Shown in pieces: positions 1-64,000 of a stretch of 64,000 nucleotides of DNA. The translations under genes and the position numbers were made by a program. Source of the stretch: Paracoccaceae bacterium (lineage in GTDB: Bacteria; Pseudomonadota; Alphaproteobacteria; Rhodobacterales; Rhodobacteraceae). The stretch's first letter is position 1, and each line of letters starts with the position of its first letter. Below the pieces are notes generated by a model that saw nothing but the letters and a program-made list of their open reading frames with translations, was not told where the DNA came from and did not search any database. The stretch is from assembly GCA_020832655.1 (NCBI GenBank), contig JAFIEF010000001.1, positions 1-64,000 on the forward strand. The letters run 5' to 3'.

Positions 1-895
1 GGGTCGCCTCATGGGCAAAGCGCGAGGCCGCGTATTTCGAATGCCGGATCTTGATTTCCTGGAAGTCCTCGACGCCCCAGAGGTTGCGGTTCTGGCACAC
101 GGCGCGCAGATAGAAGCTGGCGATGCCCAGCGTCTTGGCGCCGACCTCGGAGTTCCAGCAATAGAAGCCGCGAAAGAACAGATCGGGCGAGCCATCGGGC
201 AGTTTGCCGGCCTCGATCGGGTTCAGGTCGTCGAGCAGAAACAGGAAGATGTCGCGATCCGAGGCATAGAGCGTCGTCGTGTCCTTGGTGATGTCGACAT
301 TGGGGTTGTAGACGCCGGTCGACCAGTCGAGCACGCCGGGCACCTTCCAGCGCGTGTCGCCCGTGCCATTGCCCGCGATGCGCTGCACGGCCTCGGCCAG
401 TTCATGGTCGTGGATGCGGCCGTAATCGGGGCCGGTGACGGCGCGCAGGTCGATGCGGCCGTTGTCGGTTTCCAGCGTCTTGATCTGCTCGGCCCGGTGG
501 GTCGAAAGGCCGTATTGCAGGTTGATCCCCGCGAGCGAGGCCGGGAGCTGGCGCAGATAGGCCGCGGGCGCGCCGACCATGCTGGCCAGCTGGCCGAAGG
601 ACCAATGCGTCGGCGCGACCGGCGCCTCGGCCCCGGGCAGCACCAGCGCCAGCCGCTCGGGGTTGTCGCGGCTCGCCTGCACCTCGATCGCGGCGCTCTC
701 GATGACGCGCGTGCGGCTGCGCGCGGAGCGGGCGCGCACGGCGTCGGTCAGTTCGGTGAGCGAGAGGTAACGCTCGTCATCGGGGCGCGAGAACCATTCC
801 GACGACACGCGCCCCACACGCTCGCCCCGCCCGACATCGACCTTGTAGCCGCCCGACACATCGCGCCGCGCCTCGAGAACCTGACCCTGGATCAT
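1..895 (-). CDS. DUF932 family protein (3' part cut off by window edge)
   Basis: About 298 codons are open on the minus strand from an ATG at 895 down to base 1, so the C-terminus lies outside the window. A GGAGG Shine-Dalgarno sits about 8 bases before the ATG. The protein starts MIQGQVLEARRDV and contains the stretches HWSFGQLASMVGAP, VTGPDYGRIHDHEL and FYCWNSEVGAKTLGI, which fit the DUF932 (phage/plasmid-like TIGR03299) family. Members are carried mostly by plasmids, integrative elements and prophages, and their biochemical role is unknown to me. Its position beside a site-specific recombinase and a tRNA gene says it is cargo of an integrated element. Confidence 0.75.
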   Translation of the reverse strand, partial: MIQGQVLEARRDVSGGYKVDVGRGERVGRVSSEWFSRPDDERYLSLTELTDAVRARSARSRTRVIESAAIEVQASRDNPERLALVLPGAEAPVAPTHWSFGQLASMVGAPAAYLRQLPASLAGINLQYGLSTHRAEQIKTLETDNGRIDLRAVTGPDYGRIHDHELAEAVQRIAGNGTGDTRWKVPGVLDWSTGVYNPNVDITKDTTTLYASDRDIFLFLLDDLNPIEAGKLPDGSPDLFFRGFYCWNSEVGAKTLGIASFYLRAVCQNRNLWGVEDFQEIKIRHSKYAASRFAHEAT

Positions 896-1340
896 GGGAA
901 ACCCTCCACGACGGGCACCAGGGGCCTCTCCCCCGGCTCGCAACCCGTCATGGACCCTCAGGCCACCCTCTGACTCTCATCATCGATTCGCATGCAATGC
1001 GCCGGAACAGGCCGTGGAGAGGCAATTGGCGGATTTTCGTTCTGATGCGCTCTTCCGTTTTGCGCGCCAGGGCCGCCCACAATACGACGCCATCCCCGAG
1101 ACGCTTCTACGGCAGGGGGCTGGCATTATCATGAGCGAATGGGCAATCGTGATTTGCAGCATCAGGGGCATCCGGCAGGTTTGCGTCGGTCAAGGCATCG
1201 GCGAATACCTGCCCGAAAGCCCTCTGGACTGGATGCCGATCTGATTGAGATCGTGCGCGCGCTTGCCAAAGCGGCGGCGAGGGCGGATCATCGAAGGGCG
1301 ACCGCGGCGGAAGCGGGGGCCCATTCCGGAGGATCTGCAC
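896..1340. other. Intergenic region between divergent DUF932 and recombinase genes
   Basis: 445 bases without a convincing gene. A 37-codon frame opens at 1131 (MSEWAIVICSIRG) but has no well-placed ribosome site and no recognisable family. The region must hold the promoters of both flanking genes; I see no clear -35/-10 pair. Confidence 0.5.
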
Positions 1341-2964
1341 ATGAAGAGGACAGCAATTTACGCACGCTTTTCAACGGAACTACAGAACGACCGCTCGATT
1401 GAAGACCAGATACACCTGTGCCGGGCGCATGCCCAGCGGCAAGGCCTCGATGTCACGGCAACCTATTACGACAGGGCGCGCTCCGGCGCGTCGGTCTATG
1501 GCCGCGATGGACTGATGGAGATGCTGCATGCCGCCCGCTCGGGCAGCTTCGACGTCATCCTTGTGGAATCGCTCGACCGCCTGTCACGTGATCAGGAAGA
1601 CCTTGCCGGCATCTGGAAGCGTCTGAACTTCGCCGGGATCGAATTGCGCGCGGTGCATGAAGGCACCGCCGATCAGGTCCAGATCGGGGTGCGCAGCCTC
1701 CTGGGCTCGCTCTACCTCGCCGATCTCGCCAACAAGGTGCGGCGGGGGATGGATGGGGTCGTGCGCGACGGGCGCCATGCCGGGGGGCGTGCCTATGGCT
1801 ACCGTCCGATACCGGGCAAGCCGGGCGAGTTGGAGATCGTCGAGAGCGAGGCCGAGATCATCCGGCGGATCTTCAGCGAGTATGTCGCGGGCCGGACCCC
1901 GCGCGAGATCGCGCGCGACCTGAATGCCGAAGGTGTTGCCGCGCCGCGCGGATCTCGCTGGGCCGCCTCGACCATAAACGGCAACAAGACGCGCCATTAT
2001 GGCATCCTGCGCGGGCGAGCTCTATTCCGGTGTCCTCGTCTGGAACCGCGTGCAAATGGTGAAGGACCCCGACACCGGCAAGCGCGTGTCGCGGGCGAAC
2101 CCACCCGAGGAATGGAAGCGGGAACAGGTGCCTGCGCTGGCGATTGTCGAGCAATCCCTCTTCGATGCGGTTCAAGCGCGCAAGCGGGATCGCAGTCATG
2201 AAGCCCCGCAGCGGCAGCGCAAGGCGCGCTACCTGCTGTCCGGCTTGCTCAAATGCGGGTGCTGCGGTGGCGGGTTGTCGGTGAAGGACCGCGATCACGG
2301 TCGCGTCCGGGTCCATTGCAGCACGCGGCGCGAATCGGGTGCCTGCAGCAACAACCGCATCTTCTACATGGACGAGATCGAGGCTGCGGTCCTGGCCGGG
2401 CTCAAGCAGCACCTCAAGGCGCCGCAGTTGCTGAGGGAGTTCGCCGAGGCCTACCAGCAAGAGCGCGAGCGCGCGACAGCGGACAAGCGGCGGCGGCGCA
2501 TCGTTCTGGAGAACAAGCTGGGAGAGATCAAAAGGCTGCTGGACCGGTCTTGGCAGGACTATGTGCACGAACGTCTGCCAACCGATGTGATCGGCGCCCA
2601 GATGCGTGAACTCTCCGCGCGGCAGAAAGAGATCGAGGCGGAGCTCGCCGTCGTGCCGGAGGTGCCCAAGGTCGTGGGCCTGCATCCCGCCGCGCTGCGC
2701 CAGTACGAGACCTATGTAGGCGATCTGGAAGGGGTGTTCGCGGCCGGGATATCACCCGACACCGAGGACGCCGCCGAACGCATCAGGCGCCTGATCTCCC
2801 GTGTGGTGGTCACACCGGAGGAAACAGGCTTCAAGATAAGGCTGGAGGGCCGACTTTCCGAACTCATGGAAGCCCCGAACCTCTATCCCAACATGCGCAT
2901 CAGGGCGTCGGGGGGAACGGTGGTAGCGGAGGAGGGACTTGAACCCCCGACACGCGGATTATGA
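1341..2964 (+). pseudogene. Large serine site-specific recombinase, frameshifted
   Basis: The N-terminal part (1341 to about 2012) has the serine-recombinase catalytic core: YARFSTELQNDRSIEDQ with the nucleophile serine, DVILVESLDRLSRDQEDL, then the recombinase domain (YGYRPIPGKPGELEI, PREIARDLNAEGV). The frame then shifts by one base near 2010-2018, and the same protein continues in another frame as ELYSGVLVWNRVQMVKDPDT, a zinc-ribbon segment (LKCGCCGGGL and ACSNN) and a coiled-coil-rich C-terminus, about 540 residues in all. The shift breaks a conserved GILR-x-ELYSG junction, so the gene is probably dead, unless the extra base is a sequencing error. The last 14 codons (ending EGLEPPTRGL) are tRNA-Met sequence read in reverse, which places the attachment site inside the tRNA gene. 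Confidence 0.8.
2921..2964. other. Probable attachment site of the integrated element
   Basis: The overlap between the 3' half of the tRNA-Met gene and the recombinase reading frame. Integration into the 3' end of a tRNA gene, with the element restoring that end, is the classical arrangement. The true core sequence cannot be delimited because the other junction lies outside the window. Confidence 0.55.
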
Positions 2965-2997
2965 TTCCGCTGCTCTAACCAACTGAGCTACTCCGCC
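2921..2997 (-). tRNA. tRNA-Met (CAT anticodon), elongator type
   Basis: A 77-base cloverleaf on the minus strand with encoded CCA. The acceptor starts GGCGGAG, the D-arm reads AGCTCAGTTGGTTAGAGC, the anticodon stem-loop is GCGGA-ATCATAA-TCCGC (CAT at the anticodon), and the T-loop is TTCAAGT. The 3' acceptor strand is CTCCGCT, so the terminal pair is G1-T72, a wobble where elongator tRNA-Met normally has G-C. A tRNA-Ile with lysidine-modified CAT is the alternative, but the body matches alphaproteobacterial elongator Met. The 3' half overlaps the end of the recombinase. Confidence 0.95.
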
Positions 2998-3145
2998 ACT
3001 TGATGACGCTGCGTTTATTCCAGCACCGAGTCAGCGTCAAGCCCCAGTTGGCGGGGTTTTGAGCGGGGATGCGGGACCGCGCACTCGTTCTTTGTTATGC
3101 GCGGCGTTATGACAGCGGGGATAAGGGTTCTCGGGGGCGCAGGGC

Positions 3146-4264
3146 GTGCAAGGACAGCGAGATACCGCCAGAGATGTCGTGCTGATCGGCGGCGGGCACA
3201 GCCACGCGCTGGCTCTGCTGGCGTTGCTGCGTCAGCCCTTGCCGGGTGTATCGGTGAGCGTGATCAATCCTCAGCCGACAGCGCCTTATTCGGGGATGCT
3301 GCCGGGGGTGATTGCGGGGCATTATGCGCCTGCGGCGCTGGAGATTGATCTGGCCGATCTGGCCGCGCGGGCGGGGGTTCGATTCGTGCAGGGCACAGCG
3401 CAGCATATGGACCGCGCGGCGCGACTGATTTCGGGCACCGGGTTTGACCCCATCCGCTATGATCTGGCCTCGTTGGATGTGGGCATCACCTCGGAATTGC
3501 CCGATTTGCCGGGGTTTGGGGCGCATGCGGTGTCGGCCAAGCCGCTGGCGGCCTATGCGGCACGCTGGCATGACTGGCTGGCGCGGTGCAAACAGGGGCA
3601 GGTCAGCCCCGATATTGCCGTGCTCGGTGCGGGGGTCGCAGGCGCCGAATTGGCGATGGCGATGGCGTTTCGCCTGCGCGATCGGCCCCACCGCATCAGC
3701 CTGATCGATCAGGGACCGGCCCTGCCCAATATCGGCCGTTTCGCGCGCTGGCGGCTTTGTGCGCATCTGGGGCGGTTTGGCATCGGCCTGATAGAACATT
3801 CAAAACCTGTTGCTGTCGGCCCGGATCATGTGGCGCTCGCGGATGGGCGGCAGATTGCTGCCTCGCTGGTTGTCGGGGCCGGGGGGACGCGCCCGCATGC
3901 ATGGTTGGCAGGGACAGGGCTGCATTTGACCAAGGGGTTCGTCTCGGTCGATCAGCATTTGCGATGCGTGAATGACAGCGCGGTCTTTGCGGTGGGGGAT
4001 TGCGCGCATATGACCCACGCCCCGCGCCCCAAGGCCGGGGTTTACGCCGTGCGCCAAGCCCCCTTTCTGCTGGCCAATCTGCGCGCGGCGCTGGGTATGG
4101 GGGAATTTCAGGCCTATCACCCGCAGCGCGACTATCTGAAGCTGGTCTCGCTGGGCGACCGCGTGGCACTTGCAGACAAATGGGGCTTGCCGCTGGAAGG
4201 GCGCTGGCTGTGGCGTCTGAAAGACCGGATCGATGCCCGCTTCATGGCGCAGTTCCGGGGCTGA
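3146..4264 (+). CDS. FAD-dependent pyridine nucleotide-disulfide oxidoreductase, SelD-N-terminal type
   Basis: 372 residues from a GTG start. The FAD-binding motif DVVLIGGGHSHALAL is at the N-terminus, a second Rossmann motif IAVLGAGVAGAELAMA (NAD(P)H site) near residue 155, and the second FAD motif VFAVGDCAHM near residue 283. This is the family (TIGR03169-like) that resembles NDH-2 type dehydrogenases and is often fused in front of selenophosphate synthase SelD. Here no SelD domain follows, so the protein stands alone and its acceptor is unknown. It is the first chromosomal gene after the tRNA-Met integration site, with no obvious operon partner. Confidence 0.75.
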   Translation: MQGQRDTARDVVLIGGGHSHALALLALLRQPLPGVSVSVINPQPTAPYSGMLPGVIAGHYAPAALEIDLADLAARAGVRFVQGTAQHMDRAARLISGTGFDPIRYDLASLDVGITSELPDLPGFGAHAVSAKPLAAYAARWHDWLARCKQGQVSPDIAVLGAGVAGAELAMAMAFRLRDRPHRISLIDQGPALPNIGRFARWRLCAHLGRFGIGLIEHSKPVAVGPDHVALADGRQIAASLVVGAGGTRPHAWLAGTGLHLTKGFVSVDQHLRCVNDSAVFAVGDCAHMTHAPRPKAGVYAVRQAPFLLANLRAALGMGEFQAYHPQRDYLKLVSLGDRVALADKWGLPLEGRWLWRLKDRIDARFMAQFRG

Positions 4265-4293
4265 GTGCTCGCGATTGCGCCGGAAAAAGAAAA

Positions 4294-4315
4294 GGGCCGG
4301 TCGCCCGACCGGCCC
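4294..4315 (-). terminator. Intrinsic terminator of the BI-1 gene
   Basis: GGGCCGGTCG and CGACCGGCCC are perfect 10-base arms separated by CC. Read on the minus strand the hairpin is followed by CTTTTCTTTTT. It lies between convergent genes and serves the minus-strand one. Confidence 0.85.
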
Positions 4316-4340
4316 ATCATGGCTTTCAAGCTGTCAGGCG

Positions 4341-5123
4341 TTATTCCTGTTGTCCCAGGAACATCAGCAGGAACTGGAACATGTTCAGGAAGCTGATATA
4401 GAGGCTCAGCGCGCCGTCAATCGCGGCCTTGTCCAGATAGTCCTGATCGCCAGCCATTGCATGGGCGACATAGTCGCTCTTGATCTGCTGGGTGTAGAAT
4501 GCCGTCAGTCCCGCAAAGATCAGCACCCCGATCGAGGAGATCGCGAACATCATCGCCGGGCTTTGCAGGAACAGGTTGACGATCATCGCCACGATCAGGC
4601 CGATCACGCCCATGATCAGGAAGGTGCCCATCCCTGACAGGTCGCGCTGGGTGGTGTAACCCCACAGGCTCAGACCGCCAAAGGCGATTGCCGTGACCAG
4701 AAAGGTCTGGGTGATTGAATAGCTGGTAAAGACCAGAAAGATCGAGCTGAGTGAAAGGCCGATCGCACTGGCGAAGACGAAAAAGCCAAGTTGCACGCCC
4801 GCCGCCGAAGCGCGCCGCATCAGCGCGCCCCAGCCGAACAGGATGAAAGCCAGCGGCGCGAACATGATCACCCAGCGCAGCGGCGAGGCATAGATCGTGG
4901 CCCCCAGGCCATTCAGCATTGTACCATTGGGCAGTTGTGCGACAGCGGCACTCGGGTCGGTGGTGGTCGCCAGACCGGCAATGGCCCAGGCCGCGGCACC
5001 GGTGATCAGCATGCCGACCGACATGGTGCCATAGACCTTGTTCATATGGGCGCGAAGCCCCGCATCAATCTGTTCAGCGCGTGCGCTGCCGATCTGCGCA
5101 CGCATTGTGTTGAGATCTGCCAT
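4341..5123 (-). CDS. Bax inhibitor-1/YccA family membrane protein
   Basis: 260 residues. After a short hydrophilic N-terminus (MADLNTMRAQIG) come about seven hydrophobic helices, including MSVGMLITGAAAWAIAGL, VIMFAPLAFILFGWG and GMGTFLIMGVIGLIVAMI, the layout of the BI-1 (UPF0005) family of inner-membrane proteins. Family members are linked to calcium leak or to membrane protease control (YccA with FtsH), but the role here is not known. I chose the ATG at 5123 because GGAGG lies 7 bases before it; an upstream in-frame ATG at 5141 would put that ribosome site inside the coding region. A strong terminator follows. Confidence 0.85.
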   Translation of the reverse strand: MADLNTMRAQIGSARAEQIDAGLRAHMNKVYGTMSVGMLITGAAAWAIAGLATTTDPSAAVAQLPNGTMLNGLGATIYASPLRWVIMFAPLAFILFGWGALMRRASAAGVQLGFFVFASAIGLSLSSIFLVFTSYSITQTFLVTAIAFGGLSLWGYTTQRDLSGMGTFLIMGVIGLIVAMIVNLFLQSPAMMFAISSIGVLIFAGLTAFYTQQIKSDYVAHAMAGDQDYLDKAAIDGALSLYISFLNMFQFLLMFLGQQE

Positions 5124-5243
5124 TATTTCCTCCGGTGACATATTCAGGGTGGGTTCACACTGGTCCTAGATATCGGTGACAACAGCATGGGTTTCAAGCA
5201 TTTCCGGACTCAAATAGACAGGATTTGAACTGCCCGGCTAATA

Positions 5244-6224
5244 TCAGCGGTCTTGTGCGTCGGGTTTCAGCGCGATGACGACCTTTCCGGTGGATTGTCG
5301 TGTGCGCAACAGCTCCAGCCCCTCGGCCACGTTGTCAAAGGGCAGGCAATGGCTGATATGGGGCGTCAACCGGCCTTGTGCATACCAGTCGAACAAGCTG
5401 CGCAGGCTGCCTGTCAGCGCGCTCGGGTTGAAACGCAGATAGCCCCCCCAATACAGCCCGATCACCGTCAGGTTCTTGACCAGCAGGATATTGGCCGGGA
5501 ATTGCGGCACTTTTCCGCCGGCAAAACCGATGGCGAGGAAACGCCCTTCGGGCCGCAGGCTGCGCAGCGCCGGCGTGGCCAGCGGCTCGCCAATCGCGTC
5601 ATAGACGACATCGACGCCGCCATGCTGCTTCAGCGCGGCGCGCAGATCGGTGCTGTCGCTGTCCAGACAGATTTCCGCGCCCCTGGAGCGCGCAATTTCC
5701 AGCTTTTCCGCACCGCGCGCCACTGCGATCACCCGCGCGCCCATCTGCGCGCCAATTTCGACCGCGGTCAACCCCACGCCGCCTGCCGCACCCAGCACCA
5801 GCAGCGTTTCGCCCGGCATCAGCCGCGCGCGATGATCCAGCGCCAGATGAGAGGTGCCATAGGCGACCAGAAACCCTGCCGCTTGCGCCATCGACATTGA
5901 GTCGGGCAGCGCAATGCAGCGACCCGCCGGGCAGATCGCGGTTTCGGCCAGACCGCCCTGGCCAACGAACGCCGCAACGCGCTGACCGACCTGCAAGCCG
6001 GTGACATCCTCGCCGATTCGCGTGATGGTGCCTGCAATCTCCATTCCCAGGGTGAAAGGCGGGGCAGGGCGTTCCTGATACTGCCCCTTGATCATCAGCA
6101 GATCGGCGAAATTCAGCCCGCAGGCGCTGACCGCGATGGCGACCTCTAAGGGGCCGGGTTCGGGGGACGCTATGTCACGAATCGAGGGGGCTGATTCGGC
6201 ACTGTCCAGCATAAAGGCACGCAT
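5244..6224 (-). CDS. NADPH:quinone oxidoreductase family (zinc-free MDR)
   Basis: 326 residues of the medium-chain dehydrogenase/reductase superfamily, QOR branch. Visible are the GroES-like N-terminal domain (SACGLNFADLLMIKGQYQ), the substrate-loop stretch PFTLGMEIAGTI, the coenzyme motif LVLGAAGGVGLTAVEI and VDVVYDAIGEP. No structural or catalytic zinc cysteines are present, as expected for QOR rather than alcohol dehydrogenases. The likely reaction is NADPH-dependent reduction of a quinone or an enoyl/enone substrate; the real substrate cannot be read. The ATG at 6224 gives the usual family length; a frame extending to 6302 adds residues unlike the family. Confidence 0.8.
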   Translation of the reverse strand: MRAFMLDSAESAPSIRDIASPEPGPLEVAIAVSACGLNFADLLMIKGQYQERPAPPFTLGMEIAGTITRIGEDVTGLQVGQRVAAFVGQGGLAETAICPAGRCIALPDSMSMAQAAGFLVAYGTSHLALDHRARLMPGETLLVLGAAGGVGLTAVEIGAQMGARVIAVARGAEKLEIARSRGAEICLDSDSTDLRAALKQHGGVDVVYDAIGEPLATPALRSLRPEGRFLAIGFAGGKVPQFPANILLVKNLTVIGLYWGGYLRFNPSALTGSLRSLFDWYAQGRLTPHISHCLPFDNVAEGLELLRTRQSTGKVVIALKPDAQDR

Positions 6225-6333
6225 CTGTTGGGGTCCATGTTGCCAGTTTGGGCCAAAATGTCCCAATCCCGTGGTAAGGGCAAGGGCGCGCGCTATGGTC
6301 ATTATTGCAACTCGCCTAACTCACCCAAAGGTT

Positions 6334-6361
6334 GTTTGCAATTTGCAAAACAATATGCAAC
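6334..6361. promoter_or_regulatory. Cluster of TTGCAA repeats, candidate operator
   Basis: In the 365-base gap between the quinone oxidoreductase and the XRE regulator there are TTTGCAA at 6334, TTTGCAAA at 6342-6349 and TATGCAAC at 6354-6361, plus ATTGCAA at 6304. TTTGCAAA-N4-TATGCAAC resembles the TTTGCAAA-N4-TTTGCAAA site known for the short-chain acyl-CoA regulator PccR of Rhodobacter, with two mismatches. The rest of the gap shows nothing I recognise. Which gene is controlled is unknown. Confidence 0.35.
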
Positions 6362-6589
6362 GCAGTATCGAAGCAAAGGCACCGGGCGTAGAAAGTATCA
6401 CTTCCGGTGGAAACTGCGCTATACCGGGGGTTGAGATTGGTCTGCCGAAGTCCCGTAGCGGATTTGGTCGCCCGGAGTCAGGCTTGGTATCGCGGTGTCA
6501 TGCGCAGAGCGCTTCGCCACCGGGCTGCGCCATGGTCACGAAGCGATGTCGACAGTTCAATGCCGAAGTCTTGAGTTTGTGGAGAAATC

Positions 6590-6943
6590 ATGTCGCATCC
6601 AGTAGACGTTCATGTCGGCCAGCGCATCAGGCAACGCCGGTGGGCAATCGCGATGACACAGCAGCAGCTTGCAGAGGCTGTGGGAATCAAATTCCAGCAG
6701 ATTCAGAAATATGAGACGGGAATGAACCGCGTCTCTGCCTCGCGGCTGTGGGATATTGCCAAGGCGCTGAATGTGCCGATCACCTTCTTTTTCGAAGATG
6801 CCGAACAACCTGGCCTCAGCGAGGAGCAGGCATTGTTGTCCAGCAAGGAAACGCTGGACTTGCTGCGTACCTATTATTCAATCCCGGAAACACAGCGCAA
6901 AAGGCTGTTCGATCTGGCCCGCGCGCTGGGCGATACTGGCTGA
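6590..6943 (+). CDS. XRE-family helix-turn-helix regulator
   Basis: 117 residues. The Cro/cI-type helix-turn-helix covers about residues 10-65: VGQRIRQRRWAIAMTQQQLA, then VGIKFQQIQKYETGMNRVSA and LWDIAKALNVPITFFFED. The C-terminal tail carries LSSKETLDLLRTYYSIP. Proteins with this domain order are common single-copy regulators in Rhodobacterales and Rhizobiales. DNA target and ligand are unknown. It precedes hisN by 80 bases on the same strand; cotranscription is possible but no functional link is evident. Confidence 0.85.
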   Translation: MSHPVDVHVGQRIRQRRWAIAMTQQQLAEAVGIKFQQIQKYETGMNRVSASRLWDIAKALNVPITFFFEDAEQPGLSEEQALLSSKETLDLLRTYYSIPETQRKRLFDLARALGDTG

Positions 6944-7023
6944 CGCTCCCTCGGTGGTTGCATTCATGCCGTCGCCGCGCCATTGCAGAGTCGGACCATC
7001 GGGCAACAAGGGTCGCGTCACAG

Positions 7024-7839
7024 ATGCAGGACAGAACACAGCTTGGCGCAAGCGAACGGGCAGCGTTGCTGGCGCTGGCAAATCGTCTGGCCGATCTTGC
7101 CCGGACCGAGACACTGGCCTATTTCCGCCGCCCCGATCTTCTCGCGGACAGCAAGCTGACCGAAGGCTTTGACCCGGTGACTGCGGCGGACCGTGCCGCT
7201 GAATTGCGCCTGCGTCAGGAATTGGCCGGATCACGCCCAAGGGATGGTATTGTCGGGGAAGAGTTTCCGCCCGTGCCTTCTGACTCCGGCCTGACATGGA
7301 TCATAGATCCGATCGATGGCACGCGCGGATACCTGAGCGGCACGCCCTGTTGGGGGGTGCTGATCGCCCTTGCCGACACGGATGGGCCGTTTCTGGGCGT
7401 GATCGACCAGCCATATATTGGCGAACGCTTCATCGGCGGGCTGGGCGAGGCCAGCCTGTCGGGGCCGCATGGAACTGCGGGGCTGCGGTGCCGCAATGTG
7501 GGTGACATTTCCCAGGCAGTGCTGTTTTCAACCTTTCCTGAAATTGGAACATCCGATGAATGCGCCGCCTTCGGCAGGGTGTCGGCGGCCTGCCGCCTGA
7601 CCCGCTATGGCATGGATTGCTATGCCTATGCGTTGCTGGCGCTGGGCCAGATCGATCTGGTGATCGAAGCTGGGCTGAAGCTTTATGATATTGCCGCCCC
7701 GCTGGCCGTGATCGAGGCCGCAGGCGGCATGGTCACCGACTGGCAGGGCGGACGCGCGGGCGATACCGGGCAGATCATAGCCGCCGCGAATGCCGATATA
7801 CATGCGCAGGCGCTGAAATTGCTGAACGCGAATAGCTGA
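7024..7839 (+). CDS. hisN: Histidinol-phosphatase, inositol monophosphatase family
   Basis: 271 residues of the Mg-dependent inositol monophosphatase fold. The metal-binding motifs are GFDPVTAADRAAE, IVGEEFPP, WIIDPIDGTRGYLSG (D-P-I-D-G-T) and GLKLYDIAAPLAVIEAAGG. The sequence resembles the HisN subgroup, which dephosphorylates histidinol phosphate in histidine synthesis in many Alphaproteobacteria; a generic IMPase or 3'(2'),5'-bisphosphate phosphatase remains possible. It ends convergently with the DUF3035 lipoprotein gene, 42 bases away. Confidence 0.75.
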   Translation: MQDRTQLGASERAALLALANRLADLARTETLAYFRRPDLLADSKLTEGFDPVTAADRAAELRLRQELAGSRPRDGIVGEEFPPVPSDSGLTWIIDPIDGTRGYLSGTPCWGVLIALADTDGPFLGVIDQPYIGERFIGGLGEASLSGPHGTAGLRCRNVGDISQAVLFSTFPEIGTSDECAAFGRVSAACRLTRYGMDCYAYALLALGQIDLVIEAGLKLYDIAAPLAVIEAAGGMVTDWQGGRAGDTGQIIAAANADIHAQALKLLNANS

Positions 7840-7881
7840 AGCATGCCGCGCAGCGGGCGACAGTGCTGTGCGCCTGCGACC

Positions 7882-8415
7882 TCAGTCTTCGATAATCTCT
7901 CGGGGCGGGGCGGTCGGTGCGCGCACTCCGGCACGGCGCCAGCGCTCCAGCTCGGCATATTTGTCAAGCGCCATATGCTCATAGGCCTGAACATAGACAT
8001 TCACGCCGAACATGCGTTCCAGCAGGCGGCCACGGTTGCGCTGACGATGCGCCAGATCTTCGGCCGCCAATTGCTCGCGGATGTTATCGGACCGGCCAAA
8101 GCGGGCAGCGTAATTGACGATGCCGCCATCAACTGCGCCGGGTGCGATGGCCGCCGCAGGATTGCCCCCCAGCGCGCGCGCGACATCGGCGCGCGGTTGC
8201 GGATCAACCCGGTTCACCCCACCTGGGTTGGGCGCGGGCAGCGCGGCGAAGTCGGACGGCATTTCCAGCGGTGCAGTGGGCAGGATGCCGAACTCGTCGG
8301 GTTCGCGCTCCTGCGCGGCAGCATGCATCAATACGGGGTTATCAGGCGCATTGCATGCTCCCAATACCAGCACCGACACGCCGAAGGCTGCAATAACCAT
8401 CTGCCTGACTGTCAT
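7882..8415 (-). CDS. DUF3035 lipoprotein
   Basis: 177 residues. The N-terminus is a lipoprotein signal (MTVRQMVIAAFGVSVLVLGAC) with the lipobox LGAC at about residue 20, so it is probably lipidated and sent to the outer membrane or kept at the periplasmic face. The mature part is proline- and alanine-rich, with DEFGILPTAPLEMP and a conserved arginine/tyrosine-rich end. The start at 8415 has GAGGGGG before it; longer frames upstream lack signal features. It follows lspA, the lipoprotein signal peptidase, on the same strand. Function unknown. Confidence 0.8.
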   Translation of the reverse strand: MTVRQMVIAAFGVSVLVLGACNAPDNPVLMHAAAQEREPDEFGILPTAPLEMPSDFAALPAPNPGGVNRVDPQPRADVARALGGNPAAAIAPGAVDGGIVNYAARFGRSDNIREQLAAEDLAHRQRNRGRLLERMFGVNVYVQAYEHMALDKYAELERWRRAGVRAPTAPPREIIED

Positions 8416-8509
8416 CCGGACCCCCTCAGCTTCTGTCCTGCGACCTGTCTTAGCTGATTCAATCACCAAGGTCACGCCCTGTTGCATCTGTGAAGGCGGA
8501 TTGCTGCAT

Positions 8510-8989
8510 TCAGCCTGCCGGATCATTCTGGCGCCGCCCGGAAAACAGGATCAGGCCAATAGCGCCTGCAAAGATTGCCGCATCGGCAAGGTTGAAGGAA
8601 TAGGGATTCTGCAAGCCGCAGCAGGACATGTTGATGAAATCCGCCACTGCCCCCCAGCGGATGCGGTCGATGACATTGCCCAGCGCGCCGCCGATCAGCA
8701 TTCCGGCGGAAATCTGCATCCAGAACCGCGCCCCGTCGCGCCTGACCCACAGCCAGACCCACAGGCAGATGGCCAGCGCCAGCGCGATCAGCATCACCCG
8801 CGCGGCCATGCTGCCGGAGCTGAACAGCCCGAAATTGATGCCGGTATTCCACGCCATCGCGAAATTCAGCCAGGGGTCATAGACAGGAATGAACAGGCGC
8901 TGATCCAGCCCCATCACGCTGATCACGGCCCATTTGCTGGCCTGATCGGCGATCAGCACTGTCATCAGGCTTCCGGTTGCAACGCGCAT
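8510..8989 (-). CDS. lspA: Lipoprotein signal peptidase (signal peptidase II)
   Basis: 159 residues with four membrane helices. The aspartyl protease signature is complete: GNVIDRIRWGAVADFI contains the first catalytic aspartate region and FNLADAAIFAG the second. The N-terminal part (VLIADQASKWAVI) and FAMAWNTGINFGLF match conserved LspA boxes. It cleaves prolipoproteins at the lipobox after diacylglycerol transfer, in the inner membrane. The ATG at 8989 follows AAGGGG; an earlier in-frame start at 9067 would overlap purH. Lipoprotein substrates in this window include BamD and the DUF3035 protein. Confidence 0.95.
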   Translation of the reverse strand: MRVATGSLMTVLIADQASKWAVISVMGLDQRLFIPVYDPWLNFAMAWNTGINFGLFSSGSMAARVMLIALALAICLWVWLWVRRDGARFWMQISAGMLIGGALGNVIDRIRWGAVADFINMSCCGLQNPYSFNLADAAIFAGAIGLILFSGRRQNDPAG

Positions 8990-9014
8990 ATCGGCCCCTT
9001 TCCCCGCATGGGCC

Positions 9015-10604
9015 TTAGTGCCGGAAATGCCGCTGGCCGGTAAAGACCATTGCCAGACCGGCCTCATTGGCGGCCTCTATCACCTCGGCATCGCGCATCG
9101 ATCCGCCGGGCTGGATGATCGCGCGTGCGCCGGCCTCTGCCGCTGCCAGCAGCCCGTCGGCGAAGGGGAAGAACGCGTCCGACGCCACTACCGAGCCTTC
9201 GGTCGGGGTCGCCGCAAGCCCCAGCGCCTGCGCCATATCCTGCGCCTTGCGCGCGGCAATGCGGGTCGAATCGACCCGGCTCATCTGGCCCGCGCCAATG
9301 CCGACCGTGGCCTGATCCTTGACATAGACAATCGCGTTCGACTTGACATGCTTGGCGACCTTCCAGGCAAACAGCAGATCGGCCAGTTCGGCCTCGGTCG
9401 GGGCGCGTTCGGTCACGACCTTCAGATCATCCGCGCTGATCATGCCATTGTCACGCGTCTGCACCAGAAACCCGCCCGAAACCTGCTTGAAGGCCAGCCC
9501 GCCCTCGGCGGGGTTGGCCAGACCCGGCGTGGTCAGCAGCCGCAGGTTTTTCTTGGTCCTGAAATGCTCGATCACGTCATGGTTCGCGCCGGGGGCAATC
9601 ACCACCTCGGTGAAGATGTCGGTGATTGCCTGTGCGGTTTCCAGATCCAGCGGTCCATTCAGTGCCACGATGCCGCCGAAGGCCGACGTGCGGTCGCAAT
9701 CATAGGCGCGGGCATAGGCTTCAGCCAGCGTGGCCCCGCGCGCCACCCCGCAGGGATTGGCGTGCTTGATGATCGCGCAGGCCGGCCCGTCAGCGGGCAG
9801 GAATTCCGAGACCAGCTCAAACGCTGCATCCGTGTCATTGATATTGTTGTAGCTTAGTTCCTTGCCCTGATGCTGGGTCGCGCGGGCCACACCGGGGCGA
9901 TCCGACGCGTCGCGATAGAACGCCGCTGCCTGATGCGGATTTTCGCCATAGCGCAAGGTCTGGGCAAGCACGCCCGCAAAGGTGCGGCGACGTGGGGTGG
10001 CCTGGCCGATGGCCTGCGCCATCCAGCCGGAAACCGCAGCGTCATAGGCGGCGGTATGCGCATAGGCGCGCTGCGCCTGTGCCTGCCGGAAACCCAGCCC
10101 TGTGCGCCCGTCATTGGCGTCCAGCTCTGCCAGCAGCGGCAGATAGTCCTCGGGGTCGGTGATCACAGTGACAAAGCCGTGGTTCTTGGCCGCCGCGCGA
10201 ATCATCGCCGGACCGCCAATATCGATATTCTCGACCGCTTCGGCATAATCGGCCCCGCGCGCCACTGTGGCCTCGAACGGATAAAGATTGACCACCAGCA
10301 GGTCGATCGGTTTGATCCCATGCGCCGACATCGCGCCCATATGCGCCGGGTCATCGCGCAGCCCCAGCAGGCCGCCATGCACGGCAGGGTGCAGGGTCTT
10401 GACCCGGCCATCCATCATTTCGGGAAAGCCGGTCAGGTCGGACACATCGCGCACCTTCAGCCCGGCCTCGCGCAGCGCACTTGCCGTGCCCCCGGTCGAG
10501 ACCAGCTCGACCTTGCGCGCGGCCAGCGCCTTGGCCAGATCGATCAGCCCGGTCTTGTCGGAAACCGAGATCAGCGCACGCTTCAGCGGGGCGAAGTCTG
10601 TCAT
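9015..10604 (-). CDS. purH: Bifunctional AICAR transformylase / IMP cyclohydrolase
   Basis: 529 residues, the normal PurH length. The N-terminal cyclohydrolase domain begins [16 protein letters not shown] and holds [16 protein letters not shown] and the segment [15 protein letters not shown]. The C-terminal transformylase domain contains [28 protein letters not shown] and [14 protein letters not shown], with the lysine-histidine pair used in catalysis. It performs the last two steps of de novo purine synthesis in the cytoplasm. It is followed by lspA (25 bases) and preceded by the heparinase-like gene (28 bases), so these minus-strand genes may be one operon. Confidence 0.97.
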
Positions 10605-10631
10605 GAGAATGGCTCGTCCTTGATCATGTGT

Positions 10632-12377
10632 TCAGTGGCCGGGTACGGCCAGCGGATTGTCCTGCACAGTGTCGCGCATGGCCAGTGGCGTTTCTTGTGC
10701 CTTGGCCAGGCTCCAGTTGATCTGGCTGGTATAATCTTGCGCGCGCAAGGACAAGACGATCTGCTGGCCGGGGCGCGGTTTCAGCCGCGATTTTTCCAGA
10801 TAGACCGACGGCGCCACCGCAAGTTCATAGCCCGAGGCGCGGAATACCCAGACCTCGCCCGAGCGCAGGACAATCGATACGGCAGTGTCATTCATGTCCA
10901 GCGATGCTTCGATATCGGGGTGCAGATGAAAGCGCAGCTTGAAGGGAATGCCTGCGCCATGCGTGCGCGCCAGCACCTCGTCAAAGCGCTTGCGCGCCGC
11001 GCGGCCAGTGGCCAGCAGCATATCTTCGCCTGACAGCACCCGGCCATCTGCTGACAGATCCAGAAAGCGCGTATGTTCCAGCCCGTGGCTGCCCAGATAG
11101 CCATCATGCGACAGCGCGACCGCGCGCGAATAGGATGTGTGGCGAAACTCGCAGCCGACATGTTGCGGCGCATCGGTCAGCATCAGCCGGTTGCGCCCGC
11201 TGCCGGTAAAGCGGGCCGAGGAATAGCCGTCAATCGACAGGGTGGAATGCGAGGCACTGGCGCGGCTGGCGCGCTGCCAGTCCAGCCCCAGCCTGGTGCC
11301 ATCGCCGCAGGACACGATCAGCGGGCGCCGGTTCGAGGTCAGCTCGAACGCCAGTGTCGAGGCATGCGCGCGCCGGGGCGCGGCCTGTATTGGCGGCGGT
11401 GCGGCATCGATGATGACTGTGCTGCGCCCCGCTGCCAGCCGCGCAAAGCCCATAACCTGCCCTGCACCCAGATGTGGCGGCGCGGGGTTCAGCGCGTCAT
11501 GCACGGCAAGCGCGGCAACAAGGTCGGCTTCGTTCCCGCGCCCGCCGCCATGAAACCGCGCCAGCCCGCCATCGGCATGGCGCAGCATCCGCAGCGCGCC
11601 GACCGCGCGCGCCAGCAGATCAAGCGCGCGGGTGTCAATTGCATGGCCCTGCTCGTGCATGACGCGCAGGGCGCCTGCCAGAAGCATGACAATTTCCAGC
11701 AATTCTTCGGGGTTGCGGCGCGCAATGCCGCCATCGGGGCCGATCTGCGCCTCGGCTGCCGCGATCAGCGCGCGCAGGGCCGTTTCGCGCCGGACTTCCC
11801 AGCCTTCCAGTGAAAGCGCAGTGTAAAGCAGCCCGCAATAGGCTTCGATCCGCGCCAGACCGGGCGGCGCGCGATGCGCGCGGCGGGTCAGAAACACCGC
11901 GTGATGGGCAAGCGCTTGCAGAAACCGATCCTGAAATGCCTTGTCCTGCCCCTGCATCAGAAGCAGGGCATGGGATATCCAGTTCAGCAAGCGCCGCCCC
12001 GCCAGCCCCGGCACCCAGCCCGGCCCGGCCCCGCGCCCATATTGTGCAAGCCAGTTGGCCAACGACTGCTGCGCCAGTATCCGCGCATCACGGTCGCCCA
12101 CAGCGGCCAGATGATCGAGCCAGTCAAACCCGTGCAGCGCATCCACGGCCTGCGGTGTCTGGGCCTTGAACGGCACGCCGCTGCCGCAGTCCAGCAACTC
12201 GCCCGCAATCAGCAGATTTCCGGCCAACATCTGCTTGCCGCGCGCGAATTGGCCGGTGCCGCGCGGGGCAGGTTGCGCGATCAGCGCACTCACGCGGCCA
12301 CGCCGCCATGACAGCCGCGCCGCAACCCGGTCGAGCAGCCCGACTGGTGTGGTTCCTTTGGCGGAAAACTGCGTCAA
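10632..12377 (-). CDS. Heparinase II/III-like protein
   Basis: 581 residues. The N-terminal half is alpha-helical (an alpha/alpha toroid region with WISHALLLMQGQDKAFQDRF and RMLRHADGGLARFHGGGRG). The C-terminal half is beta-rich with SHSTLSIDGYSSARF and SHDGYLGSHGLEHTRFL, the conserved tyrosine/histidine region of the heparinase II/III family. In Rhodobacterales a copy sits next to purH and rsmB, but its polysaccharide substrate is not established. No signal peptide is evident, so the cellular location is uncertain. It is a lyase-like protein by family; actual activity is unproven. Confidence 0.8.
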   Translation of the reverse strand: MTQFSAKGTTPVGLLDRVAARLSWRRGRVSALIAQPAPRGTGQFARGKQMLAGNLLIAGELLDCGSGVPFKAQTPQAVDALHGFDWLDHLAAVGDRDARILAQQSLANWLAQYGRGAGPGWVPGLAGRRLLNWISHALLLMQGQDKAFQDRFLQALAHHAVFLTRRAHRAPPGLARIEAYCGLLYTALSLEGWEVRRETALRALIAAAEAQIGPDGGIARRNPEELLEIVMLLAGALRVMHEQGHAIDTRALDLLARAVGALRMLRHADGGLARFHGGGRGNEADLVAALAVHDALNPAPPHLGAGQVMGFARLAAGRSTVIIDAAPPPIQAAPRRAHASTLAFELTSNRRPLIVSCGDGTRLGLDWQRASRASASHSTLSIDGYSSARFTGSGRNRLMLTDAPQHVGCEFRHTSYSRAVALSHDGYLGSHGLEHTRFLDLSADGRVLSGEDMLLATGRAARKRFDEVLARTHGAGIPFKLRFHLHPDIEASLDMNDTAVSIVLRSGEVWVFRASGYELAVAPSVYLEKSRLKPRPGQQIVLSLRAQDYTSQINWSLAKAQETPLAMRDTVQDNPLAVPGH

Positions 12378-12500
12378 TGCGCTCTGGCCCTATATGGAAT
12401 CGTGCCCGTGAATAGCTGCGCTTCTACCCGTCTGCACAGGCTCGGGCAAGGCCCGCAGGTCAGCGCGGTGACGGTTGTGGTGCAGCGTGCTTGTCGCCCG

Positions 12501-13793
12501 TCAGCCCGAATGCTGCATCAGCGCGATATAGAACCCGTCCAGCCCACCCAGATCCGGCCAGAAATCGGGGCGGGTGCGGATGCCGCCATCAAGGCTGCGC
12601 CAGTCTTCCGGCAGGCCGGGCAGGGTGGCAGGCACAACATCTACGCCTAGGTGGCGCGCCAGCGCGGCGCGGATCTGGTCCTCGCCCTCGGATGGCAGAA
12701 GCGAGCAGGTGCAATAGACCACCCGCCCGCCTGCGCGCAGAATTCCCGCGGCGGGGTCCAGCACCCGGTCCAGCATCTGCGCCTGCAACGCCACCAGCGC
12801 CTTCACATCCTCGCGGCTTCGCAGAAAGGGCAGTTCGGGGTGGCGGCGCAGCGTGCCGGTGGCCGAGCAGGGCGCGTCCAGCAGCACAGCGTCAAAGGGG
12901 GCATCGGGCTGCCATGTCAGCGCATCGGCCTGCACCATCCGCGCCGAAAGCCCGGTGCGCGCCAGATTGTCGCCAAGCCGCGCCAGCCTTGGGCCAGAGA
13001 TATCCAGCGCCGTGACATCTGCCCCCTTGGCGGCCAGTTGCAGGGTCTTGCCGCCCGGTGCTGCGCAGATATCGAGCACCCGTTCGCCGCGCTTCGGGGC
13101 CAACAGCCGCGCGGGCAGGGCGGCAGCGGCATCCTGCACCCACCATGCGCCACTGTCATAGCCGGGCAGGGCGCTGATCTGACCCCACTGGTCCAGCCGC
13201 AGGCTGCCTGTGGGAAGCATCACGCCGCCCAACCCGGCGGGCGGGTTTTTGTCACGCAGGCTCAGATCCAGCGGGGCAGGGCGCTGATGCGCGGCCTCTA
13301 TGGCCAGCGTGGCCTGCGCGCCATAGGCGTTTTGCAAGCTGCCGCGCAGCCAGTCGGGCAGGCGCGGTATCGGCGTGTCGGCCCAGTCTTGCGCGCCGTG
13401 CTGCGCCAGCTTGCGCAGCACGGCATTGACCAGCCCGGTCAGTTTCGGTGCCTTCGCCCAATTGCGGGTCAGCGATACCGCATCATTGATTACCCCATGC
13501 GCGGGCGCGCCCTGGGCCAGCATCTCTATCGCCGCCAGCCGCAGCACCCAGCGCACGCGCTCGGGCGGGGGCTTGCGCAGATTGCGGCGCAGCAGATGAT
13601 CGGCCCGGCCCGTCTGGCGAAACGCCTCTTGCGCCAGCCTCTGCGCGCGGGCGCGACCTGCGGGCGGCAGGGCGGCAAGGCTCTCGGGCGGGGTGCTGCG
13701 GGCATCGGACAGGCTGCGGCGCGCCTCGATCACGCCTGCGATCAAATCGAGCGCGGCTTGGCGCGGGGCGAGTGAGGCGGGCAGGTCTTGCAT
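12501..13793 (-). CDS. rsmB: 16S rRNA (cytosine-967, C5) methyltransferase
   Basis: 430 residues. The N-terminal NusB-like domain covers about residues 1-140 (FRQTGRADHLLRRNL, AAIEMLAQGAPAHGVINDAV). The SAM-dependent methyltransferase domain follows with LDICAAPGGKTLQLA, the active-site motif LLDAPCSATGTLRRHPE and the second cysteine motif VVYCTCSLLPSEGEDQI. It methylates C967 of 16S rRNA. It is divergent from the small SDHAF4-like gene, 73 bases away, and upstream of the heparinase-like gene on the same strand. Confidence 0.93.
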   Translation of the reverse strand: MQDLPASLAPRQAALDLIAGVIEARRSLSDARSTPPESLAALPPAGRARAQRLAQEAFRQTGRADHLLRRNLRKPPPERVRWVLRLAAIEMLAQGAPAHGVINDAVSLTRNWAKAPKLTGLVNAVLRKLAQHGAQDWADTPIPRLPDWLRGSLQNAYGAQATLAIEAAHQRPAPLDLSLRDKNPPAGLGGVMLPTGSLRLDQWGQISALPGYDSGAWWVQDAAAALPARLLAPKRGERVLDICAAPGGKTLQLAAKGADVTALDISGPRLARLGDNLARTGLSARMVQADALTWQPDAPFDAVLLDAPCSATGTLRRHPELPFLRSREDVKALVALQAQMLDRVLDPAAGILRAGGRVVYCTCSLLPSEGEDQIRAALARHLGVDVVPATLPGLPEDWRSLDGGIRTRPDFWPDLGGLDGFYIALMQHSG

Positions 13794-13866
13794 GGGGCGG
13801 TGTTTCTTGTCCTTGGGCTGCTTTGGCGTATATCAGGGGGGGAACCATGACAAGCAGGCGAGTTTC

Positions 13867-14103
13867 ATGCCCGACACTGACCCGCAAAGCGCTGACACAA
13901 CTGCAAACGCGGCCCCGCAGGAGACCGAGGACGAGCGCCGCGCAAAACTGCCCCCCGCGGCGCAGCGCGCGCTGGCAGAGGCCGAGGCCCGCCGCGCCGC
14001 CGCCCCTGACCCAGCCCGCCCGGTAGAACTTGGCGGGCGCAAGGGGCCGGAACCCGTGCGCTATGGCGATTGGGAAAAGAAGGGCATCGCGGTGGATTTC
14101 TGA
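13867..14103 (+). CDS. DUF1674 protein, SDHAF4-like
   Basis: 78 residues. The last 20 or so residues, GRKGPEPVRYGDWEKKG followed by IAVDF, are the hallmark of the DUF1674 family, whose mitochondrial member SDHAF4 helps flavinated SdhA assemble into succinate dehydrogenase. The N-terminus is low-complexity, alanine- and glutamate-rich. I chose the ATG at 13867 because the family is short; the frame is open further upstream to 13693, inside the divergent promoter region and rsmB. A bacterial role in complex II assembly is inferred from the family. Confidence 0.85.
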   Translation: MPDTDPQSADTTANAAPQETEDERRAKLPPAAQRALAEAEARRAAAPDPARPVELGGRKGPEPVRYGDWEKKGIAVDF

Positions 14104-14133
14104 GCGCGTGGGGGGCTGCTCTGAGGCACGCCC

Positions 14134-14490
14134 CTATCGCAACCGCAGATCGGCGTAATCCCCGCTGCCCTGATCCGAGATGAAGCGCAGCGTATTGCCA
14201 TCACGCAGCACAAGCTGGCAGTTATACGGGTCGCCGGAACTGCCGAATTCCAGTGTGCGGCAGAAATAGCCATTGCGCCACTCCCATTCCCCGCCCACGC
14301 GCATGCCGAAACCGCGCCCGGTGATGCGCCCTTCGGGCAACACTTCCAGCCGGATGCCGAAACGGGCCAGTTCGCGCCCTTCGACAAGGGCGCGGAATGT
14401 CGTCTCGTCGCGCACCGGTTGGAAATCTGCAAAAGCCGGAAGCGCGCTGGCAATCAGTGCGGCAAGGCTGGCTGCGATCAGGCGGGTCAT
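14134..14490 (-). CDS. Small periplasmic protein of unknown function
   Basis: 118 residues. A Sec signal peptide (MTRLIAASLAALIASALPAF, cleavage near residue 20) leads into a small beta-rich domain containing FRALVEGRELARFGIRL, GEWEWRNGYFCRTLEFG and NCQLVLRDGNTLRFISDQGS. Two cysteines in the mature part could form a disulfide. The ATG at 14490 has GAGGA just upstream. I recognise similar hypothetical proteins in Rhodobacterales but know no function. It lies between dapB (same strand, 85 bases) and the convergent DUF1674 gene. Confidence 0.7.
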   Translation of the reverse strand: MTRLIAASLAALIASALPAFADFQPVRDETTFRALVEGRELARFGIRLEVLPEGRITGRGFGMRVGGEWEWRNGYFCRTLEFGSSGDPYNCQLVLRDGNTLRFISDQGSGDYADLRLR

Positions 14491-14575
14491 CGGGATCCTC
14501 TGGCATGCTTGGATGGCTTGCCCAAGGGTTACGATGATGCCGCGCGTCTGGATCACTCGTGCGGCTGCGGCCCTG

Positions 14576-15382
14576 TCAGGCTTTGCGCAGCCCCAGCACA
14601 TCGAGCATGGAATATTCGCCCGCTGGCTGATCCTTCAGCCAGAATGCGGCGCGGATCGCCCCGCGCGCAAACAGCGCCCGGTCGCTGGCGACATGGCGCA
14701 GCGCGATCCGTTCACCCGGCCCGGCAAAGATCACATCATGCTCGCCGATAAAATCGCCGCCGCGAATGGCGTGAAAGCCGATATCGCCCACTCTGCGCGC
14801 GCCGGTAATGCCGTCGCGACCGCGATCGGCGACCTGATCCAGCGCCACGCCGCGCCCCTGTGCCGCGGCCTCGCCCAGCATCAGCGCGGTGCCCGACGGC
14901 GCATCGACCTTGTGGCGGTGATGGGCTTCGACCACTTCGATATCGAAATCCTCGCCCAAAGCCGCCGCCACCTGTCGCGTCAGCGTGACCAGCAGATTGA
15001 CCCCCAGCGACATGTTGCCCGCGCGCATGATCCGCCCGCTCTGGCCCGCCTGTGCGATGGCGGCCAGTTCTTCTGGCGCAAAGCCGGTTGTGCCGATGAC
15101 ATGCGCGACACCCGCGCGCGCCGCCTGCTGCGCCAGCGCGACCGAAACCGCGGGTCTGGTGAAATCAATCACGACCTCTGATGCATCCAGCGCCGCGGCC
15201 ACATCATCGGTCACGCGCACACCCGATGCCACCCCGCCCATCATCTGCCCCAGATCCTGCCCGACCCAGGCATGGCCGGGGCGTTCGACCGCGCCCGATA
15301 ATTCGGCCCCCTCGGTCTGCGCAATCATGCGCACCAGCATCTGGCCCATACGACCCGACACCCCCATCACAGTCATACGCAT
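14576..15382 (-). CDS. dapB: 4-hydroxy-tetrahydrodipicolinate reductase
   Basis: 268 residues. The N-terminal NAD(P)H-binding motif reads [16 protein letters not shown]. The catalytic/substrate signature is [18 protein letters not shown] with the paired histidines and lysine, and [10 protein letters not shown] lies before it. It reduces HTPA to tetrahydrodipicolinate in the diaminopimelate-lysine pathway, which also supplies peptidoglycan. The start at 15382 gives standard length; a second ATG two codons later is an alternative. It is divergent from rbfA, 101 bases away. Confidence 0.95.
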
Positions 15383-15483
15383 CCTGCCTGCCCCTTTCCA
15401 AGAGATCACACTTGCGCGTTTTCCTAACCGCTTCGCCGGAAATAGGCAAAGCCCTGATTGCGCGGGCGCGCGCATTGACCTAA

Positions 15484-15915
15484 ATGGCAGGGATGGGAAC
15501 CAAACGCTTCGAAACCGCCAAAGGGCCATCACAACGTCAGCTGCGCGTGGCAGAGCTGATCCGGCGCACCTTGTCGGATGTGCTGGCGCGTGGCGATGTG
15601 CATGACCCCGATCTGGCGCGCATTCCGATCACCGTCAGCGAAGTGCGCACTTCGCCCGATCTGAAGATCGCCACTGCCTTCGTGATGCCTTTGGGCGGGC
15701 GCGATCAGGACACAGCCCTGCAAGCGCTGGCGCGCAACAAGGCCGAGCTGCGCCATCTGGTCGCGCGCGAGTTGACGCTGAAATACGCCCCCGATCTGCG
15801 CTTCCGGCTGGATGAAAGCTTTGATCGTATGGACGAGACCCGTCGGCTGTTGAATGAAGAGCGCGTGCGCCGCGATATCGCTGCTGCGCCAGATGACGAT
15901 GCAGGGCGCGGTTAG
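15484..15915 (+). CDS. rbfA: Ribosome-binding factor A
   Basis: 143 residues. The KH-like fold is visible: [39 protein letters not shown] and [19 protein letters not shown], ending in the typical [17 protein letters not shown]. It binds the 30S subunit and helps mature the 5' end of 16S rRNA, with a known role in cold adaptation. It overlaps the next gene by 23 bases and is two genes upstream of truB, a common pairing with RNA-modification genes. Confidence 0.95.
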
Positions 15916-16660
15916 CGCCACGCTCGGGCTGTGGCTGGGGCTGATGCTCGGCCTTGCCAGCCCGGCCCATGCCGTCTGCACGCCGGTCGAGTTCAGGGGC
16001 GACCGTTTCATCACCTGCGAGGCGCAGCATGGCGATGATCTGCGCCTGTTCCTTGCGCGCGATGACGGCCAGCTTCATGGCAATTTCCGCAGCATCAATG
16101 ACGCGCTGGCCGCTGATGGCAAGAAGCTTGCCTTTGCCATGAATGGCGGCATGTATCACCCTGACCGCCGCCCGGTGGGGCTGTATGTCGAGCAGGGCCG
16201 GGAAATCGCGCCGATTGTCACGCGCGAGGGGCCGGGGAATTTCGGCCTTTTGCCCAATGGCGTGTTCTGCATCGAAGATAGCGGCTTCACCCTGATTGAA
16301 AGCCGCGCATTTGCCAGCGCCCCGCCGCGCTGCATTCATGCCACGCAATCCGGCCCGATGCTGGTGATCGATGGCAGCTATCATCCGCGCTTTCGTGAAG
16401 ATTCAGACTCGCGCCTGATCCGCAACGGTGTCGGCGTGTCATCGGATGGGCGGCGCGCGGTGTTCGTCATCGCTGACAGCCCGGTCAGCCTCTATGAATT
16501 CGCGCGCTTCTTCCGCGACTATCTGGAACTTTCACAGGCGCTTTACATCGATGGCAATGTCTCGCGGCTGCACGCCCCTGCCTTGCGCCGGTCGGATTGG
16601 GGCGCGCTGCTGGGGCCGATCATCGGCAAGGTTGTTGACGCGGGCACGCCCAGCCAGTAG
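15893..16660 (+). CDS. Phosphodiester glycosidase (NAGPA-like) family, exported
   Basis: 255 residues. A signal peptide ([20 protein letters not shown], ending AHA) precedes a NAGPA-type domain: [58 protein letters not shown] and [14 protein letters not shown]. The family includes human uncovering enzyme and bacterial proteins often sitting in peptidoglycan or exopolysaccharide contexts; the substrate here is unknown. The ATG at 15893 starts inside rbfA; another ATG two codons on is equally possible. Its frame is open back to 15854. Confidence 0.8.
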
Positions 16661-16690
16661 CACGCGCCCCTGACAAGCAAGAGGGCAGGA

Positions 16691-17599
16691 ATGGGACGCA
16701 AGCGCAAGGGCCGCGCGATTTCGGGCTGGCTGGTGGTGGACAAGCCTGCGGGCGTGACCTCGACTGCTGTGGTGAACAAGGTGCGCTGGGCGCTTCAGGC
16801 GCAAAAGGCAGGCCATGCCGGCACGCTGGACCCGGCTGCCACGGGCGTTCTGGCCGTGGCACTGGGAGAGGCCACCAAGACCGTGCCCTATATCACCGAG
16901 GCGTTGAAATGCTATCGTTTCATGGTGCGGCTGGGGCAGGCGACCACCACCGATGATGCCGAGGGCCGCGTGATCACTGAGAGCCCCGCGCGCCCCTCTG
17001 ACGCGCAGATCGCCGCCGCCCTTGCCCCGTTTCGCGGCGAGATCATGCAGGTGCCGCCGCAGTTTTCCGCCGTCAAGGTCGAGGGCGAGCGCGCCTATGA
17101 CATTGCCCGCGCAGGCGAGGAGATGGAACTTGCCGCCCGCCCGCTCTGGGTCGAGAGCCTTCAGATGGTTGCCCGCCCCGACCCCGATCATGTCGAGTTG
17201 GAAATGGTCTGCGGCAAGGGCGGCTATGTGCGTGCGATCGCGCGCGATCTGGGCGCGGCTTTGGGCTGTCATGGCCATGTCTTGTGGCTGCGGCGCACAT
17301 GGTCCGGCCCGTTCGACGCGCAAGACGGGTTGAGCATGGATCAGATCGACGCGCTGGCCCATGACCCGGCCCTTGACGCCCATATCCGCCCGCTCGAACA
17401 GGGGCTGGCCGATCTGCCCGAACTGCCAGCCACGCCCGAAGGGGCGGCAAGGCTGCGCAACGGCAATCCCGGCATGGTGCTGGCATCGGATGCCGAGTAT
17501 GGCGAGGAAGCCTGGGCCAGCTTTCAGGGCCGCGCCGTGGCGGTGGGCATCTACAAGGCGGGGGAATTGCACCCTGCCCGCGTCTTCAACCAGCCCTGA
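16691..17599 (+). CDS. truB: tRNA pseudouridine(55) synthase
   Basis: 302 residues. The catalytic aspartate is in [19 protein letters not shown]; further family boxes are [33 protein letters not shown] and [16 protein letters not shown]. It converts U55 of tRNA to pseudouridine. Its stop overlaps the start of the DUF1643 gene (TGATG), so the two are translationally linked. It lies downstream of rbfA in the usual translation-related neighbourhood. Confidence 0.95.
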
Positions 17600-18120
17600 T
17601 GCCGGGCGGGCCGGTCATCACGCGCGAGGCCGTGAAGGGCGATGCGCCCTCGGTTGCGGTCTATTCCCCATGCGAGCGGTACCGCTATCTGCTGACGCGC
17701 GAATGGGCACCCGACGAGGGCCGCGCGCTCTTTGTCATGCTCAACCCCTCGACCGCGACCGAAGCCCAGAACGACCCCACGGTCGAACGCTGCGAACGCC
17801 GCGCCCGCGCGCTGGGTTTTGGCGCGTTCCGGGTGTGCAATATCTTCGCCTTCCGCGCCACGGACCCGCGCGTGATGCGCGCCGCCGATGACCCGGTGGG
17901 GCCGCTCAATGATGCAGCGATCACGGAAAGCGCGCATTGGGCGGATCAGATCATCTGCGGCTGGGGCAATCACGGCGCGCATCTGGGCAGGGGCCGCGCG
18001 GTGGCCGCGCTGCTGCGCGCCACATCGCGCCCGCTCTGGCATCTGGGCTTAAGCAAGACCGGCCAGCCCAAACACCCCCTTTATATCGGATATGCCGTGC
18101 AGCCGATGTTGTGGGTCTGA
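17599..18120 (+). CDS. DUF1643 family protein
   Basis: 173 residues. The family signature is clear: YRYLLTREWAPDEGRALFVM, LNPSTATEAQNDPTVERCER, VCNIFAFRATDPRVM and GWGNHGAHLGR, ending WHLGLSKTGQPKHPLYIGY. DUF1643 proteins resemble nucleic-acid or nucleotide binding domains and have no proven activity. It starts one base inside the truB stop codon, so it is very probably cotranscribed with truB. Confidence 0.85.
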   Translation: MPGGPVITREAVKGDAPSVAVYSPCERYRYLLTREWAPDEGRALFVMLNPSTATEAQNDPTVERCERRARALGFGAFRVCNIFAFRATDPRVMRAADDPVGPLNDAAITESAHWADQIICGWGNHGAHLGRGRAVAALLRATSRPLWHLGLSKTGQPKHPLYIGYAVQPMLWV

Positions 18121-18204
18121 CCCCGCGCGGTGTCGCTCGGCGCCTTAAGAAGGCTTGGCCATGCCCGCATCCGATGCGATCAGGTCGGGAACGCCGCCAA
18201 CGTG

Positions 18205-18240
18205 ACTCGCCTTGCCCCAAATCCTCACCTTCCCCGCGGC
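18205..18240 (-). repeat. Degenerate copy of a dispersed GGATTTGGGGCAAG repeat
   Basis: On the minus strand this reads GAGGATTTGGGGCAAGGCGA directly after the stop of the PLDc_N gene. It belongs with the better copies at 18588-18620, 43661-43681 and 52639-52659. Confidence 0.5.
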
Positions 18241-18407
18241 CCGGCCAGAAACCAGATGATCAGCCCGACCACCGGGAAGATCAGCACCAGCAGGATCCAC
18301 AGCACCTTGCGCCCGGTCGAGACGCGCGCGCCAAGGATCGACACCGCCGCCCAGATCACCAGCGCCAGATGCAGGATTCCAAGGAAGCCGGAATAATTTG
18401 CGTTCGT
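18225..18407 (-). CDS. Small membrane protein, PLDc_N (cardiolipin synthase N-terminal) domain
   Basis: About 60 residues: [20 protein letters not shown] then [20 protein letters not shown] and [11 protein letters not shown]. Two membrane helices flank a short polar loop, matching the PLDc_N domain found at the front of cardiolipin synthases and alone in many short proteins. The start is unclear: no ATG, GTG or TTG lies near the first conserved residue; the codon where an ATG would fit (18405-18407) is ACG, followed by AAC GCA AAT TAT. Either translation begins at a non-standard codon or far upstream, or the gene has lost its start. Confidence 0.55.
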
Positions 18408-18587
18408 GGTTTCGTCTTGCCTTTGCTGCCGGAAATCGGGTTTTGCCCTGTCTTGCCCAAAGCTCTCGCAACTGCGCCCCAATGGCAACCCCTTCCGGTC
18501 GCACATGCCCCCACACCCTCTGCGCCCCGGATCTTCCGGCATGGTCGGGGTCAGGGCGAATCCGTCCCTGCGGTGCTTTTCCTGAAC

Positions 18588-18620
18588 TTCATCTTGCCCC
18601 AAATACTCCCGCCGGAGGCA
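18588..18620 (-). repeat. Copy of dispersed GAGTATTTGGGGCAAGATGAA repeat
   Basis: On the minus strand: GGGAGTATTTGGGGCAAGAT then GAA. The same core occurs at 43661-43681 and 52639-52659. The 260-base gap between the PLDc_N gene and murB holds this repeat and otherwise nothing I recognise. Confidence 0.65.
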
Positions 18621-18667
18621 CCCTGCCTCTCGACATTCGCGCCCCTCTCGGGCTAGGCATCATTCCC

Positions 18668-19651
18668 ATGGCCCCTGACCAGATCCCCCATCGCGGCACG
18701 CTGACGCCGCAAAAGACGCTCGACAGTCTGACATGGCTGCGCGTGGGCGGGCCGGCGGACTGGCTGTTCCAGCCGGCTGATGAGGATGATCTGGCCGATT
18801 TCCTGCGCGCGCTGGACCCTGCAATCCCGGTATTCCCTATGGGGGTCGGCTCGAACCTGATCGTGCGCGATGGCGGCATTCGTGCGGTGGTGATCCGGCT
18901 GGGGCGGGGGTTCAACGCGATTGAAATCAGCGACACCATCACTGCCGGTGCCGCCGCTCTTGACGCGCATGTTGCACGCAAGGCCGCCGATGCGGGGCGC
19001 GATCTGACCTTTCTGCGCACCATCCCCGGCAGTATCGGCGGCGCGGTGCGGATGAATGCGGGCTGTTACGGATCCTATGTCGCCGATCATCTGATCGATG
19101 TCACCGCGATTGACCGGCAGGGCCGACGCCATGTCATCGCGGCCAGCGACCTGAAGCTTGCCTATCGCCATTCGGAATTGCCCGAGGGCATGGTGCTGAC
19201 CGCGGCGCGGTTTCGCGCAGGCACGGGCGACCCGGCCGCGCTTCACGCCCGCATGGCCGACCAACTCGCCAGGCGCGACGCGACCCAACCCACCAAGGAC
19301 CGCAGCGCGGGGTCGACCTTTCGCAACCCGGCGGGGTTCAGTTCGACCGGGCGCGATGATGACCGCCATGACCTGAAAGCCTGGAAGGTGATCGAGGCGG
19401 CCGGTCTGCGCGGTGCGCGGCTGGGGCGTGCGCAGATGTCGCCCAAACATCCCAATTTCCTGATCAATACCGGCGGGGCGAGCGCGGGTGAACTCGAAGC
19501 GCTGGGAGAGGAAGTGCGAAAAAGGGTTTTGCAAGCGCGCGGGATTTCGCTACACTGGGAAATCATGCGGGTAGGCGATCCGGTTTCCGGCGTCACGCTT
19601 CCAGCGCTGGAGCTTCAGCCTGCCGCAGAGCAAATAACAGAAAAGCCCTGA
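18668..19651 (+). CDS. murB: UDP-N-acetylenolpyruvoylglucosamine reductase
   Basis: 327 residues. FAD-binding domain boxes are [15 protein letters not shown] and [17 protein letters not shown]; the conserved GTIPGSIGG-type loop appears as [20 protein letters not shown] with YG next to it; the substrate domain has [13 protein letters not shown], the catalytic serine region of type IIa MurB, and [16 protein letters not shown]. It makes UDP-MurNAc in the cytoplasm. The ATG at 18668 gives the family length; the frame is open further upstream through the repeat. ddl follows 42 bases later. Confidence 0.95.
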
Positions 19652-19660
19652 TAACAGGGC
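19645..19660 (+). terminator. Small hairpin at the murB stop
   Basis: GCCCTG-ATAA-CAGGGC, a perfect 6-base stem that includes the murB stop codon. There is no U-run behind it, so it is more likely a weak pause or mRNA-stability element than a true terminator in an operon that continues into ddl. Confidence 0.3.
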
Positions 19661-19693
19661 GATAAGGGTCAAAACCGGCCCAGAGGCAGTAAA

Positions 19694-20614
19694 ATGGGCA
19701 TGTCGAGCAGGGCAGCCCCCCGTATATGTGTTCTGAAGGGCGGACTCTCGGTCGAGCGAGAGGTGTCGCTATCCTCGGGGCATGAATGCGCCAAGGCGTT
19801 GCGGGTGGCGGGCTATGAGGTGGTGGAACTGGATGCGCGCGGCGATGTCGCCCAGCGTCTGGTCGAGATTGCACCCGATATCGTTTTCAATGCGCTGCAT
19901 GGCCGCTTTGGCGAGGATGGCTGCGTTCAGGGCATTCTGGAATGGTTGCGCATTCCCTACACGCATTCGGGTGTGCTGGCCTCGGCGCTGGCGATGGACA
20001 AGGCGCGTGCCAAACATGCCTTTGCGGGGGCTGGTCTGCCGGTGGCGTCCGGCGTGATCCTGCCCAAGGCCGATGTGATGACGCGCCATGCGATGGCCCC
20101 GCCCTATGTCGTCAAGCCCAATAACGAAGGTTCTTCCGTCGGCGTCTATCTGGTGATGGATGGGGCGAACCGTCCGCCACAGCTTGGCGCAGAGATGCCG
20201 GATATGGTGATGGTCGAAGCCTTCGCGCCGGGGCGTGAGCTGACCACCACAGTGATGGGCGATCGCGCGCTGGCTGTCACTGATATCGTGACCGATGGCT
20301 GGTATGATTATGACGCCAAATATCGCCCCGGCGGCTCGCGCCACGTCGTGCCGGCCGATATCCCGTCGCAGATCGAAGCGGCTTGTCTGGATCATGCCCT
20401 GCGCGCGCATCAGGTCTTGGGCTGTCGCGGGGTCAGCCGTGCCGATTTCCGCTGGGATGAGGCGCGGGGCGCGGACGGGCTGGTGCTGCTGGAGGTCAAT
20501 ACCCAGCCCGGCATGACGCCCACCTCGCTGGTGCCGGAGCAGGCCGCGCATTGCGCGATCAGCTTTGTCGATCTGTGCCGCTGGATGATCGAGGATGCCT
20601 CATGCGACCGATAG
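19694..20614 (+). CDS. ddl: D-alanine--D-alanine ligase
   Basis: 306 residues of the ATP-grasp fold. The N-terminal box is CVLKGGLSVEREVSLSSG, then VFNALHGRFGEDGCVQGILE, YTHSGVLASALAMDK, VVKPNNEGSSVGVY and, at the metal site, LVLLEVNTQPGMTPTSLVPE. It joins two D-alanines for the peptidoglycan stem peptide. The end overlaps the ftsQ start by 13 bases, so the two are translationally coupled in the division cluster. Confidence 0.95.
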   Translation: MGMSSRAAPRICVLKGGLSVEREVSLSSGHECAKALRVAGYEVVELDARGDVAQRLVEIAPDIVFNALHGRFGEDGCVQGILEWLRIPYTHSGVLASALAMDKARAKHAFAGAGLPVASGVILPKADVMTRHAMAPPYVVKPNNEGSSVGVYLVMDGANRPPQLGAEMPDMVMVEAFAPGRELTTTVMGDRALAVTDIVTDGWYDYDAKYRPGGSRHVVPADIPSQIEAACLDHALRAHQVLGCRGVSRADFRWDEARGADGLVLLEVNTQPGMTPTSLVPEQAAHCAISFVDLCRWMIEDASCDR

Positions 20615-21909
20615 AGCGTTTCAACCCGGCGGATGGGGTCAGGGTCGATGACTGCCTGAGCAACCATCACGATGCGCCGGGGGCGGATCATGACACCGGC
20701 GCGCCGCTATCGGCTGTTACGCCGGAGTTGAGCTTCTGGGATCATCTTGGGGCGACGCGGGCACAGGAATATGCGCAGGAAGATATCCTGCCCGGTGTCG
20801 CGCCTCCGCCCCCGCAACCGGAACCCGTCGCGCCGCAGATGCCGGGCCAGACATTTTCCCCGCTGGAGATGCCGGAGCAGGTTTTCGCCAGCCTTGACGA
20901 TACCTTGCGCGCCCATGAGCTTCCCTTTGGCAATAGCGGGTCCGAAGGGGAGTGGCCCGATGCGATGGGGCAGGGCGAGGATGACGGGCCGGTCGGGCTG
21001 GGGCTGCGCCACGACATGCCGGTGCCGGAACCCGAACTGGCTGCCCCGCCGACCCGGCGCGGCCTGCGGCGCAAGCCGCGCGCGCCCAGCCGCCTGTCCT
21101 ACCGTACCCAGCGCATCTGGCTGACCCCGCTTTACCGGCGCGCGATCAAGATCGGCGTGCCGGTTGTCGCGGCGCTGGCCATGCTGGGGGTGTCTGTGGG
21201 CAACGAAGAGCGGCGCGCCAGCCTTCTGGCACAGGCAGAAGCGGCCTATTCCGCTGTGGTCGACCGGCCCGAATTCATGGTCAGCAGGATTGATTTGTCG
21301 CCGACGGCACCAGTGCTTGATGAAGCGATCCGTGCCTTGCTGGCGGATGATCTGCCGCTGTCAAGCTGGCGCATCGATCTGGAAGAGATGCGAACCCGGA
21401 TCGAGGCGCTGGATGCGGTGCGGGTTGCCGATCTGCGCGTTGCGGCAGATGGCGTCCTGTCGGTCAGCGTGACCGAACGTGTGCCCGCTGTGCTGTGGCG
21501 CTCGCCCGACGGGCTGGAGGTGCTGGACGCCGAAGGCATTCGCATCGGTTTTGCGCCGGATCGCCATGTGCGCCCCGATCTGCCGATCATCGCCGGGGTA
21601 GGGGCGTCGGCCCATGTCGCGGAAGCCCTGACGCTGATCGACGCCGCAGCACCCCTTGGCGAGCGGCTGCGCGGGCTTGTCCGGCAGGGCGAGCGGCGCT
21701 GGGATGTCGTGCTAGAGCGCGAGCGGCGCATCAAGTTGCCCGAACGCGGCGCGGTCACTGCGCTGGAACGCGTGATTGCGCTGGATCAGGCGCAGGATCT
21801 TCTGGCGCGCGACCTGATCGTGGCCGATCTGCGCAATCCTGCCCGCCCGACACTGAAAATCAGCACCGGCGCGATGGAGACGATCCGTGCCATTCGTGCC
21901 CAGAACTAA
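20602..21909 (+). CDS. ftsQ: Cell division protein FtsQ with long N-terminal extension
   Basis: 435 residues. About 180 cytoplasmic residues, acidic and rich in proline (GVAPPPPQPEPVAPQMPG), come before a basic stretch (RRGLRRKPRAP) and the single membrane helix near residues 181-200 (VPVVAALAMLGVSVG). A POTRA domain (FMVSRIDLSPTAPVLDEAIR) and the FtsQ beta domain (ADGVLSVSVTERVPAVLWRS) follow in the periplasm. FtsQ links early and late divisome proteins. The ATG at 20602 lies inside ddl and has GAGG upstream. The N-terminal part is much longer than in E. coli FtsQ. Confidence 0.9.
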   Translation: MRPIERFNPADGVRVDDCLSNHHDAPGADHDTGAPLSAVTPELSFWDHLGATRAQEYAQEDILPGVAPPPPQPEPVAPQMPGQTFSPLEMPEQVFASLDDTLRAHELPFGNSGSEGEWPDAMGQGEDDGPVGLGLRHDMPVPEPELAAPPTRRGLRRKPRAPSRLSYRTQRIWLTPLYRRAIKIGVPVVAALAMLGVSVGNEERRASLLAQAEAAYSAVVDRPEFMVSRIDLSPTAPVLDEAIRALLADDLPLSSWRIDLEEMRTRIEALDAVRVADLRVAADGVLSVSVTERVPAVLWRSPDGLEVLDAEGIRIGFAPDRHVRPDLPIIAGVGASAHVAEALTLIDAAAPLGERLRGLVRQGERRWDVVLERERRIKLPERGAVTALERVIALDQAQDLLARDLIVADLRNPARPTLKISTGAMETIRAIRAQN

Positions 21910-21933
21910 ACAGAACCAAGGAGTGGAAGGCGT

Positions 21934-23268
21934 ATGATTGACCCGTATTCATCGCAACGTGCCATGCGCCAGATGCGCCGCGCCGCCATGCAGCGCGGTG
22001 TCATTGCTGTGGTGGATATCGGCACCTACAAGGTGGCTGCACTCGTGTTGAAGCTTGATCCCCAGAATGCGGCGCCCTTGGCGGGTGGTGTCGGCAATCT
22101 GGGCGGGCAGGCCGGATTTCGGGTAATCGGCGCAGGCACCACGCGCTCGCGCGGGGTACGTCTGGGTGAAATCGCTGCGATGTCGGAAACGGAATCTGCG
22201 CTGCGCACGGCGCTGCAGGCAGCGCAGAAAATGGCCCAGACCCGCGTGGATCATGTCATTGCCTGCCTGTCGGGCGGCAATATCCGGTCCTATGGGCTTG
22301 CTGGCGAGGTCGATGTGCTGGGCAATACCGTGGCCGAGAATGACATTGCGCGGGTGATGGCCGCCTGTGACATGCCCGATTTCGGCATGGGGCGCGATAT
22401 CCTGCATATGCAGCCGGTGAATTTCGCGCTGGATCACCGCGCCGGGTTGTCGGATCCGCGCGGCCAGACCGGTCAGAAGCTGGCATGCGATATGCATATG
22501 GTCACGGTCGATTCCGCGCTGGTGCAGAATATCTGCAACTGTCTGAAACGCTGCGATGTGGAACTGGCCGGGATCGTCGCCAGCGGCTATGCCAGCGGGA
22601 TGGCTGCGCTGGTCGAGGATGAGAAAGAGCTTGGCGCGGCCTGTATCGATCTGGGCGCCGGGGCGTCGGGTGTGTCGATCTTCATCAAGAAACACATGAT
22701 CTACGCCGATACTGTGCGGCTGGGCGGCGCGCATGTGACGCTCGATATCTCCAAGGGGTTGCAGGTGGATATGGCCACTGCCGAACGCATCAAGACCATT
22801 CATGGCGGGGTGCAGGCGACGTCGATGGATGATCGAGAGATGATCTCGCTGGAAGGGGATTCAGGCGATTGGGACAAGGATCGCCGCCAGATCAGCCGCG
22901 CCGAGCTGATCGGCATCATGCGCCCGAGGATCGAGGAAATCCTTGAAGATATCCGTGCGCGGCTGGAAGGGGCGGGCTTCAACTGCCTGCCCAGCCAGCA
23001 GGTGGTCTTGACCGGGGGGGGCGCGCAACTGCCCGGCATCGACGGGCTGGCCGCGCGCATCTTCGGCCAGCAGGTGCGCCTTGGCCGCCCGGTGCGCGTG
23101 CGCGGCCTGCCACAGGCCGCATCAGGGCCGTCCTTTGCCAGCGCCGTGGGGCTGAGCCTGCTTGCGGCCGGGCCGCAGGATGAATGCTGGGATTTCGATC
23201 TGCCAATTGAAAGCTACCCAGCCCGATCCTTGCGCCGCGCGGTAAAATGGTTTCGGGACAACTGGTAG
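21934..23268 (+). CDS. ftsA: Cell division protein FtsA
   Basis: 444 residues, actin-like. Phosphate 1 motif: VIAVVDIGTYKVAALVL; phosphate 2: CIDLGAGASGVSIF; adenosine motif: VVLTGGGAQLPGIDGLAARI. The C-terminus ends SLRRAVKWFRDNW, an amphipathic helix that anchors FtsA to the membrane. It ties FtsZ filaments to the inner membrane and recruits later division proteins. It starts 24 bases after ftsQ, with an AAGGAG site, and a 187-base gap separates it from ftsZ. Confidence 0.97.
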   Translation: MIDPYSSQRAMRQMRRAAMQRGVIAVVDIGTYKVAALVLKLDPQNAAPLAGGVGNLGGQAGFRVIGAGTTRSRGVRLGEIAAMSETESALRTALQAAQKMAQTRVDHVIACLSGGNIRSYGLAGEVDVLGNTVAENDIARVMAACDMPDFGMGRDILHMQPVNFALDHRAGLSDPRGQTGQKLACDMHMVTVDSALVQNICNCLKRCDVELAGIVASGYASGMAALVEDEKELGAACIDLGAGASGVSIFIKKHMIYADTVRLGGAHVTLDISKGLQVDMATAERIKTIHGGVQATSMDDREMISLEGDSGDWDKDRRQISRAELIGIMRPRIEEILEDIRARLEGAGFNCLPSQQVVLTGGGAQLPGIDGLAARIFGQQVRLGRPVRVRGLPQAASGPSFASAVGLSLLAAGPQDECWDFDLPIESYPARSLRRAVKWFRDNW

Positions 23269-23455
23269 CCGCAAGATGTGTCACATTTGTCGAAATCCGG
23301 CGAAACCCTGTAAAAAAAATGCCATATCTTGGCGCGAAAAGTGAATTTATTGGTGACGATGAAGGCGAAGCACTGTAGGATTCCTGAAAAAGTCAGCGAT
23401 TTGGCAACAAATCAGATGTGTCAGGCAGCACAATAACAACGAGGCGGAGTGGATC

Positions 23456-25276
23456 ATGGCATTGAATTTCGTGGAAACACAGACCCACCAGGATCTGGCA
23501 CCCAGGATCACTGTGTTCGGGGTTGGCGGGGCTGGCGGCAATGCCGTCAACAACATGATCGAAAAGCAGCTTGAGGGCGTCGATTTCGTTGTTGCCAATA
23601 CCGATGCGCAGGCATTGCAGCAAAGCCGCGCCAAAGGGCGTATCCAGATGGGCGTGAAGGTCACCGAAGGGTTGGGCGCGGGCGCGCGTGCCTCTGTCGG
23701 GTCTGCCGCTGCCGAGGAAAGCATAGAGGATATCATCGACCATCTGGCCGGGTCGCATATGTGCTTCATCACTGCGGGGATGGGCGGCGGAACCGGCACC
23801 GGCGCGGCACCGATCATCGCGCAGGCCGCGCGCGAACTTGGCGTGCTGACCGTCGGCGTTGTCACCAAGCCCTTCCAGTTTGAGGGCGCCAAGCGCATGC
23901 GTCAGGCCGAAGAAGGGGTCGAGGCGCTGCAAAAGGTGGTCGATACGCTGATCATCATTCCAAACCAGAACCTGTTCCGTCTGGCGAATGAAAAGACCAC
24001 CTTCACCGAAGCTTTCGCAATGGCCGATGATGTGCTCTATCAGGGCGTGAAGGGCGTGACCGATCTGATGGTGCGCCCCGGCCTGATCAATCTTGATTTC
24101 GCCGATGTCCGCGCCGTGATGGACGAGATGGGCAAGGCGATGATGGGCACGGGCGAGGCCACGGGCGAAGACCGCGCGGTTCAGGCTGCCGAGAAGGCTA
24201 TCGCCAATCCGCTGCTTGATGAAATCAGCCTGCATGGTGCGCGTGGTGTGCTGATCAACATCACCGGTGGCTATGATCTGACCCTGTTCGAGCTGGACGA
24301 GGCTGCCAACCGCATCCGCGAACAGGTCGACCCAGAGGCCAATATCATCGTCGGCTCTACGCTGGACCCGGCAATGGAAGGCGGCATCCGGGTGTCGGTT
24401 GTCGCCACTGGCATCGATGTGGCGCAGGATGCGCGCGGCCAGTCCGACCGGGCCGAGCATCCGCGCCGTTCCATGACCTCTCCGATCCCTGCCCCGATCC
24501 GGCCGGAACGGCCGGTCGAGCAACCCGCCGCACAGTACGCCGCGTCACAGCCAGAGGCCACTCCGCAGCCAGCAGAGATGCCCCGCAATGACGTTGCCGC
24601 GCACGCGCGCGCGCCGATGCCGGAACCCCAGCGCTATCAGCCCCAGCCCGCGCCCCAGACTGCGCATCGGCTGGATCAGCCTGCCGCGCAGCCAGAGCAG
24701 CCGAACCTGTTCAGTCATGAATCGCCCCGGTTTGAACCGGAGCCGCATTTCAACGACCCGCGCCGTGCCGCGCCCGCCGCGCAGTATCACGACGATCCGC
24801 GCGCACCGGAATATGATCATCCCCGCGCGGCCCCACCAGTTGCCCGGTCCCAGCCGCAGCCGCAACATTCTAGCAGTGCTGATGACGCGTTTGACATTGA
24901 TGCGGTGTTTGATGCGGGCCGACAGCAGCGTCCGGCACAGGATCCCGCTGCCGGGTTTACCGCCCCGCGCCGCGCTACCCCCGGCACACCCTCACCAGAG
25001 ACTCTGGCACGGTTGCAGCGGGCAGTGCAGAAAGCACCTGAGAATGCGCCGCGTCCGCGTCCGGCAGCGCCTCAGCCAGCCCCGGAACCAGAGCGTGGCT
25101 CGCGTTTCGGCATCGGCTCGTTGATCAGCCGCATGGCAGGCGGCCAGGGTGGTGAGAGCGCGCAAACACAGCGCCGCCCCGCCCCGCCCATGCACCACTA
25201 TGACGAGGATCACGCGCATGAGGCCAGTGATGATCGCATAGAGATTCCCGCTTTCCTGCGCCGCCAGGCGAATTGA
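23456..25276 (+). CDS. ftsZ: Cell division protein FtsZ with long linker
   Basis: 606 residues. The tubulin-like GTPase domain occupies about residues 1-320: [18 protein letters not shown], the GTP signature [18 protein letters not shown], and the synergy region with [20 protein letters not shown]. Residues about 330-590 form a long, disordered linker rich in proline, glutamine, alanine and histidine. The end, [14 protein letters not shown], is the conserved C-terminal peptide that binds FtsA and ZipA-type partners. Long linkers are typical of Alphaproteobacteria. The upstream 187 bases are AT-richer than the surroundings (for example the run TGTAAAAAAAATGCCATATC near 23310) and probably hold an ftsZ promoter. 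A terminator follows. Confidence 0.97.
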
Positions 25277-25307
25277 CCCGATAAACTTTGTCAATGGATG
25301 ACGTGTT

Positions 25308-25332
25308 AAAGACCGGCTGTGCCGGTCTTTTT
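25308..25332 (+). terminator. Intrinsic terminator after ftsZ
   Basis: AAAGACCGGC-TGT-GCCGGTCTTT, perfect 10-base arms, then TTTTTC. It ends the ddl-ftsQ-ftsA-ftsZ transcript. The remaining bases to lpxC (to 25565) hold nothing else I recognise beyond an expected lpxC promoter. Confidence 0.92.
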
Positions 25333-25565
25333 CATATTTAAAAACAGGTGGTTGTAGGGCTGATGCCCGGATGTGCGGAATTCCGCCCCGCTGGCTGTGT
25401 TTTGTTACAACGGGTCACAATCTGTGAATTGCTCCTGCATGTGTTGTCAGGATAGTTGAAGCCAAGACATGCCGCAGACGCATGTTGCCAGCCCTGATAG
25501 CCCGGCAAATGGCTGTGTGATCGGGAAAACTGGCGCAGAAATGATGGCGGATAGCGACACAATAC

Positions 25566-26486
25566 ATGCAACAGACACTGGCGACACCGATCCATATTTC
25601 CGGCACCGGGCTTCATTCGGGCTTGCCTGTGCGCATGCGGCTTTGTCCGGCCGGCGCTGATCATGGGCTGTGCTTCGAGCGCGTTGATCTGCCCGAAAGT
25701 GGCCGGGTGATTGCGGTCAATCCCGACAACTGGGTAGAAGCAAGCCTGTGCACGGTTCTGCGCAATGAAGCTGGGGCCAGCGTCAGCACGGTCGAGCATC
25801 TGCTGGCCGCGCTGCATGGCTGCGGCATTCACAATCTGCGTATCGAAATCGACGCGCCCGAAGTCCCGATTCTGGATGGCAGTGCCGCGCCTTTTGTGCA
25901 GCGTATATTGAGGGCAGGGGTGGTCGGCTGCAATGCGCCGCTGAATGTCATCCGGGTGCTGCGGCCGGTCTCGGTCACTCAGGGCGACGCTTTCGCGCAG
26001 CTTTCGCCCTCTGATCATCTGCAGATGGCGTTCCAGATCGACTTCCCTGATCCCGCGATCGGGCGTCAGGCGCGCGCGCTGTCGCTTTCAAACGGCGCTT
26101 TCCTGCGCGAATTGAGCGATTGCCGCACCTTCTGCATGCGCCGCGATGTCGAGGCGATGCAGGCCAATGGCCTTGCCTTGGGCGGGTCGTTGGACAACGC
26201 CGTGGTGTTTGATGAAGGTCAGGTGCTCAGCCCTGGCGGTCTTCGCCGTGCGGATGAGCCCGTGCGCCACAAGATGCTGGATGCGATGGGCGATCTCTAT
26301 GTTGCGGGGCGTCCGATCATTGCCCGCTATGAAGGGCACAAGGCCGGGCATGCGTTGACCGGAAAACTGCTGCGCGCGCTGCTGTCCGATCCGGCCAATT
26401 TCGAACTCTCTGCCTGCTCGCCCGACGATTGTGCCCGCCTGCCGGGGGCGCATATCACCAAAAGCGATTTTTCGCTGTCAGCGTGA
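25566..26486 (+). CDS. lpxC: UDP-3-O-acyl-N-acetylglucosamine deacetylase
   Basis: 306 residues. The protein begins MQQTLATPIHISGTGLHSG, the usual LpxC start. Zinc ligands lie in STVEHLLAALHGCGIHN, and in VRHKMLDAMGDLYVAG with GHKAGHALTGKLLRAL (histidine/aspartate and the catalytic histidine). It is the committed step of lipid A synthesis. A terminator precedes it, so it has its own promoter; a terminator also follows, making it a single-gene unit. Confidence 0.95.
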   Translation: MQQTLATPIHISGTGLHSGLPVRMRLCPAGADHGLCFERVDLPESGRVIAVNPDNWVEASLCTVLRNEAGASVSTVEHLLAALHGCGIHNLRIEIDAPEVPILDGSAAPFVQRILRAGVVGCNAPLNVIRVLRPVSVTQGDAFAQLSPSDHLQMAFQIDFPDPAIGRQARALSLSNGAFLRELSDCRTFCMRRDVEAMQANGLALGGSLDNAVVFDEGQVLSPGGLRRADEPVRHKMLDAMGDLYVAGRPIIARYEGHKAGHALTGKLLRALLSDPANFELSACSPDDCARLPGAHITKSDFSLSA

Positions 26487-26513
26487 TTGTGACGCATCAC
26501 CAGGTCGCCACAG

Positions 26514-26547
26514 AACCGGCAAAAGGCGTTTTGCGCCCCGGTTTTTT
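26514..26547 (+). terminator. Intrinsic terminator after lpxC
   Basis: AACCGG pairs with CCGGTT outside, and GCAAAA-GGCG-TTTTGC forms an inner stem, followed by a run of T. Confidence 0.8.
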
Positions 26548-26595
26548 CTGTGCTAACAGATGGTCACAGATCGTTGCCATTGGGGTAGGGGCCAG

Positions 26596-27438
26596 ATGAT
26601 TTCGAAGCCAGTCTTTCGGGGTATTGCAGCCGCTGCTGCGCTATTGGCCGTGCTCGCTGCCTGCGACCGTAACCGGGGGCCAGACGAATCATTGGCCGCC
26701 TTTACCGCCGAAGAGATCTTTCAGCGTGGTGAATATGAGCTGGAAGCCACACGCAGATCCGAAAATTCGGTGCGCTATTTCCGTGCCATCGAACAACACT
26801 ACCCCTATACGCAATGGGCACGCCGCGCCCTGATCATGCAGGCTTATGCCCATCATCGCGTGCGCGAATATGACGAAAGCCGCGCCGCTGCGCAGCGTTT
26901 TCTGGATGTCTACCCCAATGACGAAGACGCGCCCTATGCCGCTTATCTGCTGGCGCTGTCCTATTACGATCAGATCGACGAGATCGGGCGCGACCAGAAA
27001 GTGACCGAACAGGCGCTGCGCGCGATGCGCCGCGTGATCGAGGAATATCCCGACACGGATTATGCGCGTTCGGCGGTTCTGAAATTCGAGCTGGCCTTCG
27101 ACCATCTTGCCGCCAAGGAAATGGAAGTCGGGCGCTATTATCTGCGCCGCGGCAATTACAATGCCGCGATCAACCGCTTCCGCGTGGTGGTGCAGGACTT
27201 CCAGACCACCACCCACACACCTGAAGCACTGCATCGGCTGGTCGAAGCCTATCTGTCGCTGGGTCTGCGTGACGATGCGCAGACGGCTGCGGCGATCCTT
27301 GGACATAATTTCGAGGCCAGCCCCTTCTATCAGGACAGCTACCGTCTGCTGACGGGGCAGGGGCTGGAACCTGAAGCCCGCGGCGAAGGCTGGCTGCGCA
27401 CGATCTATCGTCAGGCCATCCGCGGCGATTGGATCTGA
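26596..27438 (+). CDS. bamD: Outer membrane assembly lipoprotein BamD
   Basis: 280 residues. A lipoprotein signal ends in the lipobox LAAC (AAAAALLAVLAACDRNRG). Several TPR-like repeats follow: AEEIFQRGEYELEATRRSEN, FRAIEQHYPYTQWARRALIM, RFLDVYPNDEDAPYAAYLLA and AINRFRVVVQDFQTTTHTPE. BamD works with BamA to fold outer-membrane proteins. The ATG at 26596 is preceded by GGGG; the frame is open upstream to 26560 but that would disrupt the signal peptide. recN follows 34 bases later, an arrangement usual in Alphaproteobacteria. Confidence 0.93.
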   Translation: MISKPVFRGIAAAAALLAVLAACDRNRGPDESLAAFTAEEIFQRGEYELEATRRSENSVRYFRAIEQHYPYTQWARRALIMQAYAHHRVREYDESRAAAQRFLDVYPNDEDAPYAAYLLALSYYDQIDEIGRDQKVTEQALRAMRRVIEEYPDTDYARSAVLKFELAFDHLAAKEMEVGRYYLRRGNYNAAINRFRVVVQDFQTTTHTPEALHRLVEAYLSLGLRDDAQTAAAILGHNFEASPFYQDSYRLLTGQGLEPEARGEGWLRTIYRQAIRGDWI

Positions 27439-27472
27439 TTTTCGCCCATCGATATGGGGCTGAGGGCGCTTG

Positions 27473-29152
27473 ATGCTGCTGTCGCTCGAAATTCGGGACA
27501 TGCTGATCATAGACCGGCTGGAACTTGCGTTTCAGCCCGGTCTGAATGTGTTGACCGGGGAAACCGGGGCGGGAAAATCCATCCTGCTGGACAGTCTGGG
27601 CTTTGTGCTGGGCTGGCGTGGTCGCGCGGATCTGGTGCGCCAGGGCGCCGAGCAGGGCGAGGTGGTGGCCGAATTCGCGCTGACGCCCGATCACCCCGCG
27701 CGCGACGTGCTGTCCGAGGCCGGGTTGCCCGCAACCGAAACGCTGTTGCTGCGCCGGGTCAATCGCAGTGACGGGCGCAAGACGGCGTGGATCAATGATC
27801 GCCGCGTCTCTGGCGAGGTGCTGCGCGCGCTGTCAGAGACACTGGTGGAACTGCACGGCCAGCAGGATGATCGCGGGCTTCTGAACCCGCGCGCGCATCG
27901 TGATCTGCTGGACGCTTTTGGCGGTATCAATGATTTGCTGGCGGCGTCGCGCGACGCCTGGTCCGCGTTGCGCCGCGCCCGCAAAGCCCATCGCAGTGAA
28001 ACCGACAGGTTGGAAAAATTGCGCGCAGAGGAAGATTTCCTGCGCCATGCCGTGGCCGAACTGGACGCGCTGTTGCCCGAACCGGGGGAAGAGGCCACGC
28101 TGGATGCACGCCGCCGCCTGATGCAGGCCGCGACCCGGCTGAAAGGCGATGTCGTGCGCGCCTTTGGCGCACTGGGCGAGGACGGGGCCGAGCGGCTGAT
28201 CACCGACGCCACGCGCTGGCTGGAAGGTGCGGCTGACGGGGTGGAGGGGCGGCTGAATGAAACGCTGGATGCGTTGGCGCGCGCTCTCGATGCGCTGGGC
28301 GAAGCGCAGAACGGGGTCGAAGCCTGCCTTGACGCGCTGGAGATCAACCCCGCAGAGCTGGAACTGGTTGAGGAGCGGCTCTTTGCCTTGCGCGGTCTGG
28401 CACGCAAGCATGGGGTGCTGCCCGATGATCTGGGCACCTTCGCGCAGGAATTGCGCGCGCGGCTTGACCAGCTTGACGCCGGCGCACAGCAGCTTTTGGC
28501 ATTGAAGCAGGCGCGCGATCAGGCGCAGGTTGCCTATGACCGCGCCGCCGATGCGCTGGGGGCCGCGCGCCGGGAAGCGGCGCTGCGCCTTGATGCGGCG
28601 ATGGCGCAGGAACTTGGCCCGCTGAAAATGGAACGCGCGGTCTTCACCACCCGCGTCAGCGATGGCACGGCCGGGCCGGATGGGCGCGACGAGGTGGTGT
28701 TCGAGGCCGCCACCAACCCCGGTGCCCCGGCGGGCGCGCTGTCGCGCATCGCCTCTGGCGGGGAATTGTCGCGCTTCCTGCTGGCGCTGAAGGTCTGTCT
28801 GGCGCAGGGGAGCGCTGGGCTGACGATGATCTTTGACGAGATCGATCGCGGCGTGGGCGGGGCCACCGCCGATGCGGTGGGGCGGCGTCTGCGTGCGCTG
28901 GCCGATGGCGCGCAAGTGCTGGTGGTGACGCATTCCCCGCAAGTTGCCGCGCTTGGGGCGCATCACTGGCGGGTGGAAAAACACGTCACGCAGGATGTCA
29001 CACGCTCGCAGGTTGTGCCGCTTTCCGCCGATGACCGGGTGCAAGAGATTGCAAGAATGCTCTCGGGTGATACCATCACCGATGCGGCGCGCGCGGCGGC
29101 CAGCGATCTGCTGCGCGCCGGTCAGGGCCGGGCAATCAGTGAAGGAGCATGA
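27473..29152 (+). CDS. recN: DNA repair protein RecN
   Basis: 559 residues, an SMC-like ATPase. Walker A is NVLTGETGAGKSILLDSLGF near residue 25; the ABC signature is SRIASGGELSRFLLALKVCL and Walker B is LTMIFDEIDRGVGGATADAV near the end; VLVVTHSPQVAALG is the switch region. The middle is a long coiled coil with QDDRGLLNPRAHRDLLD before it. RecN acts in double-strand break repair with RecA. I chose the ATG at 27473, one codon after a TTG. Confidence 0.95.
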   Translation: MLLSLEIRDMLIIDRLELAFQPGLNVLTGETGAGKSILLDSLGFVLGWRGRADLVRQGAEQGEVVAEFALTPDHPARDVLSEAGLPATETLLLRRVNRSDGRKTAWINDRRVSGEVLRALSETLVELHGQQDDRGLLNPRAHRDLLDAFGGINDLLAASRDAWSALRRARKAHRSETDRLEKLRAEEDFLRHAVAELDALLPEPGEEATLDARRRLMQAATRLKGDVVRAFGALGEDGAERLITDATRWLEGAADGVEGRLNETLDALARALDALGEAQNGVEACLDALEINPAELELVEERLFALRGLARKHGVLPDDLGTFAQELRARLDQLDAGAQQLLALKQARDQAQVAYDRAADALGAARREAALRLDAAMAQELGPLKMERAVFTTRVSDGTAGPDGRDEVVFEAATNPGAPAGALSRIASGGELSRFLLALKVCLAQGSAGLTMIFDEIDRGVGGATADAVGRRLRALADGAQVLVVTHSPQVAALGAHHWRVEKHVTQDVTRSQVVPLSADDRVQEIARMLSGDTITDAARAAASDLLRAGQGRAISEGA

Positions 29153-29156
29153 CATC

Positions 29157-29522
29157 ATGGGTATCGGGTGCATCAGCCAGCGTCTGGGGATCGGCCTGTC
29201 ACTTACCCTGATGCTGGCGGGCTGCATGGGCATGGCCCCGGCGCCGCGGGTCATCTCTGGCACCCCGCCCGCAGGGCTTGGCGCACCGCAGGGTCTGGCG
29301 CAGCCGGGAAGCGATGCCCGCATCGCAGAACAAGCCTGTATCGACGCGGCGGAAGAACGCGGGCTTCAGGTGCAGGGGGTTGCCGGGTCGCGCGCGGTCA
29401 CCGGCTCTGACGGAAGTGCCGCGCGCGATGTCATGCTGCGTGTCAGTCGAAACGGCACCCAGATCGAATTGCGCTGCAATTATCAGGCATCTACCCAGAT
29501 GGCACGTATCATGCTGATCTGA
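29157..29522 (+). CDS. Small lipoprotein of unknown function
   Basis: 121 residues. The signal GLSLTLMLAGCMGMAPAP has the lipobox LAGC, so the protein is probably lipidated. The mature part has AEQACIDAAEERGLQVQGV and IELRCNYQASTQMARIML, with two cysteines that could pair. It follows recN by 4 bases, with GGAG 12 bases before the ATG. I do not recognise the family. Confidence 0.6.
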   Translation: MGIGCISQRLGIGLSLTLMLAGCMGMAPAPRVISGTPPAGLGAPQGLAQPGSDARIAEQACIDAAEERGLQVQGVAGSRAVTGSDGSAARDVMLRVSRNGTQIELRCNYQASTQMARIMLI

Positions 29523-29579
29523 GACCTGGCCGCGCGCAGCTTCTGTTTGTGCCGATGGCCCTCTACAGGCAGACAGAAA

Positions 29580-29607
29580 AAGGCGCGCCTGTTGCCAGCC
29601 GCGCCTT
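29580..29607 (-). terminator. Terminator at the end of the sox cluster
   Basis: AAGGCGCG and CGCGCCTT are 8-base arms with a 12-base loop. On the minus strand the hairpin is followed by TTTTTCTG, so it ends the soxF transcript. Confidence 0.75.
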
Positions 29608-29634
29608 GTCCTGTGTCGTTATTGATGCGGCTGA

Positions 29635-30897
29635 TCAGCCAAAAATGTCATCGACGATGCCGTTATACCAGCCAATGCTTTCCTCATAGGTCTGGCGGCG
29701 CAGTTCGGCATCCTCGCCGGTCTGGCTGATGAAGCTCGACACCGACTCGATCTGGTCTTCGCCCGGCTCATAGGCCGCACCCACCTTGACCCCGTCATTG
29801 GTGGCGATCAGCGACCAGCAGGTGTTGGAATAGCGCGCCGGGAAGATGCGGCTGCCGGTCAACTCGCCGCGGATCACATTGGCCACGACCGTTGCCTGAG
29901 AGTTGGCCGAGAAGCCCGATTTCGGCATCGCGCCCTGATGGCTGGCATCGCCCAGAACAAAGACATCCTCATCCATGCGCGAGCGCATATCTGCAGGCAT
30001 CACCGGCGCCCAGCCCGCATCATTGGTCAGCCCGGCCAGTTCGGCGATCTTGCCGGCTTTCTGGGCCGGGATGACATTGCAGACATCGACGTTTTGGGTC
30101 TGACCGTCGATGATGACTTCCATGTCGTCGGGGCGCACCTCGACGCGGTCGCCGCCGAAATCGGGGCCGATACGCTCGACCATGCCGGGATAGTGACGCG
30201 CCCACCCTTCCTCGAACAGCCCCTGTTTCGAGAAGTTCTCTTTCGGGTCGACGATCAGGATCTTCGCGGTCGGGTTGCGTTCTGACAGAACATGCGCGAC
30301 CATCGAGATGCGCTCATAAGGTCCGGGCGGGCAGCGATAAGGGTTTGGGGGCGCAACCATGCAATAGGTGCCGCCTTCGCGCATATTCTCGATCTGATGC
30401 TTCAGAAGCTGCGCCTGGGTGCCCGATTTGTAGGCATGCGGCATCAGGCTTTGCTTGCTGACATCCCAGCCCGGCACGGCATCATCGACAAAGTCGATCC
30501 CCGGTGCGACCACCAGCTTGTCATAGCTCAGCGACGGGCCAGAGGCCAGCGTCACGGTCTTGGCGTCGCGGTCCACGCCGATGGCCCAGTCATGGATGAT
30601 GTTCACGCCCAGCAGCGCGACATTTCCGTAATCATGTCCCAGATTATCAAAATCCCAGAACCCGCCCATATACAGGTTCGAGAAGTAGCAGGTGTAATAC
30701 ATGCGCGACGGTTCGATCAGGGTCACGTCGATTGCGCCCTCGGCCCCGCTGGCGATGTAGCGCGCTGCGGTCGCCCCCCCGGAGCCGCCGCCGATCACCA
30801 CCACATGCGGGCGCGCACTGCCCATGACTGCAGGGGCCGCAAGCGTCGCGGTGGCTGCGGTCGCAGTCCCCAGAAAAGCGCGTCTGTCCAGTTTCAT
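29635..30897 (-). CDS. soxF: SoxF, flavocytochrome c sulfide dehydrogenase-type flavoprotein
   Basis: 420 residues. A twin-arginine signal (MKLDRRAFLGTATAATATLA) sends the folded protein to the periplasm. FAD motif: HVVVIGGGSGGATAARYI. The cysteine in YYTCYFSNLYMGG is where FAD is attached covalently in flavocytochrome c; the redox-active pair is in TYCMVAPPNPYRCPPGPYER and SNTCWSLIATNDG, the FCSD C-terminal domain. It would oxidise sulfide and pass electrons to a cytochrome such as SoxE. GGGAGAG precedes the ATG. It is the last gene of the sox run. Confidence 0.9.
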   Translation of the reverse strand: MKLDRRAFLGTATAATATLAAPAVMGSARPHVVVIGGGSGGATAARYIASGAEGAIDVTLIEPSRMYYTCYFSNLYMGGFWDFDNLGHDYGNVALLGVNIIHDWAIGVDRDAKTVTLASGPSLSYDKLVVAPGIDFVDDAVPGWDVSKQSLMPHAYKSGTQAQLLKHQIENMREGGTYCMVAPPNPYRCPPGPYERISMVAHVLSERNPTAKILIVDPKENFSKQGLFEEGWARHYPGMVERIGPDFGGDRVEVRPDDMEVIIDGQTQNVDVCNVIPAQKAGKIAELAGLTNDAGWAPVMPADMRSRMDEDVFVLGDASHQGAMPKSGFSANSQATVVANVIRGELTGSRIFPARYSNTCWSLIATNDGVKVGAAYEPGEDQIESVSSFISQTGEDAELRRQTYEESIGWYNGIVDDIFG

Positions 30898-30988
30898 GTT
30901 TTCTCTCCCGTTTTGGTCCCTTGCTCCCGAGACCGATACTGCCCCTGTCACTCTGCCGCGTCCAGTCTCTTGGCACGATGTTTACGCC

Positions 30989-31006
30989 GTTATGACTGGA
31001 CATAAC
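30989..31006. other. Inverted repeat between soxE and soxF
   Basis: GTTATG-ACTGGA-CATAAC, followed by the GC hairpin CCCCGCGCCGGGG at 31007-31019. The 213-base gap holds no gene that I can support. The repeat could be an operator or part of a processing or attenuating structure between soxE and soxF. Confidence 0.3.
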
Positions 31007-31110
31007 CCCGCGCCGGGGCATCAATGCGCGGAACCTGTATCTGTTTGCCGCCATCCGGCAGTTTTCCGACCAGCCCGGTGAAGGCATCGGAGGACAGCAT
31101 TATTTTGGTC

Positions 31111-31830
31111 CTAGTTCCCAAGGTTTTCAAAATACGCCGCAAGCGCGGCGATTTCTTCTTCGTCAAGGCGTTGCGCCACGGACTGCATAACCGCATGGGG
31201 GCGCAATTCCTGCTTGTAGGCGTGCATGGCGACCACGAAATCCTCTTGCGGCCAGCCGACAATGCCCGGAATACCGGCGTGATCGCCACTGCGCTGGTGG
31301 CAGGTGGTGCATTCCGCACTCAGGAACGCGCCAAACTCTGCATCCCCTTCGATTGCCAGGGTTTCTTCCGACAGCTCGACCTCTGCGCGCAGCGCAGTGG
31401 GCGAAGCTTCAGGGATGTTTTGCGGCTGGTCCGAATAGGCACGGATATAGGCGATCAGATCCGCGCGGCGTTTTTCGTCACGTAATCCGCGATAGGCCAT
31501 GCGCGTGCCCGAGACCAGCGCGCGCGGGTTTTCGATATAGGCATGAAGCCGCGCCAAATCCCAGCGCAACCCGTCGCGGCCCTGACGTGACAGGGCTTCG
31601 GAATAGCGAAATTCCTCATAACTGCCCGCGCGCCGGTCAAAGATGCGGTTCAGATGCGGGCCGATGCGGTGCAAGGCACCTTCGCCGATCTGGTGACAAC
31701 TGGCGCATTCGCGCTGATAGACCTGCGCCCCGGCCTCGGCATCGCCGATCGGGGTGGCTTGGGCGAACACGCCTGCCGGTGCGAGCAACGCACCGGCAAG
31801 AAGGATAGAGGAAAATGTGAGCTTTGGCAT
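31111..31830 (-). CDS. soxE: SoxE, diheme cytochrome c
   Basis: 239 residues. A Sec signal peptide (LLAGALLAPAGVFAQA) leads two cytochrome c domains: ECASCHQIGEGALHRIGPHL with the first heme and ECTTCHQRSGDHAGIPGIVG with the second. Methionine ligands are in SGTRMAYRGLRD and MHAYKQELRPHAVM. In Paracoccus, SoxE is the partner of the SoxF flavoprotein. The ATG at 31830 is preferred over 31833 because GAGG is 7 bases before it. It starts 10 bases from the soxD stop. Confidence 0.85.
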   Translation of the reverse strand: MPKLTFSSILLAGALLAPAGVFAQATPIGDAEAGAQVYQRECASCHQIGEGALHRIGPHLNRIFDRRAGSYEEFRYSEALSRQGRDGLRWDLARLHAYIENPRALVSGTRMAYRGLRDEKRRADLIAYIRAYSDQPQNIPEASPTALRAEVELSEETLAIEGDAEFGAFLSAECTTCHQRSGDHAGIPGIVGWPQEDFVVAMHAYKQELRPHAVMQSVAQRLDEEEIAALAAYFENLGN

Positions 31831-31839
31831 CATCCTGCC

Positions 31840-32934
31840 TCAGTTCGTGTAAGACTTCATATAGGCGATCAGCGCTGCACGTTCATCAGCACTGCGCACC
31901 CCGCGGAAGGACATCCGGTTGCGTGGGATCATGCCCGCCGGATTTTCAAGGAAAGCATCGAGCGTTGCCTCGTCCCAGATAACCCCGCTTTCCCCTGCGT
32001 CAACGAATGCAGGGGAATAGCGGAACCCGTCAACCTGTGCCGCCATCTTGCCGACAATGTCATTGAGTTGCGGGCCGGTGCCGTTGCGGGCACCATCGCC
32101 GATCTGATGGCAGGTGCGGCATTGCCGCCATGCGGCCTCACCGGCGGCCACCAGTTCCGGGTCAAGCGAGGCCATCTGCGTTTCGGCTTCCCCGGCCTCT
32201 GCTTCGGGCTGGGCCGAGGCATCCTCGATGACCTCCTCCGCTGCAGCATCTGCCGCGCCATTTCCGATCAGATCTTCTGTATAAAGATTGCGGATGATCG
32301 GGAAATCCGGCGTCACATTCAGGGTCGTGGCGCGCGCGGAGATGCTGACAGGCGCGCCACAATCGCTCATGCAGGGTTCCTGCGTGAAGATCGGAAACTC
32401 CACTTCGGCCCGGTCGTCGAAATAGAACCCGCCCTCATTGGGCAGACGGTTTTCGGTGAAGTTCTCATGCGTCAGTTCGTAATCATCATCCACCAGCCCG
32501 GCCGAATAGAGGATATAGGCGGTGATGGCATACACCTCATCGGTTTCCAGCGTCTGGGCGGCCCCAAAGGGCATCGAACGATTCACATAATCCCACACTG
32601 TCGAAAGATAGGGCCAGTAGGATTCGACGGTCTTGAGCGGGCGGTCAGCCGTCAGCGTGCCGCGCCCGCCAACGATCGGCGGCCAGACGCCCGCGCCTTC
32701 GGCAAAATCGCCGTGGCAGACCGCGCAATAGTCGATCCACAGATCCTCGCCATCGAACACATTGCCCGCGCCTTCGGGCAGGCCGCGCCCATCGGGCATG
32801 ACGGCGACATCCCAGGCGGCGATTTCTTCGGGCAGGGCAAGACGGCCAAGACCCAGAGTGTCGGCAAAGGCGGGCAGGACACCGATCACGCCCATCAGCG
32901 CGGTGGTGGTGATAAGCTTACGACACTTCGACAT
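31840..32934 (-). CDS. soxD: SoxD, cytochrome c subunit of sulfur dehydrogenase
   Basis: 364 residues with a signal peptide (LITTTALMGVIGVLPAFA). Heme sites: DYCAVCHGDFAEGAGVWP in the N-terminal domain and QCRTCHQIGDGARNGTGPQL in the C-terminal domain, joined by an acidic, alanine-rich linker (ASAQPEAEAGEAETQ). SoxD pairs with SoxC to remove electrons from cysteine-bound sulfur on SoxYZ. The ATG at 32934 overlaps the soxC stop region by 17 bases; an alternative start is at 32961. Confidence 0.92.
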   Translation of the reverse strand: MSKCRKLITTTALMGVIGVLPAFADTLGLGRLALPEEIAAWDVAVMPDGRGLPEGAGNVFDGEDLWIDYCAVCHGDFAEGAGVWPPIVGGRGTLTADRPLKTVESYWPYLSTVWDYVNRSMPFGAAQTLETDEVYAITAYILYSAGLVDDDYELTHENFTENRLPNEGGFYFDDRAEVEFPIFTQEPCMSDCGAPVSISARATTLNVTPDFPIIRNLYTEDLIGNGAADAAAEEVIEDASAQPEAEAGEAETQMASLDPELVAAGEAAWRQCRTCHQIGDGARNGTGPQLNDIVGKMAAQVDGFRYSPAFVDAGESGVIWDEATLDAFLENPAGMIPRNRMSFRGVRSADERAALIAYMKSYTN

Positions 32935-34207
32935 TTTCCGCCTCTCCGCTCTCATTGACATACCACGTCTGTATGCCGTTGTTGTGATAGATCGAGTTCA
33001 CGCCGCGAATGGCGCGCAGTTGTTCCTTGGTGGGCTGGACATAGCCGGTTTCGTCAATCGCGCGTGATTGCAGATACATCGGCTTTCCGTCCCAGACATG
33101 ATCGACATAGAAGCGCGTCAGCGCCTTGTCGCCCGGCTCGCCGGCCAGACGCGCGGTTTGCCAGTTCACGCCGCCATCGAGCGACACATCCACACGCGCA
33201 ATCTTGCCCAGACCGGACCATGCCAGCCCGGTGATGACCATTGGCCCCGGCCCGTGGCCAATCGGCATTTGCGGCGAGGGCGAGGTAATGACCGATTTGG
33301 CATGCATTGCCCAGGTAAACTCGCGCGCGCGCCCGTCGGGCATCAGATCGGTGTATTTGCTGGTTTCCTCGCGGCTGTAGATGGGCGCATCATGCACACC
33401 GATGCGGCGCAGCCATTTGACCCACAGATTGCCTTCCCAGCCCGGCACCACCAGCCGCACCGGATAGCCATGCTCCATGCGCAGCGCCTCGCCATTGGCG
33501 AAAAAGGCGATCATGCAGTCATCAAGCGCCTTTTCCATCGGGATCGAGCGCCCGTTAGAGCTTGCATCCGCGCCCTCGACATAGATCCAGCTGCCTTCGG
33601 GTTTCACGCCCGCTTCGTTCAGCAGGGTACGCAGGCTGACGCCGGTATATTCCATGTTGTGGATCATGCCGTGGGTGAATTGTGCGGCATTAAGCTGCGC
33701 ACCGCCCCATTCCATGCCGCTATTGGCCGCGCATTCGCAGAAGAAGGTGCGCTGGATGCGTGGCATCCGCAGCAGATCGCCAAAGGTGAAGATCAGGGGC
33801 TTTTCCACCAGCCCGGTGATCATCAGGCGGTAATCTTCCTTGCTCAGCTCAATCGCGCCTGAATGGTGGCGTTCAAATGCGCAGCCTTGTGGCGTGATGG
33901 TGCCGTCAAGGGCGTGAATCGGCGTGAAGTTGATCGAGGCAATCGGGTCCGCGGTCAGCCATTCGACATTGCGCCGCACCACATGATCTTCGAAATGGAT
34001 CGGCATCCCGTAAGGCGTTGCGTCCACCCCTTCGCCCAGAAACGAGGCCCAGGGCTGAACTTCGGTGATCAGCGGGTCAGGCGTGGCGGCGCGGCCAGCA
34101 CCCGCCCCAAGCGCGGCCCCACCGGCCGCCAGGCCCGCCGTGCGCAGGAAGTCCCGGCGCGAGGCACCGCGCGACTTGCCCTTTGCATCCATTGGCGTGT
34201 CAGTCAT
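32918..34207 (-). CDS. soxC: SoxC, molybdopterin subunit of sulfur dehydrogenase
   Basis: 429 residues. A twin-arginine signal (ASRRDFLRTAGLAAGGAALG) exports the folded molybdoprotein. The sulfite-oxidase domain carries the molybdenum-ligand cysteine in TFFCECAANSGMEWGG, then NMEYTGVSLRTLL, and the dimerisation domain with GKIARVDVSLDGGVNW. With SoxD it oxidises the outer sulfane sulfur of SoxYZ-bound thiosulfate to the sulfone level, so the pathway can give full sulfate yield without sulfur globules. Start chosen by AGGAAG upstream. Confidence 0.95.
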   Translation of the reverse strand: MTDTPMDAKGKSRGASRRDFLRTAGLAAGGAALGAGAGRAATPDPLITEVQPWASFLGEGVDATPYGMPIHFEDHVVRRNVEWLTADPIASINFTPIHALDGTITPQGCAFERHHSGAIELSKEDYRLMITGLVEKPLIFTFGDLLRMPRIQRTFFCECAANSGMEWGGAQLNAAQFTHGMIHNMEYTGVSLRTLLNEAGVKPEGSWIYVEGADASSNGRSIPMEKALDDCMIAFFANGEALRMEHGYPVRLVVPGWEGNLWVKWLRRIGVHDAPIYSREETSKYTDLMPDGRAREFTWAMHAKSVITSPSPQMPIGHGPGPMVITGLAWSGLGKIARVDVSLDGGVNWQTARLAGEPGDKALTRFYVDHVWDGKPMYLQSRAIDETGYVQPTKEQLRAIRGVNSIYHNNGIQTWYVNESGEAENVEVS

Positions 34208-34262
34208 GACATTGCTTCCTCTGTTATTGTGGCAGGGCATGCGTGCCCTGCCGTGGTTGGTG

Positions 34263-35954
34263 TTACAGGCCCGTCACCTGAACCGAGCTGTTCGGCTCTA
34301 GGCTGACGCGCCCGAGTTTGCGAATATGGTTTTCCACGACATCCCAGATCTGCGGGCCTTCAGTGCCTTCATTGACACTGCCCCAGCCGCCGACGATGTA
34401 GTTGCGCGCGGGGTCAATGGCCTCGCCCGTGGCCAGCAGCACCATGTCGGAAATGCGGCTGCCCTGGGCTTCGGTTACATCGATGCGGTAGCCCAAGCCC
34501 CCCATGCGCACCATGTCGCCACCGGCCTGGAAATACGGGTCGGGGTTGAAGATGTTTTCTGCCACGTCTTCCAGCGTGGCTTTCAGCGTTTCGCCGCTCA
34601 TTTCCATGCGGTAGCACTGGCCATAGGTCATGGTCGTGACATTATGGATGTCCTCGCGGGTGATCGCATCGCCCGGCATCAGGCTGGTGCCCCAGCGCAC
34701 GCCGGGGGACATGGCAATCTCGGTGTCGCGCTCGGACATGATCGCCTCGACGATCAGGTCATCCCAGGTGCCGTTGAACGTGCCGCGACGATAGAGCAGG
34801 CTATCGGTATGGCCGATGACCTCTTCAAGCTGGTCCTTGAAGGGCGCGCGCTCGGCTTCGATCAGCGCGGCCATGTCGGGGTCAGGGGTGATGACATCGG
34901 CAAAGACCGGGATCAGCTTGTGGCGAAAGCCCATCAGGCGTCCGTCGCGCACATCCAGATCCAGCCGTGTGACGAATTTGCCGTGGCTGCCGCTGGCAAT
35001 CAGCAGGGTCTGCCCTTCCAGCACGGGTTCGGGAATGGCGTCATGGGTATGGCCGGTCAGGATGATGTCGATGCCGCTGACACGCCGCGCCATCTGTCGG
35101 TCGGTCGGGAAGCCGTTATGCGACAGAACCACCACCAGATCGGCGCCCTGGCTGCGCACCTCGTCAACCATTTCCTGCATGCGGCGTTCGCGAATGCCGA
35201 AGCTGTAATCAGGAAACATCCAGCCGGGGTTGGAAATCGGCATATAGGGGAAGGCCTGCCCGATCACCGCGACTTTTGCGCCGCCGCGCTCGAACCACGC
35301 ATAATCGTCGAATTCGGGGTCTTCCCATTCGCGTTCGAAAATGTTCTGCGCCAGAAAGGGGAAGGGCAGGTCATCGACGATTTCATGCACGCGATCCTGC
35401 CCGAAGGTCCATTCCCAGTGGCTGGTCATCGCATCGACGCCCAATTTGTTCATGACATTGACCATGTCCTGACCGCGGGTCAGATGGCTGGTCATGGACC
35501 CATGCCATGTGTCGCCCCCATCCAGCAGGATTGCGTCGGGGCGCTCGGCGCGGATTGCATTTACCACCCGCGCCACCCGGTCCATGCCGCCCATGCGGCC
35601 ATAGGTGCGGCCAAGGGCTTCGAAATCGGTATAGGTCAGTGCATAGGCTTCGGGGGAGCCGGGCTTCAGGTCGAACATCTTGATGAAGTCCTGCCCGACC
35701 ACATGCGGCGGGCGGCCCTTGGCCTCGCCTATCCCGATATTCCACTCCGGTTCGCGGAACCAGATCGGCCTGACCTGGGCATGAATGTCCGTGACATGGA
35801 TCAGCGAGACATTGCCAAAGCTGTCAAATTGCAGCAGGTCATCCTCGCTTAGCGCCTGTTGCGCAGCAAGTTTCGACCAGTTGCCGAAGCCGGAAATGCC
35901 GTAAAGCGCCGAGGCCGCAACAGACGCCTGCAAGAATTCGCGCCGAGATATCAT
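34263..35954 (-). CDS. soxB: SoxB, thiosulfohydrolase
   Basis: 563 residues. A twin-arginine signal (ISRREFLQASVAASALYG) is at the front; AAGGAG is 7 bases before the ATG. The metallophosphoesterase domain has the dimanganese motifs LIHVTDIHAQ, LLDGGDTWHGS, VVLSHNGFPTD and ILTGHTHDAIPE; the 5'-nucleotidase C-terminal domain follows. SoxB hydrolyses the terminal sulfone from SoxY-bound sulfur, releasing sulfate. A 230-base gap, rather than soxA, separates it from soxZ. Confidence 0.95.
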   Translation of the reverse strand: MISRREFLQASVAASALYGISGFGNWSKLAAQQALSEDDLLQFDSFGNVSLIHVTDIHAQVRPIWFREPEWNIGIGEAKGRPPHVVGQDFIKMFDLKPGSPEAYALTYTDFEALGRTYGRMGGMDRVARVVNAIRAERPDAILLDGGDTWHGSMTSHLTRGQDMVNVMNKLGVDAMTSHWEWTFGQDRVHEIVDDLPFPFLAQNIFEREWEDPEFDDYAWFERGGAKVAVIGQAFPYMPISNPGWMFPDYSFGIRERRMQEMVDEVRSQGADLVVVLSHNGFPTDRQMARRVSGIDIILTGHTHDAIPEPVLEGQTLLIASGSHGKFVTRLDLDVRDGRLMGFRHKLIPVFADVITPDPDMAALIEAERAPFKDQLEEVIGHTDSLLYRRGTFNGTWDDLIVEAIMSERDTEIAMSPGVRWGTSLMPGDAITREDIHNVTTMTYGQCYRMEMSGETLKATLEDVAENIFNPDPYFQAGGDMVRMGGLGYRIDVTEAQGSRISDMVLLATGEAIDPARNYIVGGWGSVNEGTEGPQIWDVVENHIRKLGRVSLEPNSSVQVTGL

Positions 35955-36184
35955 CAAGAACTCCTTCATCAGCAGGCCGCAACAAGCCAAGCCTGTACCG
36001 ATCGGTCCGCGCGCATGGCGGGCCGATGAACTGTGTTGTAATGCCTGAAGGGGGGGGCGGGATCGGGTATTCCCTGTCCTGCTATCAGTGTCGGGCGCGC
36101 GCGGGGATCTTCCCTGTTGGTGGCGTCTGGCATTGCCGCCACGTCAGCCCGGTTTCAACCTCCTCCCAAGGCCGAAATGGCGTG
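35955..36184 (-). other. Gap between soxZ and soxB, where soxA usually lies
   Basis: No gene of the size of soxA (about 850 bases) fits here. On the minus strand a 33-codon open frame begins next to the soxZ stop and reads WEEVETGLTWRQCQTPPTG before a stop; a second frame of 54 codons (MPDATNREDPRARPTL) overlaps it. Neither carries a heme motif or a recognisable SoxA segment. They may be chance frames. Confidence 0.5.
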
Positions 36185-36511
36185 TCAGCCAAGCTCCATA
36201 TGCTGGGTCTCGGAATAGACAGAGCCGTCATCATCATACCATGTGAAGACGAAATCAGCGGATTCTTCGACCTTCACATCGAATTCCATATAGGGGTTTG
36301 CGGCGACCGAAATTTCCATATCGACATCCAGAACCACCTTGCCGCCATATTCACAGGTGAAGCGGTTGATGATCTGGCGCGGGACGATATTGCCGTCAGC
36401 GTCGCGGCGGTTGCCGGTTTCCATCGGGTGGCTGATCAGCGTGCGGACCTGCACCACATCGCCGGGATTGGCCGAGCGCGGCAGCCGGATGCGGGGGCGA
36501 ACAGTTGACAT
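36185..36511 (-). CDS. soxZ: SoxZ, sulfur carrier partner
   Basis: 108 residues, immunoglobulin-like. Family stretches are RIRLPRSANPGDVVQVRTLI, SHPMETGNRRDADGNIVPR and FTCEYGGKVVLDVDMEISVA, ending FTWYDDDGSVYSETQHMEL. No signal peptide: SoxZ is carried out with Tat-exported SoxY. Together they hold substrate sulfur on the SoxY cysteine. soxY lies 58 bases upstream. Confidence 0.95.
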   Translation of the reverse strand: MSTVRPRIRLPRSANPGDVVQVRTLISHPMETGNRRDADGNIVPRQIINRFTCEYGGKVVLDVDMEISVAANPYMEFDVKVEESADFVFTWYDDDGSVYSETQHMELG

Positions 36512-36569
36512 AGTGTCTCTCCTTGACGTTCAATTCGTGTAAGTGCGGCGCGGGCGTCTGAAACGCCGC

Positions 36570-36986
36570 TTAGCCGCCGCAGCCGCCAATGGTGACGCGC
36601 ACTTCGGCTGCGCCGCGCACGAAGTTTCCATCGGCAAGTTTGGCAATGGCCATCACATCCTGGGTTTCGCCCAGCCGGATGCGGGTCGAAATCCGCGGCG
36701 CGCCCGATGCCTCGCCAAAGCGCACCCGCGCCACGCTGGGGGTCGGGTTGCCCGTTGCCAGCAGGAAGATCTCGGATGCGCCGGGGGCTTCCACCTCGAC
36801 CGGAACATTCTCGCCATTCTCGGCAATCTCGGGGGCGATGACGGTGACCCCGCCATCGGCGATGGCGGCCCCGCCGGTGAATGCGTTGATTGCTTCGTCC
36901 ACTGCCGAGGCGCTGGCCTTCATCGGCACCATTGCGATGGTGGCAGCGCCAAGACTCAATGCCATTGTATCGCGTCTGGTCAGCAT
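36570..36986 (-). CDS. soxY: SoxY, sulfur-carrying subunit
   Basis: 138 residues. A twin-arginine signal (LTRRDTMALSLGAATIAMVP) is followed by an all-beta domain and the swinging-arm C-terminus VRVTIGGCGG, whose cysteine carries the sulfur. The arm is intact, so the protein should be active. It is the first gene of the soxYZ-BCDEF run, with 522 bases of non-coding DNA upstream. Confidence 0.95.
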   Translation of the reverse strand: MLTRRDTMALSLGAATIAMVPMKASASAVDEAINAFTGGAAIADGGVTVIAPEIAENGENVPVEVEAPGASEIFLLATGNPTPSVARVRFGEASGAPRISTRIRLGETQDVMAIAKLADGNFVRGAAEVRVTIGGCGG

Positions 36987-37508
36987 GGGGTATTTCCTTT
37001 CTCGGTCCTAAGATAGAGCAGCCACCGCCTGCAATACCGGCGGTTCTGGTCTGGATTTTCAGTGTCGGGTGAAAGCGCGCAGGCCATACAAGGATGCGGC
37101 GTGCCGCATAACCGGATCATTGACAATATGCCGCATTGCTTGGTTGATCCTCCTTGATTGTCTGACAGTGGCGCGCTCTCCCAATCACGTCACGTCATCA
37201 ATGTAGCCGATGGAATACCGTCGCTGCAAATGAAAATTCGATTTTTTGCATATTGTTTGGTTTGAATATTGATGTGCCGCGATGAGCTCTTTGTAACGAT
37301 ATGAAAATAAACCATAAAGTGCTGTTCCTTAACTCTGGGAACTCTTTGCGCCACGGCAGAAGATCCTGCCGGATCATGCTGGTGCCTTGTTCGGAGCCTG
37401 AAAAAAATCCGCCGAATTGACGCGCATGACAGAGGGAAAGATGTCCAGTCAGCGCGAATCAGCCCCGCACTGACCAGATGCGCCCATCCCAATGCCTGCA
37501 GGCCGGGT
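36987..37508. promoter_or_regulatory. Non-coding region upstream of soxYZ
   Basis: 522 bases, AT-rich between about 37200 and 37350 in an otherwise GC-rich genome. It includes the tandem operator-like pair listed separately and inverted pieces such as GCGGCGTGCCGC near 37095. In Paracoccus soxX lies directly upstream of soxY; here there is no heme motif CxxCH in an open frame and no remnant of soxX that I can see. Confidence 0.6.
37236..37267. promoter_or_regulatory. Two adjacent ATTC-N8-GAAT-like sites, candidate SoxR operators
   Basis: 37236-37251 is ATTC-GATTTTTT-GCAT and 37252-37267 is ATTG-TTTGGTTT-GAAT. Each has a single mismatch to ATTC-N8-GAAT, the site recognised by the sulfide-responsive ArsR repressor SqrR of Rhodobacter capsulatus. 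They abut without a gap, about 250 bases before soxY. The ArsR-type gene soxR is nearby at 38876. Confidence 0.5.
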
Positions 37509-38249
37509 CTATCCCAGCCGACCCATCCAGGGGAACCAGTCCAGCATTGCATTGGCGATCAGCGCAACAGTATCGGTGGCAATCAGCACTGCAAACAGGA
37601 TCAGTAGCACCCCCATCAGCTTTTCGACATGCGCCAGTTTGCTGCGATGGCGCGCGACCCAGTTCAGGAACGGCCCGGCGAACAGGGCGGCCAACACGAA
37701 GGGGGCGGTCATCGCCAGCCCATAGACCGCAAGCAGCGCCGCGCCGCGCCAGATTTCCCCCATGCCCGAGGCGATCATCAGGATCGCGGCCAGCGCCGGG
37801 CCGACACAAGGCGTCCAGCCGAAACCGAAGGCCAGACCCAGAATGTAGCTGCCCAGCGCCGATTTCGGGGCGGCAGCGGTCTCGATCCGGGCTTGTCGAT
37901 ACAGCAGCCCAATGCGCAGGGCGCCCAGAAAATGTAGCCCGAACACCAGCAAAACGGCGGCGGCAACCCAGCGCAGCACATCCTGCCATTCGATGAAGAC
38001 CTGGCCCAGCGCAGTGGCGGCCATACCGAACGCCATGAAGATGGTCGTAACCCCAAGCGCGAATCCGACCGAGGCGAAGACCAGCCTGCGTCTGGCACCG
38101 GGTGCCAGAGTGGCGCTGTCGCGCAATTCGGACATCGACAGCCCGGCCATGTAACACAAATAGAACGGCACGATGGGCAGGATGCAGGGGGACAGGAACG
38201 ACAACAGCCCTGCCAGCGCCGCAGCCCCGAAACTGATATCCAGCATCAT
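37509..38249 (-). CDS. soxV: SoxV, CcdA-like thiol-disulfide transporter
   Basis: 246 residues with about six membrane helices. The redox cysteines are in LLSFLSPCILPIVPFYLCYM in helix 1 and FGWTPCVGPALAAILMI in helix 4, as in CcdA. SoxV moves reducing power from the cytoplasm to periplasmic thioredoxins (SoxS/SoxW) that keep SoxY active. The likely start is one of two adjacent ATG codons at 38249 and 38246; the ribosome site is weak. It is divergent from soxS, 97 bases away. Confidence 0.88.
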   Translation of the reverse strand: MMLDISFGAAALAGLLSFLSPCILPIVPFYLCYMAGLSMSELRDSATLAPGARRRLVFASVGFALGVTTIFMAFGMAATALGQVFIEWQDVLRWVAAAVLLVFGLHFLGALRIGLLYRQARIETAAAPKSALGSYILGLAFGFGWTPCVGPALAAILMIASGMGEIWRGAALLAVYGLAMTAPFVLAALFAGPFLNWVARHRSKLAHVEKLMGVLLILFAVLIATDTVALIANAMLDWFPWMGRLG

Positions 38250-38346
38250 CCACAAAGCCTTTTCAGCAGGGCAACAGTGGCGTCGGGGCGTCACGGTTGC
38301 GCGTTTTCCAGTTGTCAGGACCGCATCTAGATATTACGTTGTTGCT

Positions 38347-38772
38347 ATGTTTGCTCTGACAGGTCAATCCCGCGCCAGACGTCCTGGTCCCCTGCTGTTA
38401 TCGCTTGCGGTGGGGGTGGCGGGGCTGTTGCTGGCCTTTGGCGCGCAAGCGCAAGAGTTCCGCTTGCTGTTGATCGAACAGCATGGCTGCTATTACTGCC
38501 GTGTGTTCAACCGCGATATTGCGCCTGCTTATGAAAAGTCGGAACTGGGCGCTGCGGCCCCGCTGGAACGCGCGCAGTTGCGCGGGCCTCTGCCCGATGG
38601 GGTCAGCCTTGCCAGCCCGGCAGTAGTGACACCGACCTTTATCCTGATAGGTGCGGACGGGCAGGAAATCGAGCGTCTGACCGGCTTTCCGGGTGAAGAC
38701 TTTTTCTGGCCCTATGTGACTGATATGTTGTCAAAAGCGCAGTCGGAAAACTTGCAGACCGGTGGCGGCTGA
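38347..38772 (+). CDS. soxS: SoxS-type periplasmic thioredoxin-like protein
   Basis: 141 residues with a signal peptide (LLLSLAVGVAGLLLAFGAQA). The active-site motif is LIEQHGCYYCRVFNRDI (CxxC). TPTFILIGADGQEIERLTGF is the thioredoxin cis-proline region. In Paracoccus, SoxS keeps SoxY reduced and active, fed by SoxV. It could instead be SoxW, but the short length and HGCYYC motif fit SoxS better. soxV is divergent on the left and soxR follows on the right. Confidence 0.72.
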   Translation: MFALTGQSRARRPGPLLLSLAVGVAGLLLAFGAQAQEFRLLLIEQHGCYYCRVFNRDIAPAYEKSELGAAAPLERAQLRGPLPDGVSLASPAVVTPTFILIGADGQEIERLTGFPGEDFFWPYVTDMLSKAQSENLQTGGG

Positions 38773-38875
38773 CGCCAGCACCGGGGCAGGCTATGCTTCC
38801 AGTGTGCATCGTGCTATCGTGCCGTGATCGAAACAAGCAGAGCCTGCCGTGGCCCGTGACCGGGAACTTCATACC

Positions 38876-39283
38876 ATGCCTGACGGGCAAGACCTTGACA
38901 AAAAGGCCAAGCTGGCAGATCGGATCGTCGGTCCGCCCGGTATGGTGGACAAGGCGCAGCGGCGTGCAACTTTCGACATGGGGCTGGACGAGCTGCAGCA
39001 AGAGGCGCGCACCGCATCTGATTTCCTGAAGGCGATGGGTCATGAAGGGCGTCTGCTGATGCTTTACTACCTGTGCGAGCGCGATTGCAGCGTGACCGAG
39101 CTGGAGCGGCTGATCATGTCACGGCAGGCGGCGGTCAGTCAGCAACTGGCGCGGTTGCGCCATGAAAAGCTTGTCACCACGCGGCGTGAGGGCAACCAGA
39201 TCATCTATTCGCTGGCCGATGAGCGGGTGCGCGCGGCAGTAGAGATGGTGCAGCATCTGTTCCGCGGCAACCCGGCCGAGTGA
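38876..39283 (+). CDS. soxR: SoxR, ArsR-family sulfur-responsive repressor
   Basis: 135 residues. The winged-helix domain has LKAMGHEGRLLMLYYLCERD, CSVTELERLIMSRQAAVSQQ, LARLRHEKLVTTRREGNQII and YSLADERVRAAVEMV. Two cysteines, C67 and C71 in LCERDC, are visible; C71 corresponds to Cys41 of SqrR. The C-terminal cysteine that pairs with it in SqrR (Cys107) is absent: the tail reads VQHLFRGNPAE. The start is the ATG at 38876; a GTG at 38849 is possible. Probably represses sox promoters until sulfur species appear. Confidence 0.85.
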   Translation: MPDGQDLDKKAKLADRIVGPPGMVDKAQRRATFDMGLDELQQEARTASDFLKAMGHEGRLLMLYYLCERDCSVTELERLIMSRQAAVSQQLARLRHEKLVTTRREGNQIIYSLADERVRAAVEMVQHLFRGNPAE

Positions 39284-39351
39284 TCCATATCAAGGCAATG
39301 CGCCCGCGCAGGCTTTAACCATGCCGGTCAGAAGATGATGGCGGGGCGCGG

Positions 39352-40425
39352 ATGGACCTTGTTGATCTGGTGGAACTGCTGGGCGAAGGCAATGCCGAGG
39401 CGCTGATGGGGCTGATCGTCGGGCTGGTCTTCGGGATTGCGGCGCAGCGTTCGCGCTTCTGTCTGCGTGCGGCGACAGTGGAATTCGCGCGCGGCCAGAT
39501 GGGGCCGCGCATGGCAATCTGGCTGCTGACCTTCTCGACTGCCGTGGTCTGGGTGCAGGGCGCGCAGGCGCTGGGGCTGTTTCGGGTGTCGGATGCGCGC
39601 ATGATGGCGGTGGCCGGGTCGTGGTCGGGCGCGGTGATCGGCGGGCTGATCTTTGGCGTGGGGATGGTGCTGGCGCGCGGCTGTTCGGGGCGGCTGCTGG
39701 TCCTGGCTGCGACCGGCAATCTGCGTTCAGTCATTGCGGGCATGGTGTTCGCGCTGGTGGCGCAGATGGCGCTTTATGGCTGGCTGGCACCGCTGCGGCT
39801 GTGGCTTGCGGGGTTGTGGGTGACACCGGGCGGGCGCAACCTGCATCTTCTGCCGATGCTTGGCCTGCCCGCGCGGCTGGCCTTGTGGCTGGGGCTGGCG
39901 CTGGCCCTTGGCGCTATCTGGCTGGCCTTGCGCAACCGCATCGGGTTGCGCCCGCTGGTCTTTGCATCCGGCGTCGGATTTGCCGTCGCGCTGGGTTGGG
40001 TGGCGACATGGGCGCTGGCGCAGATCAGTTTTGAACCCGTGAATGTGACCTCGGCCACCTTTACCGGCCCTTCCGCCAATACGCTGATGTTCTTCCTCAA
40101 CCCCAATCCGGGGCTGCGCTTCGATATCGGGCTGGTGCCGGGTGTGGTGCTGGGTGCCTTTCTGGCCGCGCTATGGGCACGCGAATTGCAATGGCAGGGA
40201 TATGATGGGGCGGGCGCGATGCGCCGCTCGCTGATCGGCGCGGCGCTGATGGGGTTTGGCGGGATGCTGGCCGGGGGCTGCGCCATCGGTGCAGGCGTCA
40301 CCGGCGGGTCGATCTTTGCGGCAACAGCGCTACTGGCGCTGTTGTGCATGTGGGTGGGCGCGGCGCTGACCGACATGCTGGTCGATCAGCGCGGTGCGTC
40401 CCGGCAGGCGGGCGGGCTGGTCTGA
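39352..40425 (+). CDS. soxT: SoxT, YeeE/YedE-family sulfur-compound transporter
   Basis: 357 residues with about nine membrane helices. The conserved cysteine motifs of the YeeE/YedE family are FGIAAQRSRFCLRAATVEFA, GVGMVLARGCSGRLLVLAA and FGGMLAGGCAIGAGVTGGSI. The family member TsuA imports thiosulfate; SoxT proteins are encoded at sox loci in Paracoccus and relatives and are thought to supply sulfur for SoxR signalling. It is 68 bases downstream of soxR, probably in the same transcript, and ends 7 bases from the convergent metallo-hydrolase gene. Confidence 0.85.
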   Translation: MDLVDLVELLGEGNAEALMGLIVGLVFGIAAQRSRFCLRAATVEFARGQMGPRMAIWLLTFSTAVVWVQGAQALGLFRVSDARMMAVAGSWSGAVIGGLIFGVGMVLARGCSGRLLVLAATGNLRSVIAGMVFALVAQMALYGWLAPLRLWLAGLWVTPGGRNLHLLPMLGLPARLALWLGLALALGAIWLALRNRIGLRPLVFASGVGFAVALGWVATWALAQISFEPVNVTSATFTGPSANTLMFFLNPNPGLRFDIGLVPGVVLGAFLAALWARELQWQGYDGAGAMRRSLIGAALMGFGGMLAGGCAIGAGVTGGSIFAATALLALLCMWVGAALTDMLVDQRGASRQAGGLV

Positions 40426-40432
40426 CCCATGA

Positions 40433-41353
40433 TCAGCCGCTTTTGGGCCGGAAAACATGCGTGCCATCGCGGCGCTGCTCGACGCGCCCCAGCCCGTTGC
40501 CCGGCAGGTGATAGCCGATAACGGGGACATCTTCTGCCATGATGCGCGACAGCAGGCTCTGCCGGGTCTGCGCCGCCAATGCGGGATCGTGGTCAGAGCC
40601 AGAGTGCCAGTGCGGTCGCTCAAACGCGACATGGCCATTGTCGAACGCATCGGCCAGCACCATCACCGATTGCCCGTCCTGATGCAGATGAAAAGACATA
40701 TGCCCCGGCGTGTGGCCGGGGGTGCCGATGGCCAGCACTCCGGGCAGGATTTCGTCGCCATCTGCAAACAGGCGCAGCCGATCCTGCACCCTGCCCAGCC
40801 TGCGCTGCGCGCCAACGGCAAAATGCTCGCGCAGCATGCCCATCTCGGTGATGGTTTCAGGGCGCATCCAATATTCATATTCGCCCACCCCGATCAGCAT
40901 TTCGGCATTGGGCAGGAACGGATCCCCAAAATCATCCAGCAAACCCCAAAGGTGATCGGGGTGGGCATGGGTCAGCACCAGATGCGTGATTTCCGCCGGG
41001 TCGACCGCCAGGGCGGCCAGCGCCTGCGGCAGGTGCCCGACACTGTCCATCAGATCCTGGCCTGCCCCGATATCAAACAACACCTTGCGCGGCCCGTCGC
41101 GCAGCAGCGTCACATTGCAGGGCGGCTCGAACTCATAGGGCGACAGGGCGTGCCGCGCGGCAATCGGGGCCAGTTCTTCTTGCGGCATGGAGCGGGTGAT
41201 GAAATCCCCCGGCAGCAAAAGCTGGCCATCGGACAGGATGTCCAGCCTTGCCTGCCCCAGCGCCAGGCTGTCCTGTGCCCATATCCGCGCGGGCAACAGC
41301 CCTGCACAGCCCATCAGCGCTGCCGAGGCGCATAGCATTTCACGTCGTTTCAT
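40433..41353 (-). CDS. Exported metallo-beta-lactamase-fold hydrolase, SoxH-like
   Basis: 306 residues. An N-terminal signal with RRE and an Ala-rich core (KRREMLCASAALMGCAGLLP) suggests export. The metal motif is VLTHAHPDHLWGLLDDFG, with downstream histidine and aspartate in IGTPGHTPGHMSFHL and VLADAFDNGHVAF. Members near sox genes are called SoxH; their activity is not settled. I leave the symbol empty because many periplasmic MBL-fold proteins look alike. Confidence 0.75.
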   Translation of the reverse strand: MKRREMLCASAALMGCAGLLPARIWAQDSLALGQARLDILSDGQLLLPGDFITRSMPQEELAPIAARHALSPYEFEPPCNVTLLRDGPRKVLFDIGAGQDLMDSVGHLPQALAALAVDPAEITHLVLTHAHPDHLWGLLDDFGDPFLPNAEMLIGVGEYEYWMRPETITEMGMLREHFAVGAQRRLGRVQDRLRLFADGDEILPGVLAIGTPGHTPGHMSFHLHQDGQSVMVLADAFDNGHVAFERPHWHSGSDHDPALAAQTRQSLLSRIMAEDVPVIGYHLPGNGLGRVEQRRDGTHVFRPKSG

Positions 41354-41478
41354 GGTGAGTCCCCATCAAATCACAGCGGGGCGTCAGCCGTAGCCAACTG
41401 CCCAAAGATCAGTATTTGTTGCGCGCCAGGGGAGAGCGCGAAACAACTATGGCGTATCCATGCGACAAGAGCAATGCG

Positions 41479-42030
41479 TCAGGCAAATCGGAGCGCTGCC
41501 TCGCGCCTGCGTTGGGTTTCGGGGGCGATTCCCGCATCCGGGTTCGTGCTTACCCCTGCCGCGCGATCTGCAGAAGCGCAGCGTGCAGGTACGCGCGGCC
41601 CTTCGATGCTGAGCAAGGCGTGCAGACCGGCATTGCAGGCAACCAGATCGGACAGATACAGATCATCCAGCGCTGAATAGAACGCATCGACCGCGCGCGA
41701 CAGATGCGGGCGCATGTTGCAGTGGTCTTTCAGCGGGCAGGTGTTGCTGTCAGAAAAACACTCGATGAAGGGCAGTTCTGATTCGAAGGTGCGAAATACC
41801 GCGCCGACGCTGATTGTGTCGGCACTGCGGGCCAGATGAAACCCGCCATTGCGACCGCGCAGGGTTGTGATGAAGCCTTCCTGACCCAGCTTGTTGATGA
41901 CCTGTGCCAGATGATTCTCTGACGCGTTGATCGCCTGCGCCGCATCCTGTTTGCGCACCAGCTTGCCGTCATTCACGGCGCAGAACATAAGCGTGCGCAG
42001 CGCCAGATTCGTGCGTGTTGTCAATCGCAT
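41479..42030 (-). CDS. Rrf2-family regulator, NsrR-like
   Basis: 183 residues. The winged-helix part has MRLTTRTNLALRTLMFCAV and ENHLAQVINKLGQEGFITTL, RGRNGGFHLAR. The iron-sulfur ligands are in FIECFSDSNTCPLKDHC, three cysteines spaced 6 and 5 apart, as in NsrR/IscR-type Rrf2 proteins. NsrR senses nitric oxide through its cluster; the ligand here is unknown. GAGGAG lies before the ATG at 42030; the frame is open upstream but without a regulator-like extension. It is divergent from the SQR gene across 245 bases holding two FNR-type boxes. Confidence 0.8.
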   Translation of the reverse strand: MRLTTRTNLALRTLMFCAVNDGKLVRKQDAAQAINASENHLAQVINKLGQEGFITTLRGRNGGFHLARSADTISVGAVFRTFESELPFIECFSDSNTCPLKDHCNMRPHLSRAVDAFYSALDDLYLSDLVACNAGLHALLSIEGPRVPARCASADRAAGVSTNPDAGIAPETQRRREAALRFA

Positions 42031-42115
42031 GGGTGCCAACTCCTCGCCCATGCGCCTGCATGGATGAAATCCTGTTCCTTGAATGCTGATTATGCCCGGC
42101 TTGCACCGCGCTGCC

Positions 42116-42129
42116 TTGATCAAGATCAA
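42116..42129. promoter_or_regulatory. Perfect FNR/FnrL box (distal)
   Basis: TTGAT-CAAG-ATCAA matches the FNR consensus TTGAT-N4-ATCAA exactly. It is nearer to the Rrf2 gene (about 86 bases before its ATG) than to sqr. Confidence 0.7.
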
Positions 42130-42184
42130 AGCCCCCGCAGAAGGACAATTTGTCGCATGCGGGCATCCGGCAGGAAGAAAACCA

Positions 42185-42198
42185 TTGATCCAGATCAA
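42185..42198. promoter_or_regulatory. Perfect FNR/FnrL box (proximal to sqr)
   Basis: TTGAT-CCAG-ATCAA, again an exact match, centred about 85 bases before the sqr ATG. The second box starts 69 bases after the first. The promoter's -10 element is not clear (TATGTG near 42215 or TATACC near 42236). Confidence 0.75.
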
Positions 42199-42275
42199 AC
42201 ATTATGAAAACAGAATATGTGAAGGTGAACATCTGTATACCGATTCTTGCGCATGACGACGATGGGAGGAACCCG

Positions 42276-43595
42276 ATGATTGATGTAAAAAAGCTTGCGA
42301 CCAGCCGCAGGGCATTCATGGGCCTTGCCGCAGGGGGCAGCGCAGCGCTTGCGCTGGGGGCCGGGCAGGCGCAGGCAAAAGTCCGCACCAATGCGAAAAT
42401 CCTGATCCTTGGCGCTGGTGCGGGCGGGGCTGCAATCGCCAATCGTCTGGTTGAGCGGCTGGACGGCGCGCAGATCACGGTTCTGGATGGCCGTGCGCAG
42501 CATTGGTACCAGCCCGGCTTCACGCTGATTGCTGCGGGGCTGCGCGATGCCAATTATGCCATCTCCTCGACCGAGCAATGGCTGCCGCGCGGGATCACCT
42601 ATATCAACGAATATGCCGCCGAGCTTGACCCCGAAGCCAACCGTGTCATCACCACAGGCGGGCAGCGGCTGGAGTATGATTATCTGATCGTCTCTACCGG
42701 TCTGGTGCTGGACTGGGATGCGATCGAAGGGTTTGACCTTGGCATGGTCGGCCCTGAAAACGGGATCTCTGCGCATTATGCCGGCCCCGAATATGCCGAA
42801 ACCAGCTGGCGCGCGCTGGACAGGTTTACCGATGAGGGGGGCGTCGGCGTGTTCGGACGCCCCGCGACCGAGATGAAATGCGCAGGCGCCCCGGTCAAGA
42901 TCTGCTTTCTGGCGGAAGACATTGCCACCACCAAGGGCAATCGCGGCAAGTGCGAATTCATCTACAACACGCCGGCCACCAATTTGTTCGGGGTGCCGGT
43001 GATCCATCACCGCGTGCGCCAGATCATGGATGAGCGCGACATCGCCTATAATTATCGCTGGACGCTGAAAAGCATCGATCTGGCGGCCAAGACCGCAACC
43101 TTCGACACGCCGGAATTCCTGGAAACGCTGGAATGGGATCATATCAATGTCATCCCGCCCCAGCGCGCGCCGCAGGTGATCCGTGATTCGGGGCTGGCCT
43201 GGGCGGATCGCTGGACCGATCAGGGCTGGATCGAGGTGGACATGCAGACCCTGCGCCATGCCCGTTATCCCAATGTCTTTGGCATTGGCGATATCAATGG
43301 CGTGCCCAAGGGCAAGACTGCCGCCAGCGTCAAGTTCCACCTGCCCGTGGTCGAGGATCATCTGGTCAGCGAGATCGCAGGGCGTGAGGGCACGCGGCTC
43401 TATGATGGCTACACCTCCTGCCCGCTGATCACCCGTGTCGGCCGTGCAATGCTGGTGGAGTTCGACTATCAGGACAATCTGACCCCGTCCTTCCCGGGCC
43501 TTATCGCGCCCTTGGAAGAGTTGTGGATTTCCTGGCTGATGAAGGAAGTCGCGCTGAAAGCCACCTATAACGCCATGCTGCGCGGGCGCGCCTGA
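42276..43595 (+). CDS. sqr: Sulfide:quinone oxidoreductase with twin-arginine signal
   Basis: 439 residues. A Tat signal (TSRRAFMGLAAGGSAALALG) precedes the FAD motif ILILGAGAGGAAIANRLVER. The two catalytic cysteines are in TEMKCAGAPVKICFLAED and YDGYTSCPLITRVGRAMLVE, as in SQR; a third lies in GNRGKCEFIYNTP. The C-terminus is amphipathic (WISWLMKEVALKATYN), probably for membrane contact. It oxidises sulfide to zero-valent sulfur and reduces quinone. GGAGG precedes the ATG at 42276; a frame from 42204 exists but spoils the signal. The next gene, a DUF5368 membrane protein, is 118 bases downstream. Confidence 0.85.
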   Translation: MIDVKKLATSRRAFMGLAAGGSAALALGAGQAQAKVRTNAKILILGAGAGGAAIANRLVERLDGAQITVLDGRAQHWYQPGFTLIAAGLRDANYAISSTEQWLPRGITYINEYAAELDPEANRVITTGGQRLEYDYLIVSTGLVLDWDAIEGFDLGMVGPENGISAHYAGPEYAETSWRALDRFTDEGGVGVFGRPATEMKCAGAPVKICFLAEDIATTKGNRGKCEFIYNTPATNLFGVPVIHHRVRQIMDERDIAYNYRWTLKSIDLAAKTATFDTPEFLETLEWDHINVIPPQRAPQVIRDSGLAWADRWTDQGWIEVDMQTLRHARYPNVFGIGDINGVPKGKTAASVKFHLPVVEDHLVSEIAGREGTRLYDGYTSCPLITRVGRAMLVEFDYQDNLTPSFPGLIAPLEELWISWLMKEVALKATYNAMLRGRA

Positions 43596-43605
43596 GCCAT
43601 GCAGG

Positions 43606-43682
43606 GCAGGGGGCTGCCGCCCCCTCGACCAGCGCCGCTGGCGCTGGTCTCACCCCCGCGGATATTTGGGCAAGGATGAAAC
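43606..43682 (+). repeat. REP-like element with hairpins and GATATTTGGGCAAGGATGAA core
   Basis: GGGGGC and GCCCCC flank a small loop; then GACCAGCGCC-GCT-GGCGCTGGTC is a perfect 10-base hairpin (43627-43649); the element ends with CACCCCCGCGGATATTTGGG at 43651-43670, then CAAGGATGAAA. The last part matches copies at 18588-18620 and 52639-52659. Such elements are widespread in Rhodobacterales downstream of genes. Confidence 0.75.
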
Positions 43683-43713
43683 AGCCTGCCCGCGAAGACA
43701 AAAGGATGAGAGA

Positions 43714-44070
43714 ATGGAAGAATTCAGCCTGATGACAATCCTGGCCGTGTTCGAAGAGATGTTCGGGCGCTGGCTGTTCTGGGCGATGGTGCTGGTCGCC
43801 GTGGCGATTACAGTGGCCTATCTCTATGTGCTGATCCGTGACCGCGCGATGTCGATGCGCAAATTCCTGCTGGCGCAACTTTCGATGCCGGTGGGCGGCA
43901 TTGCGGCTGTGTGGTTCGTGCTGCTGATGACCAATTCCAGCCTGCGCGATATTGGTGGCCCGATCGACTGGATCGTGCTGCTGGGCGTTTTTGTCGCGGG
44001 GGCAGTGGGTTTCGCAATCCTGGTTTATGTGGTGCAATCGCTGGCGCGGGGCAAGGACGCAGAAATCTGA
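43714..44070 (+). CDS. DUF5368 membrane protein
   Basis: 118 residues with three membrane helices: WLFWAMVLVAVAITVAYLYV, QLSMPVGGIAAVWFVLLMTN and IVLLGVFVAGAVGFAILVYV. The family is known mainly from Rhodobacterales, often beside sulfide-oxidoreductase genes, and has no assigned activity. AAAGGATGAGAGA provides the ribosome site. An intrinsic terminator follows at 44131. Confidence 0.75.
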   Translation: MEEFSLMTILAVFEEMFGRWLFWAMVLVAVAITVAYLYVLIRDRAMSMRKFLLAQLSMPVGGIAAVWFVLLMTNSSLRDIGGPIDWIVLLGVFVAGAVGFAILVYVVQSLARGKDAEI

Positions 44071-44130
44071 TCCCCGCATAATGAGCCTCTGGCCGCACAT
44101 CGCGCCTCCCGGTGATGTTCGGCGCAGCAT

Positions 44131-44166
44131 GCCCGCGCTCCTCCTCCCGGGAACGCGGGCTTTTTC
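44131..44166 (+). terminator. Intrinsic terminator after the DUF5368 gene
   Basis: GCCCGCG and CGCGGGC, with a 16-base loop, then TTTTTC. It separates the sqr transcript from cysS. Confidence 0.85.
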
Positions 44167-44177
44167 ATGTTTCGGGC

Positions 44178-44206
44178 TTGGCAGTGGGGCGGGGCGCGAT
44201 TATGGT
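44178..44206 (+). promoter_or_regulatory. Sigma-70-type promoter for the cysS leader
   Basis: TTGGCA (-35, five of six matching) at 44178-44183, a 17-base spacer, and TATGGT (-10, four of six) at 44201-44206. The expected transcription start is about 44213, the A of the ATG of the mini-ORF. Confidence 0.6.
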
Positions 44207-44212
44207 CTGGCC

Positions 44213-44257
44213 ATGACCCGCTTGACCTGCATCATTTGCTGCTGCATTTGCCGCTGA
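44213..44257 (+). CDS. Five-cysteine leader peptide upstream of cysS
   Basis: 14 codons plus stop: MTRLTCIICCCICR. Five of the 14 residues are cysteine (codons 6, 9, 10, 11, 13), all TGC, in a 24-base stretch. It has no clear ribosome site, and the promoter predicted above would start transcription at its own ATG, so it may be leaderless. The stop at 44255 is 78 bases before the cysS ATG. The natural reading is a cysteine-tRNA sensor: slow decoding of the cysteine run, when charged tRNA-Cys is scarce, would change the fold of the following RNA and raise cysS expression. Polycysteine leaderless mini-ORFs with this role are known in mycobacteria; I know of none described here. Confidence 0.7.
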   Translation: MTRLTCIICCCICR

Positions 44258-44335
44258 GAGTTTTCGGCGGTCGGTCCTTGTCATCCTGTTGATCCAGACA
44301 ACACCTTCCGCCGGGCCTTGGCCGAAGAGGACCCT
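44258..44335 (+). promoter_or_regulatory. Putative attenuator between leader peptide and cysS
   Basis: Alternative pairings are visible. GGCGG (44266-44270) can pair with CCGCC (44308-44312), or TTTTCGGC (44261-44268) with GCCGAAGA (44321-44328); these exclude each other. GGTCC (44273-44277) can also pair with GGACC (44329-44333), covering the AGAGG ribosome site of cysS. There is no U-run, so control would be translational or Rho-linked rather than by intrinsic termination. Confidence 0.45.
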
Positions 44336-45799
44336 ATGCGCCCGATCAGACTGCACAATACCCGCACGCGCCGGAAGGAAGATTTCGCGCCGCTCGACCA
44401 AAAAAATGTTCGCATCTATGTCTGCGGCCCCACTGTCTATGACCGCGCGCATCTGGGCAATGCGCGGCCCGTGGTGGTGTTCGATGTGTTGTATCGTTTG
44501 CTGCGCCATGTCTATGGCGAGGGGCATGTGACCTATGTGCGCAATTTCACCGATGTCGATGACAAGATCAACGCGCGGGCGCGGGCGATGCAGGAAGCGG
44601 GCGATGGCCGCGCGCTCAATGACATTATCCGCGCGCTGACCGATGAGACAATCGGCTGGTATCATGCCGATATGGATGCGCTGGGCGCGTTGCGCCCCGA
44701 CCACGAGCCGCGCGCGACCGAATTCATCGGCCAGATGATCGGCATGATCGAGGGGCTGGTGGCCAAGGGCCATGCCTATGCCGCTGAAGGCCATGTGCTG
44801 TTTGATGTGCGCAGCTACCCCGATTACGGGCATCTGTCGGGGCGGTCGGTCGATGACATGATCGCAGGCGCGCGGGTCGAAGTCGCGCCCTATAAGCGTG
44901 ACCCGATGGATTTCGTGCTGTGGAAACCGTCATCGGATGAAGAACCGGGATGGGAGTCGCCCTGGGGGCGCGGGCGTCCGGGCTGGCATATCGAATGCTC
45001 GGCGATGGCGCATGAATTGCTCGGCCCGTCCTTTGACATTCATGGCGGCGGGATCGATCTGCAATTTCCCCATCATGAAAACGAGATCGCCCAAAGCTGC
45101 TGCGCCCACCCCGATGCGGGCTTCGCGAATGTCTGGATGCATAACGAGATGGTGCAGGTCGAGGGCAAGAAGATGTCCAAATCCCTGGGCAATTTCTTCA
45201 CGGTGCGGGATTTGCTGGATCAGGGCTGGCCGGGCGAGGTGATCCGTTTCGTGATGCTGTCCACGCATTACCGCAAGCCGATGGACTGGACGGAGGAGAA
45301 GGCGCGGGAGGCTAAAGATACGCTAAACAGATGGCGGCGCATGTTCGGTGACGTGCTTGAAAGCGACTGGATGGGACAGCCCGCGGTCGAAGTAACTGAT
45401 GCTCTTGAGAATGATATGAATACCGCGCAGGCGCTCTCCGAATTGCATCGGATGCATTCGGGCATACTAAACGCTTACAATGGAATTATTGCCTACGGTA
45501 CGGACTATGATGGCACTGATCCGCAGACGCTCGAAGCGACGTTCTTGAGTTCGGCGAGGCTGCTGGGTTTGTTGGAGCCAAGTATGGGTAGCTGGTCGAA
45601 AAATACAGATCTTTCTGCGTTCGCCAGCAAGCTATTCGAGTTGCGAGCAGTGGCGATGGACACCAAGGACTTCGGTGCAGTTGACGCGCTTAAGTCTGCC
45701 CTGATCGAGTGCGGGGTCGAAGTTCGCATGACCAAGGAGAGCGTAGAGTTGGTTCCAACTGCGGACTTTGACCCATCAAAGCTGGAGGGGATTGAATGA
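44336..45799 (+). CDS. cysS: Cysteinyl-tRNA synthetase
   Basis: 487 residues, class I. The HIGH-type motif with a zinc cysteine is [20 protein letters not shown]; further zinc ligands are in [18 protein letters not shown] and [13 protein letters not shown]; the KMSKS loop is [18 protein letters not shown]. The C-terminal helical domain, from about residue 330, contacts the tRNA. Start at 44336 with AGAGG 6 bases before. The 3' part (about 45361-45780) has 53 percent GC by hand count against about 70 percent earlier in the gene, with codon choices (TTG, GTT, ACT, AGC) unlike its front half. Downstream are strong hairpins and then cimA. Confidence 0.96.
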
Positions 45800-45820
45800 A
45801 CCTCCCACACCTCAAGCGTA

Positions 45821-45901
45821 GCCCCCGACCCGAGGGTGGGGGCGATTTCGCCCCCGCCCTGGGGGGCGGGTCGGGGGCGAAGCGGGTCGCGGGCGACCCG
45901 C
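45821..45901. repeat. Hairpin-rich palindromic element between cysS and cimA
   Basis: GCCCCCGACCCG (45821-45832) and CGGGTCGGGGGC (45867-45878) are perfect 12-base arms, with an inner GGGGGCGA-TTT-CGCCCCC stem. A second perfect hairpin GCGGGTCGC-GG-GCGACCCGC follows at 45882-45901. No U-run follows, so its role as a terminator is doubtful; it resembles a REP-type palindrome. Confidence 0.7.
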
Positions 45902-45962
45902 AACCTGATTGCCTTGAAGCGCAATTCGGGCAAGCGATGGTCCGGCTGCAATGGAGCCAACC

Positions 45963-47591
45963 ATGACCCGCGAGCGTCTTTATCTCTACGACACCACACT
46001 CCGCGACGGGCAGCAGACGCAGGGCGTGCAGTTCTCGACCACGGAAAAGCAGGCCATTGCGGCGATGCTCGACAGTCTTGGCATCGACTATATCGAAGGC
46101 GGCTGGCCCGGCGCGAACCCTACTGACAGCGAGTTTTTCGCCAACCGCCCCCAGACCCGCGCCACCTTCACTGCGTTTGGCATGACCAAGCGCGCGGGGC
46201 GGTCGGCGGAAAATGATGAGGTGCTGGCTGCGGTGCTGAATGCGGGCACAGAGGCCGTGTGCCTGGTCGGCAAGACGCATGATTTCCATGTCACCACCGC
46301 GCTGGGCATCACGCTGGAGGAGAATGTCGACAATATCGCCGCCAGTGTCGCCCATTGCGTGGCCCAAGGGCGCGAGGCGCATTTCGATGCCGAGCATTTC
46401 TTCGATGGCTACAAGGCCAACCCCGATTATGCGCTGCAAGCCCTGCATGCCGCGCATGGCGCGGGTGCGGCTTGGGTGGTGCTGTGCGACACCAATGGCG
46501 GCACCCTGCCCAGCGAGATCCGCGCCATCACCGAGGCGGTGATCGCCAGTGGCATTCCCGGCGCGCAGCTTGGCATCCATTGCCATGATGATACAGGGCA
46601 GGCCGTGGCCTGTTCGCTGGCCGCGGTTGAGGCCGGCGCGCGCCAGATCCAGGGCACGCTGAACGGGCTGGGGGAACGCTGCGGCAATGCCTCGCTGACG
46701 ACGCTGATCCCGACGCTGCTGCTCAAACCCGCCTATGCCGAGCGCTTTGAAACCGGCGTGAGCCGCGACGCGCTGACGGGGCTTTTGCGCATCTCGCGCA
46801 GGCTGGATGATATCCTCAACCGCGTGCCCTTGCGCTCGCTGCCCTATGTCGGGGCTTCTGCCTTCGCGCATAAGGCGGGGTTGCATGCCAGCGCGATACT
46901 GAAAGACCCTACAACTTACGAGCATGTCGAGCCGGGTCAGGTGGGCAATGCGCGCGTGGTGCCGATGTCCAATCAGGCCGGGCAGTCGAACCTGCGTATG
47001 CGGCTGGCCGATATGGGCATCGCGGTCGAAAAGGGCGATGCGCGGCTGGGGGCGATCCTTGACGATATCAAGACCCGCGAGGATCAGGGCTATGCTTACG
47101 ATTCCGCGCAGGCCAGTTTCGAATTGCTGGCGCGGCGCGCGCTGGGGCAGGTGCCCGATTTCTTCGAGGTCAAGCGCTACCGCGTCACGGTAGAGCGGCG
47201 CAAGAACAAGCGCAACCAGATGGTCACGCTGTCAGAGGCCGTGGTGGTGGTCAAGATCGGCGATGACAAGAAGCTCTCGGTCTCGGAATCGATGGATGCG
47301 GCAGGCTGCGACCGCGGCCCGGTCAATGCGCTGTCCAAGGCGCTGGCCAAGGATCTTGGCCCCTATCAGGGCGCAATCGACGACATGAAGCTGGTGGATT
47401 TCAAGGTCCGTATCACGCAAGGGGGAACCGAGGCCGTGACCCGTGTCATCATCGATAGCGAGGACGGGCAGGGGCGGCGCTGGTCCACTGTGGGGGTGTC
47501 GGCCAATATAGTGGATGCCAGCTTCCAGGCGCTCGTGGATGCTGTGATCTGGAAACTTTTGCGCGACGGGGTGCAACCATGTCGGAACTGA
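45963..47591 (+). CDS. cimA: (R)-citramalate synthase
   Basis: 542 residues, HMGL-like TIM barrel then LeuA-type dimer/regulatory domain. The catalytic start is LYLYDTTLRDGQQTQGVQFS; metal and substrate motifs are GGWPGANPTDSEFF, GIHCHDDTGQAVACSLAAVE and TLNGLGERCGNASL. The C-terminal LeuA dimer domain starts about residue 410 (KRYRVTVERRKNKRNQMVTL). It condenses pyruvate with acetyl-CoA to citramalate, feeding isoleucine synthesis without threonine deaminase. The next gene overlaps it by 13 bases. Confidence 0.9.
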   Translation: MTRERLYLYDTTLRDGQQTQGVQFSTTEKQAIAAMLDSLGIDYIEGGWPGANPTDSEFFANRPQTRATFTAFGMTKRAGRSAENDEVLAAVLNAGTEAVCLVGKTHDFHVTTALGITLEENVDNIAASVAHCVAQGREAHFDAEHFFDGYKANPDYALQALHAAHGAGAAWVVLCDTNGGTLPSEIRAITEAVIASGIPGAQLGIHCHDDTGQAVACSLAAVEAGARQIQGTLNGLGERCGNASLTTLIPTLLLKPAYAERFETGVSRDALTGLLRISRRLDDILNRVPLRSLPYVGASAFAHKAGLHASAILKDPTTYEHVEPGQVGNARVVPMSNQAGQSNLRMRLADMGIAVEKGDARLGAILDDIKTREDQGYAYDSAQASFELLARRALGQVPDFFEVKRYRVTVERRKNKRNQMVTLSEAVVVVKIGDDKKLSVSESMDAAGCDRGPVNALSKALAKDLGPYQGAIDDMKLVDFKVRITQGGTEAVTRVIIDSEDGQGRRWSTVGVSANIVDASFQALVDAVIWKLLRDGVQPCRN

Positions 47592-48304
47592 CGCCCGATG
47601 ATGCCTTTCTGACGCTCTACAGCGATCTGGCCCGCGAAGGGCCGGGGGCACCGGCCGATCTGGGCTGGGCGCTGTCAGTCGCGGCCACGCCTGCGAAGGC
47701 GCGCATCTGCGATGCGGGCTGCGGCTCGGGGGCGGATACCGTGACGCTGGCCAAGGAACGCCCCGAGGCGCAGATCGAGGCAGTAGACAAGATCGCGCAT
47801 TTCGTCGCGGCCGCGCGCCAGCGCACCGCCCATTTCGGGGATCGTGTGCAAGTCCGCCAGGGCGACATGGCTGATCTGAGCGGCCCTTATGATCTGATCT
47901 GGTGTGCGGGCGCGATCTATTTTCTGGGCGTGACAGAGGCGTTGACGCGCTGGCGCAGCGCGCTTGCGCCGGGCGGCGCGGTGGCGTTTTCCGAACCCTG
48001 CCTGTTGCCGCGCCCGTCAGAGGCCGCGCGCGCCTTTTGGGCAGAGTACCCGCAGATCACCGATATTTCGGGCATTCGCGCGCGGGCGGCGGCGGCGGGA
48101 TACCGGGTGCTGGGCGAACAGATGCAGATCGGCGCGGCGTGGGAAGCCTATTACCGCCCGATCGAGAGACGCATCGAAAAGCTGCGCCCCAGTGCCACTG
48201 GCGCGCTGGCTGGCGCGCTCGATCAGGCCGAGCAGGAGATTGCGCGCTGGAAGGCCGCGCCGTCCGAAATTGCCTATGCGCTTCTGGTCGTGAAGCCGGA
48301 ATGA
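47579..48304 (+). CDS. Class I SAM-dependent methyltransferase
   Basis: 241 residues. Motif I: RICDAGCGSGADTVTLAKER; acidic motif and motif II: VQVRQGDMADLSGPYDLIWC; SALAPGGAVAFSEPC is motif III. The substrate is unknown; the shape is that of small-molecule methyltransferases (UbiE/Tam-like). It starts inside cimA and its stop overlaps the next start (ATGA), so the three genes are probably one transcript. Confidence 0.8.
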   Translation: MSELTPDDAFLTLYSDLAREGPGAPADLGWALSVAATPAKARICDAGCGSGADTVTLAKERPEAQIEAVDKIAHFVAAARQRTAHFGDRVQVRQGDMADLSGPYDLIWCAGAIYFLGVTEALTRWRSALAPGGAVAFSEPCLLPRPSEAARAFWAEYPQITDISGIRARAAAAGYRVLGEQMQIGAAWEAYYRPIERRIEKLRPSATGALAGALDQAEQEIARWKAAPSEIAYALLVVKPE

Positions 48305-49071
48305 CTGCACTGGAACAGATGGTGCGGCAGGGCGACCCCGACCGCCATGCCGTGACCATTGCCGCCCCTGACGGCGCGCGCGCGCGGCTCTGGCCGCTTT
48401 ATGCCTTCAATCTGGAAATCGCCCGCGCCCCCTATCTGACGCAGGAGCCGATGATCGCCGAAATGCGGCTGCAATTCTGGGCGGATGTGTTCGGGCAGAT
48501 CGCCAGTGACGCAGCTGTTGCGGCGCATGAGGTCGCCACCCCGCTTGCAGAGCTTTGGCGCGCGGCAGAGCTGCCCGTGGCGCTGGGCGAGCAGATGGTC
48601 GCGGCGCGGCGCTGGGATATCTACAAAGAACCCTTTGGCGATGATCAGGCGCTGCTTGAGCATATTCAGGCCAGTTCCGGCAATCTGATGTGGCTGGCCG
48701 CGATAGCGCTGGGCTGCGGGCGCCGGGCCGAGGGGCCAGTGCGCGATATGGGGGTTGCAAGCGGGCTGGCAAACTGGCTGGTCGCGGTGCCCGCGCTGCA
48801 AGCTCTGGGGCGTCAGCCCTTGCCTGAACTGCGTGCCGATGCCATCGCCGCGCTGGCCCGTCAGGGGCTGGATCTTCTGGCCCGCGCCCGTGCCCGCCGC
48901 CGTCAGGTGGGGCGCGCGGCCCTGCCTGCGTTGCTGACCGGCTGGCAGGCCGGGGCCGTGCTGAAGCGCGCGGCGCGCGAGCCTGCCGCGGTGGCCGAAG
49001 GGCGGTTGCGCCCGTCTGAATTCCGCAAGCGCGGCAGCCTTGCGCTGCGGGCACTGTCCGGTCGCTGGTAG
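48301..49071 (+). CDS. Squalene/phytoene synthase-like protein, NDUFAF6 type
   Basis: 256 residues, all-alpha. Family boxes are LWPLYAFNLEIARAPYL, AEMRLQFWADVF, ARRWDIYKEPFGDDQALLEH and GVASGLANWLVAVPALQ. The aspartate-rich motifs of true prenyl-condensing enzymes are missing or altered, which matches the NDUFAF6 branch, whose human member helps assemble respiratory complex I. The nearby NDUFAF3-like gene (52271) supports that. It overlaps the methyltransferase by 4 bases. Confidence 0.75.
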   Translation: MTALEQMVRQGDPDRHAVTIAAPDGARARLWPLYAFNLEIARAPYLTQEPMIAEMRLQFWADVFGQIASDAAVAAHEVATPLAELWRAAELPVALGEQMVAARRWDIYKEPFGDDQALLEHIQASSGNLMWLAAIALGCGRRAEGPVRDMGVASGLANWLVAVPALQALGRQPLPELRADAIAALARQGLDLLARARARRRQVGRAALPALLTGWQAGAVLKRAAREPAAVAEGRLRPSEFRKRGSLALRALSGRW

Positions 49072-49250
49072 CGACCGCGGGGTTCACGCGATTGCGAGCG
49101 TCACACCGCGGCAGCCGCGCTGTTTTCGGATGGCCGCGCCTTGCCAAGCCTTAACCCTGCAAGTAGGGTGCGCGCGAATTCCACCCCGCATGTTGCCATG
49201 CAGGGTTCTGCTTATGCCTACTTGCAGGCCACCAACCGACAGGAGCTTTC

Positions 49251-49574
49251 ATGTTCGTCACCCCTGCCTATGCACAGGATGCCGGTGCCGCCGGCGGTCT
49301 GATTTCGATCATTCCGTTCATTCTGATCTTCGTGATCATGTATTTCCTGCTGATCCGTCCGCAGCAGAAAAAGATGAAAGAACATCAGAACATGGTCAAC
49401 GAGTTGCGCCGCGGCGACCAGATCGTCACCCAGGGCGGGGTGATCGGCAAGATCACCAAGGTCAAGGAAGATGGCGAGGTCGAGGTCGAGATCTCCGAGG
49501 GCGTGAAAGTGCGCGTGGTCAAGCAGACCATCGCCAATGTCCTGTCCAAGACCGAACCTGCGGCCAAGGACTGA
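49251..49574 (+). CDS. yajC: Sec translocon accessory subunit YajC
   Basis: 107 residues. One membrane helix (LISIIPFILIFVIMYFLLIR) is followed by RPQQKKMKEHQNMVNELRRG and a beta-rich cytoplasmic domain (QIVTQGGVIGKITKVKEDGE). YajC forms a complex with SecD and SecF, which follow at once. AGGAG lies 5-9 bases before the ATG. The 179 bases upstream, after the NDUFAF6-like gene, probably carry the promoter; I see no strong elements. Confidence 0.93.
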   Translation: MFVTPAYAQDAGAAGGLISIIPFILIFVIMYFLLIRPQQKKMKEHQNMVNELRRGDQIVTQGGVIGKITKVKEDGEVEVEISEGVKVRVVKQTIANVLSKTEPAAKD

Positions 49575-49624
49575 GCCGCAACTTCCCGAGCTGATCTGAC
49601 ACCGAAACCGGGGGCGATGCGCTG

Positions 49625-51286
49625 ATGCTGCAAATACCGATGTGGAAACGCATCCTGATCTGGGGGGTATGTGCGCTTGCGCTCCTCTTTGCGACGCCAA
49701 ACCTGTTCTATGACCGGGTCGAACGTCACAATGATGCGGTCGCGGCGCTGGCGGCGGGACAACCCGCCGCGCCAGAGGACATGGAAGGCTGGCCGGGCTT
49801 CCTGCCCTCCTTTCTGGTCAATCTGGGGCTGGATCTGCGCGGTGGCGCGCATCTGCTGGCCGAAGTTCGGGTGTCGGATGTCTATGCCGACCGGATCGAC
49901 AGCATGTGGCCCGCCGTGCGCGACCGGCTGCGCGATGATCGCGATATCGTTGGTGCCGTGCGCCGGATGCCGTCTGATGACCCGGGCAAGCTGCGCGTGC
50001 GCATTGCCAATACCGATGCGCTGGAGCAAGCCGCCAGTTTCGTGCGCGAACTGGCCCAGCCTACCCAGACCATTGGCGGCTTTGGCGGGGCCAGCGATCT
50101 GGATGTGCGCGTCGATGGCGAGGATATCGTCGTCACCCTGTCCGAGGCAGAGCGCGCGGCAACCGATGAACGCACCATGCGCCTGTCGCTGGAAATCATC
50201 CGCCGCCGTGTCGATGAGGCGGGCACGCGCGAACCCACGATCCAGCGTCAGGGTGCTGACCGCATCCTGATCCAGGTGCCGGGTATCGGATCAGCCGAAG
50301 AGCTGAAGGCGCTGATCGGCACCACTGCGCGGCTGACCTTCCACCCGGTTATCCGCTCCACCAGCGACGGCGATGAAACTGTCGGCCCGCGCGAGGTGAT
50401 CTATCCCTCGATAGATGATCCCGGCATCTATTATGTGCTGGAACGCACGCCCGTCGTTTCGGGCGAGCAGCTTGTCGATGCCAGCCCGGGCATGGACCAG
50501 AACAACCGTCCGGCCGTGAATTTCCGCTTCAACGCGGCAGGCGGGCGCGCCTTCGGGCTGTATACGGCCGAGAATATCGGCAATCCCTTTGCCATCGTCC
50601 TTGATGGCGAGGTGATTTCCGCCCCCGTGATCCAGAGCCATATTCCCGGCGGGTCGGGCATCATCACAGGCCGCTTCACGGTTGAGGAAACCAGCCAGCT
50701 TGCAGTGCTTCTGCGCTCGGGCGCGCTGCCTGCGGAAATGGATTTTCTGGAAGAACGCACGGTCGGCCCGGAACTTGGGCAGGACAGCATTGATGCCGGC
50801 AAGATCGCCGCGATTGTGGCGATGATCGCGGTGCTGGTCTTCATGCTGGCCAGCTACGGCATTTTCGGGATCATCGCCAATATTGCGCTGCTTCTGAACC
50901 TGTCGATGATCTTTGCGCTGCTGTCGCTGATCGGGGCCACGCTGACGCTGCCGGGGATTGCCGGAATCGTGCTGACCATCGGCATGGCGGTGGATGCCAC
51001 GGTGCTGATCTTCGAACGTATCCGCGAAGAGATGCGCACCGCCAAGGGACCGGCGCGCGCCATCGAACTGGGCTATGAAAAGGCGCTCTCGGCGATTCTG
51101 GACGCCAATATCACCACCTTCATCACCGCGCTGATCCTGTTTGCGATGGGGTCCGGCCCGGTGCGCGGTTTTGCCGTGACGCTGGGGCTGGGGATCATCA
51201 CCTCGGTCTTTACTGCGCTGTTTGTTACCCGGCTGATGATCGTGGCCTATTACGAACGCCGCCGTCCCAAAACCCTTGCGATCTGA
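49625..51286 (+). CDS. secD: Protein translocase subunit SecD
   Basis: 553 residues. The first membrane helix (WKRILIWGVCALALLFATPN) leads a large periplasmic domain with LGLDLRGGAHLLAEV and PGIGSAEELKALIG. The C-terminal five helices contain MIAVLVFMLASYGIFGI, LPGIAGIVLTIGMAVDATVL, IFERIREEM and FVTRLMIVAYY, typical of RND-type SecD. It uses proton motive force to help pull exported proteins across. secF begins 12 bases later. Confidence 0.95.
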   Translation: MLQIPMWKRILIWGVCALALLFATPNLFYDRVERHNDAVAALAAGQPAAPEDMEGWPGFLPSFLVNLGLDLRGGAHLLAEVRVSDVYADRIDSMWPAVRDRLRDDRDIVGAVRRMPSDDPGKLRVRIANTDALEQAASFVRELAQPTQTIGGFGGASDLDVRVDGEDIVVTLSEAERAATDERTMRLSLEIIRRRVDEAGTREPTIQRQGADRILIQVPGIGSAEELKALIGTTARLTFHPVIRSTSDGDETVGPREVIYPSIDDPGIYYVLERTPVVSGEQLVDASPGMDQNNRPAVNFRFNAAGGRAFGLYTAENIGNPFAIVLDGEVISAPVIQSHIPGGSGIITGRFTVEETSQLAVLLRSGALPAEMDFLEERTVGPELGQDSIDAGKIAAIVAMIAVLVFMLASYGIFGIIANIALLLNLSMIFALLSLIGATLTLPGIAGIVLTIGMAVDATVLIFERIREEMRTAKGPARAIELGYEKALSAILDANITTFITALILFAMGSGPVRGFAVTLGLGIITSVFTALFVTRLMIVAYYERRRPKTLAI

Positions 51287-51297
51287 AGGAACCTGCA

Positions 51298-52269
51298 ATG
51301 CGTCTGAAACTTGTTCCGCAGGACACGAAGATCGACTTCTTCCGCCACTGGAAGACGACCTTTGGCGCGTCTGTGGTGGCGATGGTGCTGTCGATTGTCG
51401 CTTTCGCAGTGATGGGGCTGAATTTCGGGATTGATTTCCGCGGCGGCACCACAGTGCGCACAGAGGCGCAGGCGCCGGTCGATGTCGCGGCCTATCGTGG
51501 CGCGGTGGCCGAGCTGGGCCTTGGCGATATCGCCATTACCGAAGTGTTCGACCCCACCTTTGGCCCTGAACGCAATGTAGCCTCGATCCGCATTCAGGCG
51601 CAGGAAGGCGAAGAGGCGATCACGCCCGAACAGATCTCGGCAGTGCGCGCCGCCTTGCAGGCGGTTGATCCGACACTGACCTTTGCCGCCGTCGAGTCGG
51701 TCGGCCCGAAAGTGTCGGGCGAATTGATCCAGGCCGCAGTCATTTCGGTGGCCTTGGCGCTGGCGGCGGTGCTGTTCTATATCTGGCTGCGTTTTGAATG
51801 GCAGTTCTCGGTCGGTGCAGTGGCAGCACTTGTGCATGATGTGGTACTGACCATCGGCATTTTCAGCGTTTTGCAAATCCGCTTCGATCTGGCGATCATC
51901 GCAGCCCTGCTGACCATTGTGGGCTATTCGCTGAATGACACGGTGGTGGTGTTCGACCGCGTGCGCGAAAACCTGATCAAGTTCAAGAAGCGCAGCCTGA
52001 AAGAGGTGCTGACGCTGTCGATCAATGAGACGCTTTCGCGCACGGCGATGACCTCTGTGACCACGCTGCTGGCGCTGATCGCGTTGTTCGTGCTGGGCGG
52101 TGATGTGATCCGCGGCTTCGTGTTCGCGATGATCTGGGGGGTGATCGTGGGGACGTATTCCTCGGTTTTCGTGGCCTCCGCAGTCTTGCTGCGGCTGGGG
52201 GTCAAGCGCGACTGGTCGAAAAACTCGGGCGATACCGCAGGCACAAGGTTCGGTGTGAAAGAGGGGTAG
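51298..52269 (+). CDS. secF: Protein translocase subunit SecF
   Basis: 323 residues. Helix 1 is VVAMVLSIVAFAVMGLNFGI, followed by the DFRGGTTVRTEAQ motif, the small periplasmic domain, and five helices including LALAAVLFYIWLRFEWQFSV, VGYSLNDTVVVFDRVRENL and LALIALFVLGGDVIRGFVFA. It works with SecD. The NDUFAF3-like gene starts one base after its stop. Confidence 0.95.
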   Translation: MRLKLVPQDTKIDFFRHWKTTFGASVVAMVLSIVAFAVMGLNFGIDFRGGTTVRTEAQAPVDVAAYRGAVAELGLGDIAITEVFDPTFGPERNVASIRIQAQEGEEAITPEQISAVRAALQAVDPTLTFAAVESVGPKVSGELIQAAVISVALALAAVLFYIWLRFEWQFSVGAVAALVHDVVLTIGIFSVLQIRFDLAIIAALLTIVGYSLNDTVVVFDRVRENLIKFKKRSLKEVLTLSINETLSRTAMTSVTTLLALIALFVLGGDVIRGFVFAMIWGVIVGTYSSVFVASAVLLRLGVKRDWSKNSGDTAGTRFGVKEG

Positions 52270-52270
52270 C

Positions 52271-52627
52271 ATGCAACTCTCCGAGATTGATTTCGGGGCC
52301 GCCAGACCCATCGAAGGCTATGGTGCCGATTTCTTTCGCATTGGCGGGGAAGCCCATGCCGCGCCGCTTCTGGCTTATCCCGGTCATCTGAGTGGCTGGG
52401 GCGGCTATGATGATGCTGACAGATTGCTGGCCCTTGAAGGGCGGGTGGATGTGCTGCTGATCGGCACGGGGCCGCAGATCGCCCATATCCCCCCGGATCT
52501 GCGTCAGCGGCTGGAACAAGCCGGGCTGGGGGTCGAGATCATGGACAGCCCCGCCGCCTGCCGCACCTATAATGTGCTTTTGTCCGAACAGCGCCGCGTC
52601 GCCGTGGCGTTGCTGCCGGTTGGCTGA
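52271..52627 (+). CDS. Mth938-like domain protein, NDUFAF3 type
   Basis: 118 residues. The family pattern is visible: MQLSEIDFGAARPIEGYGAD, FRIGGEAHAAPLLAYPG, RVDVLLIGTGPQIAHIPPDL and CRTYNVLLSEQRRVAVALLP. The family includes human complex I assembly factor NDUFAF3, and bacterial members often sit next to secDF. A role in complex I assembly here is inferred, not shown. It is directly coupled to secF. Confidence 0.8.
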   Translation: MQLSEIDFGAARPIEGYGADFFRIGGEAHAAPLLAYPGHLSGWGGYDDADRLLALEGRVDVLLIGTGPQIAHIPPDLRQRLEQAGLGVEIMDSPAACRTYNVLLSEQRRVAVALLPVG

Positions 52628-52638
52628 GGGCAGGTTTT

Positions 52639-52659
52639 GAGTATTTTTGGCAAGATGAA
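52639..52659 (+). repeat. Copy of dispersed GAGTATTTTTGGCAAGATGAA repeat
   Basis: GAGTATTTTTGGCAAGATGA followed by A, just before ccmA. It matches the core found at 18588-18620 (minus) and 43661-43681. Its GATGAAGAGCGGG tail may serve as part of the ribosome-site region of ccmA. Confidence 0.65.
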
Positions 52660-52677
52660 GAGCGGGAAACAGGACAG

Positions 52678-53304
52678 GTGGCAGCGCTGCAAGTAGAGGG
52701 GCTGGCCTGCGCGCGCGGAGGCATTCCACTGCTGGAGGGCGTCAGCTTCGCGCTGGCGCCGCGTCAGGCGCTGGTGCTGCGCGGCCCGAATGGCTGCGGC
52801 AAGACCACGCTGCTGCGCTGCATCGCGGGGTTGCAGCCGATCACGGCGGGCCGGATTTCCTGTGATCCTGATGTGATTGCCTATGCTGCCCATGCTGACG
52901 GGATCAAGGCCACGCTGAGTGTCGCCGAAAACCTGTCCTTCTGGGCCGATATCTATGGCACGGGGCAAATCGACGCGGCGTTGGATCAGATGAATCTGCG
53001 CGCCCTTGCCACGCGCGCGGCGCAGAACCTGTCGGCAGGCCAGAAGCGGCGGTTGGGGCTGGCGCGGCTTCTGGTCACGGGGCGGCCGGTCTGGGTGCTG
53101 GATGAACCGACCGTGTCGCTGGATACCGCATCGGTGGGGCTGTTTGGCGATGTAGTGCGCGCGCATCTGGCCGCAGGCGGGATGGCGCTGATGGCGACGC
53201 ATATCGAACTGGGCCTGCCCGAAGCGCACCAGCTTGACCTGAGCGCGCACAAGGCGACCCTGCCCGAACCCGGTCAGGGTGCATTTGACGAGGCCTTCCT
53301 GTGA
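52678..53304 (+). CDS. ccmA: Heme exporter ATP-binding protein CcmA
   Basis: 208 residues from a GTG start. Walker A is VLRGPNGCGKTTLLRCIAGL, the ABC signature is NLSAGQKRRLGLARLLVTGR and Walker B is PVWVLDEPTVSLD. CcmA powers release of holo-CcmE from the CcmABCD complex during cytochrome c maturation. Its end overlaps ccmB (GTGA). Confidence 0.93.
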   Translation: MAALQVEGLACARGGIPLLEGVSFALAPRQALVLRGPNGCGKTTLLRCIAGLQPITAGRISCDPDVIAYAAHADGIKATLSVAENLSFWADIYGTGQIDAALDQMNLRALATRAAQNLSAGQKRRLGLARLLVTGRPVWVLDEPTVSLDTASVGLFGDVVRAHLAAGGMALMATHIELGLPEAHQLDLSAHKATLPEPGQGAFDEAFL

Positions 53305-53957
53305 GCGCGCTGCTGACCCGCGATCTGCGTCTGGCGATGCGCGCCGGGGGCGGTTTCGGGCTGGGGCTGGCCTTTTTCCTGATCCTTGCCGTGCTGGTGC
53401 CGCTGGGGGTGGGGCCGGAGCAGGCCACGCTGGCGCTGATCGCGCCCGGTATCCTGTGGGTTGGCGCGCTCCTGGCCTGCCTGTTGTCGCTGGATCGCAT
53501 CTTTGCGCTGGATTACGAGGATGGCTCGCTTGACCTGCTGGCCACAGCGCCAGTGCCGCTGGAAGCCGTGGTCAGCATCAAGGCGCTGGCGCATTGGCTG
53601 ACCACGGGGCTGCCACTGGTGCTGATCTCGCCGGTTCTGGGGCTGCTTTTGCATCTGCCCCCTTCGGCCTATGGCTGGCTGATCCTGTCGCTGGCTCTGG
53701 GCACGCCTGCGCTGTCGGTGATCGGCACTTTTGGTGCGGCGCTGACAGTGGGGCTGAAACGCGGCGGCCTGCTGCTGTCGCTGCTGGTGCTGCCGCTCTA
53801 CATTCCGACACTGGTTTTCGGGGCCGAAGTCGTCAGCCGTGGTGCGCAGGGGCTGGATATCTCGACCGCGCTGGCGCTTCTGGGGGGGATCACGGCGGGG
53901 GCTGTGGCAATATTGCCCTTTGCATCCGCGCTGGTGATACGGATAAACCTTCGGTGA
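53301..53957 (+). CDS. ccmB: Heme exporter membrane protein CcmB
   Basis: 218 residues, six membrane helices, from a GTG start that overlaps the ccmA stop. LLTRDLRLAMRAGGGFGLGL, ALDYEDGSLDLLATAPVPLE and GLPLVLISPVLGLLLHLPPS are typical. It is the membrane partner of CcmA. Confidence 0.93.
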   Translation: MSALLTRDLRLAMRAGGGFGLGLAFFLILAVLVPLGVGPEQATLALIAPGILWVGALLACLLSLDRIFALDYEDGSLDLLATAPVPLEAVVSIKALAHWLTTGLPLVLISPVLGLLLHLPPSAYGWLILSLALGTPALSVIGTFGAALTVGLKRGGLLLSLLVLPLYIPTLVFGAEVVSRGAQGLDISTALALLGGITAGAVAILPFASALVIRINLR

Positions 53958-54008
53958 GCCAGGGGCAAAGCGCTTGAGAGCGGCCCCAAGCAAGGATAGG
54001 TGAACCTT

Positions 54009-54743
54009 ATGGCGTCGATCTGGCAATATGCGAATCCGCTGAAATTCATGCGTACCACCGACTGGCTGCTGCCGATCGTGGCAGTGGCGGCCGTGGTGGT
54101 GACAGCGACCGGGCTGATCTGGGGTTTCTTCTTCACGCCTGATGATTTCCGGCAGGGATCGACCGTCAAGATCATTTTCCTGCATGTGCCCTCGGCATTG
54201 ATGGCGATCAATGCCTGGATCATGATGCTGGTGGCCTCGCTGATCTGGCTGATCCGGCGCCATCATGTCAGTGCGCTGGCGGCACGCGCCGCCGCCCCCA
54301 TCGGGCTGGTGATGACGCTGATCGGGCTGATCACGGGCGCGGTCTGGGGCCAGCCGATGTGGGGCGCATGGTGGGCGTGGGATCCGCGCCTGACCAGCTT
54401 CCTGATCCTGCTGCTGTTCTATCTGGGCTATATCGCGCTGTGGTCGGCGATTGATGACCCCGACACGGCGGCCGATCTGACAGCGGTGCTTTGTCTGGTG
54501 GGCAGCGTATTCGCCCTTCTGTCACGCTACGCTGCGTTTTTCTGGAGTCAGGGTCTGCATCAGGGCGCGTCACTGTCGGTGCAGGCAGGCACGCGGGTAG
54601 ACTGGGCCTATAAGGCGCCGCTTTATGTCAGTATGGCGGGCTTTTCGCTGATCTTTGTTGCGCTGGTGCTGGCAGGCACGCGCACCGAGATACGCGCGCG
54701 GCGCATGAAGGCGCTGGTGGCACGCGAAAGGATGGCGGCATGA
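54009..54743 (+). CDS. ccmC: Heme exporter protein CcmC
   Basis: 244 residues, six helices. The tryptophan-rich heme-handling motif is GQPMWGAWWAWDPRLTSFLI, with histidines in IFLHVPSALMAINAWIMML and SQGLHQGASLSVQAG. It presents heme to CcmE in the periplasm. The ATG at 54009 fits the family start (MASIWQYANP); a GTG at 54000 is possible. Confidence 0.93.
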   Translation: MASIWQYANPLKFMRTTDWLLPIVAVAAVVVTATGLIWGFFFTPDDFRQGSTVKIIFLHVPSALMAINAWIMMLVASLIWLIRRHHVSALAARAAAPIGLVMTLIGLITGAVWGQPMWGAWWAWDPRLTSFLILLLFYLGYIALWSAIDDPDTAADLTAVLCLVGSVFALLSRYAAFFWSQGLHQGASLSVQAGTRVDWAYKAPLYVSMAGFSLIFVALVLAGTRTEIRARRMKALVARERMAA

Positions 54744-54898
54744 TGCCTGATCTTGGACGCTATGCGCTGGAAGTGTCGCTGGCCTATCTGGCCTCGCTGG
54801 GGCTGATCGGGGGGCTGGTGGCCTGGTATTGGCTGCGCGGGCGTGCAGTGCGCCGCCAGCTGGAAGAAATCGAGAACCGGAAGGGATCCGATGGGTAA
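54740..54898 (+). CDS. ccmD: Heme exporter small subunit CcmD
   Basis: 52 residues: MMPDLGRYALEVSLAYLASL, one membrane helix (GLIGGLVAWYWLRGR) and a charged tail (RRQLEEIENRKG). It is the right size and sits between ccmC and ccmG, overlapping both (ATGA with ccmC, 8 bases with ccmG). CcmD stabilises the CcmABC-CcmE complex. Confidence 0.85.
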   Translation: MMPDLGRYALEVSLAYLASLGLIGGLVAWYWLRGRAVRRQLEEIENRKGSDG

Positions 54899-55427
54899 GT
54901 TCAGGCCGCTGATGTTCCTGCCGCCGCTGGTGTTTCTGGCGCTGGCAGCACTTTTCTTCTTCGGCAATATGCGCGAAGATCGCGACGCCCTGCCTTCGGC
55001 CCGCGAAGGGCAGCAAGCCCCGCCGGTGGTGCTGGCGCAGCTTGGTGACAAGGTCATGTTCGATGACGACACGCTGCGCGATGGCGAGGTGAAGCTGGTC
55101 AATTACTGGGCGTCCTGGTGCGCGCCCTGCCGGGCTGAACACCCGCTGCTGGAAGAACTGGCGCAGGAAGTGCCGGTCTATGGCATCAATTACCGCGACC
55201 AGCCCGACCGCGCGCTGGATTTCCTGGATGAGCTGGGCGACCCCTTTGCCGGGATCGGGGCCGATGCGGCGGGGCGCATGGCGCTGGATTGGGGGCTTTA
55301 CGGGGTGCCCGAAACCTATGTTGTCGCGGGCGATGGCACCATCATGCTGCGCTTTGCCGGGCCGATCACGCGGCAGGTGCTCGAAAACCGCATCCGCCCC
55401 GCGATGGAGGCCGCAGCGGCGCGATGA
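54891..55427 (+). CDS. ccmG: Cytochrome c thiol-reductase CcmG (DsbE)
   Basis: 178 residues. An N-terminal membrane anchor (LMFLPPLVFLALAALFFFG) precedes a thioredoxin-like domain with YWASWCAPCRAEHPLLEEL (WCxxC) and the cis-proline loop GLYGVPETYVVAGDG. It reduces the apocytochrome heme-binding cysteines. Overlapped by ccmD upstream and by the GNAT gene downstream (ATGA). ccmE, ccmF and ccmH are not in the window. Confidence 0.93.
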   Translation: MGKFRPLMFLPPLVFLALAALFFFGNMREDRDALPSAREGQQAPPVVLAQLGDKVMFDDDTLRDGEVKLVNYWASWCAPCRAEHPLLEELAQEVPVYGINYRDQPDRALDFLDELGDPFAGIGADAAGRMALDWGLYGVPETYVVAGDGTIMLRFAGPITRQVLENRIRPAMEAAAAR

Positions 55428-55822
55428 TTGCGTTCGCGCTGGAGCCTGAGCTTGATGTCAGCGAGTTCATCGCTGTGCTGAATACGTCCGGGCTGGCGGA
55501 ACGTCGCCCGGATGATCCTGCACGCCTGACGGCAATGCTGCGCGGCGCGCAGCTTGTCATCACCGCGCGCGACGGGGCGCGGCTGGTTGGGGTTGCGCGG
55601 TCAATCACCGATTGGGCCTATTGCCTGTATTGTTCGGATCTGTGCGTGGACCGGGCCTATCAGGGGCAAGGTATCGGCAAGGCGCTGCTGGCGCGCACCG
55701 CCGCCGAGGCCGCAGGCGTCAAGACCTGTCTTCTGCTGTCAGCCCCCGATGCGGTCGGGTTCTACCGGGCGGCAGGCTACCGCCAGCATGACGGCGCATT
55801 CATCTTCGCCCAAGGTGCGTGA
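55424..55822 (+). CDS. GNAT-family N-acetyltransferase
   Basis: 132 residues. Acetyl-CoA motif A is LCVDRAYQGQGIGKALLART, with SAPDAVGFYRAAGYRQHDGA as motif B. Residues from ARDGARLVGVARSITDWAYC supply the beta core. The substrate is unknown. It overlaps the ccmG stop by 4 bases and may be cotranscribed with the ccm genes. Confidence 0.8.
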   Translation: MIAFALEPELDVSEFIAVLNTSGLAERRPDDPARLTAMLRGAQLVITARDGARLVGVARSITDWAYCLYCSDLCVDRAYQGQGIGKALLARTAAEAAGVKTCLLLSAPDAVGFYRAAGYRQHDGAFIFAQGA

Positions 55823-56218
55823 TCATTCGCGCACGATGAAGGTCATCACCTCGCGCGCATTTCCTTCGACCAGCACCAGCTCCCAGCGCCCCGGCCGTGT
55901 CAACTGGCCACTGCCATACCATGTTTGCGCATTCTCGGTGCCTTCGCTTAGCGCGATGGGCGCGCCATCCACGGGCCGAAGCTGCACCTGCGGCGACTGG
56001 CTGTCGCCATGTTCGACCGTGACATCCACGCCAAACGCCCCATCAATCGCCACGGTGGAACGGATTTGCGGTGCAATCTCGGTTGTGTGCAGCATCAGGC
56101 GCTGATTGGGGGCGATGATGGGCAGCGGGTCGCGCACGAAAAATGTGACCGAGGCCATCAGGATGATGAAGCCCAGTGTCAGGCCAAGAAAGACAAGCGC
56201 GATGATGCGGGTGGACAT
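55823..56218 (-). CDS. Membrane-anchored periplasmic protein, FixH-like
   Basis: 131 residues. One N-terminal membrane helix (IIALVFLGLTLGFIILMASV) is followed by a beta-rich domain (LMLHTTEIAPQIRSTVAIDG, WYGSGQLTRPGRWELVLVEG). The layout resembles FixH/YtkA-like proteins, but I cannot be sure. AAGG precedes the ATG at 56218. It is convergent with the GNAT gene with no gap. Confidence 0.5.
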   Translation of the reverse strand: MSTRIIALVFLGLTLGFIILMASVTFFVRDPLPIIAPNQRLMLHTTEIAPQIRSTVAIDGAFGVDVTVEHGDSQSPQVQLRPVDGAPIALSEGTENAQTWYGSGQLTRPGRWELVLVEGNAREVMTFIVRE

Positions 56219-56320
56219 GGACGACCTTTGGTTCAGCGACAGAAACGGCCTAGCCCCGACATCTGCCGGGGTCAAGATGGCGCGCACGGGGCGTTTGGCC
56301 GCAGCGTTGCTCAAGGGTGC

Positions 56321-56950
56321 TCAGACATGGGCGGCCTGCAAGGGCTGGCAGTCCAGATCCGTCCCCACTGCCCAGATGGCGGGCGGGGCCATGCGCGCGC
56401 GCAGCCGTTTCAGTACCCATGCGGGCGGCACGCGGTGTTCGGCATCGGCCGTGGCGGCAGGGCAGGGCGCCAGATGCCAGCGGCTTTCCACCCCCGACGC
56501 GCCCCCCTGATCGGGGGTCAGCACCAGCGCGTGCAGCCTGTCCGTGCCGGTTTGTTCGCGCTGACGCGCCAGCCCTTTGGCTGCGGCCAGATGCAGCCTG
56601 CGCAGCGGGGTCAGGGTGGGGGGGTGGTCAAGCTCTGCCACCACCAGCGCCACTGCGCCCGAACGCAGGCAGTCCTCCGCGCAGGCCAGAAGCTCGGTTT
56701 CGCGCGCGGCTTCTACCACCACCAGACCTTCCGGGCTGGCCCAGTTGCACAGCCCCATAGGGTATAGCCGGTCCTGATGCCAGCGCAGCCGCAGCCAGAT
56801 CACCGGGGTTGCGCGCCCCATCTGCCCGACCATGAACGCCGCCAGCACCCGCCGCGCAGGCCCGCAAAATTCATGCGCGCGACCGGGCCGCAGATGCAGG
56901 ATATCTGCCAGCCGGTCCCTTGGGGGCGACAGTTCCGCGTGATGCAACAT
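56321..56950 (-). CDS. ImuA-like protein (RecA-related, SOS mutagenesis accessory)
   Basis: 209 residues. The ImuA pattern is visible: LADILHLRPGRAHEFCGPAR, VIWLRLRWHQDRLYPMGL, VVEAARETELLACAEDCLRS and LTPLRRLHLAAAKGLARQ, ending SGVESRWHLAPCP. ImuA works with ImuB and DnaE2 in damage-induced mutagenesis in Alphaproteobacteria. Neither imuB nor dnaE2 is here: the neighbours are a FixH-like gene and an inhibitor gene, so the gene is isolated or its partners lie elsewhere. GGGGAAAG precedes the ATG. Confidence 0.6.
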   Translation of the reverse strand: MLHHAELSPPRDRLADILHLRPGRAHEFCGPARRVLAAFMVGQMGRATPVIWLRLRWHQDRLYPMGLCNWASPEGLVVVEAARETELLACAEDCLRSGAVALVVAELDHPPTLTPLRRLHLAAAKGLARQREQTGTDRLHALVLTPDQGGASGVESRWHLAPCPAATADAEHRVPPAWVLKRLRARMAPPAIWAVGTDLDCQPLQAAHV

Positions 56951-57110
56951 GCTTTCCCCGCCGCAAATGTTCACATTGTGTTCTTATCCGGGATTCGGCC
57001 CCGCCTTGGCAAGTTCTTTCCGATCCCGGCAATGTGATCCGGGCCGCATGGTGCAGCGTGGCGCGATCTGTGTCAGCATATGAGGCAACACAGATTGAAA
57101 GGTCATGTCC

Positions 57111-57392
57111 ATGCGTCACCCCGCTGCCATTGCAACTCTGGTCATTCTGCTTGCCGCCTGTCAGGCAGAACAACCCGACCCCATGCCCAATGATGCTGCC
57201 GATGCCTGCGGCGCGGCTGCGCTGCAAGGGCTGCTGGGTCAGGAACTGACCGCGTTCAAGGCACTGCCCGACACCGCCAGCACCACGCGCATCATTGGTC
57301 CGGATACCGCCGTGACGATGGATTATCGCCCCGAGCGGCTGAATATCGAACATGATAAGGACGATATCATCACCCGCATCTATTGTGGCTGA
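57111..57392 (+). CDS. Inhibitor I78-family lipoprotein
   Basis: 93 residues. A lipoprotein signal (IATLVILLAACQAEQ, lipobox LAAC) precedes a small domain: DACGAAALQGLLGQELTAFK, IIGPDTAVTMDYRPERLNIE and ITRIYCG. This is the peptidase inhibitor I78 (elastase inhibitor-type) pattern, with two cysteines forming the fold's disulfide. AAAGG lies 8 bases before the ATG at 57111; an ATG at 57105 is also in frame. Confidence 0.75.
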   Translation: MRHPAAIATLVILLAACQAEQPDPMPNDAADACGAAALQGLLGQELTAFKALPDTASTTRIIGPDTAVTMDYRPERLNIEHDKDDIITRIYCG

Positions 57393-57458
57393 AACGGGGT
57401 TTTCTTTGCCGCCTCATGGGTTAGATTGCCCCAGACGCGACCGAACAGGACAGCAGCA

Positions 57459-58499
57459 ATGCAAAAGACGAAATTGGGGCGCAGCGATCTGACGGTTTCG
57501 GCCTATTGTCTGGGCACGATGACATTTGGCTCGGAAACCCCTGAAGAGGATGCTCATCGCCAGCTTGATCTGGCCTGGGAGCGCGGGATCAATTTTCTTG
57601 ATGCCGCCGAAATGTATCCGGTCAACCCGGTGACATTTGAAACCGCAGGCCGGACAGAGGAAATCATCGGCCGCTGGCTGGCCAGCCGCAAACCCGCCGA
57701 GGCGATCATCGCCACCAAGATCACCGGGGCAGGCTCTGCCGCCGTCAAGGATGGCGCGCCGATCACGCCTGCCCGGATGCAGGAAACGGTCGAGGCATCA
57801 TTGAAGCGGCTGCAAACCGACTGCATCGACATCTATCAGCTTCACTGGCCCAATCGCGGCTCTTACCATTTCCGCAAGATGTGGGGCTATGACCCTTCTG
57901 GCCAGAACCGTGCCGAGACCGTCGCGCATATGACAGAGATCCTGCAACTTGCGCAAAAGCTGGTCGAGCAGGGGAAGATCCGCCATTTTGCGCTGTCGAA
58001 TGAAACCGCCTGGGGCACAGCGATGTGGCTGCGGCTGGCAGAGCAGATGGGTTTGCCGCGCGCGGTTTCGATCCAGAATGAATATTCGCTGCTGTGCCGC
58101 ATGTTTGATCTGGATATGGCCGAGCTGTCGGTGAATGAAGATGTGCCGCTTTTGTCCTATTCCTCGCTGGCGGCGGGGTTGCTGACCGGGAAATATGCGG
58201 GCAATGTCATCCCCGAAAACACCCGGCGCGAGCGCAATTCCGATCTGGGCGGGCGCATCACCCCGCGCGTATTCGAGGCGGTTTCGGGTTATCTGTCGAT
58301 TGCCAATGAAGCGGATATCGACCCGGTGCATATGGCCTATCAATGGACCCGCACGCGCCCGTTCCAGTGCACCCCGATCGTGGGCGCGCGCAACACTGCG
58401 CAGCTTGAACATCTGCTTGAAGGCGTCGATCTGGAATTGCCGCAAGACGTGTGTCAGGCCATCGACAAGATGCATCGCGCCATGCCGCTGCCCTTCTGA
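57459..58499 (+). CDS. Aldo/keto reductase, Tas-like
   Basis: 346 residues. TIM-barrel AKR boxes: TKLGRSDLTVSAYCLGTMTF, INFLDAAEMYP with the catalytic tyrosine, AIIATKITGAG with the catalytic lysine, IDIYQLHWPNRGSY with the histidine, and FALSNETAWG. It likely reduces a carbonyl with NADPH; the length and sequence resemble E. coli Tas. The HAD gene follows 20 bases later. Confidence 0.85.
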   Translation: MQKTKLGRSDLTVSAYCLGTMTFGSETPEEDAHRQLDLAWERGINFLDAAEMYPVNPVTFETAGRTEEIIGRWLASRKPAEAIIATKITGAGSAAVKDGAPITPARMQETVEASLKRLQTDCIDIYQLHWPNRGSYHFRKMWGYDPSGQNRAETVAHMTEILQLAQKLVEQGKIRHFALSNETAWGTAMWLRLAEQMGLPRAVSIQNEYSLLCRMFDLDMAELSVNEDVPLLSYSSLAAGLLTGKYAGNVIPENTRRERNSDLGGRITPRVFEAVSGYLSIANEADIDPVHMAYQWTRTRPFQCTPIVGARNTAQLEHLLEGVDLELPQDVCQAIDKMHRAMPLPF

Positions 58500-58519
58500 C
58501 AGCGCATAAGGATCAGCTG

Positions 58520-59215
58520 ATGCAGCTTTCGCAGTTTCGCGCGGTGCTGTTCGACAAGGACGGCACATTGTTTGACTTTTCGGCCAGCTGGTCGGGTTGG
58601 GCCGCAGGGTGCCTGGATGATCTGGCCCAGGGCGATGACGGATTGGCCGAGCGAATGGCCAAGGCGATCATCTATGACCGGCAGGCAGGGCGGTTCGATC
58701 CGGCCTCGCCCGTGATTGCGGGCACGCTGGAAGAAACCGCCGATCTGCTGATCCCGCATCTGCCGCATCTGTCGCGCGCGGGGCTGACCGCTTACCTGCT
58801 GCAAACCGCAAGCGCTGCGCAGATGGTGCCGCCGGTGCCGCTTGACCCGCTTTTGTCGCGGCTGTCGGCAAACGGGCTGATGCTGGGGGTGGCGACGAAT
58901 GACGGCGAAGCCCCGGCGCGGGCGCATCTGACCCGTGCAGGCGTTCTGGCGCATTTCGCCCATGTTCTGGGCTATGACAGCGGCTACACCCCCAAACCCG
59001 CCCCCGACATGCTGCTGGGCTTTGCCGAACGCGCGGGGCTTGCGCCGGATCGGGTGGTGATGGTCGGCGACAGCACCCATGACCTGATTTCCGGGCGTGC
59101 GGCGGGTATGGCCACAATCGGTGTGCTGACCGGGCTGGCGGGGGCAGATGTACTGGCCCCCCATGCTGATATCATCCTGCCAGATATCGGGCATCTGGCT
59201 GATTTAATTGATTGA
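58520..59215 (+). CDS. HAD-family hydrolase, phosphoglycolate phosphatase-like
   Basis: 231 residues. Motif I FRAVLFDKDGTLFDF carries the nucleophile aspartate; motif II MLGVATNDGEA; motif III YTPKPAPDMLLGFAE; motif IV VVMVGDSTHDLISGRAAG. The cap is of the alpha-helical type. The substrate may be phosphoglycolate or another small phosphate. AAGGATCAGCTG precedes the ATG. Confidence 0.8.
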   Translation: MQLSQFRAVLFDKDGTLFDFSASWSGWAAGCLDDLAQGDDGLAERMAKAIIYDRQAGRFDPASPVIAGTLEETADLLIPHLPHLSRAGLTAYLLQTASAAQMVPPVPLDPLLSRLSANGLMLGVATNDGEAPARAHLTRAGVLAHFAHVLGYDSGYTPKPAPDMLLGFAERAGLAPDRVVMVGDSTHDLISGRAAGMATIGVLTGLAGADVLAPHADIILPDIGHLADLID

Positions 59216-59242
59216 AAGTCGGATCACGCGTCTGTGATACCC

Positions 59243-59275
59243 CCCTTGAAAGGGCGGCGATGCTTACCCACATCT
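59243..59275 (+). promoter_or_regulatory. Heat-shock (sigma-32/RpoH) promoter of hsp20
   Basis: CCCTTGAAA (59243-59251) and CCCACATCT (59267-59275) are 15 bases apart, close to CTTGAAA-N11-16-CCCCATNT. The distance to the hsp20 ATG leaves an untranslated leader of about 95 bases. Confidence 0.75.
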
Positions 59276-59354
59276 GGTCTGTCGCAGGCGCCGAAACCGG
59301 GCCTGTGGCGTGTCAGATATGCGCCTGTCCATTTTTCGGAGGGCGCGCAACACA

Positions 59355-59372
59355 TCGCTTCATGAAGGAGGA
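59355..59372 (+). promoter_or_regulatory. ROSE-like RNA thermometer over the hsp20 ribosome site
   Basis: TCGCTTCATGAAGGAGGA contains the ROSE motif U(U/C)GCU opposite AGGA. U59359-A59366, C59358-G59367, the G59357-G59368 pair typical of ROSE and U59355-A59369 can form with loop CAUG, masking the AAGGAGG site. Confidence 0.6.
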
Positions 59373-59377
59373 TGCAC

Positions 59378-59842
59378 ATGCGTCGTTTTGATCCCACCCC
59401 GCTTTACCGTGCCGGCATCGGCTTTGACCACATGGCCGATATGCTGGACCGTGTCCTGTCCAGCGACCTGCAAAGCCCCAGCTACCCGCCCTATAATATC
59501 GAGCGGGTCGAGGAAAACGCCTATCGCATCTCGCTGGCCGTGGCCGGGTTCCGCCCGGAAGATCTGTCGGTCGAGGTCAAAGAGAATGCGCTTCTGATCA
59601 CTGGTCGCAGCGCCGAGGATGAGCGCGAGCGCCAGTACCTGCATCGCGGCATCGCCACGCGGGCTTTCGAGCGCCGCTTCCATCTGGCCGATCATGTCCG
59701 CGTGACAGGGGCCACACATCAGGACGGGATGCTGCATATCGAACTGGTGCGCGAATTGCCCGAAGCACTGAAACCGCGCCAGATCGAAATTCAGCGCGCG
59801 GGCGGTTCAGCCCGGCAGATAGAGGCTGACCAGGCCGCCTGA
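59378..59842 (+). CDS. Small heat-shock protein Hsp20 (IbpA type)
   Basis: 154 residues. The alpha-crystallin domain has YNIERVEENAYRISLAVAGF, LSVEVKENALLITGRSAED, YLHRGIATRAFERRFHLADH and GATHQDGMLHIELVRELPE, with a C-terminal LKPRQIEIQ region holding the I-x-I motif. It binds unfolding proteins during heat stress. I chose the ATG at 59378, 6 bases after AAGGAGG; an ATG at 59372 abuts the ribosome site. Its leader has both a heat-shock promoter and a ROSE-like element. Confidence 0.92.
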   Translation: MRRFDPTPLYRAGIGFDHMADMLDRVLSSDLQSPSYPPYNIERVEENAYRISLAVAGFRPEDLSVEVKENALLITGRSAEDERERQYLHRGIATRAFERRFHLADHVRVTGATHQDGMLHIELVRELPEALKPRQIEIQRAGGSARQIEADQAA

Positions 59843-59871
59843 CGCTTGGCCAAGTGAGGCTTGGAAAAAAC

Positions 59872-59897
59872 ACGGGCGCTCTGATCAGAGCGCCCGT
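59872..59897. terminator. Bidirectional terminator after hsp20
   Basis: ACGGGCGCTCTGA-TCAGAGCGCCCGT is a perfect 26-base palindrome. TTTTTTCC follows it on the minus strand, giving a good terminator for the small minus-strand gene; on the plus strand the following TACTTGTT is only moderately U-rich. A second hairpin CCTGCGGT/ACCGCAGG lies at 59931-59955. Confidence 0.8.
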
Positions 59898-60020
59898 TAC
59901 TTGTTAATGACTTCCACTGGCTAATCGATCCCTGCGGTCACATCTGCACCGCAGGCTACTCGGCAATGGCTTTGAGTCTAATCGACCGTAGTTAATACAA
60001 CATTATCGGCGGTGCAGGTA

Positions 60021-60155
60021 TCACACGGCGAGTTTTTGCAGCTTTGCCATCCGGCGGGCAAGCTTTGCGCGCCGCGACCAGGGAAGTTCCGGCAGCGCGT
60101 TCTGGGCCTGTTCAACGGTCTTGGTGATCCAGCGCTTGGGGGGGCGGGCCTGCAT
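60021..60155 (-). CDS. 44-residue basic protein of unknown function
   Basis: MQARPPKRWITKTVEQAQNA continues with LPELPWSRRAKLARRMAKLQ and KLAV, then TGA. It is strongly basic. AAGGAA sits 8 bases before the ATG at 60155, and the codon usage fits the genome. Short proteins of similar composition occur in Rhodobacterales. A terminator lies 124 bases downstream on its strand. I know no function. Confidence 0.6.
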   Translation of the reverse strand: MQARPPKRWITKTVEQAQNALPELPWSRRAKLARRMAKLQKLAV

Positions 60156-60253
60156 CGCTATTCCTTTCCTTCATCGGAGGTCATGTTTCATTAACCAACA
60201 TGCCGCGCGAATCGGGCAGCAATGCGACCAGTGCGTGATCCTTGCATGGCGCG

Positions 60254-60673
60254 TCAGTCGTGGAAAATGGCGCCTTGGGGCGGGTTGTGTCGGCAATGCG
60301 CAAGGCGTGTCGCCATATTCCCCAGATGCAGTTCCAGCTTGTGGCCGTCCGGGTCCAGAAAATAGACCGACGCCCCTTCGGAGCGGTTCTGCTTCCATTG
60401 CGGCGCGGCGTCAGTGATGCGCTGTGCCAGCGTCGGGAAATCCTGCGGCGCGCAGGACAAGGCCAGATGCGTGTCATCGCCGCGCGCAATGGGGTGGCCG
60501 AGCTCCAGACAAAGCCACAGATCACCCGCGCCAAGATAGGCACCCCGCGCCGATGTCAGCCGCGCAACACAGCCCAAGACCCCGCAATAGAATTCCAGCG
60601 CGCGGGGCAGGTCGCTGACCACCAGTGTCACATGGTTCAGCCCCGACACCCCCGGTGCGTCAGAACCCGTCAT
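60254..60673 (-). CDS. FosA-like VOC-fold glutathione transferase
   Basis: 139 residues. VOC fold with metal ligands H in LNHVTLVVSDLPRALEFY, H in ARGDDTHLALSC and E in GHKLELHLGNMATRL. QWKQNRSEGASVYFLDPDG and CRHNPPQGAIF are very close to FosA, the Mn-dependent enzyme that adds glutathione to fosfomycin. Whether it confers resistance is unproven; chromosomal FosA-like genes are common. The ATG at 60673 overlaps the dnaB end by 14 bases. Confidence 0.75.
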   Translation of the reverse strand: MTGSDAPGVSGLNHVTLVVSDLPRALEFYCGVLGCVARLTSARGAYLGAGDLWLCLELGHPIARGDDTHLALSCAPQDFPTLAQRITDAAPQWKQNRSEGASVYFLDPDGHKLELHLGNMATRLAHCRHNPPQGAIFHD

Positions 60674-62141
60674 TGCCCTGTTGCCACGGCTTGACCAGAT
60701 TGCTGAAGCGGGTGAAGCGGCCTTCAAAGGCCAGTTCGACCGTGCCGATGGGGCCGTGGCGCTGCTTGCCGATGATCACCTCGGCCTTGCCATGCACCGA
60801 TTCCATCACTTCCTGCCATTTGGCCATCGCGTCCAGATCGTGATCAGAGGGCTTTTCGCGTTCGCGGTAATATTCTTCGCGGAAGACGAACATCACCACA
60901 TCGGCATCCTGCTCGATCGAGCCTGATTCGCGCAGATCCGACAGTTGCGGGCGCTTGTCGTCGCGGCTTTCGACCTGGCGCGACAGCTGCGACAGCGCGA
61001 TGACAGGGATGTTGAGTTCCTTGGCAATCGCCTTCAGCCCCTGGGTGATGTCCGACACTTCCTGCACCCGGCTTTCCTTGGACGCGCCGCGCAGAAGTTG
61101 CAGATAGTCCACCATCAGCACATCCAGCCCATGTGTGCGTTTCAGCCGCCGCGCGCGCGCCGCAACCTGGCTGATCGGCAGGGCGGGCGTGTCGTCGATA
61201 TAAAGCGGGCAGGATTCCAGCGCCTTGGCGGCCTCGACAAAGCGGCGGAATTCCTCTTCGGTCATGTCGCCGCGCCGGATCTGTTCGCTGGGCACTTCGG
61301 CGGCTTCCGACAGGATACGCGCGGCCAGTTGCTCGGCGCTCATCTCCAGGCTGAAAAAGCCCACCACGCCGCCATCCACCGCGCCTTCGGTGCCATCATG
61401 CCTTTGGCCACGCTTGAAGGATTTGGCGATATTGAAGGCGACATTGGTCGCAAGCGAGGTCTTGCCCATCGAAGGCCGCCCCGCAAGGATGATCAGATCC
61501 GACGGGTGCAGCCCGCCCAGCTTCTTGTCCAGATCCATCAGCCCGGTGGAAATACCCGCCAGCCCGCCATCGCGCTGATAGGCGGCATTGGCCATGTTGA
61601 CGGCATCGGTCACGGCCTTCAGGAAGCTTTGAAAGCCGCGCTCTGCCACGCCCTGTTCGGCCAGCTTGTAAAGGCGCTGCTCGGCCTCGACGATCTGTTC
61701 GCGGGGTTCCGAGGCCACATCCATCTGGCCTGCGCGCGAGGCAATATCCTGCCCCAGCCGAATCAGGTCGCGCCGCACCGCCAGTTCATAGATCATCTGT
61801 GCGTAATCGCGCGCGGCATAGGCAGAGATCGCCGCTGCCGCCAGCCGCGCCAGATAGGACGGCCCGCCCAGTTCCTTAAGCCCTTCATCATCTTCCATGA
61901 AGGCCTTGATCGTCACCGGGCTGGCAAGGGCGTTTTTCTGGATGCGGGTGCTGGCAATTTCGAAGATGCGCTGATGCACCGGATCATAGAAATGTTCGGG
62001 CTTCACCAGCGAGGAGATGCGGTCATAAATATCGTTATTGACCAGAATCGCGCCCAGAAGCTGCTGTTCGGCCTCGATATTATGGGGCATCGCCGCTGCC
62101 GCGTCCGACTCGCCCGCACGGATTGCCGTGATTTCATTCAT
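60660..62141 (-). CDS. dnaB: Replicative DNA helicase DnaB
   Basis: 493 residues. The N-terminal domain (PHNIEAEQQLLGAILVNND) is followed by the RecA-like helicase: Walker A ILAGRPSMGKTSLATNVAFN, Walker B LDVLMVDYLQLLRGASKESR, and SQLSRQVESRDDKRPQLSDL with the arginine finger region. It unwinds DNA at replication forks. The promoter lies in the 228-base region before hisS, which also holds the divergent hisS promoter; I see no further features there. Confidence 0.96.
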   Translation of the reverse strand: MNEITAIRAGESDAAAAMPHNIEAEQQLLGAILVNNDIYDRISSLVKPEHFYDPVHQRIFEIASTRIQKNALASPVTIKAFMEDDEGLKELGGPSYLARLAAAAISAYAARDYAQMIYELAVRRDLIRLGQDIASRAGQMDVASEPREQIVEAEQRLYKLAEQGVAERGFQSFLKAVTDAVNMANAAYQRDGGLAGISTGLMDLDKKLGGLHPSDLIILAGRPSMGKTSLATNVAFNIAKSFKRGQRHDGTEGAVDGGVVGFFSLEMSAEQLAARILSEAAEVPSEQIRRGDMTEEEFRRFVEAAKALESCPLYIDDTPALPISQVAARARRLKRTHGLDVLMVDYLQLLRGASKESRVQEVSDITQGLKAIAKELNIPVIALSQLSRQVESRDDKRPQLSDLRESGSIEQDADVVMFVFREEYYREREKPSDHDLDAMAKWQEVMESVHGKAEVIIGKQRHGPIGTVELAFEGRFTRFSNLVKPWQQGNDGF

Positions 62142-62369
62142 GCCTGATACCGCCAGTGCCCGTGTTTCTTTGCGGTCAACCTAACAGGATTCGGGGGGTG
62201 TGCGCAAATTGTATAAGGCTGTGCATGGCTTGTGGATAACTTTATCTGGGCGGGGTCGGGGCATGGACCGCAACATGTTGGGGTGTGCTTCGGGGCGGTG
62301 ACGTGCCGCTCTTGCCCCTGTTGCGCCCTTGGGCTAAGGCCACAGCGACCCGCAGCAGGAGTGGCCGAT

Positions 62370-63989
62370 ATGGCGAAAAACAAGGGCCAGAGACGCCCCA
62401 AGGCAACCACGCCAAAGGGCTTTCGCGACTATTTCGGCGCGGAAGTCACCGCGCGCAAGGCCATGCTGGACAGGATCGCCGCCGTCTATCATCGCTACGG
62501 GTTCGACGCGCTCGAAACATCGGCTGTGGAAACGGTCGAGGCGCTGGGCAAATTCCTGCCCGATGTCGACCGCCCCAATGAGGGCGTCTTCGCCTGGGAG
62601 GAAGAGGGCGACTGGCTGGCGCTGCGCTATGACCTGACAGCCCCGCTGGCCCGCGTGGCGGCGCAATACCGCAACGACCTGCCGACGCCCTATCGGCGCT
62701 ATGCGATGGGGCCGGTCTGGCGGAACGAGAAACCCGGTCCGGGGCGGTTCCGGCAGTTCTATCAATGCGATGCGGATACGGTGGGCGCGGCCTCGGTCGC
62801 GGCAGATGCCGAGATCTGTGCGATGCTGGCGGATGCGTTGGAGGAAGTGGGCATCCCGCGCGGGGATTATGTGATCCGGGTGAACAACCGCAAGGTGCTG
62901 AACGGGGTGATGGAGGTTGCGGGGATTTTGGACCCTAGCGATCCGTCGAAGTTCGAGGCCGAGCGCGGGATCGTGCTGCGCGCGATTGACAAGCTGGATC
63001 GGCTTGGGGTTGAGGGCGTGCGTGCGCTGCTGGGCGAGGGGCGCAAGGATGAGAGCGGGGATTTCACGAAGGGGGCGGGGTTAGGCGACGCGCAGGCCAG
63101 CATTATAATGAGTTTCGTGCAAGTAAATGAAACCGCACAAAAGCAACTTGTTAGGCTTAGCCGATCAGTCCCTGAAGAAACGGGAAGTCAACTACGCGTT
63201 GCGGCATACGATAGCAACAAGCACGTCGATGCTGGATGGCGCGATGAAGTAACAAGCAAAATCTGGAACAGGCAAGTTCTAAGCGTCCTTATGGACATCT
63301 CTGGCCAGTCAGAAATTGGTGCAGAGGGAGTTAAGGAACTCGCTGAAATTGCAAACTTGCTTCATGCCCAAGACTACGGCCCCGACCGGATCATCATCGA
63401 CCCGTCTGTTGTCCGCGGTCTCGGCTACTACACCGGCCCGGTCTATGAGGCCGAACTGACCTTCGAGATCAAGGACGAAAAAGGCCGCCCGCGCCAGTTT
63501 GGCAGCGTGGCAGGCGGCGGGCGCTATGATGATCTGGTCAAGCGCTTCACGGGCCAGGCCGTGCCCGCGACCGGTGTCAGCATCGGGGTGGACCGGCTGC
63601 TGGCCGCCCTTGCCGCCAAGGGGCGGCTGGACAACTCTGCGCAGGGTCCGGTGGTGGTGACCGTGATGGATCGCACGCGCATGGCCGATTACATGCGCAT
63701 GGTGGGCGAGTTGCGCGCCGCTGGCATCCGCGCCGAGATGTATCTGGGCAACCCGAAGAATTTCGGCAACCAGCTCAAATATGCGGACAAACGCCAAAGC
63801 CCGGTGGCGATCATCCAAGGCGAGGATGAGGCCGCGCGCGAAGTGGTGCAGGTCAAAGACCTGATCCTTGGCGCGAAACTGGCGCAAGAGGCGACGCTGG
63901 AAGAATGGAAATCCCAGCCCGCGCAGGTGGAAGTGCCGCGCGCCGATCTGGTCGCAACGGTGCGCGGCATACTGGACCGGCACAAATGA
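62370..63989 (+). CDS. hisS: Histidyl-tRNA synthetase
   Basis: 539 residues, class II. Motif 1 [20 protein letters not shown]; motif 2 [20 protein letters not shown] with [11 protein letters not shown]; HisA-type [14 protein letters not shown]; motif 3 [15 protein letters not shown]; the C-terminal anticodon domain has [22 protein letters not shown] precedes the ATG at 62370. The middle (63121-63360) is 48 percent GC by hand count against 68 percent just after it, with TTA-, AAA- and AGG-type codons rare elsewhere here. The protein remains collinear. The stop overlaps the next start (ATGA). Confidence 0.95.
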
Positions 63990-64000
63990 CCCCGGCTGAC
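63986..64000 (+). CDS. First codons of the next gene (probably hisZ)
   Basis: An ATG at 63986 overlaps the hisS stop and reads MTPAD to the window edge. In Rhodobacterales hisS is usually followed by hisZ and hisG, hence the guess. Five codons cannot prove it. Confidence 0.35.

Follow-up and report, generated by a model that had tools for sequence, protein, structure and literature searches.

The DNA analysed here, a stretch of 64,000 nucleotides from a Paracoccaceae bacterium (contig JAFIEF010000001.1; referred to as the window), carries a mini-ORF ahead of cysS that probably lets the bacterium sense a shortage of cysteine or isoleucine, and so control cysS together with cimA. The reading that we favour, and consider likely from the comparison of sequences, is that of a leaderless ribosome-mediated attenuator that would sense charged tRNA-Cys and charged tRNA-Ile and control a cysS-cimA operon. 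It is based on conservation, the content of control codons, the association with cimA, the promoter geometry and mutually exclusive pairing in the folds. The first-pass annotation of this region had proposed an attenuator of cysS that senses cysteine. The conserved Cys codons and stop, the leaderless geometry and the switchable stems of that proposal are retained here, but cysteine alone does not account for the leader, as Ile codons equal or outnumber Cys codons in the leaders of relatives and cimA is found after cysS. The features of the window are listed in the table.

Table. Features of the leader and of the two genes that follow it (window coordinates)
Feature	Position	Strand	Details
Sigma70-type promoter TTGGCA-N17-TATGGT	44178..44206	+	TTGGCA 44178-44183, N17, TATGGT 44201-44206
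Leader mini-ORF MTRLTCIICCCICR	44213..44257	+	14 codons, ATG 44213, stop TGA 44255-44257
Hairpin H1, 9 pairs	44250..44271	+	44250-44258 with 44263-44271, over the last codons and stop; MFE fold
Alternative helix H2	44266..44312	+	GGCGG 44266-44270 with CCGCC 44308-44312; fold with the ORF end masked
Ribosome-site stem	44273..44333	+	GGTCCT 44273-44278 with AGGACC 44328-44333; unmasked fold
cysS, cysteine--tRNA ligase	44336..45799	+	TIGR00435, 432 bits, cut-off 340
cimA, citramalate synthase	45963..47591	+	TIGR00977, 579 bits, cut-off 450, match on 45966-47588

Five of the 14 codons of the mini-ORF are TGC (Cys at codons 6, 9, 10, 11 and 13), with the three tandem ones at 44237-44245, and 78 bases (44258-44335) separate its stop codon from the cysS ATG at 44336. 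These features are present as the first-pass annotation had described them; the Ile codons at positions 7, 8 and 12, the hairpin H1 and the presence of cimA as the next gene were not mentioned there. The same annotation had predicted, from TTGGCA-N17-TATGGT, a transcription start on the ATG. This is the sole promoter-like site in 44060-44400 (1 found versus 0.1 expected), and an alignment of 103 upstream regions shows a similar geometry, in agreement with that prediction. With the -10 element ending 6 bases upstream of the mini-ORF ATG, the predicted transcription start is the A of the ATG. When the 103 upstream regions, which were chosen by a Cys+Ile filter, were aligned on the ATG, T was found at -36 in 59 % and at -35 in 83 %, T or A at -12 in 92 %, A at -11 in 64 % and C at -1 in 87 %, and there was no clear purine-rich Shine-Dalgarno signal before the ATG. 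As judged from the aligned letters, this geometry fits transcription beginning at the ATG, as expected for a leaderless transcript.

In the window, cimA starts at ATG 45963, with an in-frame alternative at ATG 45951, leaving a gap of 163 or 151 bases after cysS. Between the two genes, a search of 45760-46000 gave no promoter- or terminator-like site. By eye, GC-rich inverted repeats lacking a T-run are seen at about 45820-45902. CimA makes an isoleucine precursor and feeds Ile only. To examine relatives, we selected 60 genus representatives, one genome per genus for 60 of the 112 genera, from among the best cimA matches in 292 genomes of the order. In this set, cysS is directly before cimA in 60/60, the two genes overlap by 1 or 4 bases in 13/60 (using estimated starts) and the median gap is 113.5 bases. 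The gene upstream of the putative operon in the window, at 42204-43595, resembles sulfide:quinone reductase (NCBIfam NF049943, below its cut-off).

Leader ORFs were defined as an ATG followed by a reading frame of 7-30 codons with at least two Cys in the last nine codons and a stop 40-165 bases before cysS. The first-pass annotation had expected the Cys codons and stop to be kept upstream of cysS across Rhodobacterales, and they are: 54/60 of the genus representatives (best cimA matches) have such an ORF, compared to 3.3 % of 12,000 first-order Markov resamplings of the representatives' own upstream regions, and at least five Cys+Ile in the last nine codons were found in 50/60, compared to 0.03 % of the resamplings. 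As the representatives were drawn from the best cimA matches, genomes with a weaker cimA (genus g7 and others) are outside this set. Among 13 further cimA-bearing loci, mostly from g7 and the window's genus, eight pass the ORF rule. No cysS over the cut-off was found in G291, a member of the window's genus. The nearest named relatives of the window among the matches listed are Rhodobacteraceae, and in a scan of 80 named cysS loci among the matches listed similar ORFs were found in Rhodobacteraceae and in several Rhizobiales-type genomes. Across the class, the ORF is rare, with one chance-like match in set D (48/50 class-sample loci), which leaves out L201 and L221, both with an ORF. A leader covariance model, trained on the window and some of the 81 genomes searched, matches 70/81 genomes, a single time in 69, the window's genome included. 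No Rfam family was detected at gathering scores in 42000-47000 of the window or in five relatives.

The 54 ORFs in the best-cimA-match set were picked on Cys alone, and every one has at least two Ile in the last nine codons. The composition of these nine codons is 41.8 % Ile, 30.6 % Cys, 9.1 % Thr and 1.9 % Leu, with no Val. Ile-rich, Leu-poor and Val-free ORFs match cimA, as cimA feeds only Ile. Positions within the ORF were examined in 88 leaders (of 96 loci), chosen by a rule requiring Cys and Ile together. Ile is at codon -3 in 81 of these and Cys at codons -4/-5 in 60 and 70, the Cys-Cys-Ile near the ORF end is well kept, and TGC/TGT and ATC/ATT/ATA are all used. Thr is also frequent in this Cys+Ile-picked set (14.2 %). 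The Ile at codon -3 is ATT in 76/81, the other Ile positions mixing ATC and ATT, and this bias suggests a constraint on the letters too. Cys and Ile swap places between species, and hence it is the composition that is conserved and not one peptide. In some relatives, the leader has 4-5 Ile and one Cys (MTTATRNRISILIICS, MKTSSVTIITCRIIIS). The two genus mates of the window that were examined have one Ile each (MTRLTITLCCCMCR, MNCLTLTLCCCICR) and 4-5 Cys, though cimA follows. The window leader has five Cys and three Ile and, given the single Ile of its genus mates, the signal for two amino acids is less strong there than elsewhere in the order.

The content of the leader was compared with the presence of cimA. 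In 16/292 genomes of the order, no cimA over the cut-off was found. Twelve of these 16 are without an ORF by the Cys rule and three have an ORF with a single Ile (MDWICCLCRA twice and MTCAPIACRA). The exception, G191, has a Cys+Ile ORF, MTGHGNICICCIIG, and a contig end truncates its cysS. A cysS tree of 43 rows included the other 15 cimA-less genomes (G191 was left out as its cysS is cut) and 28 picked cimA-bearing genomes. On this tree, the absence of cimA needs five changes, at least three of them on supported branches. ORFs with at least two Ile are present in 23/28 cimA-bearing rows versus 0/15 cimA-less rows, and under a looser rule an ORF is present in 27/28 versus 3/15; with just three independent pairs on the tree, a sign test on this difference is unable to reach 0.05. 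The five cimA-bearing rows without an ORF with at least two Ile are L153, L161, L164, L166 and L167, and of these L161 has cimA and no ORF. In the printed upstream regions of cimA-less g7 genomes, cysS is (by eye) close behind the apparent end of another reading frame, and the leader may therefore have been lost in a rearrangement of the whole locus.

In the family of G472, the ORF was found at 11/30 cysS loci (e.g. MFVRAFSPCCCACCCR, MIATNASGCCPCCC and MSRAAFACPACRSCCC). Eight of these 11 ORFs lack Ile in their last nine codons and two have two (mean Ile 0.45 versus 3.74), and cimA over the cut-off was found in 0/11 of the ORF-bearing genomes, the cimA search covering those 11 of the 30 loci. 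This family is likened to Hyphomonas because a named genome, Hyphomonas beringensis (L079), has a similar ORF; no cimA over the cut-off was found in that genome. Eleven Rhizobiales-type named genomes (L029, L031, L037, L043-L046, L048, L056, L071 and L074) have Cys+Ile leaders, picked by the Cys+Ile filter. Ten have cimA over the cut-off, and in L071 the gene is present as a fragment, broken off where the contig ends. In seven of the loci (L029, L031, L045, L048, L056, L071 and L074) cimA is 0.1-2.9 kb after cysS, with several same-strand reading frames between the two genes in L048, and in L037, L043 and L044 it is about 3.0-3.2 kb downstream of cysS on the same strand (contig coordinates). 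In L046, the position of cimA fits but the contig label differs, and this locus was not counted as having cimA downstream of cysS. Elsewhere in the class, L221 (genome G411, from another order) has the leader MKTAATIWCICCTIIIS and cimA 58 bases after cysS. L188 and L189, class-mates of one genus, have an ORF of the MTCRCCRKNTTESLA type with early Cys codons, 117-69 bases before cysS, which may be another cysteine leader.

We lean towards the view that one leader peptide gates the operon in response to two unrelated amino acids, either of which suffices, as the operon joins the synthetase for tRNA-Cys to the Ile-specific CimA, and that the control codons evolve with the operon content. The pattern of codons expected under this view would be Cys+Ile with cysS-cimA, mostly Cys alone without cimA, and Ile-dominant in some Rhizobiales.

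In the window, H1 takes in the stop, Arg14 and part of Cys13, and the tandem Cys lie outside it. H2 shares 44266-44270 with H1, so that the two are mutually exclusive, and the ribosome-site stem nests with H1 and would cross H2. Of the stems put forward in the first-pass annotation, GGCGG/CCGCC was recovered in the masked fold and GGTCC/GGACC over the ribosome site in the unmasked fold, but an 8-pair stem, 44261-44268 with 44321-44328, formed in neither, though the complementarity is present by eye. Masking folds took 95/103 leaders, namely 89 plus six of genus g7. In partition-function folds of the 89, H1 has 4.9-5.4 expected pairs versus 2.2 in shuffles, and masking of the ORF through the stop codon shifts the leaders to H2 (11.4 expected pairs versus 5.75 in shuffles). 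H2 is strong when the masked edge is at about -4 to +8 of the stop, drops to 7.3 pairs at +11 and is mostly lost at +14 (2.5 pairs). These results suggest that a ribosome stalled in the last codons would favour H2 and that one at the stop may not, depending on its footprint, as in usual attenuators. The six g7 leaders have a weak H2 and do not switch on masking.

In the window, the cysS ribosome site has an openness of 0.17 without masking and of 0.57-0.67 when masking ends between -1 and +11 relative to the stop, then of 0.30 at +14, 0.24 at +17 and 0.66 at +20. The outcome for a ribosome at the stop thus varies with the footprint: the site is open for +11 and +20 and shut for +14 and +17. 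Averaged over the 89 leaders, the openness changes little (0.36 unmasked, 0.45 at +2 and 0.33 at +14, with a maximum of 0.46). In an alignment, A1, consisting of the window and 60 of 75 listed leaders picked by hand, 85.4 % of cells are paired for H1 and 85.6 % for H2. Covariation on A1 is modest and above that of shuffles, with 0/500 shuffles as high for H1 and 5/500 for H2. RNAalifold gave no consensus structure on A1 and H1 and H2 were therefore examined by masking and pair counts. There are no terminator-like sites in 44060-44400 of the window and no 3′ U-run was found there, and intrinsic termination in the window was for this reason judged unlikely. Of the two, sequestration of the ribosome site seems the more probable means of control in the window. 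In many relatives, H1 is followed by a U/C-rich tract.

From these features we infer ribosome stalling, the direction of the response, the level of control and the co-transcription of cysS and cimA. Transcription would begin with the A of the mini-ORF start codon, where, going by the promoter geometry, the ribosome would initiate without a Shine-Dalgarno sequence. When tRNA-Cys and tRNA-Ile are both charged, the ribosome would reach the stop codon. While it is there, or after its release, segment 2 would be covered or held in H1, and H2 would be unable to form. In the absence of H2, the ribosome site of cysS would be blocked (the GGTCCT/AGGACC stem would do this in the window); relatives in which H1 is followed by a U-rich tract may instead terminate transcription. 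If either tRNA is uncharged, the ribosome would stall on one of the last nine codons and melt H1, allowing H2 to form and cysS-cimA to be expressed.

It is possible, though we think it unlikely, that the leader is a cysteine-only attenuator of cysS in which the Ile codons have only an incidental role, as A/U-rich spacers that prevent structure in the ORF or take part in pairing. That cysS is the first gene, the frequent Cys at codons -4/-5 (60 and 70 of 88 leaders), the 4-5 Cys with one Ile in the window's genus mates, the retention of MDWICCLCRA in two cimA-less genomes and the ATT bias at codon -3 are all consistent with this. However, other A/U-rich codons (Lys, Phe, Leu and Val) are rare in the ORF, all 54 ORFs picked on Cys in the best-cimA-match set have at least two Ile, Ile is low where cimA is absent, and the relatives with 4-5 Ile and one Cys (MTTATRNRISILIICS, MKTSSVTIITCRIIIS) do not fit. 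A conserved block after the ORF might also be chiefly a second promoter for cysS (TTTCCA-N17-TGCTAAGCC), with the ORF weakly regulatory, but we regard this as distinctly improbable. It would explain why 72/85 leaders have TT at -23/-22 (90 % and 94 %) at a fixed spacing from the TGNTA block, the T, G, T/C and A of which were imposed by the search pattern. It leaves the Cys and Ile codons unexplained, however, and H2 is kept around the block with some compensatory change and is also kept (by eye) in Rhizobiales-type leaders without the block. Moreover, the window is without the block (by eye) and has no second promoter-like site in 44060-44400. In relatives, TTTCCA is found 17 bases before TGCTAAGCC inside H2 (e.g. 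L021, about 2940-2970), and this could bypass the leader there.

That the ORF encodes a functional or ribosome-arresting peptide, e.g. one sensing metal or redox state, rather than a codon-counting leader, is very unlikely. The well-kept Cys-Cys-Ile near the ORF end would fit such a peptide, but the order of residues is permuted between species and Cys runs without Ile are found in the G472 family. Short ORFs are frequent, and a chance ORF with no role must also be considered, but the Markov resampling control and the matches of the leader model to 70/81 genomes make this extremely improbable.

In Escherichia coli, thrL and ilvL have control codons for more than one amino acid and pheM regulates an aminoacyl-tRNA synthetase operon. 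These leaders involve amino acids of linked pathways, or a synthetase alone, whereas the leader proposed here would serve both a synthetase for Cys and an enzyme for Ile. To our knowledge, the polycysteine ORFs of mycobacteria contain no Ile codons.

Cysteine attenuation at cysS, which the first-pass annotation had taken to be novel, has already been proposed in print. The uORFC-8-2 motif, with 145 examples before cysS in Rhodobacterales, was proposed to represent ribosome-mediated attenuators sensing charged tRNA-Cys (main text of PMC8632094). The gene, the order and a uORF with an AUG and tandem Cys are shared with the window. However, according to the same text, the tandem Cys are usually at positions 14-15 (9-11 of 14 in the window) and the terminator has a 3′ U-run (none found in 44060-44400 of the window). 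The motif has two stems, the first of which holds the Cys codons; in the window, H1 includes part of Cys13 and not the tandem Cys. The main text of PMC8632094 does not mention isoleucine, citramalate, cimA, leaderless, Rhizobiales, Rhizobium or Hyphomonas. In mycobacteria, leaderless polycysteine short ORFs are cysteine-responsive attenuators (Canestrari et al. 2020, as summarized in the review PMC9031893). They share with the window a leaderless ORF (predicted in the window) and contiguous Cys codons but belong to another phylum and target cysteine biosynthesis operons, whereas the mini-ORF of the window is followed by cysS and cimA. Cys leader peptides of Actinobacteria have Cys runs near the stop and, in Mycobacterium, no conserved terminator hairpin; they are before cys and cbs operons, and cysS and cimA are absent from that text (PMC1262725). 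Within the Alphaproteobacteria, trpL of Sinorhizobium meliloti encodes a 14-aa leader peptide and is an attenuator on a leaderless transcript (PMC10117765). Unlike the Cys/Ile leader before cysS-cimA, it is a tryptophan attenuator before trpE. No report of a Cys+Ile leader or of its link to cimA was found in the open-licence literature, which most subscription journals are outside.

The part of the proposal that concerns Ile and cimA appears to be new and is well supported by comparison of genomes. If the leader works as proposed, it would couple the capacity of protein synthesis for cysteine to the supply of isoleucine in a large order of bacteria. Threonine deaminase of E. coli is inhibited by excess cysteine. 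CimA may therefore supply Ile when cysteine is high, and this is a possible reason for the pairing of the two genes. The leaders would also represent a natural experiment, in which the content of the operon could be read from the leader codons, and would provide a simple way to predict the amino acids sensed and the content of the operon from leader ORFs.
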